NCBI GenBank assembly: GCA_947561715.1
Contig: OX387197.1
Coordinates: 3,477,001 to 3,541,000, forward strand
Reading direction: 5' to 3'
Source of the DNA: Ascidia mentula
Taxonomy: Eukaryota; Chordata; Ascidiacea; Phlebobranchia; Ascidiidae
Length of the DNA stretch: 64,000 nucleotides
Shown here: piece by piece, positions 1 to 64,000 of the stretch
How positions within the stretch are numbered: position 1 is the first letter of the stretch
Layout of the letters: each line of letters begins with the position of its first letter
Program-made: the position numbers and the translations under genes
The notes under the pieces: model-generated
Told to the model about the DNA's origin: nothing
The model's database searches: none
What the model saw: the letters and a program-made list of their open reading frames with translations, nothing else

Positions 1-67
1 TAAAGTTTGAATACTGTGAATGTATTTTGCATTTTTTTTCCTGACAACATATTAAAGTCTATCCAGA

Positions 68-3000
68 ATGCGGATTTTAAGTCTTGGCACAGCACTTAGT
101 GTAAGACACAAAATTTCGTGTTTAAGAAATGATGCAGTTCCAGTAGCTTTACAAGTAAGTTTGAATTTGCATTAGAGCATTTTACAGCAAAAATACTTAC
201 GCAAAACTTTGAATTTGTTTCACAGGCATGTCGCCATTACAAAACAACTTATGGAGTAACATATCCGAACAGCAGCAAAAGCGAGGCTGGGGTTAAACCA
301 ATAAACAAGGTAAAACCATGTACATATAATAATGTACTTGTGCAGATATTCTAAATCATGTGCCTTTATTTCTATAGTTCTGGCAGTTTTGTTACCACTT
401 GAAATTTTCTACATATGCAATGATGAATACTTAATTTTCATTCTGTGAATCATAATCATATGGTGTATTTTTGTTGACAGGTTATGGTGGCTAATCGCGG
501 TGAAATCGCCATCCGTGTTTTTCGAGCTTGCACAGAACTAGGAATAAGAACAGTGGCAGTTTATTCAGAGCAAGATACACAGCATATGCACAGACAGAAA
601 GCTGACGAATCTTACCTGGTTGGAAAAGGTCTGCCACCTGTTGATGCTTATCTCAACTACCCAGAGATCATTTCAGTTGCCAAGGTAAAGTGTTATTGCC
701 AAAAATTTTGCAAAATAATTTATAGATAAATGACAAATTTCATAAATGGTTTTACTTATCAGAAAATACTGTGTGTTCTGTTAGCTTGCCTAGAAGTTTG
801 GTGCAATATGCACAAAATGATGTGTTTGGTAAATTATGCAACAGGTGTGTTATAAAAACAGTTAATGTGCAAAGTTTGATTTTAATGTGCAGAAAACTTA
901 CAAGAGCAGGAGAAAATTAAGTTGGTATATACTGTTTTTCAGGAAGTGGGTGTCGATGCAATTCACCCTGGATATGGATTTTTGTCGGAGCGATCGGATT
1001 TTGCCCAAGCTTGCATCGATGCTGGCATCCGATTTATTGGACCTTCCCCCACTGTAGTTCAACAGATGGGAAATAAAGTGGCAGCAAGAAAAATTGCAAT
1101 TGCCTCAGGTTAAATACTTGAAAATTACCCAATTTTCTTCTTGCTTCGTGCATTTTTTAATACGTTTGCTTATCAACAACAGTTTTCTACTTGATTTTGG
1201 CTTTGGAAGCATGATTTTTGGCACACAAATTTAAACTCTTTCTTTTATTTAGATGTTCCTGTAATACCGGGAACAGAAGAGCCAATCACAAGTCTTTCTG
1301 AAGCTCGTGAGTTTGTTGAAAGAAATGGTTTTCCTATTATTTTTAAAGCTGCGTTCGGTGGAGGGGGCAGAGGGATGAGATATGTGAACAATATGTCGGT
1401 AAGATTTTATTATAAATGTGAAGTTTTCTGTTTTTTTAGTGCACATTTTTAATACATACAAATTTACTGCAATTGAATTTTGTTTTAATTTGAAATTAAT
1501 TTTTACAGCCTGTGTATTTTTGTTAGGAACTGGAAGACAATTTCAACAGAGCTGTGTCAGAAGCTGAGAAAGCTTTTGGAAATGGGGCGATGTTTGTCGA
1601 AAGGTATTTGGAGGGCCCTCGTCACATAGAAGTACAAATACTTGGTAAGTTGTATATATTTCTGTGTGCAACTGGATTGTGGGAATAATATATGTTTTAT
1701 TTAGTGATGAACTGTGTGTTATTATGATAAGCAAAGTGGAGCCAATAATATGAATTGTGTATTATGCTTTACTGGGCTAGAGTTTGGCAGTGTCCAAACA
1801 TCATGATTGCTTTTCTTTTCATTCATTATTAATATGTCTTGAAAGGGTGAATTGCTTTGTGAATGCATAATTATCTCCAAATTGTTCAGTAGTTTGTAGT
1901 TCATTATATGAGATGTTGATGCAATTTTCCACTTGCTACCACAATGTTTACCATTTACCTTGTTGTTAACCACAATGGCAAAATGTGTTTCTGAGGTTAA
2001 AATCTGTCAACTTTCATGTAATATAATTATACTTCACTAAAAAGCATCGTCAGTGTCTTATTTAAAAAAAAACTTGTAGAAATTTTTTTTTCAAATAACA
2101 TTACTCACGCTTAGTCACAAAACTATAATTGCTTCAGTTAATAATAAACAAAATATGAGTAAGATTGTCTACACTTGTTAATATTTTTTAAAAGCAAAAC
2201 AAATAGTATTTCTTGTATTTGACATCCAGGCGACAAGGCAGGGAATCTGGTTCATTTGTATGAGCGGGATTGTTCAATACAAAGAAGATACCAAAAAGTT
2301 GTGGAACTCGCTCCAGCTTTTAATTTGCCGATTACCCTCAGACGAATGTTGGCGGACGATGCCTTGAGAATTGCGAGACATGTCGGGTATGAAAACGCCG
2401 GCACTGTCGAATTCCTACTTGACTCACAGGTTAGTTGTGGTTCTAAAAAGCATACACTGACATAAGTTTTAGCCAAAATGTCTACAATAAATCAAACATG
2501 TCAATGTTTTCAGTAATATGGGCCATATTTTTCGTCGTTAGAATTAACTTTTGTAAATACAATGATAATAAAATATTTTAAACTGTATTCAATCATTTCT
2601 CATTCATATTCTTCGGTTGCTTTTGATGAGTGTTAAAATAAATCTGCTGATTGTGTTTAGTTGTTAACAATATTGTTTTCATCCACAGGGACGTCATTAT
2701 TTCATCGAAGTGAACTCTAGATTACAAGTGGAACATACAATCACTGAACAGATTACTGGGTATGAAACAGTTAACCATTGGTTTCATTTATTTTTGTTAT
2801 GTTATTATAGTGGCCAAGCTTATTAGCTAAAATCTTTTATATGCTATTTTTAACAAATTGTGTACTTTTTTTATCTGCTCCAACATGTAATATCTGGCAA
2901 ATGTTATATGCTGAATAAGAACTTTAAATGAATGAATACTTTTTATTATATGTTTCGTGGAGTTTTCATTATTGGCATTTTTCTATTACAGTGTGGATTT

Positions 3001-6000
3001 AGTCCAGAGTCAGATCAGACTCGCGGAAGGTCATCTGCTCCCTGATCTGGGACTCACCCAGGAGAGGATTCAAGTTAACGGATGTGCGATACAATGCCGA
3101 GTCACTACTGAAGATCCTGCTCATGATTTCAGACCTGACACTGGTAGAATTGAGGTGGACTTTTTGTACTTTGTGCCTACTTTATGAATATTCTATTTGC
3201 AAAATCAGCAAAAAACACCTACATTATTGCTCTGACAAAACACATGGCTATGCAATGAGGCAATAGTATGTTTATATTTGGCAAACAGCCAGACAAAGAC
3301 TTTGCCGACAAGATGGTTAACAGTCACCAACTGCACTGATGAGATTTAATATGTCGAAATAGTGGTCCTGACTGCAGTTCTTTTATCAAATATTTTTATG
3401 AAGTATTAAAACATATTTTAAAGTTAATATTTTTGTATGTACAAAGATTATTTTTTTACTTTATAATTTTTTGAAAACATAAACATAAGGGAAAATTTGT
3501 TGTTTAACATCCTCGATGTCCAGGTGTTCCGAAGTGGTGAAGGAATGGGTATTCGATTGGACAGTGCGTCCGCATTTGCTGGTGCCATTGTTTCTCCACA
3601 TTACGACTCCCTACTAGTAAAGGTTATATCCCATGCTGCTGACATGCCCTCGGCTGCAAGGAAAATGCACCGAGCTCTGCAAGAATTCAGGATAAGAGGA
3701 GTAAAGGTATATAGAAATAAGTACATGTATGTAGAGTTTTCTGAATACCTAGCTTAGTAAAAAGACAGATCTGTCGGTCACCAACCTGCACAGGCTGATT
3801 CCTGTAGACATTCCTGACATGTTTTCTAGCTGTACATATGTAGTACTTGAAAATCAAACAAGGATACATCAGTTATTAAAATTTCATGTTTTACTTTGTT
3901 ACTGGTGAAAAAAAAATACACACGATATGTATGATCAAAAGTTGTGTTTGAAGGAGTTTCTCTAAATAAATGTTTACTCAGTGATAACAGTTTTATTAAA
4001 AAGGCTTGCAATTTGCACCTTAACCATTTGTGCCTTGCTTGGCATCTATTTGAAACAATTACATTGGTAAGATGGGTTGGTATTAACTTGGTCGAACATA
4101 TACATTCCGAACATATTCATTTTATATTATATTTTTTTATTTTGCTTTCCTTGATTTCTCTTGCTTTTTGATGGCAAGGTGTGTTTTGAAAGTCTTGTTA
4201 AAAAGGGATTATTTATAATTGAAAAGGTTCATCACTTTCAAATACTGTTTGAGCACAACTTATGAAATAGGTAGTGGGGTTGAGGCAACTATAATCCTTC
4301 CCTCTAAATATGATCCTATTTTCCTCATGAGAGGAAGTAATTAAACATTAGCTGGTGAAGATACGAGCTTGTGTTCAAATGAAACCATTTGTAACGTAGT
4401 TTTTATTGTAGTTAGTTTCAATAGGTTTGCTGGTAGGCAAGCAATGGTTCTCTGTTTTTAGACGAACATTCCATTCCTGTTAAATGTGATAACAGATGAC
4501 ACCTTTCTTCACGGAACGATCACAACCCAATTTATCGACAACAATCCTCAGGTATGAGCTAAACAACCCAAAGAAAAAGAGTTTATTTTGCCCATATTTT
4601 TCATGCATTAAGGATCCGTGTTTGTACAAAAATAATTATCCATCATATATAGAAAATGTCCTGGTTGCAAATGGTTATGTTTCGCTCTTTAAAAGTTTGA
4701 TTGACCTTGTCTAGATATTTTTAACACCCAAAGTCGTGACAATGTATACATCCTGTTTAAACATTGTCTGAAACTTTCACATCCCGATCAAACGTTGTTT
4801 GATGAATTACCCTTACACAAACATCATTGCTCAGCAAACTTTCAATTCACAGCTCTTCAAACTTTCTCCGAGTCAGAATCGCGCAGGTCGATTACTTCAG
4901 TATCTCGCAGAAGTGATGGTAAACGGACCATCTACACCGCTGCCAACTACCCAGAAACCTCCTTATGAGCAACCTTCACTGCCAACACTGCCCCCAGGTA
5001 GAATCCCACACTCCCTGGATGATTTTTCACAAATTTGACATTTTGATTTTTAAAAATTCACCCTGTTTCAAAATTTTTTTGAACACAATAACCAACAGTG
5101 CTCAATTGTATTTTTGGTAATTTTTTTTCATTTTCCTATTATTTGATCTCATGATGTATGTTAAACTGATACACACTGGGCAAATGGGCAACATCTAACT
5201 TATAATTAATAACTTAATTGTAAACATGGTTTTCACGAGGTAAAGGTCAGAGGCATCACAAGAACAAATCAGTACGGATCTGTCCTTAGTTGGTCGGACA
5301 TCCAAAATCACTCACACAAATGGCAAACAATTGGCTTCAATCTTTTCTTAAGTCCTTGTTTTCCCTTGTGTAAAAATTTCTGTCCAGTGTGATTCTGTTT
5401 TTGACGAAAGCATATATTTTCCAGGGGAATTTGTTCCGAGCGGTTGGAGGGATGTCCTCCTGGAGAAAGGTCCTGAGGAGTTTGCAAAAGCCATACGGGA
5501 TCATGAAGGACTTCTTATCACCGACACAACGATGCGCGATGCTCACCAGTCCCTTCTAGCCACTAGAGTGCGCACTTATGATCTTGCAAAAATATCTCCT
5601 TTTGTTTCCCGGAGACTGAACAGCTTGTTTTCTCTTGAAAATTGGGGAGGTAATTGACATACAATTAATTTTTATTCCTCAATTTTGTGATTTATTTGAT
5701 ATTTTTTATCTTGCAATTTCCTTTGTAAAATGCAGATTAATAAGTTTTGCATCTATCAAAAATTTGTATGGTATTAATTTTTCAGCATGACATAACAAAG
5801 TGCCAAAACTCAAACCTCTTTTTTGTATAACAGGTGCCACATTTGATGTCGCTCTCAGATTCCTGCATGAATGCCCATGGGAGAGGCTGCGAACTCTGCG
5901 TGAGCGAATTCCAAACATTCCATTTCAGATGTTACTAAGAGGAGCAAATGGGGTGGGATATACAAGTTACCCTGACAATGTTGTAAAAAGGTATGTGGAA

Positions 6001-9000
6001 AGTAAATTATGTTGTAAGCATGTTTGCATTGAGTGAAGTCCCATTTCATGTGGTATAAAAGTTGGGTGGTCTTGTTTCAGACAAAAGCTGTGTTAATTGT
6101 ATAGAATAACGATGCTTCTGTATATTCCTCTGTTTGTGCTATTGCCACTTACATACAAAACTTCAGGAAATAAAAAAATGCTCCAAAATCTCATATTCTT
6201 TGCACCAATACCTCACCTGCCACAGTCATTACCTTTTTCTCTTACATTTTAGGAAAAGTTGTTGATCATTAACTCTGTTAAGCAAATAATTAAATCTCTG
6301 CACTTCGCTGTTAGGTTTTGCGAGCTGGCATGCTTCAATGGAATGGATATATTCCGCGTGTTTGATTCCATGAATTATTTACCCAACATGCAATTGGGAA
6401 TCGAAGCTGTGGGTGAAGCTGGTGGCGTTGTTGAGGCTGCGATCTCATACACTGGAGACGTTTCCAACCCTGACAGAGTCACAAAATATGATTTGAAATA
6501 TTACCTTGAACTTGCTGATGAACTTGTTAACATGGGAACACACATTCTCTGTATTAAGGTTTGCACAGTTCACGGTGTTTATAATTTGAACCACTACTTG
6601 CACATGTTTTGAAATTATAATTTTTACTGTGAAAAAAATAGTTTTGTAATGTTTAACTTTATAAAAATTGGTTTATTTCCATTTGCCTCTTGCTGATTCA
6701 GTGTTTTTTGTTCAAATAGTTTAGTGCAAATTTAGAAATCAAAACCCATAAATTTAAAATGATATTGCACCAAATATATTTAATATTACTCATATTACAC
6801 AGTAATTTTTTAAGCATAACTCATTTTTACTTTATGTGACTTCTTTTTTCTTTTTGTTCTAACCTTGTGTCTGCGCTGCTCAGGACATGGCAGGATTGCT
6901 CAAACCTCAAGCTGCCCGAATACTTGTGAGTGAACTTCGTGCAAAATATCCTCATATTCCCATCCATGTTCACACTCACGACACATCTGGAGCTGGTAAA
7001 CAGGAAAAATTTACCTTTAAATTTATCTTCTCTAAAAGTTGCTTAAGAGTTTGCTCGCAAATTATTACGACACAACTATTACTTGGCTGACAACCTTTGC
7101 TTGTTAAATATTTTTTGTTTCATTCAATTTAATCCTTAATTGCAGGCGTTGCCTCTATGATTGCTGCTGCTGAGTCTGGAGCTGACATTGTTGATTCAGC
7201 GATCGATTCCATGTCTGGTATGACATCACAACCAAGTCTGGGAGCCATTGTGACATCACTTGAAAGGACCAAGTTGGACACAGGTAAAAACTTGTCACAT
7301 GTTAATTGTTAAACAAATTTGCACTGAGTTTAGAGTTATAGAATTTAAATCAACACATTTCTTGTTCAAGTAGATTTAAAAAAAAATATCTAGAAAGATA
7401 AGATATTTTTGCTATTAGCTTGCAATGATACTTTTAAGTAATTGAATGTTCTTATGTACTAGGTATCTATTACATAAAAAAATTGTTCATAAAACCAACT
7501 CGTATCGCAATACAGGGATTCCAATGAATTATCTCAACCAATACAATGAATACTGGGAACAAACGCGCCAACTTTATGCACCGTTCGAATGTACAATCAC
7601 AATGAAATCTGGTGATTCCAGTGTTTACCAACATGAAATTCCTGGAGGTCAATACACAAATCTACACTTCCAAGGTGGGCAAATTTTGTATTATTTTTAG
7701 TCAACACAATTACTTTATTTGTTTGTCTTCTTAAAGTGTTGATTGTTGATTAAAGAAAGAAAGAAGTGCTTATTTTTGCTTTCAATAAGCTGTCATCTAC
7801 ACTTTCAATCATAGTATAGATGTTTGTTGCAATAATATGGATGTTGGATGTTTTGAACAAACATCCGTGGGAATGTTTTGTTGCAATATAATCTAAGCTA
7901 TCTAATTATTTTTTTACTTTCAGCACATTCTATGGGACTGGGAAACCAATTCTCTAAAGTCAAGGAGCGTTACATAGAAGCTAACAAAATGTTTGGTGAT
8001 CTTGTCAAGGTATGCAGATTGTATTTATGAGCGATTCCTTCATTGATTGAGGTGTGACTCTATAAGATTAAATCAACCTTTGGGACTAATATGGTGTTGT
8101 GTTTTTTATTGACCAATATTGCCTTAAAAACATGTATACTCAGCTGTTATACATGAATATATTTTTATTGCTTTGAAAGTGTGTTTCCTTCAAAGAAAAT
8201 TTTTACTAACACAAAAACTTGTTGCAGGTCACTCCGTCATCGAAGGTAGTTGGCGACATGGCACAATTCATGGTGCAGAACAATTTATCCGCAAAAGATG
8301 TCGAAGAAAGAGCGGAGGAATTGTCCTTTCCCAAATCTGTCATCGACATGATGAGGGGGGTCATTGGTTACCCACCTGGTGGTTTCCCCGAGCCTCTTCG
8401 TAGCAAGGTAGAATTTTGTGATTATTATGTGTTTATTTGTGTACTAGAAATCACTATGTCAGTGTTAGCATGATGATTGTTTTGTAGGGAACACAATTTG
8501 TTTGCTACCGAAAAGATTTGCATGAAAATATCTGTAGGAAATTTATGAAATGTTTTGAAACATTCTTTTTTCTTTATGCATCTCAGTTTTATAATTTTTT
8601 TTTAGCAGGCGTTTTACTGTTTTTTCTGGGAAGATTTTAATAGAAATTTAATCCAATTTATGTGTAATCATTTGCAGATAGTTCGAGATCACCCAATCAT
8701 TGAAGGTCGTCCCGGAGCGTCACTAGAACCTCTGGATTGCGAACAACTTAAGCGTGACCTGATTGAGGAACATGGCTCTGTGACTGACGAAGACGTTATG
8801 AGTGCAGCCATGTACCCACAGGTTTGTTATCATAACTTTTAGTTGACAATGTATTTCTCTAAACAACAGGCGTTGAATCATATTTTTATTTTATACCAGT
8901 AGAACAGTTCTTCAATTTTACAATGCTTGAATAGAACTTTAGGTGATTCATATGTTACGATTTTATGTTGAATATGATGTCTAATAAAACAGAAATCACG

Positions 9001-10121
9001 AACTTTTTTATTGGCTCCTTTCTCCTTGGTAAAAGAGTAAATGTTTATTATCAAACTGAATTTTTTGTTCCCAAGGTAACAAATGATTACTTGAGATTTT
9101 TCAAGAAATACGGCCCGGTTGATAAACTGGACACCCCCAACTTCTTGCTTGGACCAAGAATAGCAGATGAAATTGAAGTTACTCTTGAACCAGGTACTTT
9201 TTTACAACCTGTGTATGGAATGGTAATTGCACATGTATTGTGTGATTGTATTATTTAAATAGGACTAATTTCTCAAACATCTTATCTTGCATTGCTACAA
9301 TATTGCTCTTCTGGCAATGATTTTTGTTACATTAACGTTTCGGTTGCTATGCAGCAGCCTTCATCAGGATCTAGAGAATCTTATCGTGTGTTATCACAAA
9401 TATATTTTTGTTTCTAAGGGAAAACTCTTCACATCAAACCTTTGGCTGTTGGAGACTTAAAACAAGAAACAGGCGAACGTGAAGTTTTTATGGAACTGAA
9501 CGGACAGCTACGAACAATTCTCGTGAAGGACAAGGAGGCACTGAAGGTAAACTTGAAGAAGGTTTTGCATCACGTTGTTCGAACAAAAGCAGCTGCATAT
9601 TATGATTTCTATTGTTTAGGAAATGCACTTCCATCCAAAAGCGAGAGGTGGAGTTAAGGGATCGGTTGGATCACCCATGCCCGGTGATGTTTTGGAGGTC
9701 AAAGTCAAGGTTAGTGTTTTCCAGATTAAACCTAAATGTTCACAATACCTGACGAATCAAGGTCAACACAATAAAACTTAACGTTTTCAATTGAAAAAAT
9801 GTTGGATATTATAGTGTTAAATTACAAAACCTAAGGTACAAGAAGTAGACACAAATATTACAATTTTAGAAAGTACTAAAGTACTTTTGCCCCAGTCTTC
9901 CTTCCGAGCTAGTATTCTTTGCTTGTTAAAATTATCGATAACAACCCAGTGTCCATTTTCAGGTTGGTGACAAAGTAACAAAGGGGCAGCCCCTGTTGGT
10001 GATTAGTGCCATGAAAATGGAAATGGTTGTCGCGGCAACCATGGATGGTGAAGTTCGCGACATCGCTGTTCAATCAGGAATGCACGTTGAAGGGGATGAT
10101 CTTTTGCTGGAGATCGACTGA
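68..10121 (+). CDS. PC: Pyruvate carboxylase, mitochondrial (25 coding exons, complete)
   Basis: Biotin enzyme converting pyruvate, bicarbonate and ATP to oxaloacetate in the mitochondrial matrix. Exons: 68-154, 226-309, 481-684, 943-1108, 1253-1398, 1527-1644, 2230-2429, 2689-2759, 2992-3154, 3524-3706, 4462-4551, 4853-4997, 5425-5649, 5834-5990, 6315-6558, 6884-6995, 7146-7283, 7516-7674, 7924-8009, 8228-8407, 8678-8821, 9076-9193, 9419-9546, 9620-9709, 9963-10121. They sum to 3597 nt (1198 aa; human about 1178) with all phases agreeing. The N-terminus ([15 protein letters not shown]) is basic and hydroxylated, as in a mitochondrial presequence. Biotin carboxylase begins [12 protein letters not shown] and has the ATP-grasp loop GGGGRGMR. 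The carboxyltransferase has [11 protein letters not shown] and HTHDTSGAG. The C-terminal biotinyl domain has AMKM, whose Lys carries biotin, and ends LLLEID. No break seen. Confidence 0.97.
3331..3377 (+). repeat. Copy of dispersed CTGATGAGA...GGTCGAAACAGTGG repeat (diverged) in PC intron 9
   Basis: Reads CTGCACTGATGAGA, an AT spacer, then GTCGAAATAGTGGTCCTG. It is a diverged copy of the family seen at 48454, 49441, 50486, 54571 and 54982. It lies in the intron 3155-3523. Confidence 0.5.
9335..9367 (-). repeat. Hammerhead-like core motif in PC intron 22
   Basis: On the minus strand the order is CTGATGA, an imperfect GC-rich hairpin (GG/CC, one mismatch, TGCT/AGCA, loop GCAT), then GAAACG. 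This order matches the hammerhead ribozyme core and the variants known from retroelement repeats. Pairing for stems I and III is not obvious, so catalysis is not claimed. Confidence 0.45.
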
Positions 10122-11176
10122 GATTTGAGGATCCCACAAAATTTTTTACCCACTCTTTTACTTTTAGTTGTCTTCTGCCATGTCGGCAACACAGGGATGG
10201 TTATGGCTTGATAAGACATGCAAAATCTTGTGCACAAAAGTGTTTAATTTGTAAAACGTATTTTGTGCTCAAACGTAACGCACCATCTAAAAAAATGTGC
10301 AAGAATGTTTTCATGACTTCTACTTTAAGACCTATGGGTGCTTTTACTTTATTAATATCCTTCCTATAATTTTTGAATACGTTGTCATCAGTGACCTCAA
10401 ATATGTAACGTCATAATTTCTAACTGAGTCCGAAGAAGAACCTGCATATTTCCCACTTCTGCAAGGTGCGAAAGGGTAATCATCAAAAGTGTGTTGTACA
10501 AAATTTTTGGAATATGCATGTTAAGGTACACAAGTATGGTAAGACAGTATATATACATGCACATGCAACTTACCTTTTAAACGTAAACATGTTCCTCTCC
10601 AAATGACACAAACTGTATTTATCTTTTAGTGGTAACGCAACATTTCTCTCGCTTGGAAATTTTAGTGGTGTATTAATTTTTTGTAGTTTATAATATTTGT
10701 GTGATTACAGAGTTTAGATGTTTGTTTGCAGAAATAAATCCATGTCCTTTGCTATGTTTATATTTTTGCATTTTCAAATCATTAAGAATCGACCCAATTA
10801 TATTTTAATGTCCCTCGTTTCTCACATTTTGTTCCGCTTATATACGTCCGCTTGCAAATATAAGTGTTTTGCTTTTGGGATGCAATAAATATAAAACAAA
10901 TATAACACAAAGTAGAATTTATTTGTATATTTGTACAATACAGTTGAAATATCAATGAAACCAGACATCCTTTCAAAGTGCTTGTTTCATAAAAAAAAGG
11001 GAAAAATTGCCAGCAGCAAGTATGAACAACAAATGATAAAACTATGTAATATTTAAATTCTTTAGATTCCTGTTGTCTTCATTATAACGAGGTGTGTACT
11101 GCAATCCAGTTGCATAAATATGTTCCTCCTTTAATTTATCACAGTATATTGTACTTCTAATTCCCACTTTTCAGAA
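10122..11176. other. Convergent 3' regions of PC and IFT22
   Basis: AT-rich sequence between two genes that run toward each other. It holds the presumed 3' UTRs and one clear AATAAA. No coding exon was recognised on either strand. Confidence 0.6.
10733..10738 (+). terminator. Polyadenylation signal AATAAA of PC
   Basis: Canonical AATAAA about 610 bp after the PC stop and before the convergent IFT22 3' end. Other weaker A-rich candidates exist, so which one is used is inferred. Confidence 0.5.
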
Positions 11177-12321
11177 TCATGATATGATGCTCAGTTCCTC
11201 TTGGTCTCTATTGTCCGACAACTTGACCAGTATTTTTTCCAGCAGCTTTTGAAATGCATTTTGTATCTCGTCTGACTTGTTTTCAAAACTTGTATTTATC
11301 TAAAAACATCGAAAGTAAACTTGGGTACAAAATACCTGAGCTTTTAATTCTGAAGATGAATGCCAAAGCTATAAGTATGCTGTTGTGATCTGGATTTTTA
11401 CCTACTGTGCTCACTTACTGGTAACACCAAGTGCATTTAGTCAACTACTACTGGTGATGAACACAGTATAGAAATGTTTTCATCTTCAGCATCAACGGTT
11501 AAAATTTGTAATACTTCAAGAATATACAAGCTCAAAACAAAATAAAGTTTTGAGAAGTATTAGGTGTTACATTTAGCATACTTACTATTGGTACACCGGA
11601 AATTGGAGATGGTATTTTGCGAAATTCTTTTCCCTTTGTGTTGGCAAACAGAAGGCAATTGCCTGGTTTTAACTTCTGGTTGGTGACAAAAAAGTTGTAA
11701 TAAGTTTCAACCGATGGGGACATCTTCATTTGTGTTGGATCAAAAACAATTAACACACCTGGATAAATATATTTTTCTTGTGAAATATTCTTCACAGAAA
11801 AAAGCAATCAATAACAGAAAAGTATTGAAGATCATGCATGCACGTAATTATTCGTTTGACATACACAAAACGTTACGATCGTCAGTGCAATCAACGATCG
11901 CCGAAAAAAGTGCAAATAACAAACTTTCCAATCTGGCATATCTTGGAGCTTACCATCTGTCTGGTGAGCCATTGCAGGCCAGCAACTCTCTAGATTTTCA
12001 TTTCCACTACAATCCCACAATTCCACATCAACTTTTATGGAGTTGTTGTTTTTACTACTGTTAACAAGGTTTTCAAACTCCAGTATTCTTACACCGGCAG
12101 TAGGCTTGTATGTGCTGTTGATGATGTCGGTCTAGAATTAAACAATAATATGTAATTAGGTACAATCTGTATATATTGATCGTATACTTTGTAGTGATTC
12201 ACAAAAAATAAAAAGTGCATAAAAATGTCTTATATTTGCTTACTTGGTCGCCAAGAATGTTTGATAAAACTGTTTTTCCACTTTCACACGGTCCTACTAC
12301 ACATATCTTTGCTTTATACAT
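11177..12321 (-). CDS. IFT22: Intraflagellar transport protein 22 (RABL5-like small GTPase)
   Basis: Rab-like GTPase subunit of the IFT-B train in cilia. Four exons on the minus strand: 12321-12244, 12131-11954, 11758-11586, 11299-11177. They sum to 552 nt (183 aa; human 185). The start MYKAKICVVGPCESGKTVLS contains the P-loop GPCESGKT. The next exon gives ELWDCSGNENLESCWPA in the switch II position; WDCSG replaces the usual DTAGQ, as in vertebrate IFT22. The C-terminus ends NRDQEELSIIS, like the vertebrate tail REEMSIMT. The ATG lies 523 bp from the divergent CEP295 start, so the two may share a promoter. Confidence 0.93.
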
Positions 12322-12844
12322 CGTCAAGGATATTTTGTTTAAAAATTTAAATGCAAATGCAAAAAAAAGTGAAACAACAATTTCTCCAACGATTTTCGGA
12401 TTTCACTATGCAAAAATGTAACGCTTGAGCTGTTGTCGTCAAAAACATGGTTAGCGAACTGTGAAATTGAAAAAACAGAAAAATATGTGATTTTTAATTA
12501 CAATTATAGTTTAGCTCAAAACAATAGTAACTTGGATATTTTTTGTTTTATTCTTACTACTTAAAGTAAAAGTAAATTCCATATAAAGCAACCTTCAAGT
12601 ACAGTGCAAGACACAGAAATTTAAGATATAGAAACATTTAGATTTCTATCGCCCACTAGTGTTAGGTTGTTTAGGAATTGCATCTTGCGCGAATTTAAAA
12701 ACAAGATTTATGATTCGAAACTAATGTCAGTGTATATTTGTTTGCTTGAGCGAAAAGGACAAACAATTGTAGGTAGGAAGTGGTGAGTTTGGGGTCGTTT
12801 TAATTTCGTATTTTTAATTTCGCAGGCGTATAATTTATTTAAGT
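12322..12844. promoter_or_regulatory. Head-to-head promoter region of IFT22 and CEP295
   Basis: 523 bp between two divergent ATGs. It is AT-rich with no recognisable TATA box at a fixed distance. An in-frame stop lies shortly before the CEP295 ATG, which supports that start. Shared regulation is inferred from spacing and from the related centriole/cilium roles. Confidence 0.5.
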
Positions 12845-15800
12845 ATGAGCAAACAGTTGCTTTCATCCGTAAACGACGGACGTTTGAGTCCATCAGATGA
12901 ACTTGCAAACAGGAGAAAGATTCGACTCATTCAGGTCCGCCAGCAGGAGCAGGAAATTGCAAAGAAAGTCCGAAAACAAGTGAAACAACAAAAACGGAAT
13001 GTCCTACAAGATGTTGCACAAAAGCTGAATAGAGAATTTGACAAGAAGAAAAACCTGAATTATGCTATTTCGAAAGAAAAGTATGTCGAGGGTCTGCAAG
13101 ATTTTGGCAAGGCCCATGAAAATGCCACAAGTGATGTAGCCGACCAAGCATTAATTGCTGCCATATTTGACCAACAAAAGCGAGATGCTCACAAAAGATA
13201 TACTGAAGCAATTCAAAGAGCACAAATGCTAAAAGCTATAGAGGAAGAAAGTGAACGATCTGTAATGGAAAGGAAAATGCTCGTCAAGAAGAAAGAAGCA
13301 ATACGGGCGAAGCAGATTGCAATGTTGCCTAAGAAAGAGGTGACTAAGGAGAATGAATCAAGTGGCTGCCACACAGAAACAACCATTATATCAAATAGAA
13401 CCCAAAGTGCGCTTGTGGAAAGGTCATATGCACAAGAAACTAATGCCAAAGATGCAGCTACTGATGAGGAGTCAAGATGTGCGGAGCTTGACAAGGATCG
13501 TGTATGCGACCATTCAGCCCAAATGGAGAGGGCGCAGCTTCGTCATCTGGCTGCTTTGCAAAAAGCCAGAATGACGAAAGAATACACCAAGCTGGAATCG
13601 GATGTAAAGGTATTACAAAGGAAAGCTGCCTTTACAAAACGAAACCATTTCTCAGCTTTTCCCAACCAGGGGATTTCGAAAAACTTTGACAGTGCCACCC
13701 AAGCGGAGCTACTTGACACACTGGGAATACCACAAGCTTGGGAGGTCGATTTTTCCAAGGATAAGGAAACAGACGAAGAAGAGATGGAGCAAACTTCCCC
13801 TTCCTCCAGTGAGTTGGTTCCGGCATCAGCTGAGGAAAGTGGGACAAGTGAAACAGAAGAAACCACAGCAACAAGCACAAACCATTCAGAATCTGAAAGT
13901 TCTGACTACACTTCTGGATTGGCAACAAGTGAGTCTGAGGAAAGTGAAACAAGAATAACCTTTGTTCCTGGCAGAGGGCTGCCCAGCTATCAAATCCCCT
14001 CTAGACAAACTTATGAAACCCATGTTGACACAGAACATTTAAAAGGAGAAACTGTGAAGAAAAGTGACGCACACAAAAAGAAAAAAGCTGTTGCATTTGA
14101 ACTTCCTGGTGATAGTGATGATGATATTTTGGTTTTAAAAAGCAAAATACCTATGTCGAGCCATGATGATGATAACCACCCAGAAGGTAGTGATGAACCC
14201 ACAAAGCCTCTAACTGTAGAAACCAGTCGGCCTTTTGAACCCATAGAAGATGAACCAGTAAAGGATGTAGAAGAAAAAGATTTGACAAACTTAGAACAGT
14301 CAGAAGATCATCCTGCAACTGATCCAACTCCTCCTGTAAGCCAACCAACATATTCTCATGCAAATATTACAAAAGCGTTACAACATCCAGATGTTTTGGC
14401 ATTCCAACGCAGAATACTTGAAACTCATGGCTTGTCAGGTAGCGAGAGGTCAGCAGACAGCAGCGTGCAAGATGCTGAAGTGAAGTCAGAATCTTCAGAA
14501 AGCAAATCATCTGAAACAACAGTAGACTCATCTGATAGCACCCAACAACAAATATCTTCTGTTTCTAATGACACCACAGCTGATGAATCTGTCATCTCGC
14601 TTGAAGATGGTTTGGAAAAAATTGCTTTGGGAATTGAAAAACGGGAAGAAGAGTTAAAACGTCAGCAGAATATTCTGGAGGAATACAAACGAAAACTGAT
14701 TGCTCAGCAAAAGCAACATGTCGCTATCGCCAAGTTGTCGGCAACCGTTGGAAGACATCTAAACAAGCTTCCTGTTAGTCCAGAGATGCAGACAGTAGTT
14801 GACAATGACAATGATGTAAGTGGGAATACAAATGATAGCGAGGGCATGCAAGTTATTAACGTCAATGAAAAGCATACATCTGATTCAACTGTGCCAGCAC
14901 AGCGAATCTACCTTGATGGATCAAACGTGCAAATTCCAAGTCTTCTTATGATGACAGATCCAAATTTAAAGTTGCCTACACCTTTGTCAAGCTTTTCATC
15001 ACATGATAGTTTGAGCAACGCAGCAGTTGCTGATGATGATTCGGGTACATTGGAAGTACATGAAATTAGTTCAAGTAGTATGCGGGCACCTTCAAGCACA
15101 AGCAAAGTCAGCAGTGTAAGTAAAATGCCTTCCACTCCACTATCCAACCAGGAAGGCTTTTCATTTGTCGAGTTAATGCCCCAAGCAGATGTCCAACTAG
15201 CTGATACAACCAATTCAAGCAGTAGTTACAGTTTTGATACACACCAATTTATGGAATTACAACCTGATATGACTACACCTGCTAAAGTTGCACCTTATGA
15301 CCCACATTTTAATCCAAATGTATCTTCTTTTATGGAGTTGACTCCTCAGACACCAGAAATAGCAGTTAAGGACATAACCACTAAAGAAAGTCCATCTGAT
15401 CTTGACATATCAGAGCACCCCTTATCTACTCACGATAGTGATGAAATGTCCTACCCTCCGTTATCTAGTTTAGAAGGCAATGGAAGCATTCTAATTCGAA
15501 GTCCCACTGAAAGTCGTACAGAAGAAACCGGGGTTACGCTCAATGAGACTTCATGGAAATCACTTCTGGCTCAAAATGACACTACAACAGACTCAAGCGC
15601 CTCAGTAGAAGAGTCGTCAGTGGAGACAATGCGTCTGGAAGACACCATGATCGAATTAAGCGGAAGAGGGATCCTAGAGGAGCCAGACATGACTCTGGTG
15701 TCTCTCAATTCCACAATACCTGATAGCGGCCCGATTTTAAACTCTAGTTTAACTTCGCAAGAAATTGTGGAAATCTTCAATCCCCCGTTAAATAAATCCG

Positions 15801-15958
15801 CAATTGTTAAAGAGAAAATTCCCACACCAGATTCATCGATTAGCGACAAATCAGTATCCTCACTTGATGTAACGGTTCTTCCTGCACAACCTGCTGCTTC
15901 TGATGAGTGCCTTGCTATGCTTTTTGCTTACCTCAAGAAAATTGATACTACACAATAG
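12845..15958 (+). CDS. CEP295: CEP295-like centriolar protein, single coding exon (1037 aa)
   Basis: CEP295 builds the outer centriole wall and is needed for centriole-to-centrosome conversion. The identity rests on the N-terminus: NRRKIRLIQVRQQEQEIAK followed by basic helices matches the vertebrate stretch ERRRKLRLLQVREQERDIAL, and further helical segments follow to about residue 170. After that the protein is acidic and disordered (about 300-360 is very Ser/Glu-rich), with a short coiled coil near 590-640 (REEELKRQQNILEEYKRKL). A motif F-(V/M)-E-L-x-P occurs three times around residues 770-840. No C-terminal ALMS motif is recognised, and the protein is under half the human length (about 2600 aa). 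The 3.1-kb uninterrupted ORF is unusual beside intron-rich neighbours. The function is inferred from the N-terminal match only. Confidence 0.75.
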   Translation: MSKQLLSSVNDGRLSPSDELANRRKIRLIQVRQQEQEIAKKVRKQVKQQKRNVLQDVAQKLNREFDKKKNLNYAISKEKYVEGLQDFGKAHENATSDVADQALIAAIFDQQKRDAHKRYTEAIQRAQMLKAIEEESERSVMERKMLVKKKEAIRAKQIAMLPKKEVTKENESSGCHTETTIISNRTQSALVERSYAQETNAKDAATDEESRCAELDKDRVCDHSAQMERAQLRHLAALQKARMTKEYTKLESDVKVLQRKAAFTKRNHFSAFPNQGISKNFDSATQAELLDTLGIPQAWEVDFSKDKETDEEEMEQTSPSSSELVPASAEESGTSETEETTATSTNHSESESSDYTSGLATSESEESETRITFVPGRGLPSYQIPSRQTYETHVDTEHLKGETVKKSDAHKKKKAVAFELPGDSDDDILVLKSKIPMSSHDDDNHPEGSDEPTKPLTVETSRPFEPIEDEPVKDVEEKDLTNLEQSEDHPATDPTPPVSQPTYSHANITKALQHPDVLAFQRRILETHGLSGSERSADSSVQDAEVKSESSESKSSETTVDSSDSTQQQISSVSNDTTADESVISLEDGLEKIALGIEKREEELKRQQNILEEYKRKLIAQQKQHVAIAKLSATVGRHLNKLPVSPEMQTVVDNDNDVSGNTNDSEGMQVINVNEKHTSDSTVPAQRIYLDGSNVQIPSLLMMTDPNLKLPTPLSSFSSHDSLSNAAVADDDSGTLEVHEISSSSMRAPSSTSKVSSVSKMPSTPLSNQEGFSFVELMPQADVQLADTTNSSSSYSFDTHQFMELQPDMTTPAKVAPYDPHFNPNVSSFMELTPQTPEIAVKDITTKESPSDLDISEHPLSTHDSDEMSYPPLSSLEGNGSILIRSPTESRTEETGVTLNETSWKSLLAQNDTTTDSSASVEESSVETMRLEDTMIELSGRGILEEPDMTLVSLNSTIPDSGPILNSSLTSQEIVEIFNPPLNKSAIVKEKIPTPDSSISDKSVSSLDVTVLPAQPAASDECLAMLFAYLKKIDTTQ

Positions 15959-15990
15959 TAAAAAGATTTGTTGCTTGAGAATTACTTCCT

Positions 15991-15996
15991 ATTAAA
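15991..15996 (+). terminator. ATTAAA poly(A) signal variant after CEP295
   Basis: ATTAAA 33 bp after the CEP295 stop, inside the 259-bp gap before ZWILCH. It would serve separate 3' end formation, or cleavage of an upstream cistron in a two-gene transcript. Confidence 0.4.
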
Positions 15997-16196
15997 TATT
16001 TGTTTGACTTGTTTTGAGGAAAAAAATTTATATATGTGCCAGTTCTGTGAATATTATTTGTGACTGATGAAGTTTTTTCATGTGTGCTGTTTTAATGTTT
16101 GTAGATCTAATGTATATTTCTTTGTGTATAAATGATCTTTTAATATTCAATTATTTTATACAAAAACCCTTTATGTGTAATTTCAATCTTATTTTT

Positions 16197-16210
16197 TGTG
16201 TACATTTTAG
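16197..16210 (+). promoter_or_regulatory. Splice acceptor just before the ZWILCH start (candidate trans-splice site)
   Basis: A T-rich tract ending in TTTTAG lies 7 bp before the ZWILCH ATG at 16218. No upstream 5' exon with a matching donor was recognised between CEP295 and this site. Spliced-leader trans-splicing is widespread in Ciona and usual at downstream cistrons. Its use here is inferred. Confidence 0.45.
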
Positions 16211-16217
16211 TGATAGG

Positions 16218-19200
16218 ATGGATAGCTTTTGTCAAATAATCAAGACTCTAAATGCAAATGGGAAAGCAGAGTGGGAGGGCTGTACACTGTCTAAGACCCT
16301 TGATTTAAATAATAATGACTCGAAAGATCCCTCTGTTGCATCAAACCTTCTGCAACTTATTTCCCAACTCAGTGATGAACCTCTTCCAGAAATTATGACC
16401 TACTTCTATGCTGAAACAATCGACCACGGCAATCTATCAAACGGTTTTGCTGACGTTGGCATTGATTCACTGCAGGAAGACAGTGCTGTGCCACCACCAG
16501 AGGGCAGTAACACAAGTATTAACTCAAACTGTGCCATCAGTATTTCAGACCAAAACTTAGTTTCTTTTTCTATCGCACAAAGTTTTTTATCCCACTTATC
16601 GTATCTCCTTGCCAACGGTAACCACACGCTAACCAAGTTTTTGCCATTGCTAGTTCTTTGTGATGGTCACGTCAATGAACAACGCATCTACTTTTTGCTG
16701 ATGCGAGTTGTGACAGACAACAGTGGACAACTTCAAGTAGTCACTGAAACTGTTTCTTGCCATGGGCCATATTCGGCCCTTAAGTGGGACAGGAGCCCAG
16801 AAAAACCTATGCCACCCATTATATCTGTGGACAGTAATTCCAAACAGCTGCCCAATGGCCAGAGTTGCTTTGTTAACTTAGTTGCTGAATATAATCTTTT
16901 CGGATCAAGTTCGTCGCTTGCCAAGGATGTACCTCCCAATGCTTCTCAAACAACAATTCATGTGAAGTGTTCAGAGGTTATTATTAATCCCAAAATGTAA
17001 CAGATAAAGTTTTTGAAAATTAAACATTTAAATTTTTAAACATTTAAGTTAACAAACTATGTGAAATAATGTGTTTTAGTAGAAATAAATACACAGTGCA
17101 ACTAGGGCTTTGTGGAAGTTTCATATAGGTGGCTTTATAGATGCTGCTTTTTTGTAGATGATTTTTATGAGTTATTGGTTGTAGGTAAGTGAAGTCTTGT
17201 CTCTTAATCCATCCTCCATCACCAACATCGAAGTCATGGTTAAACCGGTCCCTGGAAAGGTTGGTAGCCCAGCCTTCAACTTCTACAAGAACCTGGCAAT
17301 AATCGAAGGTTTGAATATGTTTTAATGTCTGTTGTGTTTTTCACTGTTGTCATTGCAACAAGTTCAATAATATGATTCCTTGATTCAATGAGACACTTGT
17401 GCAATGGAAAACTTGCATTAGAGACATTTGAGATAACAAATAATTTTTGTTCCCATTATTTCTAAATGGTTAAATATCTAAAGTGCCATCAAGTGGAACT
17501 CAAATTGCATTATCTTAAAATAGTACATAGTGATTATCCTACCGGGATATTAAAAATTGTCCAAATATAAAACACGCTTGTGGAGTTGTTACATTTTGTG
17601 CAGGGCTCTTGAGTGCATTTGGGCAAGACAGAGTCGTGAACTGGATTGAAACAGACCAAACAAAATCTGAGGTACAAAAACCTTTGTGTGTATGTTTGTA
17701 AACTCAAATGTAGAATTTGTACTGATCCCACAGGTAGATCATCCCAGAACCAATTAATACAATAATCCAAACGTGTGCTTTAAACCAGCATAACCAACAA
17801 TTTGCATGTATTGTTTTATTCTGGCTTTTATTTTTCTATTTGATCACTGCAACTATCTTGTCCCTCATAATACAAGATTTATGTTTACAATAAGGACGTT
17901 ATGTCGAAGTTGAAGGAAGTAGTGGATTGTTTCAACGAGTCAAAAATGATATCTTCTCCCCTCCACGACGATATTAAACCAGACAGTGAAGGTAATTGTT
18001 TTTGTTGGTTGAAATTTATTACTTTTGAAGTCACAATTGTGCAACTTTTAATGATAATATTTAAAAAAACTTCCCTTGTGATTAATCAACATTTTAGCTC
18101 TCTTTTGTGTTTGGCAGATATTTAACAGAAACAGTAATTTTAATAAAACAATTCTGTGCAAAAAAGTTGTCATGCAACCCCCAGACCTACATAATGTTAT
18201 TAAGTAAAACAAGGAGTTATTTGCAGATGATGACAACTATACCTACACCCCAAGAAACGAACTTGATTTCACAGAACAAGTGTGGGAAGTTTTGAAGGTT
18301 TGTGGTTGAAAAGAATATATTTGCAAAAATCTTTCTGACAATTATTTTCACTGATCACAGCATGTTGGAAACCAACACGACTTGATACATGGACTTGATT
18401 TTATCGTGAAACAGCTCAAAGCCGGTCTGGGAATAAGATTTTGGCTTCACGAAGACAACAACACTTACCTTGCAAATTTAATTCGAAAATCTTATGAGGT
18501 AAAAATAACGGCATTTGTTTTGTATTTTTATTTGTAGTAAATAGCACATAATTAGAGCATGAATGTATCATAAGGTTTGTGTGACAAAAAAAAACATAAA
18601 ATAATATTGGCCGATAACAAAATGACGTTACCACCCACCTATATCTGTGACGTCAGTCAGGTCAGCTCCTTATAATGATGGAGCTACACCGACTGCATCA
18701 TTCAAACTGATGATGGCATAAGTTTTTGTCGAAGCGTTTTTTAAACATGACAATGTTACTAGCAATATGGGCCAGTCTTTTTATACTCAGAATATTGTAA
18801 TTGCTTAGGACAAAATCTCAGCACCTGCAATGCAAGGGGATCTCCCTATCCAGATACTGACAGAAATTGGAATGGACAAGTTACAAAGAGACTACACTGA
18901 GTTTTTCTTTCAAAACTCGATTTCTGCAGGAGGAAAGTTGGATCAAATCAAGTCGTGGCAGAACTCTGATCAAAACACGTCGAAGAACCTGTTGAAAAAG
19001 TTTGGCGGGTTGCAGAAATTACACCATATAACAGAACTCGCTGTGCACTGTCGAGATTTCATGAAATTGTCGCCGGGAAAAGTATTAAAAATTGTGAGGT
19101 GAGATTTTACCGGAAGAAATAGCAAACACATTTACTTTTATCTTGTAGTAAAAGGTTATGTTGGTTTGTTGGACACAAACTTTCAACAAAAACTTTTTTG

Positions 19201-19795
19201 ATACTTACTGGCTAGTTTTATTAATGAGTTTTGCCAAGATAGGATTGAAAAAGTTGCATTATTGAAAAGCAAAATAATTGTTATTTTATGCCTTGTACAG
19301 GTCTGCTGCACAAGATTATCTGGATTTCGAATTTGATTGTGGAAAGTGTTTCACTTTCAATGTTTTGTATGCGGAGGTGAAAACGTTCCTTGACATTGAA
19401 CATCCGAGTGTTTGGAAAGTCAAAATCAAATCTTCCCCAGAACAGCCTGTTTGGGTATGAATACACTTGAAGATGCAAAATATCCTGGTCATATTGTATG
19501 GTTGTTAATTAACACACTCGTGTGCTACATGCCTTTCTTCATTCAAAAAAGTGTAAATAGTATTTATTCTGTGTTTCTCTTTTAAAGAAATAAGCGCCGA
19601 CGCCTTGTGACAATAACTAAAATTTTTCAGATGGTAAGCAGTTTGTGTTGGAGTCGGGAATTCCCCTTTGACAAACTCCTTTCCGTTGCTACACTGGACG
19701 AATTTTCTCTTGACCAAGTTTCGCTCGACGACACAAAAGATGAACAAAGCTCTTTTTATTATGTCACACAGAAAGTTCGAAGTTCCCATGTGTAA
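16218..19795 (+). CDS. ZWILCH: Zwilch kinetochore protein (RZZ complex subunit)
   Basis: Zwilch, with ROD and ZW10, recruits dynein and Mad1-Mad2 to unattached kinetochores. Nine exons: 16218-16976, 17185-17308, 17604-17671, 17895-17991, 18227-18297, 18361-18498, 18809-19098, 19301-19454, 19631-19795. They sum to 1866 nt (621 aa; human 591) with all phases agreeing. Landmarks: ELDFTEQVWEVLK aligns with human DLDFAEQLWCKM; FWLHEDNNTYLANLIRKSYE aligns with WLHSGSNSLLSKLIHQSYH; LPIQILTEIGMDKLQRDY aligns with IPVQMLLEIGLDKLKKDY. The ATG at 16218 (MDSFCQIIK) is preferred because it follows a strong acceptor. The frame stays open upstream to 16080, but that part looks like an outron. Confidence 0.92.
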
Positions 19796-19979
19796 TTCTT
19801 CTAGTTTTCTACAAAATACACAAACTTGCTGAAAGAGTGGAGTTGGGTGTAAATAATGTTTGCTACGAACATAAACAAATAACTTTATGCAGGGCTTTAA
19901 GGGAAAAAACGTTCTTGCGGAAAAAACATAAACCATATTGTTTTCCTGCAATTTCTGAAATGAGTGAATATATGTGATG

Positions 19980-19985
19980 AATAAA
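19980..19985 (+). terminator. AATAAA after ZWILCH
   Basis: Canonical hexamer 184 bp after the ZWILCH stop, at a typical 3' UTR distance. Confidence 0.55.
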
Positions 19986-20190
19986 CCTGTTCAGTTTTTG
20001 ACAATGTACGGCCGACAATAAGCTTGTGTACGGCTGCATGAATTGGCATCAACGGCCACGTGAGGCCATGCGGCCGCAGGTTCTCAGTAATGGAAAATTG
20101 GCTTGTTAGTTTTGCATTAAACAGGAGCACAGCAACCTGTGAACAAGTGCAACAAACGAATATTGATTGTTTATTTGAACAACAAACAGA

Positions 20191-20217
20191 GGACAACTGT
20201 TTCGACCTAATAGGTCT
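20191..20217 (-). repeat. Partial copy of the dispersed GACCTATTAGGTCGAAACAG repeat
   Basis: On the minus strand it reads GACCTATTAGGTCGAAACAG, identical over 20 bases to the copy at 48454-48493. The CTGATGA part is missing. Confidence 0.55.
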
Positions 20218-20874
20218 TTCGTTGTAACAAAAGTGTTGCTGGGACAGAAGAGTGCTTTTGTGGCCAAAACATTTATGACTTTTATATATTTTAAGTCTTT
20301 TGAAGTTTTATGATTTTACAAACTTCTGCAAGACTGGTCTTGGTTTAGTGGTTTATTTATCGCGTCAATTAGTACTTATATTGAAGCAATGTCGTCCATT
20401 CCCGGCAAAAGATAAGTAATTAAATTTTGTGGCTGGCAAAGACCGCCGAGAAAAACTGACAAAACCAAGATTGTGATGGAACACAGTTATCCTGTCACAG
20501 CACCACTTTTTGTCTGGCAGTAGCCTAACATATACGGGTTACGTTCCACCATAAAATATGTCCGAATAATCGGTTTTGGCTATAACTTAGTTAAACGATG
20601 CTGTACTTCACTAGTTGTGGCTAAAGATCACTATTACTATATAAAATCCGCCACAATTCACCACCAATGTATTTTTCGCAATAGTTTGTAACTACAAATG
20701 TTAGAATCATAAGGTGGGGTTAAAGTTATGACATCAATCCTAAAATGACGTTGTATAATTTTATTGAGCGAAGAAAAACACACAATCGCCATATTATCGA
20801 AGTACAGAGTAATGTCGTGGCTGCTGTACCTTTAGGTTTGCGAATAATCAGACAAATAATAAGCCTTTGGTTTG

Positions 20875-21348
20875 TGACGTCACAGTGACATATTTTGGTA
20901 TGATGTCACAGCTTGCCCTGACCTTTGTGGTAACATAATTTGGGGGTTCTCCTATGTTTGAAACTATTCGATATCGACTATATAAGGCGCTCTTCCTATG
21001 CAAAAAAGGCATTTTTTACGCGAACGCCTTGTATGACGTCAATACGCTATTGCAAAAAATGTTCACGAATATTAATCGTTGCCATAGTGCAGTTTTCCAC
21101 ATTTTTTAGTTCACGTAGAACCTAAAAACTTTGAAAGTATATTTGTTGTAGATGTACCTTGAGTTTTACGCAAAGTTACCATGACCGTATCACATGGAAT
21201 TTAAGTCATGGGGGCACGATTATGAGGTTATGTTTACACAAAAACAGGTTTACATCAGGATGTGCAATGCATCATGCAACTTTATAATCATAGCAACATT
21301 ATTGGGCATTGTCGTTCTTGTGCAATGCTGTAAGAAAGCATGACGTCA
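20875..21348. promoter_or_regulatory. Cluster of three perfect CRE palindromes (TGACGTCA)
   Basis: TGACGTCA at 20875-20882, 21034-21041 and 21341-21348, about 2 kb upstream of the NXPE-family gene. This is the CREB/ATF consensus. Whether the sites are bound is unknown; the 8-mer is over-represented across the whole window. Confidence 0.3.
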
Positions 21349-23137
21349 CGACATGCGAGGTTGGAATGGACTGGTGTTACACATGTCTGAATATTGGCCT
21401 AAATGAGGTCCAAACTTTTTACCCTTTAAATGTGCATTCCTATACTTTTAAATATTTCTGTTAGGACTCAAAATAAGGGGTTAATTCAGTTTCAAAATGC
21501 CGAAAAGGGCGAAGAGGCAACCCGCTTGTAAACAATTTCAACGATATTAGTATTTAAGGGAATTTTCGAAACATTTTGTTACTGATTGTTTTTTATATTT
21601 CTTGCAGTGAGCAAAAAATAAATAAATTTTGTGATGTAAGGAGGTGACCTGTTTTTATTCATTTGCACAATCTTCAGTGATACGTTAATGTGTAACTACC
21701 AGATCCTAAAATGACGAATCATTTGTTTTGTCATTGTGGCACACCACTAAGTATCGCTATATACCTTATGCTGACATAAAGCTTTTACACGACTGCGAAT
21801 TAAGTAAAGCTTAATAAGTAGCCTATAAAAAGCAGTAACAAGAATTTTAAACAATTGCCTACAACTTGACTGAGTTTATAAATATTGGTAGTCAGGGTGG
21901 TTCATCCAGCAGTGCGCTCACTAAATAAAATAATTTTGAAGTTTAGGATGTGAAGTAGACAATGAAATGCTATTATTGTGTGGTGGTGTGTGTGATGCTA
22001 GCTACAGTATAGCTCAGAGGTTTTGCGTAGTATTTTGTAGTCACAATAAACTGGTATATTTTAAGTGATAATAACTGTAGACTGTACTCATGGCCCTTGA
22101 TAATATTACGGGCGGAAGAACTACAACCAAACGCATCCGGCCGAAAATACAGATTGGTGACAAACGACCTATTGCGTGTATTTTACGCATTTCTGTATTT
22201 CGTTTGTCTTTGTTTCGTAACAAGCGCGTTTTCACTGCTAGACCAAGGCTATTGTCAGTTAGTGAATATTTTTAGCTGTAGCAACAGCAGCACTTGCCTG
22301 TTTAGCCCGTCGACGCAAGCGTTAAGATGAAAATGTTGCCTTACAATATACAGTTACGGAGTACGGTAAATTTTATGCTCTATTCATGGTTCCGACATCG
22401 CGTCATCAATAGGTCTGAAGTATGCTGCAGATAAAGATGACTGAAAATGCATTGGCTTAGATAGGAGTTATTTACTAAAACGCGTGTAGCGCAGCCCTAA
22501 ATCCTTTCGTGGGAAAATTTTCGGCAACTTGCGTGCCTGACAGCAAACTGGCTGTGTGTTTACCACGGGAAATCGCATGGAAACTGACAGCAGACGGACA
22601 TTGAACTTTATCTGTTATGTTTTTTGTTAGTGTGTGCAACTAAGTTAGAAAAAAATCCTTTGCAGAACTTTCTAATGTGATTTAGATAAAGTAGAATAAC
22701 TTTTTTTTTTTTTAAAGTTTTTAGTTTATTTTAGAATAGTTTGTTTCATATGCTGCAATTTTTTTCTTTTATGTAACAGTAAACGCACACATCAATGCAA
22801 TGCGTTAGTTGCGGTTAATTCCAGACGATTTCCTCCGCCTTAACTTGAATTTTATTTATTGGTGCTTGGAAGTTAGATTCTTTGACAATTTCAGTTTTGC
22901 CGAAAAAAAATGTAGGTATAGGATTGGATTTTTCTTCAACGTTTTACAGTTGCACCTGTGTTAGAGTAAGGATACAATTACAAATACACCGCACAAGAAA
23001 ATTTTTTGAATAGGTTACAACTCAAATCTTCAAACATTCCGGCTATTTTCCACTAGTAAATATTTATTCCCTTTTGCATAACTTGCTTATCTTTTTGAAG
23101 GCTTTCTTCTGTTTTTTTGTTGTGTTAGAGCAACGGT

Positions 23138-26100
23138 ATGAGAACGATAAAGAAAAAAGTGTTGTATTTGTTGATTGTAGTGGTGGTTGTACTTTTACTT
23201 GGTTTTGGCAAGAGTTTGGACAATACTTTGTTGTCTTCCACAACGTTTAATACAGATACTAACAACGACGATAAGTTGTCTTCTCCATTAGAAACTTCTG
23301 AAGACGAACCCGCATACATGGGTTTTGACAACGAAACAAACGAAAGAATGTGGAAAGACCACGAGAAAGCGAAAACATATTTCGGTACAAAAGATTGGCG
23401 AAGATTTTACCCAGAAGTTGCCAAATACCTGGATTTGATCGAACAAGGTGTAACAAGTTGGCCTGTGCCTCTGATGAACACAACATCCGCCAAATTCACC
23501 ACTGTGCAAGTTCAACAAGCAACTAATGGAATGTTTAAAATCGGGGATATAATGCATGCTGTTATTCAAAGCAAGAATGGACACAGTGTAGACAAAGTGC
23601 ACGGAGGAGATTACTTCTACGTAAGGTAAAAACGTTTTGCAATAATTTAAACGCCTGTAGTTGCTTTTTATTGGACTATTCAAAATAAGGAAAATTATTT
23701 CAGATTTCTTTCAAACTGTTCAACACAAAAGCAACTTTGCGTAAAATCCACAAGGAATTTTGAAGTGTGACTTCAAGAAAATCCAATGTTTGTTTGTACA
23801 GCTCCTAGGAGGGGCCCATAAAACCGTCAGCCTCGAAAAACTAGCACCCCAGTACAGTTGTAGGATTTGTGTTTACTCGGTGGTAACACAAAACCTAACC
23901 ATGACTAACATAAAGACTCCAATGCTGTGCAAATTAGTAATTACTGGGTTGTATTAAAATTAGTAAAACATTCGAATACTCACTATAAAAGATGTAATTT
24001 GAATGAGACAGTTCAAGTAAATCCAATTGTGCGTATTGATACAGTATAAAATTCCAAAGTTACATGTCGAAAACGGTCTGGCTTTACAGCCCAAGAGGTC
24101 AATTATGTAGACTCATTTTCAGGCGTGTTGACCAGGTCAAAAATGAATCTTAAAGCTTTAATCAGCGGAAAATTCCGGTCTTGCGAAACTGACCGAGATT
24201 AATTTCTCTCAAGTGCGAGAGCGGGCTTATCAGATTAATAACGCACGAGTATCGTGACGAGGCGAATTAAAGAGTGCGTGAATAAATGAATGTTGGTAAA
24301 CAATTAAAAGCGATAAAATACTGACTACACTCCAAATTATACCAAAATTTGCCGGACGTGCTATGTCCTAAACAGTCATTGGATGGTTCTAAAGCACTCG
24401 TTTACACCAGAAAATATGACTTAGCGATTTATCCGAAGGCGACATGTTTTGCAGATTGGTGGGAGTCGACAAAGAAGGAAAATTTAGCGGCAACGCTATT
24501 TCTCCAGAGGTCGTCGATTGTGGTGACGGAATATACAACATCACAGCTCCGTTGTTATGGGCTGGGAATGCTCGATTGCTAGTGGGACTTGTTCATCCAA
24601 GCGAAGCAGTGGCAATGTTAGTTAATAAAACGACTGGTTATGTTGGACCCGGAATCACGTTCTTTGGGACTTACACGAATGGAGAAAAGCGAGAGTGTAA
24701 TGTTGGACTCAGAACCATGTATGAGAGTTTTACTACCTGTAAAGTTTTACTACCTGTAAAGTTTTACTACCTGTAAAGTTTTACTACCTGTAAAGTTTTA
24801 CTACCTTGGTTAAATGGTTTAGACTCCCTAAAAACACATTTTGTCAGTGATATATCAATGCTGTTGTATGGTGATGTGTTTAGTTTGACGTGGGTTGGGT
24901 TTAGATTTTTGTTTCAGCAAAATCCACTGAAATCTGAAATCTGTACAATATTCGTTAAAAAATTTGTCATGTTCCACTTATGTGACATAAACAGTGAAGA
25001 GCTGTTTAAATGTAACACACGAATAAGCTTATTTGTACCACATATGTGCGCAATATATTTCTAAGTTAACAGATAGCATACTGGTGACATGATGTAATGT
25101 GCAGGGGTGCTGGGTTCATATTAAAATGGTTCATCAACCCGCTTTAGTCCGTGGACATTTGGTAAACTCTATATGTTCTCCCACCAAATTGTTGTCTACC
25201 GACTCTAGACTCGTCCATTAGGCAAGGCAGAGAAGTATTTTGTTTGAGGAAATCCTGTTGTTCCTCATTACAGTTTAGAACCCTCCTTAATCCAATGTCA
25301 ATAACATTTTACTCTCTGCAGAGACCCTCTAAAGCCACCTTGCAATTTCTCCCATCCGGAAAAGGGGGTCACGTGGTACTGTTACCCACCAACCAGCGGG
25401 GGATGCCCCTCACTCAAGTGGCTGGCGATCAAGGAGTTTCCTTCTCAGGGCATAAAACTCGGAAAACAACCTTTGTTCACGGCTGGAATAAATTGGCAAT
25501 CCGGCATAGAAGGCTCGGGTGCCACGTTCCCAGTGGCAGAGACGAATTTTACAAACCAGATGTTGGAAAACCTCCCAAAGTGCAACGTTTTATCGGGTGT
25601 CAACGAACTTGCTCACGATAAACGTTTGGGAAAAGTGCCCGGACTTTATATGGACAACCGCTGGAGGTCGCTGCAGTGCAAAAACGAGGACGGTGAAGAT
25701 TTGAAACGGGCGGCAAGTTGCTTCAGAGATAAAGTCCTGTATTTCATTGGTGCTGTTAGCATTTTGTAAAATCTCGTGTGTCAATTAATAATTCCGTTTT
25801 TTTGCAGGTGACTCAACGCTACGCCAATGGTACCTTGTCCTTTCGAAGGTGCTTCCCCTCAAGGAAAATGACAGCGGAGACGAAACTGTGTGGCAACGGC
25901 CCCGGTTTGGCAATAACGCGGCTCTTAACATAACAGTGAACTACATAGGCCATGGTTCGCCTTTACACGGCTTGGGACCTCCGGCCAGTCGCCCCTATGT
26001 AGTCGATACGTTGGATGGAATTAAGCACGGCAGCGGTGAAGGTGTTTATATCGTGATCAATCTCGCCTTGCACTTCTACCTGGTCGACACAGAAGTTTAC

Positions 26101-26403
26101 ATCAAACGAATCAAAGCGATCCGTCGGTCGGTCGAGAAGCTTCTGGAGAGATCACCTGACGTCACAGTGCTCGTTCGCGGTTGTCTACGTCATAAAATCT
26201 CGAAAATTCCAGTCCCGAGCGAGTGGTTCAGCTTCCGCCTGTGTAAAATATTGCGCGCCACATTCGAGCAAGTGCCAGGGGTGGGGTTTGTGGACACTTG
26301 GTCGATGACTTCGGCAAAGTTACTGGAGGACACGCACCCCGACGACCGCACGGTGGCGCAACACGTTGCTTTGTTTACGTCATACGTCTGTCCGGTGAAA
26401 TAG
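23138..26403 (+). CDS. NXPE / PC-esterase family type II membrane protein (609 aa)
   Basis: Four exons: 23138-23625, 24455-24772, 25322-25749, 25808-26403. They sum to 1830 nt (609 aa). A short cytoplasmic basic head (MRTIKKK) precedes a signal anchor, about residues 8-23, rich in V and L. The neurexophilin-like part holds DYFYVR and LLVGLVHPSEAVAML, then an ECNV motif. The PC-esterase part begins CNFSHPEKGVTWYCYPP and has the GDSxxR nucleophile motif as GDSTLRQWY. Family members are Golgi or secreted proteins, some acting on glycans; the substrate here is unknown. Exon 2 ends inside a 17-bp tandem repeat whose unit carries a splice donor, and only the third copy keeps the reading frame. Ascidians have expanded NXPE-type families, so no one-to-one symbol is given. 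Confidence 0.85.
24728..24806 (+). repeat. 17-bp tandem repeat carrying splice donors (4.6 copies)
   Basis: Unit TTTTACTACCTGTAAAG at 24728-24744, 24745-24761, 24762-24778 and 24779-24795, then 11 bp of a fifth. Each unit contains CT|GTAAAG, a good donor. The unit length is not a multiple of three, so the donors fall in phases 1, 0 and 2 in turn. An in-frame stop lies just inside the third donor, at 24774. Confidence 0.9.
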
Positions 26404-26683
26404 TTAAAATTGTTTGCTTGCAATTCGCGAAGTTTGTATATTTTCCTTACTTACTAGTTCAAAGCATTTTCCGCGTCACGTTTGCTGCCAAATGGTTTTG
26501 CATAAGTTTTAGACATACGTAATATTGGTATATTGCTCTTTTTTCTAGCAGGGTTGTGGAGTCTCGTTAAAATTACCCGACTATTTTGTTCGACACCCAC
26601 TCCTTTTGTATTAGGATAACTTAAGTAAAATGGTCACAGTTATGGCGTCACTAATATTCCGACCCGACGTCACCACCGTGGGT

Positions 26684-26770
26684 CACTGACTTTATATGGA
26701 CGGCCGCTGGAGGTCGCTGCCATGCTTCGTAGACAAAATTTTGTGTTTTATTGGTGCCAGAATAATTGTA
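26684..26770 (+). pseudogene. Duplicated fragment of NXPE-family exon 3
   Basis: 26687-26722 repeats the exon 3 stretch around 25640-25680 (shared core GACTTTATATGGAC, then CCGCTGGAGGTCGCTGC). The copy then skips ahead to the exon end, with TTTATTGGTGC resembling the exon 3 donor TTTCATTGGTGC. An internal part of the exon is missing and no other exon of the gene follows. It is a relic of partial duplication downstream of the gene. Confidence 0.6.
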
Positions 26771-26868
26771 GTTTATTTAGAGTTTATGTTCATGCAAGTT
26801 TGAAATGCTTTGTTGTCTTCTGTGCAAAACCAATTTTGGCAATTTTTTTTTTATTCTATGCGTAACAT

Positions 26869-26874
26869 AATAAA
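26869..26874 (+). terminator. AATAAA after the NXPE-family gene
   Basis: Canonical hexamer 466 bp after the stop codon. It lies beyond the exon 3 relic, so that relic may be transcribed in the 3' UTR. Confidence 0.45.
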
Positions 26875-27776
26875 AAATAGTCTCTAGCATGAATAGTCAT
26901 TTCCATTTTAGTTTCGAACAGTTTTGTTTAGCAACTGATAAAATTTTGTTTTATTCGTACTTGTGGTAACTGCAGTTGCTTATGGTTGTCGAAATGTATC
27001 GAGTTCCTGTATAGTTAACACGCAGGTGTTAAACGTGCGTTGAATAACATGGGTTTATCTTTGTTGTGCACTTGCACAGTACGTTTAAACAGCGGGTCGT
27101 TTTTGATTTGATGGTCGAATAAGACGGTGGAAAATATCCCTTGTTTTGGTGTTGAACTACATGATGTAAACATGCAGTGGATCTCGAAGCCAACACAAAA
27201 TGTGATGACAAACGTAACAGGGAAAAACTGAAATACAAAAACTATTGGTTTAACTGAAGACCTAATATTTAGCATTTATGGTTGAAAAAACGAAACGGTT
27301 CTCCAGAGAAGTTAATTTATTACTTGAATTACGAAAAAAATTCCCTGCCACCTTGTGGCATAAAATAAGGCTGGCGCACTTGTAAGGTAAGTAGCAACGG
27401 TCTATGCTGGACGTGGATAACCGATGTCTGGTCCGGTCTGTTGGGATAATTTAAAATGATCTATTCTGGTGTGCATATCGGTTGAACCCTCGTGTTTAAT
27501 AAAAACTAAACCTCACGAAACCGCACTGTGGTAAATGTTGGCGGAACGCAAAGTCACGTGACTTTAAGAGGTGCTGCTTCGCTGAAGGCTGGTGCAATCA
27601 GCAAAGAAGGCATCGAGTTTGTGTTTAAAATTTGCGAACACATTTTGATTGTTTAAGCTACAAAGGTTCATTCATTTGTTTTCCAGTCACATATATTTTG
27701 TAAATGTTGTTAATTGAAAAGGTAGATATGTAAGCAGCCACTGGGAATGTGGAGTTTGTAAATACCGAATCCAAGT

Positions 27777-30700
27777 ATGGACATCGACGAAGGAAGTTAC
27801 GATTATGCGAAATTGAAGACTTTCCATATACCGAGGAAAAAAGATCAACCGAATGAAAAAGGTGCAATTTTACACTTGACAAACTTGTGGCTTAAACTAT
27901 GGCCATTATTTGTTTAAATTAGGTGTCTTTAATTCATACATAAAGAATGTATTGGTTCGTGGCAACAGCCATTTTAAACCTCACTGTAGCTGATGTTTTT
28001 GGAGTGTTTAGTTAATAATTGTTTGTATGATTTATTTACAGATGCATTCACAGAACTTTCAATGCAGTCACGTGAGTTCACACATACTCTGCACCCAGCT
28101 GTTAAATCTTCATTCTTATATGCTCACTCATCACGAAGACTTAAGTTTGAAAAAGTTGAGTTGGTGAACAACCCAACTTTGCAAAAAGAGGTAAAAAACA
28201 TGTCAAATACTTACAATATATTCATAACATAGAGAGGGGTTGTGTAAGTTTGTGGAACTTGAACCACTGTGTTCTGGATTGGAAATGTTAAATTCAATCA
28301 TTGGAAAGTTTGTTTTTTGCACGGAGGATTTTTTTCGGCTAGTCTTAATTGTGCGGACGATCACAATGTTTTTCGTATGTTAATGCAGTAAAAATTCTCA
28401 GCGCATGAATTTTTTTCAAATCTGGCATACATATGCTAAAATGTTGCCTTATGTGATTGTCAAATATCAAGGAAATGGTGTTTCTTTGACACACAATTGA
28501 CATTTCCCCCATTATTGATTGTAGTGTGCTTTGTCAATCAACATACAATGACACTGTGCAGCATTTTTTGCTGTTCATTGCCTGCAACCATATGTTAAAT
28601 ACAGTGTATATATATATATATAATATATGTTCTATTGTTATAATGTTTTGAAAATTAAAACAACTCACTTTCAACTATATATGTTTTACTGCAGTTTGTG
28701 GAGAAGAAAAGGGATTTAAAAGATGAAGGGAGAACTGAGAAGGAACTGACTGAAAGTTTTGGATATATTTATGCAAAAGACAAATCTGAAGTTAGTTGCA
28801 AAGTTTTGCGTATCGTCTGTTTCTATTATGAAATTATTTGTTTGGCATAATTCTGAGTATAAAGAGACTGGCCCATATTGCTATTAACACTGTCATATTT
28901 AAAATTTGTTTGGCAATTTTTGTATTTCTTTAAATCAGGGCTTTCTGAACTGGGGGTTACTACCCTAGAGCTTTGGCCCTGTAAATTTTCTAACCATATG
29001 AATCGCGACCTAAAAAGTTTGGGAAGCACTGCTTTAAATTATTACCGTCCCATTTTAATATCTCCACATCTAATTTGTTATCACCTCACATCTTGGTTTC
29101 CACAAATAAACACTTTAAAAACTAATCATAAAAATCTTTTATGTTGTTAAACCAAACAAAAACCCAACAAGCTGTCTGCTTTATGTTTGTTATTGTTCAA
29201 TTACCCATGATTTTGTTTTAAATTTTCAAGGTGGATAAACTTTGTGAAAACGGCCTCGAAGTTGGAAACACAGGATTGGTATCTTTGGGGAAGCCCCTAA
29301 TGGGAGTGTACATTTGCAAGCACGCTGATGTTGTTTTTCCGGCAAACTTTTCGACCAACGAAACTGGCTACATTGTGGTTTTCAAAGTTATAAAAGTGAG
29401 TACGCATAGAAACTAGTTACAGTTGGTCAGTTGGTTGAATTTAACACTATCCAACCGTTTTATGTTGTTCATGCAACAGTGGTTCAAGTTACTACACATG
29501 ACATATGAGATGTCATCGTTAGTTGGTCTGTTTTAAGACCCGTATAAATGGGGTTAAAATCTCCAAATAATTGACAATTTATCAAAATACTCTATTCTGT
29601 GTGTTGTGTGGTTTATAGCTCACACCAGTGGCGGATCTAGAAAAATATGAGGGGGGTGTTTGGTTTCGGTACCTAATTAATGAAGCCGTTAGATGGGGTT
29701 AAAAATTTTTTTCGGACATTTACCTTGCAAATTCAGCTTTAAAAAACAGGTAGCGCATTACAGTAATTAAGCAAAATATCTAACAACTTCCACGAAACAC
29801 AAGACTATTTAGTTGCTTGTCCATGTGCGCTTGTCCAGTTTAGCAAAAATGCAAAAACAAACCCTATGTTCCGAACAATGCGATTGTACCTAAATTCTCG
29901 ATGAGTGTCAAGTATTGCGGTGGGATCGTTTTAAAACTGTGCCTACCTAAAACAAATCTGTAATGGTCTAAGACGATCTTGCACCACTAAATATACATCA
30001 ATGTTTCAGCGGTAGATAAATATTTGCGAATTAAAATACAAAATACTCGTTTGTCCATATATATTTTGGTACAATCTTGTCAAACTATTGTAACTCCTAC
30101 AGCGTGCAGCTTCTGCATGGAAATTGTAGCAGAAATAAATAAACTTATTAGGTCGAGCTTCCGAAAATGGTATTGTTGATGGATTATTGACAAACAGCAT
30201 GCACGACAAACAATTGTTTCACAAGCGGTCATCCCCGCATGAATGCAGCACGCGTGACCGATGAGGCGAACATTTGGTCGTAGTGTTTGTCCCTACATAG
30301 TGGAAAATTAGCCGCACTTTCACACCCTTTAAAACAATGTGCCAAAATGCTGAACACTTCCCTAGATCCGCCACTGGCTCACACTGAAAATTGCTTCTTG
30401 CCAAAATTTAAAAATAGAGTATTCAGAGTTGACTTAGCATGTTTCATAGACTTATAAACAGTCCTACCCAAAAACTTTCAAGTGATATATTTTCTGTCTT
30501 GGTGTTAGTAAAATTCATAGTCCAAATAATAACCAACATTTTAAAATTTGGCCAATTAACTACTTGATTACAGGGAAAGATGAAGTTGGTGTCAGAGGGT
30601 AGGGGTGTAAGCACAACGCAAGAACCAACCCCATTGTACGACTGCCACACAACTAAATTAGCAACAGATCCATCGAAGACAAGTCACATTCGGGCATTTC

Positions 30701-33700
30701 AATCCTTGCAGGTGAATGTGTGATTAAGATTACTACAGTAAAGTTATTTCCAAGGACTGCACCTGTAAAATGTATGATGTATTTGAATATTTCAAAAAAC
30801 AATACAGTTTCAAGTTGATAAAGTAGCATTTAAAGTAGCATCACCTCCAGCAGCATTTTTACGTTTCTCATTTGCAATTCAATAACCATAACACTTTTAT
30901 AATTTCCTTAGTACTGCTATGATATAAAATAAAAATGGATGCTGTAGTGAAGTATAAGAACAGATTTGTCAAGTCATTTTATGTATCTTTTGCTGTTGTT
31001 TATCTAGTATTACTTATATGAGTATGGAGATGTTGATATGGTGAAGAGACCAAGACAAATTCTCCCCCATGCTGTTTTGCAATTCAAGTATTGTGATTCA
31101 GATAACTTGCTTCAGCGAAAAGAGAGGTATTGCTATGAAGTTTGTGTGTGCAATTTAGATGAACACTGTTTTTGCTTTTGGGCACAGCAATAATCTTGTT
31201 AGGCACCAAATGAACATGATTTTCCAAATCAGTGATAAATCCAAATTTGTCCACAAAAAATGTTTAAAACAACAAACATTTTTTTCAGTATTTACAATTT
31301 GCTTGTTCATTTTGGTTGCTATAGAGATATGCATTTTTCAGTTTGTCTTCGGCTGACATCAGCTTAGATTTCCTTCAAAAGGATGTGGGCACGATGGGAG
31401 TCGATTCCGAAACTTTTTCTCTGTGGAGAGGAAAGTTGTTGGTAAAAGGTGGATTATTTTGTTCCGTAAAACTTCTGTCCGATGTCGACACAGCTGTCAA
31501 TGTCGCATTTATGTAAGTTTTTTGGCTAAACTTTTACAAATTGAGATAATTTATTGTTTCATTTTACTTTATAAAATATGCATTAATATCTCAGTTTCTT
31601 CAACAAGTACTAAATATTTCTATAAAATATCTCATAGCTTTGATTAGTTTTCTTGTCTTTGTAAGAGCAATCACTTTTGTTCAGGGACAAACACATCAAT
31701 ATAAAAAACATGATTTCCATGGAGAAGTTTACTCGTCAACTTCCACCTACTCTGCTCAACGCAGGAAAAAAACACAATGGTGGGTTAAATGCTCAGAACT
31801 GTGTTGTTGTAAAATGATACCAAATATCTTGTAAGACATTGTATGCTGGTCTATTATATTGCCATGGTAATATTAGTGAGGAGTCAATTAGCACAAAAAA
31901 TTGTGTTCATGTTAATTGTAAACATTGCATTTTGAATAATTTCTATTGTCATTGAGGTTTAAAATAAATATATTCTTACAGTAATATGCCGGGGGCGGCA
32001 TTACAATATTTTCACACTACTTCCTGATGACGACAATGGCATGGGAAAGTTTCGTCAGCTTATCGCACATCTAGTGCAACAAAACACGGTAGCTACCGTA
32101 CCACTCCACTGTTCCTCGTTCCTATACCTCCTGCCAAAAAGTAGCCTTACTGTTGACCGCATGGGCCTTCAAGCATTTGAAAATGATCCAGTGCCTCAAA
32201 GAAATGAATTTCTGCACGCTCTTGTTGTGACACCCAAATCACTCACCTCCAAAGTGAATGGTAAGTAATACATAATGGCCTTATCCTGAGGTGAGTAAAG
32301 TATCTTTCGATACTGTTTTCATCCTGCAGCATAAAGCACAACTATGTGTACATTTATAAGAGTGGCTCTCCATGAAACACAATGCCAACTTGAAGATAGT
32401 GATGACATTAGGGTACTGCTGTGGCATTTATATGGTCTTGTACGTAATATGTAGTTGTTATTGAAAGTATATGTGAAGTATGGTACTTTTTGTTTCCAAC
32501 ATATTTTTAACCCCAGTACAGACCCTATGACGCAAATACAAGAAAAATGTAATTTTTTGTCTGCGCTAATGGGGAATATGATGAAAAAGTTATTCACTCA
32601 AAAGCACAATATTAGAAAGGCACTAATCTTGCTCTAGCTGTTGAATTGTGTTTATCAGCGTTTGTGCTGAGGTTCTACATGCTTTGATATCAAACTAATT
32701 GTGTTCTTTGCAGAACAAAAGCAGTACAACATGCTGTATCTACGCAAAAAGGATTTGCGATCCGATGTGCCTGAAGAGTTGGCTCAAAAACTCATTAGGA
32801 TGAATATTGACCCTGTGGCTGCTGCATCCTTGTCTTCAGATCACGCTCAGAAGCTGCTGACGGCCCTAATGGAGAAAAAAAGACCACAGGTGTGTGTGAT
32901 TAATCGGGAGGAAAAAGTAATCAACAAAGTAATTAATCAATCAATCATTTCAGTTAAAGCCATGATACAATTGTTGATGCCAAGTCTATAGGGTAGCTGT
33001 TGTGTTTTAGGTGTATAAAAAGTTTATATAGATCTACAATTTGTACAGTATGTGATTGTAAACAATTTTCCACAAACTTCACAAAATTTGCATTAATTCT
33101 TGTATTTTGGGAAATGTTTTCCAGACTTCAGAAAAACTGCTCCATCATCATTATAGAGATGTGGATAGGATTCTTCCATCATCAAAAGAACACAATGAGT
33201 TTTCGGGAAAAATTGGAAGTATTTGGTCCCACACGAACCAAACCAGACAGGAAAATATTGCACCTAAACCAAAGGTATGTGATCATTTACATATTGACAC
33301 TTATTACGTTTTTTGAACTGTACTTACACTTTTCTGAATGCAGAATACAAATATTGACGATACAAGTTTTAAGTACAACCCTATCTTTTCCAGTATGGTC
33401 AGAGAATAATAATTTTCTAGACAAATATTTATTGTTGATGCTTACACTATTTAATGACCTTAAGAAGTTCCTGATTTGTGGTGTATATTTCTTTTTAATC
33501 TCCAGTGTAGAGGCCATCGGGTCAGTAAAAAATTTTAGTGTTGTTGAATTTTAAACCAACTATTTTCAACCTTTCAAGTTGCCACATCCCTTCTTAAGAG
33601 CAACCAACACTGGGGTCATTTACATTATTCACCGATCTTTTCATGTCCAATTGTCAGCCCTACATAAAATAATAAAACCAACTTTGTACAGCGCCAGTCA

Positions 33701-36700
33701 TCATCTGTATCATCGGAGAAATCAGTCAAAAAGCCATCACCACCTGCTGCAACAGTTGAGGCAACCTTCAGTGACGACGATGACGATGTGGACATGGATG
33801 TGCCTTCTGTACTTACAAAACCATCTCTGCCGTTGCCAAGCAACGATCCCAGGTCAAAGAATCCCTCCCAGGACTGTTCCTCATCAGGAAGAGTTGAAAA
33901 GAGGAGGTTATCGAAGGAATCCTCATCGATTGAGACAGAAGTCCCAGCAAAGGTTGTCAGATTAAAGTCGTTGAAGCCTCTTGAAGAAGTTCTATGCAAA
34001 CAAGAAACTGCTGAGCTCATGGTTCATCCGGATTTTGTGTGAGTTTTGTGTCCACTTTGCAAAGTAATTAACCAACTAAGGCAAGGGTCTTCTAACTATT
34101 TGACTCACGGCCAGAAATTATCAAAATTTGATACGGTGAACAATGGGCCATGACCATGAGAGTAAAGGTGTATATTTTTTATGTTGAATAGGCAAAAGTT
34201 TTTCATTGTAAGAACCATCAACATTAAAACAAGTTTCATAGTGATTGCCGAAACAACTAAAATTGCCGAAATTCCTATTGTGGACCCCTAAAATTGATAG
34301 TTGGTGTTGATTCGAAAGAGATGGCCAAGCACAGTTCCTATTAAATAATTGGTCATAAACGTCGTAACACTATACAATAATTTCAGGTTAAGCGAGCGGT
34401 TCGCAAAAACCCACGTCCTCACCAAAGGCCTTGGGTTCGGAACGGACATTGATGTTGAACGTGGAAACCAAATATCGGTGAATATTCGCCAGAATGTTCC
34501 GTTTTCAAGTGAGAAAGATTGTCCGTACGCTTGCGACGGTGATCAAATCATAAAATCCATGCTCCGTGCCATTCACGGGTGAGCAACGCCTTCCTTCTAT
34601 ATGCGCACGGCTAATGTTATTAGTTTTTAACATATGCGTTGGAGTTGACAAATTTTACCCAAATTTTAAACAACGCATTTGTCTTAAACCAGCATGCTTC
34701 GCATCTATAATGTATATCCATCCTATAGCCTAAATGAATACAAGATCGTTTCCACGAACTCATATGCATATGCACATGTAGATATGTATTTCGCCCCTAT
34801 AGGTCATCGTGTTGTTTACATAGAAATGTAACGAGCTTTTATCAAACACACGTTAGCTGAGGAGAACTTGATTATTCTTAGTTATTGCTGGTGCACTGTT
34901 TTAGACAGACTGACAGGTTGAAAACTTTATTCGCGCTAATCTCGCTTCATAAGGTGCTGCAAATGGCGTTGTCTTTCCAAAACATGGCACCAGCATTTAC
35001 TAAAGTTATAAACCTGATAATGACAAGGCGACAACATGTTACAGGGGTTGGGATAATGAGGGAGATGGGATCGAGGGACGGGAGAAGGTTTTGTGGGTTC
35101 GTCAAATCCTTCACCTCAACAAGAACCAAACTCCCCACGACCCAAGGATGTTTTCGAGCCCCGGCACAGACCGGAAGATCGTCAAAGGTAAAAAAGCCCT
35201 TATTTTTCCACACCGGGATTCGAACTCTCGTTGTTCTGCGCAAGAATCTTAATCAGGCTTTCTACTCGGTATATTCGCTCAGACCAACCAGCCAATTTAC
35301 CATGTTTCAAATTTGGAAACCTGTAGCTTCCTTTGGCTAAGAACAAGAGCATTTTTTCTCCACTAACCGTCTGTAATATTCCGCTTATCCGAGTAGCGCA
35401 TAACATCCGAGTAATGTTGTATGTTAGAATCGTCTCCTTTCTCTGCGCCCGGTGGAAGTAGTTCCGACAGCGGATTTACGTCATCGTCCACAGCAGCGAC
35501 GCCCACTACAGGTAAAGAAAATGACCTACCATAACCTACCTCTTCGCAATTATTAAAATTGTCTTATTTCTGTATGCACTTGGGTCAGTGTGGAAAGCGT
35601 TTCCATTACTAACCCTTCAACATACTCATATGGTGTCACACCGACCAATTTTAACAGCAAAAAATCACCTTTCAAAAAAATTGGACCTTTGTAATTGTTA
35701 AAACCATGTTATCTGTGTGTTACTTACCCCAAGATGCTAAATGTTTCCATTGCAAGCTCAAGAACTGACAGCCCCTATAAGCTTGTAGTGGTAAATGTTA
35801 AATTTTCTTTAAAAAAAACGATCATGATATCAGCAGCACAAGCGATGTCGTCTCCGAGTGCTTCGTCACTGCGTGAGATCGCAAGTCTTCTCGCTTCCGC
35901 TTTGCCCAAAACTACAGATTCCGCGAACACCGAAGCCCAAATCCAAGAAACTGCACAAACTTTCCTCAAGGTAAACGTAATGATAACCGCTATGTTGAAT
36001 CTTCAAGTGGTTCTTTGTAAGATAATAAGCCTCGGCTGCCTGATTGTAGTTTACCAGTTAGACCAGAGCGCTGTCACGACAGTGTGCCTTCAGCTTACCG
36101 ATCGTCATTGCTGATTTGCTTTTGTGCGGTTTTAATTTGCTGAATATACAACATTGTGTGTACATTTGTAAATGCTGCTCTTCTGAGATTAGGTCATTGG
36201 TTGTAATTTAATCACAATAAAATTTCGCCTACCGTAAGGCGAGGTTTCTTCAGGGTACCTCATAAACTCGTTATAATATAAACTTTCCATACAATTTCTG
36301 CTGTAATAGTAATGAAATATCATAACTAAAATACCCTTCTTTATTTAACTTTGAACAAAAAGCAAAATACTTTAATTAAAATCCTGTCCGTTTATTTTTA
36401 GGCGATTGCGAAATCTGTTGAAGATGGCGATAAACCTCATCCTGATCTCAAATCCCTGATTGAAATTGCGACCCAACAGCACCGACAACATGTGAGATGA
36501 TAATGTTATTTCAGTTTTTCACATACACAGTAGCCGAAGTGATTTTTTTATGAATACTTGTGCCTAAACATTAACATGCTAGTGCGTTGATCATTTCATT
36601 GTGTTTTGCTTAAAATAGCTGAAAACATTTGGTTGTGAGTAAAACATCCATTTAATATCGAAATATCGGTTTCGAGAGGTTAATGATTTGTCCAGTTAAG

Positions 36701-39700
36701 TTTGACAGGTTTCGTTATTACATCACAATGACTATAGTTTGGTAAAACCGTGTTCCGTTCTTGACACCATGATGCTCTCTCGTCGAAATACAAAAATTCT
36801 AAAGTTGGAAGTCAAATGTATAATTCTGCTGCAAGCATGTGTGAAGCAAACGTTCCAGACCTTAGATCGTGTTTTTCACCTTTGCTGAATGTTGGCCGAA
36901 TATTTTAACACAGTTATCACTTAGCCTTAATGAGGAACACAATATTTTGCCTTCGTCCATGTTTACCAGCAGATTTATAGTATGCATTCATATTTAGAAA
37001 TATACGCTGCAAGCATTTTGCTCGTAGAAGAATTAAAAAAGGTGTAAACAGTAAAGTTTTGAATCGTCATTTGCCGAGGTATAAAAATCTAATTGTTTCT
37101 TTTTTTTCCAGAATCAACGAAGTTTGTCAGCGGATTCCCCGATTGAGAAAGGAATTCATGTAAGTTCGGATAAGTTGATTATTCAAGTCACAGATTGGCA
37201 GGATGCCCATTGTTTTAATGTTAAACTTCACACCATTTTACTATTGTCACAGAACATGCCGATTACTAATTTCGTTGCAACATAATGAAACAAGGGGTTT
37301 CGTCCGAAAGGTTTCGACTGTATCCCTTCAACAGTTTTGTATTGGGAATAAACCTTTGGGCCTATTGTTCTAAAAAACATTTGCTTCCAATTAATATCCA
37401 ATCAAACATAAAACAACAAGGCAAACTGCATACAGCTTTATGTGTTTATCTGTGTGTAGAAACTGACGATTCCGTGGTAGACGAAATCGCGTTTTCTATT
37501 GAATAAATTTGCTTTTCGAACCGTTTTGTTTCAAACAGTTTAATTTAATGCACTTTTGATCATATTAGTGTCGCTGGCAAAAGGCAATGTCTAATCGAGG
37601 GTTAGATTCTTCTAAAGCCAAGCAACCAGTTGAAACTACATACAATAAATTGTATTCCAGTCTCCCAACGGGAATGGAAGCCCAACAACAAAACATAATA
37701 CGAGATCAAAAACGCCGACTTTGGAATCGCGATCGAAGGAATTTGAGAGGCCACAAGGTTTTTCCAACACGTATGCTTTCCTAACATTTAATTTCCCTTC
37801 TTTCAATCTTTAAAGTCCAGCCCTGTTTCGTGGAACAATTTAAAACTTAATTTCCGTCTCCTGTATTTCGACTCTGGAAATCCTGTTTGTTTTAAGCATG
37901 AAGGATGAATTGAAAATCATCAAATCATTTTGCTTTATTAATAACTCTTATTTCGTAGTCCTAAAAACTGAAGTTGTTTTGATTCTGATTCGTGGACTAT
38001 TGCCAGAATCTACGCACGCTGATATTTTAAGTTACTGTCCCTCTGTCCACTGCATAACAACCCGCTCTTTTTACTCAATGTGGGGTTTTAAATCCACAGA
38101 CCCCCGTTTGCTGAGGAGGAGGACCGCTCTCTCACACCCCCGCCTATCCCTCCCCACTTACCGCTTCCCCCCATCCAAGTGGGCATCCCTCCCGAAAGAC
38201 GTCGATGTGGCAGCTTGTCACCTGATGCTCGACACGACATCCGGAACCACCACGGAGCCAAACAGCAACCTGCCAAGTGGGAGGAGCCGCTCCCTGAAAG
38301 CCCTCGATCGAGGGAACGTCACTGGGGGCACTGGGAGGCACATGCGCGGCCCCATGACCTCCCTAGACAAGCTGGTGAAGGCCCGATGCCTCCAGACCGT
38401 AGAGAACCACGTGGTTGGCCACATAACCCGGTCTCTGACGCCAGGGGCGAGTACAGAGAGCGGGGTCACTCGCCGCACGAAAGGTGGCCACGGGAAAGGT
38501 TTGGATCCCTCGAGTATCGCTCATCACCTCCACCTAGCGGCGGCGGACTCCATTCCCCGCCACCTCGGGATCCCTTCCATCGAGTCCGGGAGTTCCCTGA
38601 CCATAGGAAAGTCGAATCCCGCCGACTTTCCCCGCCTCGCGAAAACGGAAAACTCCCGGGAAGACGAATCGTCGAGCAGTACAGCCCCGCGGGCCCGCGC
38701 GGTCTCGTCCACCCGGGCAGGACACGCGAATATTGGGGTGAACGAACTTATGCGCATTCTCACCCTCCTAGGGGAGAAACCCAATATCCCCCCGAGCAGC
38801 TCCCGTCACCTCGAAGGCCCCCAGAAAGACCCCGATCCCCAATCCGGGACAAACGACCCCCAGAATATTATCGCCCGCACTGGCGGTAGAGTAGGGGGTG
38901 AAAGTGGTGGAGGCGGTCAATCGTGTCCGCCCTCCGCCCCACCCACATCTGTAGACAATTTAAAAAATATTTTTATTCATTCCGACCCTTCTACCGCGTC
39001 TGGTTTATCCAAAACTCGACCCATTGCGACAACCTCGACTAAAGGCTTGCCACGAAAAGTGTATTCTTCAAGCAGTCTTGGTTCCCTCTTGTCTTCAAAC
39101 CTGATAGAGGTCACCTTATCCCAAACTACACCAACCCATCAAAATAACATTCTCATTAAAAGCACGTCATCTACTTCTTCCACGTCATCCACCACTTCCA
39201 GTAGCCAGGGGGATATAGTCAACAAAAAAGTGTCGGAATCTCCCAGCTCATCTCCAAGTTCAATGGAGACGATTTCAATGTCCAAGGAAGACATTAAACG
39301 CATTCGGGAAAAGCGCAAACGAGCCAAACAAAAACAGAAGACGGTTGCCCACCAACCCCCGAAGAAAGCAGCCGAAAGTTCTCAAGCCGCTAAGACAACC
39401 ACAGACAAACCAACACCAAAACAGGTAAACGCTTCGGTCCAAGTCTCCGAGCCGGTCGAAGAAGCTGCCGTGACCCCTAAAAAGGCAGAAACTTCAGCTA
39501 CAGTTGATTCGAAGACTTCTGAAGTTGAACGTGAAAACCCGTCTACCGTCCACGAAGATCGTTCACAAGCAATTCTCCAGACTACGTCACAAAGCCAAGA
39601 TACGCCTAAGGTGGCTGAATTTTCCCAACAAATTACAGAAACCGTGGCTAATTCGCCAAAACAAGATGTGGAAAGAAAAGCAAATGAAAATCAAGAGCTG

Positions 39701-42700
39701 TCAATGTCGTCACCACTTTCTCCACCAAACCCATCGACTGAAACCGATACGACGAAATCACCAAGCGAACCTCTGTCACAAAGCGAATCACCCACCACGT
39801 CAAGCAACTCTGCACAAACCACAGACAAGCAGGGTAGTGTTGTGATACTGAGCGAAATTGACAAGATTCTCACAGAAGTTAAACAAGACAAGACCGTCAA
39901 CACCACGGAGGCGCTTTCTGACCGCCTACTTCAACTTGCCTTACAACTTCGAAACACAAGTTCCCCGATTTTAAATACCAGCCGAGTGACGTCACCCAAT
40001 GTGATGACGTACTCAGCAGAAGAAACCCAACCACTCCCTGCAAAAATCACCGAACCACCGGTGGTCCCTAACCCCGCACATGAAGAACCGGATACATGTG
40101 TATCTGTCTCTGAAAACACGACCAACATGCCCAGCACTGTTTACGCCAACGCAAATACTCCAGGTGACGAAATGGTTGGTGGTCATGTGCAAACGACGGA
40201 TTACAACGCTAATGTAATCATCGCGCAACCGATCGTCCAGAGCGCTGTCATGGCAACAGCGCAGCCGGCGATGTCGGTCATTCCACCTCATGAATGGAAT
40301 CCCACTGTAACAACAGCACTTCCCACAACAACACAGGATCAAATCGTGGAGCAGGATGAAGAGGTTGCAGGAGATCGCGGTACTCCGACTCAGGATGACA
40401 CGTACAACCCGGTTCATGAAAATAAGCTTCGCGATAGTTTAAAGAAGACTTACCGACAGTTTAACGCCCTTTCCGAGGTTTCCAAACAACACATTGGTAA
40501 AATAGGCAACGCCTCATCGGCACTAGCCTCTGTCATGCGTCTGGCCAGCAATCTGGAAGCCAACCAACATATAGAGCCCATACCTAAAAAGCCACTGTCC
40601 GTTGTGAACCCAAACCGTCCCAACTTTGAAACGCCGGGTCAGCCAAGCAGGGTTTCCCCGGCAAAGCAAATGGATTCCAAGTTGAAAGCCACAGGACCCC
40701 CTTTTTACGTTTTCGATCCACGTGGCGACGCAAATTGCGAGGCGATTACGAACTACTTGCGACAAATCATGGGGAGGCCGTATCATTTCAACAAGATCGG
40801 TGAAGTCCTTGCGGCCGAACGAGGTGACGACAGTGATGGCGTCATCAGAATTACGGAGGATATGCTTGACCAGGCGCTGCCCGATGGCAAGTTGTGGGTT
40901 GTGATTCGGTGAGTGAAACCGTTACTGTTTGCTACTCAATCAATTTGTTTCATTTTTCATCCCAAACTGGAAAATGCGTTGATATCGTTGATAAGCATCG
41001 CGATCGATAAACCCCTGTGGATTGTCAAGTTCAGTGTAATACTACTGATGTTCAACCTGGGCAAAAAGGCATAAAATTTCAGATTTTTCCGGATGCCAAC
41101 TTGCACTTGCTCTGGTATTGCGTCGTTATCTCTTCTGGCATTAGATGAACAGTTGCCCAAAATTTCTGCATTAAAAGTTAAAAAACCAATAGTAGACCCA
41201 TCTTTCCAACAGCACACAACTAAAACTTACTGTTTATGTAACCTATAAATTTTATAGCTATTTGATTCGAACGTCTTTCGAAAACCTGTAGGTTTATATT
41301 CTATCGCCTTACTTGTGACTGGTCTTGTATTCGTTTGCGCCATAAAACAACCGCAATGTAACAATTCTTGTGTGTCGTAGTTCGTTCGATCTGTCCCTCC
41401 TCCCATCCATGCCCTACCTTTCATTGATGAAGTGTGCAGGACCCAGGGTTCAGTTCGTGCAAACCGACACACTTAACGACATCAAGTCACGAAACTACCA
41501 ACATATTATGAGCGGAGAGCACGGAATCATTTTGCCCGTCTCCACTGACGTCATAATGGAAAATGCCGGTATGTTTGTGACGTTTCTTAATCTGTACTTG
41601 TTTTTTTAATAGGTTTACCAGCAATGTTGTAGTTTTTTTGTACTAATTACCTGACTGTGTTAAATTCGATAGTTTTTTCCGAAAGTTGTAAATGTTTGTC
41701 GCCTTATGGTGAACATATTTCGGTTATACAGAAAGACACATAAATAAACAGCAGACGTTAACATTTTCTTCAAATCAGCAAACACTCGTCTGTATTTTTA
41801 ATGTAAAAATTCATACACATAGTTGTATTCGCCAACATCGTCCACTGGATGTCGCAAATCCAAACCGTATCAACGGAGGTCGAAAATGAAGTGAGGAACA
41901 TATGGCGTGTTGCAATGTACCAACATATTGTGGATGGCTTGGAGGCAGCCAGGTGAGCTAATGGAAATATAATACAACCAAGTGATTGAACCTAATCGTA
42001 CGATTGGAAAGCAATATACTCACTGTATACCTAATTGATCTGGACATTGTTCCCCATTCTGTTACAATTGATGTGACAATTTCCACCTATTATACTTTAT
42101 ATCACAACAGCATGTATACAGTATATCGTACAAATATGATATACGCATTTTAAAATACAGCAAAATATTATGATTGCTGAAGAGACACCGCATGTGATTT
42201 TGGGTGGTAACTATTTCAGAAAAAACGACATCCTTGTTTCAAAGCTTGAGGGATTGGAGTTTGACCGATCCCCAGGGATTTTAGTCAGGTGCAAGTAGTG
42301 AGCAAAAACAAGTTGATCAAATACTGTTAATGTTTGGCAGCCCCTGGACTTGTGAGCTTGTACTTCAACCCATGTTTGACGTTCTTCGTTTTAAACCCAC
42401 AGTGACCAGCGTTGGTTCGGAGACGAAAGCAACCGCAAGGTGGCAGCACGCATCCTCAACTTGTTGCGTTCCAGCCCCGCTTCGGTGATTCCCCTCCAAG
42501 CTTCCGACCCCAGCTCGAAACACGTGACCGATTATGACGTAGTTGAGACAGCGATGAAATTGCAGCAGGAAAATTTGTGCTTCGCCAGACACGTGGTGGT
42601 GCTAATAGGTAAATCCACTGTTTGGTATTTTGACTGTTGTACCTAGTTCATGGCGCAGTCGTTTTGGTCGTTTTTTGAGATCTTTACCATTTGCTTAATT

Positions 42701-42943
42701 GAAGGCAATTAAATCACGTTTTGGCCTTGCAACTTTTATTGGTTCGTCAGCATTTCACAAAATATGTCGCTTGTTATTTCAGGTCATGACCCCGAGGCAA
42801 CCCAGTGGCGGAGGTTACGTCGGGCCGGTGTGGCGGTGGCTACTCTAGGTCAATTTGTTCAGTCGATCAAGCAAGCCAAGAACACAGATACTTCGAACCA
42901 ATACAGTCCGCTCATGGGAATTTACGACGCAGAGATAGCATAA
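27777..42943 (+). CDS. TASOR: TASOR/FAM208 (HUSH complex scaffold), 25 coding exons, about 2141 aa
   Basis: TASOR assembles the HUSH complex, which silences retroelements and long intronless transcripts through H3K9me3. Exons: 27777-27861, 28042-28190, 28695-28790, 29231-29395, 30574-30711, 31008-31126, 31342-31512, 31685-31779, 31982-32260, 32714-32889, 33125-33274, 33692-34038, 34387-34578, 35045-35187, 35428-35511, 35837-35970, 36402-36491, 37112-37159, 37569-37770, 38100-40908, 41381-41568, 41823-41952, 42220-42288, 42403-42608, 42783-42943. The sum is 6426 nt. The N-terminus FHIPRK matches human FQIPRK. The pseudo-PARP domain has LGKPLMGVYICKHADVV, GYIVVFKVIKGKMK and QYYLYEYGDVDMVKRPRQ. 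The C-terminal PIN-like region runs from PFYVFDP to ARHVVVLIGHD and GVAVATLGQFVQ. It may represent the ancestor of TASOR and TASOR2. The first 790 bp of exon 20 are open in two frames. Confidence 0.9.
28608..28629. repeat. (TA)n microsatellite in TASOR intron 2
   Basis: A run of about nine TA dinucleotides with one slip, inside the intron 28191-28694. Confidence 0.8.
29626..30376. mobile_element. Non-autonomous hAT-type DNA transposon (751 bp) in TASOR intron 4
   Basis: Terminal inverted repeats start CAGTGGCGGATCTAG at 29626 and end with the exact complement at 30376. The element is flanked by a perfect 8-bp target duplication, GCTCACAC, at 29618-29625 and 30377-30384. An 8-bp duplication and CAGTGGCGG termini are typical of hAT elements. 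The interior has no transposase-like frame, so it must be mobilised in trans. The perfect duplication and repeats suggest a fairly recent insertion. Confidence 0.88.
35209..35300 (-). repeat. tRNA-derived SINE-like relic in TASOR intron 14
   Basis: On the minus strand an A-box-like TGGTCTGAGCG (35276-35286) is followed about 50 nt later by a B-box-like AGTTCGAATCCC (35215-35226). Spacing and order fit an RNA polymerase III internal promoter. The flanks do not pair as an acceptor stem, so it is not a working tRNA gene. Confidence 0.5.
38100..38889 (+). other. Second open frame overlapping TASOR exon 20
   Basis: Reading from codon 38101, this frame is open for 262 codons, to the stop 38887-38889. 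It differs from the frame that joins in phase to exon 19. Its product is Pro/Arg/Glu/His-rich, with stretches such as TPPPIPPHLPLPPIQVGIPP and RRPPERPRSPIRDKRPPEY, and looks like a real disordered segment. The in-phase frame gives a Ser/Thr/Leu-rich product over the same bases. A donor CG|GTAGAG at 38886 overlaps the stop, and an acceptor at 39075 would rejoin the TASOR frame. No upstream donor of the required phase was found next to it; skipping from exon 13 (phase 2) would fit. Confidence 0.5.
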
Positions 42944-43414
42944 CGACGTTACATCATGTCGGTGACGTCATATTATGGCCTTATTTTTCTTTACAACATT
43001 TGTGATTGTCTGTGTTTTTTTATCATCAATTCGTTACGATCCTGTTACTTTTCCATACAGAGGAATTCCCTCATGCAATTTTTACGCGAATCTGCTTAAT
43101 TCCACATGCATTTGTTGTGTGTTGTGTTGAAAAGTCGTATTCGGTACAGAGAGATTTGGTTTGTCCTGATATGTGTAAAGGCGTGTGTGTAGATTTTCAC
43201 GTCCATCAGATTGGCAGACGCTCAGGGAATTTGTAACACTAAAAAGTCTGGATACGTACACCTGTCCAACAACATCTTATTGCTTGAAAACCACGAAAAT
43301 TGCATCACCGAATAGTAGAGCGTGTGCATAATGACTGAGAAAGTTATTGCACAAAAACACTTGGCATGATTAGGTAAAGATAGAAGCATGCAAAAGCGTC
43401 AACTTAATGAAAGT
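42944..43414. other. Convergent 3' ends of TASOR and UROC1
   Basis: 471 bp between the TASOR stop and the UROC1 stop, which face each other. It holds a TGACGTCA at 42963-42970. No coding potential was recognised. Confidence 0.55.
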
Positions 43415-46400
43415 CTATTCTTGTGGAAGAGTAACAACCAGGTTCGGATCTTCCCTCATCGCTTTCACAATCGTTTCTTTGGCGTTTTTGTTGCCAGACC
43501 AAGCTCTCCTAGTCACCTGCAAGAAATTTTTAAACGCTCAATAACACCAAGTATAGATAACTGGGCGCATGGCTTGTTTCAAAAATATTATAACCACAGC
43601 CTACATTCAAGCGCAGTTATCTTAGAATTTCACCAGCAATCGTCATCGTAGATAGAACTGTGGTTACTTCAAAGTGTAGAAGCACAATTAATAATAGCAT
43701 GAGAAATGGCTTCAAAGTGAGAAATGTAAATGACAAGAATCATAAATTTAATTTTAAAAGTATTAAATATTGTGTTGTGTCATAGTTTTATGTAAAAGGA
43801 GATGGTAAACCTAGCTGCACATCTTACGATTCTCACCCCATTGGTGACATCCCATTTCAGCATAAGTCGAGCTCTCATTTCAGCTTCGTCACTTCCATCA
43901 AGAACCAATCCAAACCCACCATTAACCACTTCACCCCAACCTACCCCACCCCCATTGTGCAGCGCAACCCATGTTGCGCCCCGGAATGAATCGCCAATGC
44001 AGTTCTGAACAGCCATATCTGCATATAGAACATGATGAAAACTAACAAAAGTTTGTACCAGTGTTTAACAGGACCCAAGAAAGTAAAAAAATCTGTAGTT
44101 TGTATATAACCAAAGTTTACGCACCAGCACAGAACGCAGAGCCATCATATATGTTGGAAGTTTCTCGGAATGGACTATCCGTCCCACTGACGTCATGATG
44201 GTCACGGCTTATGACGACTGGAGCCGATATTCGTCCATCCTTGACCGCCTGTACATATTTGCAACTCGTCAAGTAAAATAAAATAACACAGGCATTAGGA
44301 CTATAACCTGTAAATTTAAGCATTTTCTTATTTTGACTTCTTGATTCAACCACTGGAATTTTACCTTGTTAAAAGCGACTGCAATTGATGTCCTGCCTTC
44401 TTGGTCAGAATAAAGAATTCTGGCTTGAGATCCGACCACCAAGTTATGTGTGGCAGCTTCTTTAATCCACTTCAAGTTGTCAGCGTATTGTTGCTTAGCA
44501 GCCACAGTTACATTCTGTACATGGAGAAACACCAATCCACAATCTTAACTACACAATTTTTTTTAAATTACTGTGTGCCTAATTTGTAAACTATCCTCTA
44601 ACAATAAATTCGGCCATTTTGGGTCTATTAATTTGGCCCGTCAGATGTTGGTATGAGTTGTTGTTTAATATAATTTAAGGGCTTTTTTTTGCTGATTTGA
44701 TACAGCATTTGAACATTATAATATAGTTCAAGGCCTGTTAGAACGCATTTTAAACCTAAAAAATTTTGACACCCTCAGTCAAAACGTTTGCAAACCCTGT
44801 TCTGGAAATACGTCTTCATTAAACACCATCAAGGAATGCCACAACTAATTACAAGACTTTTACATTTACTTGCAAACATATAATAGTTTTTTTGCTTGTT
44901 GTGCGATGGTTCATTGTGGAATATCCTACCTCAGTTTGCATAAGTTCAGTTATAATTTCTGTTGCCAGGGTATCGGTCTGTTCAAGGTCTGAAGGTAGAG
45001 TAGATGTACAAACCCATCGAAATGGACCAAAACCAAGCGAAAATATGTCTCTGGAATAAAGTTTCACTTATTTCTTTTGAACACTTGCACTTATATTAAA
45101 AAAAACAGAAATATTTTCTTTATTTTGTATTGTTTTTGAATCCAATTTCTGCTTTATTGATACGCAATACCCAGAATGATGCATAGCATCAGTCGCATGA
45201 TGCACAAATACCAAAACTACTTTACGTTAACGAATGCACATGTCTGCAATAATCCATGTTGATGTTTGTTGTTTAACACAGTTACTTTCTTAAAAACAAT
45301 GCTGGTATAGTTAAAAAAAGACTGAATACTATAAGCAAAATCTTTCAGAACAGGTAAAAATTTGTAAATCTAAAAATCTACCCCATAATATGCTGTACGT
45401 ATGAAGGGTATCTGAAGTCTGTAGTGGAGGAAGCATCGACATCCACTCCTTTCTTTAATATATCTGCTCCAGCCATTTTGGCTTCAAGTAGAAAGGCATT
45501 GCCATAATCCCAAAAGTACATCCCGGCATCTGAAAGCTTGTTGATAGCTGTGACATGTCTTCTTAGTCTGTCAAAAACACATAATTTATTAACATAATAC
45601 GATGGGACAGCAAAAGTACATTCAAAGTTGTTTTATATCATGCAAATTGAAGGGCTTTAAAATCAATACATTATTTTTAAAAATTAAAAAAAAAATTTAA
45701 AATTCATTGAAAAAATACAACAAAAACACTTTTCATGTAACTATCAGTCATTAGATTTAGTTTTGCCTGCAACATATACCACTGGTACTAAGCTGCCTTT
45801 CCATTACAACAGTTGAAACTTACGATTCCTGAACCATGTCCTTAAACTTAGTCGGATCATCTTGCATCAGTTTATTGGCATAGTGAAAGCTTATTCCAAC
45901 AGGGTAATACCCTCCGTTGAATGGATTATGAAGTGAAGTTTGATCGGATCCGAGATCAACCGACAGCTCTCCAGTGTTCTGGTGCTCTGTTACCAATCGT
46001 TCCCTAACATGATGTACTTAAATCAATGCATTTTAATAATATGTAATTTGCATATAACATACTAAAGCAAAACAGAGTTTGATTATTATGTTACTGTTGC
46101 TGCCAGGCATATTGTGCCACACCATTACCCTGAGGACGTCCAGCTGGATAGCAGGTTAAACACTGGTATACCAGTGTATGTTTAATTGTGACAGAAAAAC
46201 AGATTTATCCAAAACAGTGTGAATAACCCGTAATATCTGATTTGCAAGCCACAACACATGCTTTGATGGTTGTAAAGAATTAACCATGCCGATAACAAAG
46301 TTCACAACTTACCACAAATCTACAACATTGCCATGGTAACCAATACTGACAGCCTCCCCAGCTTTCTTGGCCTTTTTTATCATGACCAGAAGATCATCAA

Positions 46401-48650
46401 GGTTACTGGTTTTCTGCATGAGCCAACCTTGCTTGTGGCGCTTGTTTAATGCTAATTCATCAACCTAAAATAAAGTGCATGATCCAAGATCATAGAATGC
46501 GAAGATTCGTAAAAAGCAGCACTTTTTTGCAAAAGAAGTATTGGTTTACAAAAAAAATCAATTTAAAAATGTTGAAGTTATGTTAATGCCTACAAAGCAA
46601 AAGTTCGCATGAGAAATACCTCAGCAATAACTCCGATGCATCCGGCAATAACAGCTGCTTTTGCCTGAGCACCACTCATTCCTCCAAGGCCACTTGTGAC
46701 AAATATTTTTCCTTGCATGTTATCCACATGCAAGTACTTGCGACCTTTATACAACACTAATGTTGCAGCAATTTCCAAACTTTGCATTAACATAATTCAC
46801 AACCAAATACATTAGACAAAAAAAAATAGTTTGTTCCTTAGGGTTTGAAAAGTTACAGATTATTGTAACAAACCCATAGCGGAAATCAAAGTCAACATAA
46901 TTTATTAAAACTTCTTAAAATAATCAGGACTAATATGAACAATGATCATGCTTAAATACATACATAAGTGAAATAACACACCTGCATTTAGAACAGTGAT
47001 AGTGGTGCCATGTACAATCCCTTGCGGGCCGATGTAACAGTAGCTTCCAGCAGTCATTTGTCCGTACATTGAAACACCCATCGCAAACATTCTGTTGTAA
47101 TCATCAGATGAAGAGTAATTTGGAATTACCATACCTGAATCAACACAAAGTGTTTGTCAAAAGTAAACCCAATGTAAAATACTTTTTTCCTGTTAATGGT
47201 TTACATAAATTGACCTGAAACAAAAAGCACGAATGAGGAAAATATACTATTTAATTGTTTATAAAAACAATAAGAATAGATGAAAAGACACAATTGCAAA
47301 CGCTTTTATTCATTTATAAAACCCTGGAAATACAACATCCCCAACAAATGGCATAAACTTACCATTTGAAATAACAACCCTCGGAGATAATTTTGAACTT
47401 GGAAACAAACCCTGCGGATGTCCAGAACACATGACAAGAGTTTGTTCATCGCTCATCGTTGACAGATATTTCATCACCAACCAAAACTATAAAGGCAGAC
47501 AATTAAAATAATAAATAGTCAGGGAAAAAGTGGCCGATCCAGTTAACCTGTAATGCCATGGGTGTTTAAACCTTTTCAACCAGTCAGACATTTAAACAAA
47601 ACAATGTAACGTTAAAATTGTCACAAATAACCTTCGTAAAATTATTTTAATTTACCTGGGCCCAGTTACTGAAGACTTGTCCGTTTCCACCGTAAGTGAC
47701 CAGTTCATGTGGAAACTATTAAAAAAACACTTTTTATTTACAAAAAGTATGGTTTAAGTTAACCTGTATACCCAGTAATGAGTTATGAACACAATATAAA
47801 AATGCCTGCAAGTTTGCACTAATTTTGTGAACATAAAAGCTGATTTAACTGATTACCTGTGCAACCGTGTGATCCAAGTTGTTCATGATCATATGCATTA
47901 TTGCAGCTGCATGTTTGCTTTTGCAAGGATAGTCAGATATTGGATATGCTCTACAAAAATATAAATATAACTAACAAACACAAATCATAAACAAAAAATA
48001 TAACCTTAAATTATGAGTACAAAAGTTATGACAGTAGACATATTTTTTGACAAAATATGAGTGTTTGGGTTTAGGCATACATACCTCATTTCAATATCAG
48101 GGATGAGTCTGTACATGTATATGTGACCATATTTGTCCAACTCATTTTGTAACTCTGTGCTTAGTAAAGCATGACAACTTGAGGGAAAATATCGCAGAGC
48201 ATTTTCAATCGCTACCTACACTCAAAAATAAGGATAAAAGTCACTTAACTAAATGGAACGCACAAATTCACAATATTGCAATCAGGGCTATCCGTAGGTG
48301 CAAAATAGTTGGAGAGTGATTTGCCTTGAATACGAAAGTCAAACACAAAACATAGCTGTGGTTATTACACAGTATTATATTATTAACAAACAAAACATAT
48401 TTTTTTGTACAAGCAATAGAGCCAATGATGTTGTTTATCCTTGAAAGCCATTAGCTGCACTGAGACCTATTAGGTCGAAACAGTGGTCCTGTCACAAAAA
48501 ATATTATTAAAAGGCCACCTTGGTCTGGTGTTGTGTTAATTTGTGGTTTCGGTACGGAGCATGTGGGACTTCTTCATCCCTTGGTTTTAACTCAGGAAGT
48601 GGAAAAGGAATTCCAGAGCAAAGTTGTTTTAATGTCAGCTTGCTACTCAT
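43415..48650 (-). CDS. UROC1: Urocanate hydratase (15 exons, complete, 675 aa)
   Basis: Second enzyme of histidine breakdown: adds water to urocanate with tightly bound NAD, giving imidazolonepropionate; cytosolic. Minus-strand exons: 48650-48519, 48215-48085, 47950-47857, 47715-47656, 47486-47363, 47134-46982, 46756-46620, 46464-46313, 46003-45824, 45567-45382, 45050-44930, 44514-44365, 44248-44125, 44018-43837, 43516-43415. The sum is 2028 nt (675 aa; human 676) with all phases agreeing. Landmarks in order: MSSKLTLKQLCSGIP, HIYMYRLIPDIEMRAYP, LVTYGGNGQVFSNWAQ, VTSGLGGMSGAQAKA, GYHGNVVDLWERL, VDLGSDQTSLHNPFNGGY, GDIFSLGFGPFRWVC, SGTDSPFRETSNIYDGS and HNGGGVGWGEV. Intron 1 carries a copy of the dispersed hammerhead-like repeat. 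No defect seen. Confidence 0.97.
48454..48493 (+). repeat. Dispersed GACCTATTAGGTCGAAACAG repeat in UROC1 intron 1
   Basis: Reads GCTGCACTGA, then GACCTATTAGGTCGAAACAG, then TGGTCCTGTC. GACCT and AGGTC pair as a 5-bp stem. Three bases are missing from the CTGATGA seen in other copies. Confidence 0.6.
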
Positions 48651-50148
48651 GTCTGCTATATTAACACTAATATTATGAAGTGACTAAAATAACAATCAAC
48701 AATATGTTTTATTTCACAGCCACAGGTATTTCATTCTATATTTTTTGAGGGATTTCTGGACACATATGCAAAGAACAAGTTATCCGGTAATGTTTCTATT
48801 TCTAGACACGTGGTGCTAAAAATACACAGTAACCTAATTATCCTACACACTAGTGCTGAAATACCTATTTCAAATATTTTCCGTTTATCCCTCAAAATAA
48901 TTTTAACAATGGCATTTTTTTTTGTTTACATGCATAAACCAACATAACAACTTGGAATCAGTTTTGCAACCTCATTTTGGCCCTAAGAACACGCGACTTA
49001 AAGATGTGTGTTAGCTGCAAGTTAAAAAAGCCCTTTACATCAATTGCACGTGTACTAAAAATAAAAACTGCGTCTGGTCGTGGGATGAGTACTTGGTTGA
49101 CTTAGCAAAGGGTGCTGTTACAACAAAGTTGTCATTTCGGGGTTTGTTTTTATTGTGTGCACTGAGGCGAGCAATCACGTGTTTACCGATGCACAGTGAT
49201 GCGCAACTGCTGGGGAAACCCTTGAATTGTCCGGAATGGATGATGTTGACAGTCTTCCATTGGAAAAAAATCCGACAACAACTAAAGACAAACTAGTCTC
49301 AGTCTGACACAAAGCTAGCTGCAGGTCCCTGCACCAATGTTCAAAGGTCGGTCTGAAACCAAAACCGTGGTCTGGACTGCTTTGTAAGTTACAATCTGTG
49401 AGGCCGAAAGATATGAGATAATTACTGCGATAACATCATAGCTGCACTGATGAGAACTATAAGGTCGAAACAGTGGTCCTGTCATAAAAATTGTATTTGA
49501 CAATAGGTCACCTTGGTCTGGTGTTGTGTTAATTTGTGGTTTCGATACGGAGCAATATTTTACAGCTACAGATATTTCATTCTACAATTTTTGGGGGATT
49601 TCTTGACACATATACAAAGAACAAGTTCAGGTAATGTTTCAATTTCTAGGCATGTGCATCACTCATTCTTGTGGTGTATCTCTCTTGAAAGTTGTACCAT
49701 ATGCCAAAAACTATGATCTGTGAGACCAAAAGGTATGAGATAATTGCTGCGATAACGCATCCAAGGAGACTACGAAGAAGTGGAACAAGTTAAAAGTCGC
49801 AGTAAGAATAAAAAATACAAAAATTGATCGTGGTTTAAATGTACTTTTTTTTTTACTGAAAAGAGAAATACAAGAAAACTAAAATCGCAAAATACGTGTA
49901 ATCAATATTGTTAGTCGAAATTAGTACAAAACACATACGCCCGAAGTAAGCCTACAACAAACAAGCAACACATTATTTAAACCCAAGCAACATTTTGGCA
50001 TACATTATCAATGATAATTTAGTTTTAAAATTATTGTTTATGGTTTGGGGACATTTTGCTAAAAAGTAGGGTTAATATACTAAGAAACAATAAATTCAGG
50101 TTTTGTTCGTTTTTACGTCAATTTTGCAAGCCATCCATGAAATGTGAT
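48651..50148. other. UROC1 upstream region and KLHL 3' flank
   Basis: Contains the UROC1 promoter region, the partial exon 1 duplicate, and a shorter local duplication: 49394-49433 resembles 49706-49755, sharing GAGATAATTxCTGCGATAAC. No other gene was recognised. Confidence 0.55.
49441..49660. pseudogene. Partial duplicate of the UROC1 exon 1 region
   Basis: 49441-49556 matches 48454-48550: the same dispersed repeat, the intron 1 start and the 3' part of exon 1 in minus orientation (encoding YRNHKLTQHQTK before the donor). 49556-49660 then resumes at the match to 48706-48820, upstream of the real ATG. About 155 bp, including the start codon, is missing from the copy, so it cannot start the protein. 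Confidence 0.7.
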
Positions 50149-53100
50149 CTAAACCGCAATAACAGACGCTTCATAAACACCTTTCTGAAGATTGAAACAA
50201 TGTGTCCAGACATCTGTAGTCGGATCATAAACATCAACTGAATTCCTTACATCTCTTAAAAACATGTCTTTTGTGAAAAACACGGATTTAGCATGTAACT
50301 ATAGTTCAATGAAACCATGGCTAGATAAAAAGCTCGTTTCAATTCAGCAATAGGTAAATAAAGTCTTTTGAGAACGGGAAAAACTTCCACTCAGAAACAT
50401 TACATCTGTTTTACACTCCAATTCATAGCTGTAACTCAGGAATTTATTTTAAGGAATTGTGCTATAAGTTAGTAAGTACATTGTATAAGCTGCAGACAGA
50501 TGGCCACTGTTTCGACCTAAAAAGTGGAAGTCTTTGCTTGGCCGTTTGGACACCAGCTGCACTGATGAGACTTTTTAGGTCGAAACAGTGGCCATCTGTC
50601 TGCAGCTTACACAATTCATATTATTGGCCTCACATTGGTTAGTACGTACACTTGAAACATCAAAGAAAATCATACCTATGGTTCGTAACAGTTATATTAT
50701 ATTGCATAGCACACGCCCGCTTGGCAGGACTGTATTAAAATGATAAAGGGTGGATATTGAAAAACTTGCACCTAATGCCTGATGAAGAAAAAGTTACTAT
50801 AACCCAATTCTTATATGTGTAATGAATCTGAAACTTACGATTGTTCGCCACCAACTACATAAATCTTTCCATCAAGAACACAAGCAGAGTGAAGGAAACG
50901 ACGATTAAGGAGAGGAGAAACATATTTCCATTTGTTAGCTCTGGGTTCGTATTCTTCAACTGTTTGCAGGAGGTCAAGATTACGACCACGACCTCCTGTT
51001 AGATTAAAACTTGGCTTATTGCAGTTCTTAACTTTCTGTTTCACATAAAAATGAAAATTGTTCAAAATACAGAAACTTAAATTCAGCAGTGTGTACTTAA
51101 TCCACTCAATTATTTTTGCCACCCAAGGTCCATGTTTAATTAAAAGGGAATTTACTACGTGGTTTAGGTCATTTGTAATGCTTAACTGTACCAGATATAC
51201 ATGTTACATTTAAACTTTTGCCAACCAACCGAATTTTGAGAACCAAAAGTACTTTAAATTTATCCTAAATGTATTGCAGATCAACACCGCGGGCAGGAAG
51301 AAAGTATATTAGAACGGTTACCAAGTATATTTGCACCAACCTATTGCATATATCTTCCCTTCAGTTTCAACGCATGCGAAAAGACATCTTGCTTCAGTGA
51401 GAGAAGCGATTTTCGTGGAACTGCTTGAACGGGGATCGTAACTTTCACAAAAACCTAATGATTCACCATCATAGCCACCAATACAGTACAAGACATCTAA
51501 AAAAGTATTTCCCCGTTTAAAACTTAATTTTCCTGTCAGCACACACCACATCCATGTATTAATTTATACACATATCAGTTCTTGTCTCGTTTAGTGTAAA
51601 TAAAGCGACCAAAACAATGTTTAATTCGGCTTTTTTTAAACGTTCTGTGTCTTTAAACGAAAATAAAAATCCTTAAAAGGCTTCTTAAGAAAAGTATGTT
51701 TTTTCATGCCAAATCAAACATGGAAGATTGAAAGGCCGATATAAATAAAAAGTCTGTTAAGTACATGATCTTACTGTTGATTGAACACATTTCGTGTGCA
51801 CATCTTCGTTGTAACATTTTAAAACAGTTTCTCCATCTGTTCTCCTTGATGTCATAAACCAAACACGATGCAACTATCCCATTTTTTGTATAACCACCAG
51901 TGAGATATATGCAATCTACAACAAAACAAGCCAATCACAGCCGGAAGAAAACGATTTTTTTTTGTTAAGGCTATTGGTTTTATTTAAAAACATCCAAAAT
52001 TGTTCTTCACTGAATCAGATAAAGTTGTACATGAGGTAAACTCATTCATTAATGTCTTGAAATGGCATACGGAGAAAACATTACAAGCAAGTCAATTTAT
52101 AATCACGGTGTAACTTTTAGTGGTTCTGCAGACAGATTGAGGAAAAAAATCAGTGACTTTTAAAGTAGAATGCAAGTTTGTATCTTGCGCCTGTTTAAAA
52201 GATTACAAGGGCAACTACCTTTAAAAAATTTCTCGAGTGTTGATTCGCAGAATATCTAAAATAATCTTTTTTTTGCATATATAGGAAAATATATATTGTG
52301 TTAATTACAACAAAGTTTTAACCCAGAGAAATAGCTTTTTATGATGTGACAAAGTATATATAACACGTGGCCATGCTAAATAAATATAATAAATTTTGCT
52401 GTTAATACTTTTAAGGTTTAAAACCCAACACAAGCCCAAATGTAAACTTTTATGGTATATTGACAACGACAATAAAGTTTAGCAGCAACAATTAATGGGG
52501 ATATCCAGATATAAAAATTATTCTAAAAGTTTAGTGTTTCTGAGCATTGATAAAACTTTGACTGACCTTGAACAACTGCTGATGCAACTTCACTTCGATT
52601 TTCCAACATATCAGCAATTTTTATCCAGTCATTATATTCATCCAAGTTCATCATCTCACAACTTGATGTAGCTTTATTTCCACCCAACACATAAACAAAA
52701 TTTTCTATTTTGGTTGCTGATGCATATGCTCTGCCAGTATTTAGTGTCTGAAATAGTTTTGTGATGTTTAAACAACATGATATAATAGATAACACATAAG
52801 TACTTCACATATTTTTTTTTATTTCTCACAAAAAATGTTCGTATACAAAAAATGTAACAAACTAAATAAATCTGAAAAAATAAAACATACTGGCAAATTT
52901 TCATGTTGTTTTGTTTGGATGTTATACTTTATACAATTTCTTTCTGATCCTTTACCGCCAATAACAAGAAAACCAGACAAATCTAAAATAAATGTTAACA
53001 CAGTGAGCATCAATGGTAGCCGGCAAGATTTCTTTGTGCTTATGTATGAATGTTAGCATTCCTATTTTTTGTTGTGCAAATAAAAAATAAATTTTGATTT

Positions 53101-55530
53101 ATAGTAAACACAGAATTATAGCATTATTTGTACCACGTTGATCATTCCACATTCGAGGAAATCTTCCAAATGAAGCATCCATTACTGCAATGCAACAGTC
53201 ACTGTGTTTCCTCACAAGGTGCTGCAAAATAGAATAATTTCCTAAAATTTCATAAACCACAGCAATATATTTACCTCATTTCTAACTGTAGTTGCAAGAA
53301 AGTGATTGGAAATAGATGAAAGATCAAGTTGTGAGAAAAGATTCACAAACAAATCCTCTCGATGGGAAGGATTGAAATTGACCCATTGAACCATCCCAGT
53401 AAAAACCGCTTCTTCAATCTACATTCAACAAACATTGTGTATTATCCACATAGTTATATTTATCTGATAACACATTTGCTTGCACTTGGTTGCTGTGTCA
53501 TTTCTAGCATTTAACATAACTTGTAAAATCTATAGCCACCGATCTGTGAGAAAAATTCTTTCCATTAATTTAAATGCAAAGAGCATTTCAACTAAAAGTT
53601 TCTTTCACCAAGTCTGTGCTGCATGGTATGAAAAGCATTGACAAACTTACTGTGACAATAAATAATGATCCTATCAGTAATTTACGCACAAAGAAATTTT
53701 GTACAAAACATATTGACCAATGTAACATTTTGGTGCTTATCAATACAAAAAACCCAAAGAACATCATATAAAAACGAGTACAAAAAAACTTACAGATAAA
53801 TCGGCAAAAACAAGTGAATCTTTACAATATAAAGATGGAACAAATACATAAAAAAACATACATAAAAAGTTATTACCCCTTTGTTCTTCTGTGTGATAAA
53901 TGCAGATATGTCACCAACATCAAGTTGCATAAAATCCTCATGTTTTACAACTGTTGCAATATTAGCAACAATCATTTGGTTTATTTTCTCTTTCAAATCA
54001 TCAAGATTAAACCGAGTAGCATAAGCTCTAAGCTTTAAGCAGTTGTCAGTTGAAATGATCTCAAGAAGAACTTGACTGCAAAATAGTTTCAACTCTGAAA
54101 CACAAATATAACCAGATTAACAAATCTCTTTACAAGCAAAATTAATTTCAGCTGACAAAGCCACATCTTCACTTTTGATTGATGACCATGGCTGCCAAAC
54201 AATTAAATCAGAATATACACATAACACAAAATGATTCATAAGAGAAAAATATTGCACTTGAAATTAGGATAACAAACCAGCCATCTGTGTATAATCAGCA
54301 TCTTCCAAAACTTCCAACACATTTTCTTCTGTTACTTCAATATCACCCGTGTAAATATAATCCAATACACTTTGCAGTCTTTTTGGTGGAATGTTGTCCA
54401 CTTTAACAACCTCCGAGTATTTCTCCTTCATCTGTGAAAAGGAATAAATACAAGAGACTTGCAACACAAACAAAGTGGTCATATTATATTTAGATGGCAT
54501 TTATCAAAAATACTTTTGATATGAAGCAAATTGGAGCCAATAATATGATTTCTGTGAGCAGCATACATATGGCCATTGTTTTGACCTACAAGATCTCATC
54601 AGTGCACCTAGGTGTGTATCTCCACTTTGCTTATATATATGACTAATGTGACACAGGGCCTGGTGGCACTAATGGTTGAGCATTTGCTTGGCCATAATGT
54701 TTCCACCTTGTTTCCTCTATGAGGATAATGGTCATTGTATTTTGTCACCACAAAGGGGAAGTCTTTGTCTAGCTGTTCGGTTCGCAAAGTCATCTGAAAG
54801 AGTCACATCAAGCTGCACTGTTGAGACCATTAAATTATTAAACATGAAGTAACAGTCTTGATATATCTAAGAACTTTTTTACACCTGATGAAGCGAGAGG
54901 TACTCACGAAAGCTAGTGTGCATTTATGAATACAAAAGTCAATCTTTTTAAGAGAGTGCCAAATTAAGAGAATAAAGTTCGTGATGAGACCATGTAGGTC
55001 GAAACAGTGGTCATCTGTCTGCAGGTCACATGAGTACTTTAAAAATGTGTAAAACAGCATTTATGCACAGATTTTTGTATTACCAAATCATATTTAAACA
55101 TATTGTTAACATGAACAAATGTGATGAAGTGATTCATTACTTTCAGGTTACTCGGTGAATAAAGCAAGGATCTAATCTAGCAGACACATTAAAATTACTT
55201 TTGCAACAGTTATATATCCATAATTTTACAAATAGTAAAACTTATACAACCTTTGATTATGACATTTTTACATACAAATCACTTACCTCAACACCAAATA
55301 AAGTATCAAAATAATCTGATGTAGAACAAACAACAGCATCGTGAATTGAATAGTTTTCTCCTTGGGAGCAAAGTGTTCTGTTGCAAAATCGTTTGGCACC
55401 TGTTCTGTCACTAAAACAGTGGAAAATAGTAACTTGGTGACTATTCATAACACTTAACACAGTCTTACTTGTTTAGGAAGTTCATAACTTTCTGGTGATG
55501 CAAGTTTATTGCTTCCTGTGTCGGCCTCAT
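50149..55530 (-). CDS. BTB-BACK-kelch (KLHL) protein, 12 exons, 540 aa
   Basis: KLHL proteins are substrate adaptors of CUL3 ubiquitin ligases. Minus-strand exons: 55530-55469, 55410-55287, 54431-54278, 54094-53877, 53418-53275, 53221-53134, 52982-52891, 52747-52567, 51915-51775, 51496-51341, 50995-50839, 50254-50149. The sum is 1623 nt. The start MRPTQEAINLHHQKVMNFLN leads into a BTB domain (SIHDAVVCSTSDYFDTLF; LDYIYTGDIEVTEENVLEVL). BACK follows (FCSQVLLEIISTDNCLKLRAYA). Six kelch blades start at FLVIGGKG, FVYVLGGN, IYLTGGYT, LYCIGGYD, IYAIGGRG and IYVVGGEQ. A second in-frame ATG is not needed. Which KLHL subfamily it belongs to cannot be told by eye. Its kelch exons resemble those of the neighbouring kinase gene. 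Confidence 0.9.
50486..50609. repeat. Perfect 39-bp inverted repeat (foldback form of the dispersed repeat)
   Basis: Arms 50486-50524 and 50571-50609 are exact complements, with a 46-nt loop. It sits in the last intron of the KLHL gene. The right arm and loop edge read CTGATGA, a 5-bp stem with one G-T pair (GACTT/AGGTC), then GAAACAGTGG. Perfect arms imply recent origin or gene conversion between arms. Confidence 0.9.
54571..54606 (-). repeat. Dispersed hammerhead-like repeat copy in KLHL intron 2
   Basis: On the minus strand it reads TGCACTGATGAGATC, a short loop, GTAGGTC, then a diverged AAAACAATGGCC. It is flanked by GGAGCCAATAATATGA (54531-54549), which also occurs at 1737-1754 in a PC intron and, reversed, near 50616. 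Confidence 0.5.
54885..54916 (+). repeat. CTGATGAAGCGAGAG...CTCACGAAAGC motif (second hammerhead-like type)
   Basis: CTGATGA is followed by a stem of GCGAG pairing with CTCAC (one mismatch) and then GAAAGC. It lies in KLHL intron 2 between two copies of the other repeat type. Confidence 0.4.
54982..55027 (+). repeat. Dispersed hammerhead-like repeat copy in KLHL intron 2
   Basis: TGATGAGACCATGTAGGTCG, then AAACAGTGGTCATCTGTCTGCAG. The segment from GGTCG on matches the right arm of the palindrome at 50571-50609 closely. Confidence 0.6.
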
Positions 55531-57672
55531 GATTATAAAAATATACAAAAACTGACAATGGATAGGTCAATGCAGTGCAACATGAAAAGGTCAAAAACTC
55601 TGTTTTGCAATTCGTCAGTTTATGTTTTTTGCACATACGCTAATTAAAAATGATGAAAAACATTAAAATACAAAATAACAAGTTTTCTTTGTTTAAATTG
55701 ATATGAAATCCACAAATTCCTGTTGTTTGACTCATCCTGCATGTCACAATATTCGCAGAGTTTCACGTCACTTCATACACACGTAGTGTTCTTTGCTTTC
55801 ACACACAAAACTAAAGTCCGTTTAAAGGGGAAACACCGTGTTGTGTTTAGTACATAGCGCCCTGAGGGGGCGCTATACTTCGAACACATTTCTTTCCATA
55901 ATTTTTGATGTTGTGAACATTTCCACGAACTTCAAGAAAATATTATAAAAAACGATGATTGTTGTGATAAATATTAGTTTTGATTATTCAACCGTAACTT
56001 TTTTTACGGCTATGATTAATATTCGGCCGTTCTATATAGGCTCCGGTCGAAATGTTGGATATGATTGGAAAGGTCTGATTAACGTTTCTGAAGATTAATA
56101 AATGGTTGCGACCTACTGGATGTGCTGGGATCTCAGTTACTGATCAACAAAGTTTACATCATACTTGAGCCAGAAGCTACGTAAAGAGACAATCGCAACG
56201 ATCCTTGAAATGAAGTTAATTTATAGCTCGGTTGTTTATGTTATCAAAAGTCAAACAGGGAACTATTGCTGACCTAACTAACCAAAGCGAGGAAACATAG
56301 AGGGGCCTAAAATAACTGGTTTTGATAAAGGAACAAAAATTATATGAGTCGTATTTGGCATCATTTATCGATGTTTTTTACAACAAAAACAAGAACCAAA
56401 TAACTTCGATCAGTAACGATCGAGGCTACGGTAGAACTCGACAAAAATATGAATTAAATTTGTCTGACAAATCATTTAATTGTATCTTCAATTCCGTTCG
56501 AATTGTAAAGAAAATAATCTGAATTTTTAAAATTCAAAATCAAATATTTTATAGGGGTTCCTAACCTGGCCGAACTTTAGCTGCACCAGACTGCATGCTC
56601 TCGCGGCCATGAAACGAGAAAACAAATTTCCGAGCATCGCAACACACAAATATTTTGTTTACAATACTTGTTTTTGCATTGTGTTCCCAGGAATGTCGTG
56701 GTACCAATATCACACATGACAACTCTATGTTTTTAACTCTGAAGAAAGGTGTGCTACATACTTATATTTCAAACTCACAGCTGGGGTGTCACGCTTCTGT
56801 AATTTATTTCCTTTTCAAAGACCTACATCATTGTAACATCAAATGTGCGGAATCCGTCTTATGTCTACGAATTGAATTATCCTTTGGCACTCTTTATAAA
56901 GACTGACTTTTGTATTCCAAAGTACACAAGTTTTCGCGGGTGGTTTAGGCGATGAATGTTATGCAACAAACAATAAAATATTCCAGTAATTAGGCAGTGT
57001 AAATGTTTGCAATGCAAGTGGTTTTGAAAAGTAATGCGATATTTGCGTTGTATTTGGGACCTCCCCCATTACGAACTATCTTCAATATTTTCATGGACTA
57101 CAAACACATCCAACCGTTTCTATTAGTGATAGCTACCAAAGTGCACCATTGGGTCCTTGTGACGCCCTTTTTTTTAAAAAAAACGTTTTTATTTTGCACG
57201 CAAAGTTGTTACGCATATGGACATTGAACATAAAAAAGCATAGGTACCGACAAAAGGTTGATTGAGTCAGGCGCAAATGTGAGAGGACTTCCTCACGTAA
57301 AGGATCTGAAGACAGGCAAACGTGATTGACTGTTAGCTTTTGTCTGATTTTCTTACTTTAAGAATATGGACACTGAGCACAATGAGGCGAGAAGGAATAG
57401 CTGCTACCAAATAATAAGAGCAGGTAGGCCGAATTACTAAAAATATTGAAACTGGGTTTGTCGGTCACCACAGCTCAAAACATCATCGCATGGCAGTGGG
57501 TTGCGTAATATGATCAGTTTTGTGAACGTCGGGCATTCGAACTAGCAAGGCACAGCGAATCCGAAATGTTGAATATTTATCAAAAAAAGCTACATTTTTT
57601 TTGTTTACAAACTTCACATTTGACACTTTTGTTTGTTTCATATAAAAGTCATTAAAATGTAAAAAAAACATT
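55531..57672. other. Intergenic region between the KLHL gene and the kinase-kelch gene
   Basis: KLHL promoter side plus the 3' flank of the kinase-kelch gene. A short GC hairpin, AGCGCCC/GGGGCGCT, is at about 55855-55878. No coding exon was recognised in 2.1 kb. Confidence 0.5.
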
Positions 57673-60600
57673 TTAAACCGAAACCACAGTTGCACCATAT
57701 ACTGATTTTTGCAAGGAGAAAGATGGTGTCCAGACCCCATAAGCAGGATTGTAAACTTCAACCGAATTGAGTGGGTATATAATGTTTCTAAAATACAAAT
57801 GAAGTGTGAGAACCAACAAACATTATGTTGTGTTATATTTTTGTTGCATTTTAGACTCATAGTAAATTTAACACATGTACCAACTTTAAATTAACTTCGA
57901 AAATTGCAAGAGAAGAGCTATCTAGATACATATAAATGTTACTAGAACAACTTTGTGTCCACGCTTCTGATTTTATAAAACATGTTTCGCTTTTTAATAA
58001 AGCATCTTCAGTTCTTATTCAATCTATTTGAGTGTTGCTGATTAGGTAGATTTCATGAAGTAAAAACAATTTATTGCTAGATATATATATGTATAAATAA
58101 GTAGAAGGTAACACTTTGTGCCTTTTCAAATATACCAACCTAACATGGAAACTGTTTCTAATATCCTGAAGAACATTTCTTGCAGTTGTAATGGAATTTA
58201 AAATTAACATTGCTATGTGACTTTATTTGCTATTGAATCTTGCATCGTGTCATACTCATTTACAATTTTTTAATCTCTTCTCAGATTTGCATATTGCCAG
58301 AGTTGCCTTCCAATATGAGAAACAAACAGAACTTCGATAATTCATGCAAAACTTACCTTCGCCCACCCACAACATAAATCTTCCCATCAACAACGCAAGC
58401 AGAGTGATTGTAACGAAGAATTTGAAGAGAAGAAACATTTTCCCATTTGTTAACTCGAGGTTCGTATTGTTCCACAGTTGACAGAGGGAACAAAGCATCA
58501 CCCAAACCTCCTGTCAGATAAAAAAAATGAGGCTCTTTTGGTTCTGCTTTTGTTCAAGGAAATATTTGTGGGATACTTAAATCAAATCAAGTGTAAATTA
58601 CTATCATAACTATACAATAACTTAAGACATACACTTACTTTATCAATAAAGTTACTAGTACCAATAAAAAGCAATTAAATCGATTTCACTTTGCACAAAG
58701 GACTTCTAGATAAATAAACTAAATAAGCAAAAGTTAAAATAGTATGGACAGTGATAAAGAGGTTAACGGGTCAGCAAACAGGATCTGCAAACAAACAAAC
58801 CATGCCTACTACATGACTATTCTAAAACCATCACCACTGACCAATTGCATAGATCATCTCTCCAACTTCCACACACGCAAAGGCATATCTTGCATAATTA
58901 AGAGAAGCAATTCTAGATGATGCTTTTGCTCGCAGATCATGAAATTCACAAGACTGCATGCGACGCTTGCCATGGCGACCTCCTATGCAGTAAACCCCAT
59001 CTAAAGCGATTTAAAAGTTCAATATCAGTTATATAGCATTTACAACGAAACACGAAATTATCAAAAAAAATTCTCCAGGTGTTTAAACTACACTTCGATG
59101 TTTTTAAATCTCAAGACATGCTCCATGTACACAATGATTATGAATTAGGATATTTAAAGTGTGTCACCATGCTTATCGTACAATTTAAAAAAGAAACTTA
59201 AAAGGTTTTTCTAACAGTTATCATTGCTCAATTTATACAGAGATAATAAAGCAGGATTTCAGTACGGTCACCTTGTTCAAAATCATTTGCATTTTGGGGC
59301 AGAGAACTTTAAAACAGCGTAGAGGATAAGTAACTTTACACTTACTGCCAACTGAACACATGCCGTGTCCCTTTCTCGGCTGTAACATGTGAAAACTGTC
59401 TCTCCATTTGTTTTCAGTGATGTTGTAAACAAAGCAGGAAGAGGACGTTTCATGTTTTCCCAAACATCCTGAGACATATATTTGATCTGAAAGATCAAAA
59501 AGAAAACAAGGTTTTCCAATTGTGATATATTGCATGCATGTCCAAGGTTATAAGTGCATATCACCGACACAGTAAGCTTCCGAGTTATTGCAGTAATTAT
59601 TAAATATAGAAAGAACATTTGATTTGTAATTTAGGGTCTTTGTACAAACAGAAAACTATCTAAAAACTTGTAATGCAAGTTTAAGCCATTGAATTACTAA
59701 AGAAAATTACTAAATGTACCAACAACTCACCTCCAACAACAGCTGATGCAGCCTCCTCTCGACCTTCCAGCATGTCGGCAACCTTTACCCATTGTTCACT
59801 TTCCTCCAAGTTCAACATCTCACAACTTTTGCTTGGACCACTTCCACCCATTACAAAGACCCTGTTTTGCACTCTGGCTGAAGTTGACCATGCTCTTGCA
59901 GAATGTAGGTTCTGAACCAAAATTATTTTTTCTTACTAATTACAAGTGTGTTTCTTAAAAATCCCCAAATACAACAAATATTGAGTCATTACTGGTAAAA
60001 GTTGATGTTGTTTTGTGGTGACGTCCCATTTCACACAACTTCTGTCTGAAGAAACACCACCAGCAACAAGAAAACCTTTAAAATTCAAAGGACACTACTC
60101 ATGTCATTGTGCAGAGCCCACATGGTCATGATTATGCAATTGTTGCAAACTCTACTTTGACAAAATACATGGTAAATATTTAAAGCCCATATAAAATCAT
60201 TATGTCAGTAATAAATTGAGTGAAATAGAAAAGCACACATGACAGGCACCCAGGTAAGTCTTACACACTTTATGTCTTAGCAAACAAAATAATGTCTAGT
60301 TTTTATCCCACATCCTAGACTATAAAACCATGCACAAACAGTTACCACTTTCGCTGCTTGTTGCTTGGTATGATGAGTGGGACTGGTAGCAGTAATTAAG
60401 AGAATTTCCTTCCCTTTGCGTGTTTTGAATCCCAGCCCCACCAATTCTTTCACCTATAAATCAATAGTTTCATTTTAAAAATGACACGGCAGCATGGGCA
60501 CATCTTATGTTACATACATCACACTTTTAACCTAATGGATAGTGACATCACAGCTGATGTTGCATTAAAGTCATTTTTACCTGATATGTAGGGGCATCAT

Positions 60601-62971
60601 ATTTAAAACATCTTTGATACTTCGGTTTAAATTTTTTTTATTTCATTGTAACCCCAGGCAAAAGTGCCTATAGGTTGTAGAAAAATTACAACCAGAAATA
60701 CATCAGTTTAAGCTCGTTTAAATCGACAAGTTATGGTGAGACGTATAAAAATTTTCATTTTATATTTTGTCTTCTGTTTACAAAACACACACTTAAAACA
60801 CGTGTAGTGTACTCACAAGTCACCAATCTTACCTTGTTCTTGCGATGAATGGGTAACAAAAGAATCGGTTTCCTGGTTTTGGTCACTAGGTTGAATTTGT
60901 AGTTCAGCATCTAAGGGCCTGATACTTTGACCATTTTCCAGCTCTATAGAAATTAATACTCATGGTGTAAGCTACATGTTAGCCATAACAAAAGACTACA
61001 GAAACTTTAAACAGTGAGTTTGTTAAAAAAATATTTACCATTTTCACTTCCACTTAAAGACCCATGGGGCACATCACCCTGCTCTGAAAGGTTGCCTTCA
61101 TTGGGTGGCATTTGCAGTAGAGCACCACTTCTCTCTTTAATTAAAAATCAATTGTTTTCAAAATTTGTGTCAATTTTTGGTTTGTCAAGTTACATACTAG
61201 TTGCAATCACAGTTTTGTGATACTATTTTAAGTGATGTAAAAGCTAACTTAAACAAGAAAATACAATATATTTGTTAAATAAACAACCTTCATTTCTGGA
61301 TGTTCCAACATTTGTGTGTTGTATCTGCAATGCTGCAACTTCTGGTACTTGTGATTCATCTACCAAACAAAACTATTTAAATATTAAGGTTGTAATTAGT
61401 TTTTACTAAAAAAACAGACTTCCTTTTGTCTTAAACAATGCATGTTGAAAATGTTTATGCTTACACAATTGTGGACTTTCTTTGCGTTAAGATAAAAAAA
61501 AAACATGTAGCATTTGTAACCCTCAACTTGGAAATGTATAATAATGCTTTGTTTGAAACATGCCTTGTACTTGAGGTAATTGTTGATTTTCTACATTGGT
61601 CTGAATGTTATATTCAATTGGCGGACCAATCTCAAGGCCTACGTCTGAAAATAATGAAAGAAATATATATATACGAACAGTGAATGTACAATCAGGTATT
61701 CAAAATTTAAATTACCAATAATACCATTACACAACATTGCACACAAAATGGTTTGTATTGCTGTGTATGTACCAAAGTAAAGTATATAATAAAGAGCTCA
61801 CCATGAAACTTCCATGTTTGTGTGGAAAACTGGCTGAGTGGTACAGTTGGATTGTGGGTAGCAGTTGGATTAACAAAATGCATGTTTCTTGCAGCATTTG
61901 CTACTTGCTGCAATATTACTCTGGGATCTTGTATGGAAAGGAGCTTTTGGAATTCATCACGGACACCTAGCATGTCTGGACGTTGATCCGGGTCTTGATC
62001 CCAACATTTGATCATCACCTGTTCAATCACATCAACTATTTGTCTGTTGCCACCATCGCTTGCTTCTTTAAACTCCTTAAAGGCTTCACAATCTGGCCGA
62101 AGTCCAGTGTTAATTTTGCGCCAAAACTCTTGTTCTGACTGGTATGGTTCTTCACGACTTAGCAACTCAAAGTACATGATACCACAGCTGTAAGCATCAT
62201 GTTCTTTTTTAGGTCTTGCATATTGAAAAAGCCTTTCTGGAGCTGCATAGTAAAGCGTCAACCCCTGTGATTGTCCTTGGTCAGGGCGTGGATCAGTTGA
62301 TCCTGACGTCAGATGGACCAACCGGGCACATCCAAAGTCGCCAAGTATGCAATGCAGGTCGAGTGTAATGAAAATATTTTCTGACTTTAAATCTAGGTGA
62401 ACCAATCGCTTAGTGATTCCACAGTTGTGAATGTAGGCAACTGCTGATGCTATTTCAGTTGCCATGCGAAGAATTAAACCATGTCCCAGTTCAATGTTGT
62501 GATTCAAAAGCAGAACTCTAAGGTTTCCACCTCCATAAAATTGCATTACAATTCCAATTGCTCCAGGCCACTTGGTATATCCATGCACTGTTGATATGTT
62601 GTCATGGTGGAAGTGAAGTAAAACCTTGTATTCATCCTGAAATCTAAAACATTGTTTCATGTAATTTTGCAACAATGCATAAGACAGTAAAACTTACTTA
62701 ATTTTCAACATTATTTGCTCTTGCTCTCCACCAGTGACTTTAAGGCATTTAACGGCCACAAACCCCAAAATTTTGTGCTTTACCACCAAAACCTTTCCAA
62801 AAGTACCTTGACCAACTTCACACAGTGCAACATCGCAAAAGATGTTGGCTGAATCAAACTCCCGTAACTGCAATTCAAGGGTTAAATTGAGAATATGTGA
62901 GAAAAATACTGCAGACTGGTACTTACAATGGCAAGCGATTTTTGATCTGCCGTCGAAGAAGCAAAAGCCAT
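57673..62971 (-). CDS. RIPK-like protein kinase fused to a six-bladed kelch propeller (785 aa)
   Basis: Minus-strand exons: 62971-62927, 62867-62698, 62643-61802, 61644-61564, 61359-61288, 61134-61039, 60943-60833, 60453-60346, 60075-59993, 59911-59731, 59486-59346, 59000-58842, 58510-58357, 57787-57673. The sum is 2358 nt with every phase agreeing. The kinase (about residues 25-310) has GQGTFGKV, the VAVK lysine, VHLDLKSEN as catalytic loop, GDFG, AAPE and DQRPDM, so it looks active. HLDLK instead of HRDLK is as in RIPK4/ANKK1. Then comes a Gln/Glu/Ser-rich linker of about 155 aa from five phase 1-1 exons. Kelch blades follow: FLVAGG, VFVMGG, IYVSGC, VYCIGG, IYAIGG, IYVVGG. No BTB or BACK is present. 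The role is unknown; a kinase choosing partners through the propeller is an inference. Intron 4 appears to be GC-AG. Confidence 0.85.
57981..58012 (-). repeat. CTGAAGATGCTTT...AAAGCGAAACATG motif (third hammerhead-like type)
   Basis: On the minus strand CTGAAGA, a stem of GCTTT pairing with AAAGC, then GAAACATG. It lies in the last intron of the kinase-kelch gene. Confidence 0.4.
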
Positions 62972-64000
62972 ATCATTGAGATTATTTCTCAATCATGTTG
63001 CAACAACAAGAGGAATTTTCAAACAAGCAAAATATACAGCAGTGGACAGAAAATAGTGAATCAAAACACAAAATTAACAAATTTAACTCTGCAGTCGGAC
63101 CGACGTCGGCAATCAATGAGCACTAATAAACAACAATTCACACAAGACGCATAAAATGCAACAGAAAGGCCTTCACGTGAAGAGAAAAAAAGATATTATT
63201 GGGGGAAAAAATGGACACATGTTTGAGAGCTGCACAAACTTGTTTCGACGTGACCGCCTTTCTTTATTTCCATGGGAGACTGTTGCGAAAGTGGGAAAAC
63301 CCCTTCTGTCCAATTTTACAATATTTCAGGTCAAGACAGTTAATGCGCATATTAAGTTAGGCAGGGATTTTTCGTTTCGCCCCCCATTGTTGACAAAAGA
63401 ATGTCAAAATTACTGTTGATTAAATGGCACCGATGCGTCTTCACTTGCTGGTGCGAATTTGACACCTTGCGCGATTTTAGTGTGCTTGTCACCAGAGGGA
63501 TGTTAGTTGATAAAAAAAAAATCGCCAGTTAACAAAAGTTTGAACGCGCGTGACTCGGCCGCCTTACGAGGTAGCGACTTACTTTTTTCACACAAAGATA
63601 GATCACAGGCTGAAGTTTACAACAAAAGAAAAATCAAAAAAAATTTGCATTAATTTTCGAATATGAATATGATATGTTTGCTATGTCATAACCATAAGTA
63701 AACATCGATTCCCGCTGAAATCCTTAAGGGTAGATATTCTTTGATGTCTGTACTATCTAAAAATAGTAAACTTTTTCTCGAGAAAAAACGCGCGCCCTCT
63801 CAAATTTGAAGAATATTAACCATAACCCCCACATTTTTCAACGCTCTGCGCTCGCCAACAATAGCCCGGACATTATTTATAAAACTAATTCATTATATTT
63901 ATTACCGAAAGCATTATTATTTTAATGGGATTTTACGTTTTCGAGTTGTTTGCCACAAAGGAATGTTACGTATCAGTTGTTTTCGCAACATTATTTTTAC
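62972..64000. other. Upstream region of the kinase-kelch gene
   Basis: Presumed promoter and 5' UTR of the minus-strand gene. Small open frames such as 63156-63419 show no family motif. Nothing else was recognised to the window end. Confidence 0.5.

Follow-up and report, generated by a model that had tools for sequence, protein, structure and literature searches.

Ascidia mentula has a family of about 40 genes in which a RIPK-like protein kinase is joined to a kelch propeller of the KLHL type, and the kinase of this family is constrained while the putative ligand pocket of the propeller shows an excess of amino acid change. One member lies on the minus strand (62971-57673) of the window analysed here, that is, the 64,000 nucleotides from position 3,477,001 to 3,541,000 of contig OX387197.1. 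Its 14 exons join in phase into 785 codons followed by TAA, and the product starts with a complete RIPK-like kinase, followed by a linker and then by a kelch propeller of six blades (Table 1). Twelve of the 13 introns are of the GT-AG type, and the donor of exon 4 is GC, as it is in the exon-4 paralogues of two sibling loci, L033 and L034. Because exon 1, the kinase exons with their phase-1 end, the exon-4 type and the kelch exons all recur in paralogues, the gene model is far beyond chance, which bears out the earlier sequence-only reading of 14 in-phase exons and 785 amino acids. Exon-1 homologues were found in L033 (the same gene as L019), L034 and L010, and in L033 and L034 the following intron has the identical length of 59 bases; none was recognised in L035, and L036 and L037 have other short exons instead.

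Table 1 Exons of the kinase-kelch gene and the KLHL-type neighbour, in window positions
Feature	Position	Strand	Description	Basis
Exon 1	62927..62971	-	start codon, MAFASSTADQKSLAI, phase 0 end	
Exon 2	62698..62867	-	kinase N-lobe (Gly loop, VAVK); paralogues known	
Exon 3	61802..62643	-	remaining kinase (HLDLKSEN, DFG, APE) and tail to WKFH, phase-1 donor	
Exon 4	61564..61644	-	linker, phase 1-1, GC-AG donor; homologues in L033 and L034	
Exon 5	61288..61359	-	linker, phase 1-1	open frame and splice sites only
Exon 6	61039..61134	-	linker, phase 1-1	open frame and splice sites only
Exon 7	60833..60943	-	linker, phase 1-1	open frame and splice sites only
Exon 8	60346..60453	-	linker, phase 1-1	open frame and splice sites only
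Exon 9	59993..60075	-	kelch blade 1; phase-1 acceptor, shared by most paralogues and by two loci of the KLHL array	
Exon 10	59731..59911	-	kelch blade 1/2; AR[xx] and GR[xx] positions variable	
Exon 11	59346..59486	-	kelch blade 3	
Exon 12	58842..59000	-	kelch blade 4; AR[xx] variable	
Exon 13	58357..58510	-	kelch blade 5; PR[xx]HSAC variable	
Exon 14	57673..57787	-	kelch blade 6, closing the propeller; stop TAA	
KLHL-type neighbour	50152..54500	-	BTB-BACK-kelch gene, position given from BTB to kelch; kelch of the same subfamily	
Domains of the neighbour	BTB 54267-54500; BACK 53793-54116 and 53245-53418; kelch 52977-50152	-		

The five linker exons (4-8), each of phase 1-1, had been taken as a classic shuffling arrangement. 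The phases stand, but in the linkers of L035 and L037 a symmetric exon is repeated in tandem, so that we do not put shuffling from elsewhere first, and tandem duplication is probably the better reading of the linker.

A Pfam search with the 785-residue protein identified a Pkinase domain (E=1.5e-37, residues 32-296) and Kelch_1 (E=2e-41, five stretches; the six blades were counted from the GG motifs), and the kinase landmarks GQGTFGKV, VAVK, HLDLKSEN, DFG and APE are all present, in agreement with the intact-looking kinase and six blades noted earlier. Only kinase and kelch/propeller models were matched in Pfam, and death, CARD and ankyrin domains were not found; BTB and BACK are likewise absent from the protein (Pfam) and from its kinase-kelch interval, and NCBIfam returned only prokaryotic kinase models, all far under their cut-offs. 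A membrane span and a RHIM-like motif were considered and rejected, because the best 19-residue hydropathy mean of 1.53 gives no sign of the former and [IV]Q[IVL]G does not occur in the protein. The nearest solved structure of the kinase is RIPK1 (E=8e-24, 87.8 bits; best of 1938 PDB sequences matched), followed by JAK3 (70.4 bits), and judged by this sequence match the kinase is RIPK-like. The catalytic loop of RIPK4 is HLDLK, and the sequence-only reading had called the loop of this kinase RIPK4-like. The likeness to RIPK kinases holds, but kinship with RIPK4 beyond the loop is not supported: the siblings of the HLDLK protein carry HGDLK, HEDIK or HDDLK, there is no ankyrin domain, and the matches listed (60 of the 1938 PDB sequences matched) include no chain of RIPK4. 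All 21 distinct genes in which the loop was read encode non-RD kinases, lacking Arg before the catalytic Asp (HxD). For the kelch part, the best-matching natural protein is KLHL20 (E=7e-39), designed SAKe propellers scoring above it, and the six blades with their GG motifs align to KEAP1 and KLHL20, blade 1 aligning poorly to KEAP1.

The same genome contains at least 45 matches to the kinase exon, mostly in tandem arrays; their identity to it is about 49-77%, and the gene's match to itself gives 99%. Both genome searches score the best candidates only, so that all counts are minimum values. Of the 45 close kinase matches, 38 are followed on their own strand by a kelch match, a count that took in part of the kelch-match rows of the genome and corresponds to at most 37 kelch genes since two fragments at C1:1.92 Mb use one kelch. 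An opposite-strand control gave 0/45, which is a weak control because block copies mostly share one orientation. Some matches are defective (C71:10978098 with a TAG stop) or fragmentary (for example, C1:2163398, in the kinase search). A one-off fusion is thus rejected, and the fusion of kinase and kelch claimed earlier for one gene occurs dozens of times in the genome. The kelch subfamily of these genes is also found behind BACK in L039 and behind BTB-BACK in the neighbour within the window, and in the kelch tree the KLHL and kinase-kelch propellers are intermixed, with weak deep support. Kinases of the genome that are less closely related have TPR-like ORFs as partners, according to an analysis that used 72 of 137 kinase rows and part of 144 TPR rows (the other 65 kinase rows being 45 in the kelch pairing, 11 of the C70:6.8 Mb cluster and 9 exon-2 pieces).

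Across paralogues, the kinase exon evolves with a dN/dS of 0.23. For the propeller, we started from 20 ligand-pocket residues of KEAP1, as listed in PMC10045749, omitted Gly423 beforehand and mapped 14 of the remaining 19 onto the family, the other five being unmappable. The mean column entropy at the pocket positions is 1.81 bits vs 0.52 bits elsewhere (0 of 50,000 permutations as high), and the only invariant columns among the 14 are Tyr334, which is probably misaligned, and Gly571. The pocket dN/dS is 1.91 (gene bootstrap 1.33-2.96) vs 0.63 in the rest of kelch, to be read against random column sets with 1.88 at the 97.5th percentile and a maximum of 3.28; the 13 rows of the dN/dS set represent 11 genes. 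When the two loop classes were pooled, ten pairs whose tree paths do not overlap gave a dN/dS of 2.00 (p=0.0018 for >1), and the rest of kelch in these pairs gave 0.56 (Fisher p=3.4e-7 vs loops); in the five true sister pairs alone, the values are 2.52 (p=0.02) and 0.50. The d-a loop class alone, at 1.72 in ten pairs, is not significantly above 1 (p=0.13). Locus L056 covers two kelch genes and its exon-10 row belongs to the other copy, and leaving out its pair changed little (loops 2.06, rest 0.61); L052, with only two kelch exons found, was excluded from the dN/dS sets. All these ratios come from Nei-Gojobori counting and not from a likelihood model, and gene conversion within the tandem arrays can bias them. 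In L033 and L034, kinase exon 3 is identical in encoded sequence and the pocket positions differ. By counting methods, then, the family combines many copies with a putative recognition site under diversifying selection, and its binding pockets look as if they had been changed fast by evolution, as in recognisers of microbes or other changing targets.

We propose, with confidence evenly balanced, that these genes form an intracellular, germline-diversified family of recognition kinases with a kelch pocket, perhaps immune. The family would consist of tandemly expanded cytoplasmic non-RD RIPK-like kinases, each with a flexible linker of symmetric exons and a six-blade propeller, the pocket of which (the ligand site in KEAP1) would bind a short peptide or protein ligand, different for each paralogue. 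Ligand binding would cluster the protein, and the conserved kinases would then trans-phosphorylate and feed a single signal, the same for all members, into a RIPK-type pathway. Like innate receptor families, this one would carry its diversity in the germline, in numerous copies that differ in their pockets but share their output. The architecture, the family size, the constraint on the kinase and the excess of amino acid change at pocket positions are directly supported. We infer the binding of ligands by the pocket, the activation of the kinase through clustering and the immune setting. We count against the proposal that the protein has no death, CARD, ankyrin or RHIM-like link to known RIPK partners, and that the kelch subfamily is found also on KLHL proteins, where the diversification may have been driven first. 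More tentatively, the family might represent a new animal class of germline-diversified intracellular immune receptors with a constant non-RD RIPK-like kinase and a hypervariable kelch pocket, part of a modular system that would also combine the kinase superfamily with TPR and the variable kelch with BTB-BACK, such that one recognition module would lead to phosphorylation or ubiquitination.

That the window instead holds a kinase gene followed by a separate kelch-only gene is highly improbable. The hexamers AATAAA (60642) and ATTAAA (61141) do occur between the two parts, but the linker exons are in phase, all 17 kinase rows (15 distinct genes, because L017 is L034 and L019 is L033) end in a phase-1 GT donor, and in 21 of the 23 kelch rows the first kelch exon begins after a phase-1 AG, L036 and L058 lacking AG at the expected acceptor. 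Furthermore, the order is colinear in all five loci that were read completely, a diverged kelch is present in all three inspected loci that had no kelch match, and BTB or BACK was matched in none of six kinase-kelch intervals, although the BACK queries do detect L039. We therefore rejected separate genes on splice phases, colinearity and the lack of BTB/BACK in the intervals.

Two further explanations accept the fusion and differ on what drives the variability. KLHL kelch propellers bring substrates to ubiquitin ligases, and the kelch subfamily in question is shared here with BTB-BACK or BACK proteins; with the landmark motifs of the kinase intact, the variable propeller could select the protein to be phosphorylated, in development or reproduction rather than immunity, its diversity tracking changing substrates. 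We regard this as rather unlikely, since tens of tandem copies whose kinase exon hardly varies while their pockets change fast are more typical of recognition families, a point that is not decisive. Slightly less probable still is that the array is decaying and that pocket variability stems from relaxed constraint together with gene conversion instead of diversifying selection. The defective and fragmentary matches would fit such decay, as would a dN/dS of 0.5-0.63 for kelch outside the pocket, but the excess of change is concentrated in the pocket loops, where the ratio exceeds 1 when pooled, and the kinase and the remaining parts of the blades are under constraint.

If the recognition-kinase proposal is correct, the kelch propeller, known as a reader of substrates and degrons, has been turned into a diversified recognition surface on an animal RIPK-like kinase, adding one more fold to the innate receptor modules. 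A ready test set exists in some 40 naturally occurring pocket variants, all on an almost constant kinase, and in the kelch siblings on KLHL proteins. Unusual partners of RIPK-like kinases in invertebrate chordates have a precedent in amphioxus, where RIPK homologues are combined with LRR, death, SH3, ZU5 and Zalpha domains, kelch being unmentioned in the main text (PMC9573974). Kinase and kelch are also united in single proteins of Entamoeba histolytica, a protist, where the enzymes are described as tyrosine kinases (PMC2939887). The vertebrate RIP kinases (RIPK1, RIPK2, RIPK4/ANKK1) share with the A. mentula proteins an N-terminal RIPK-like kinase and a separate C-terminal module, but here this module is a kelch propeller rather than death, CARD or ankyrin, without a RHIM-like motif, and there are tens of tandem copies with HLD, HGD, HED or HDD loops. 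With KLHL proteins (BTB-BACK-kelch, such as KEAP1 and KLHL20) they share the six-blade propeller, but a protein kinase replaces BTB-BACK, so that the expected output is phosphorylation and not cullin-3 recruitment. Plant non-RD receptor kinases and the F-box and MATH-BTB proteins of nematodes are lineage-specific expansions that likewise couple a conserved output to a diversifying recognition domain; their recognition folds are unrelated, whereas the A. mentula family looks intracellular and kelch-based, and it would parallel the diversified ectodomains that plants carry on non-RD kinases.

The gene model proposed in the sequence-only reading, with 14 exons joined in phase into 785 codons, was recovered when we rebuilt the gene from its splice sites, and it ends in a TAA stop. 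All introns are GT-AG except the one following exon 4, whose GC donor looks real because same-type exons of the paralogous loci L033 and L034 share it. Exon 1 has homologues in L033 (L019 is the same gene), L034 and L010, which confirm it, and exons 5-8 are defined by open frame and splice sites only. The intact-looking kinase and the kelch blades of that reading were also recovered: Pfam identifies a complete kinase (E=1.5e-37) and kelch repeats (E=2e-41), with only overlapping kinase and propeller models besides. The kinase landmarks are all present (Gly loop, VAVK, HLDLKSEN, DFG, APE) and, among the best matches listed, the closest solved structure is RIPK1 (E=8e-24), followed by JAK3, B-RAF and RIPK2. 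The Arg preceding the catalytic Asp is missing in all 21 distinct genes in which the loop was read (HLD, HGD, HED or HDD). The dN/dS of the kinase exon is 0.23 (counting method; 13 rows representing 11 genes), which shows constraint.

The possibility that kinase and kelch belong to two separate genes finds its sole sequence hint in two polyadenylation-like hexamers, and the conserved splice phases argue against it: the last kinase exon ends at a phase-1 GT donor in all 17 rows (15 distinct genes), and the first kelch exon begins after a phase-1 AG in 21 of 23, all but L036 and L058. Furthermore, the interval between the two domains contains symmetric linker exons, duplicated in tandem in some paralogues. 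No BTB or BACK match was found between kinase and kelch in loci L033-L037 or the window gene; as a positive check, BACK queries do detect the kelch locus L039. Kinase, linker and kelch are colinear in all five loci fetched in full. Within the linker, L033 and L034 also have exons of the exon-4 type, and a short symmetric exon of the DVTNPKLPV type is present one to six times in each of several genes (L033, L034, three in L037, six in L035). The window gene yielded no such exon; the peptide that it encodes elsewhere may be a docking motif.

A search of the same genome (195.8 Mb) with the kinase as query produced 137 matches, 45 of them, counting the window gene itself (99%), at about 49-77% identity and mostly located in arrays. 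Some of these close matches, though not many, are fragments, and we therefore put the family at about 40 genes. Judged by coordinates, a same-strand kelch match follows within 9 kb in 38 of the 45 kinases. In 15 of the 45 a same-strand kelch match also lies upstream, consistent with the adjacent gene where arrays run head to tail. In none does a downstream kelch match lie on the opposite strand, but this control is weak, since copies within a block are mostly oriented alike. Seven kinases lack a kelch match, and the three of these that were fetched all have a diverged kelch downstream. Some of the array copies may be haplotype duplicates of the assembly, although they occupy different places in the arrays.

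Exon-by-exon alignment of 24 kinase-kelch loci, 23 of which were used for rates, showed that kelch variation is concentrated at the two residues following the conserved Arg (Val in the last one) of each d-a loop and in the b-c loops after GG. For these loop classes, chosen after the alignment had been inspected, dN/dS over all 253 pairs is 2.6 (d-a) and 2.2 (b-c) vs 0.50 elsewhere in the kelch; like all propeller dN/dS values here, these come from counting methods, and gene conversion between the tandem copies may bias them. Since the classes were post hoc, the test was repeated with the KEAP1 pocket, 20 residues in the available excerpt of PMC10045749, using a KEAP1 sequence verified against PDB; Gly423 was excluded beforehand and 14 of the remaining 19 residues were mapped. 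Mean entropy is 1.81 bits at these columns vs 0.52 (none of 50,000 permutations as high) and dN/dS 1.91 (bootstrap 1.33-2.96) vs 0.63. Against the pocket signal, two mapped columns, Tyr334 (probably misaligned) and Gly571, are invariant, and for random column sets the 97.5th percentile of dN/dS is 1.88. Ten pairs with non-overlapping paths on the kelch tree (overlap checked) gave a pooled dN/dS of 2.00 at variable loops (p=0.0018) vs 0.56 elsewhere (Fisher p=3.4e-7), with 2.08 for the b-c class alone (p=0.007) and a non-significant 1.72 for d-a; the five sister pairs among them gave 2.52 (p=0.02) vs 0.50. Between L033 and L034, kinase exon 3 encodes an identical protein, and the variable loops carry 17 nonsynonymous and 2 synonymous differences, the remaining kelch 17.5 and 9.5.

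The next same-strand gene, directly downstream, encodes a BTB-BACK-kelch (KLHL) protein with a propeller of the same subfamily, and in the propeller tree, the deep support of which is weak, KLHL and kinase-kelch genes are interspersed. Further same-subfamily kelch arrays lack a scored kinase match; they look like a KLHL expansion because L039 also has BACK pieces upstream of its kelch. L038 and L039, too, differ from each other at these pocket positions. More distant kinases (about 40% identity), grouped in large arrays and all non-RD in the three with the loop read, lie close to TPR-like ORFs that score under the Pfam cut-off (e.g., loci L040, L041). Of the 26 kinases entered on contig C69, 23 have such an ORF in the 10 kb downstream and on the same strand; nearly all copies there share one orientation, which leaves strand without value as a control. 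On C2 the corresponding count is 19 of 37, and many distances are 7-9 kb. With only the downstream side counted, we regard this pairing as a lead. One kinase superfamily thus seems to be paired in this genome with several partner domains, and one variable kelch with output domains of two kinds. Long open frames beside kelch and kinase genes in L038 and L041 resemble retroelement proteins by eye.

Features of the window, of fetched loci (L) and of contigs (C) of the same genome
Feature	Location	Strand
Kinase-kelch gene	window 57673-62971	-
Complete kinase (Pfam)	aa 32-296 of its protein	
GC-AG intron, donor conserved among paralogues (exon-4 type, L033, L034)	window 61564	
Polyadenylation-like hexamers	window 60642, 61141	
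BTB-BACK-kelch gene	window 50152-54500	-
Arrays of close kinase matches	C1:1.92-2.80 Mb; C52:0.65-0.70 Mb	
Kelch arrays, putative KLHL expansion (L038, L039)	C1:0.65-1.79 Mb; C1:26.8-27.06 Mb	
L039	C1:27.03 Mb	
Distant kinases with TPR-like ORFs	C69:19.28-19.62 Mb; C2:0.8-3.3 Mb	
Tandem repeat, unit about 205 bases, each with open frame, downstream of C2 kinase	L042 about 6400-8000	
Long open frame	L038:230-2460	
Long open frame	L041 after about 5700	-

For a gene family of this architecture and copy number, with a constrained kinase and a diversified pocket, the favoured reading is a recognition kinase: the kelch pocket would bind a ligand that varies from copy to copy, clustering would switch on the constant kinase, and the signal might feed a RIPK-like pathway. 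The family may act in immunity; the main rival reading is a kinase directed to substrates outside immunity. As to known systems comparable with such a recognition kinase, the titles and abstract openings found, a partial coverage in which absence is weak evidence, name no animal kinase-kelch protein or family, and the word kelch is missing from the main text of a RIPK survey (PMC9573974). The sole mention found of the kinase-kelch combination, a single passage in PMC2939887, is for Entamoeba.
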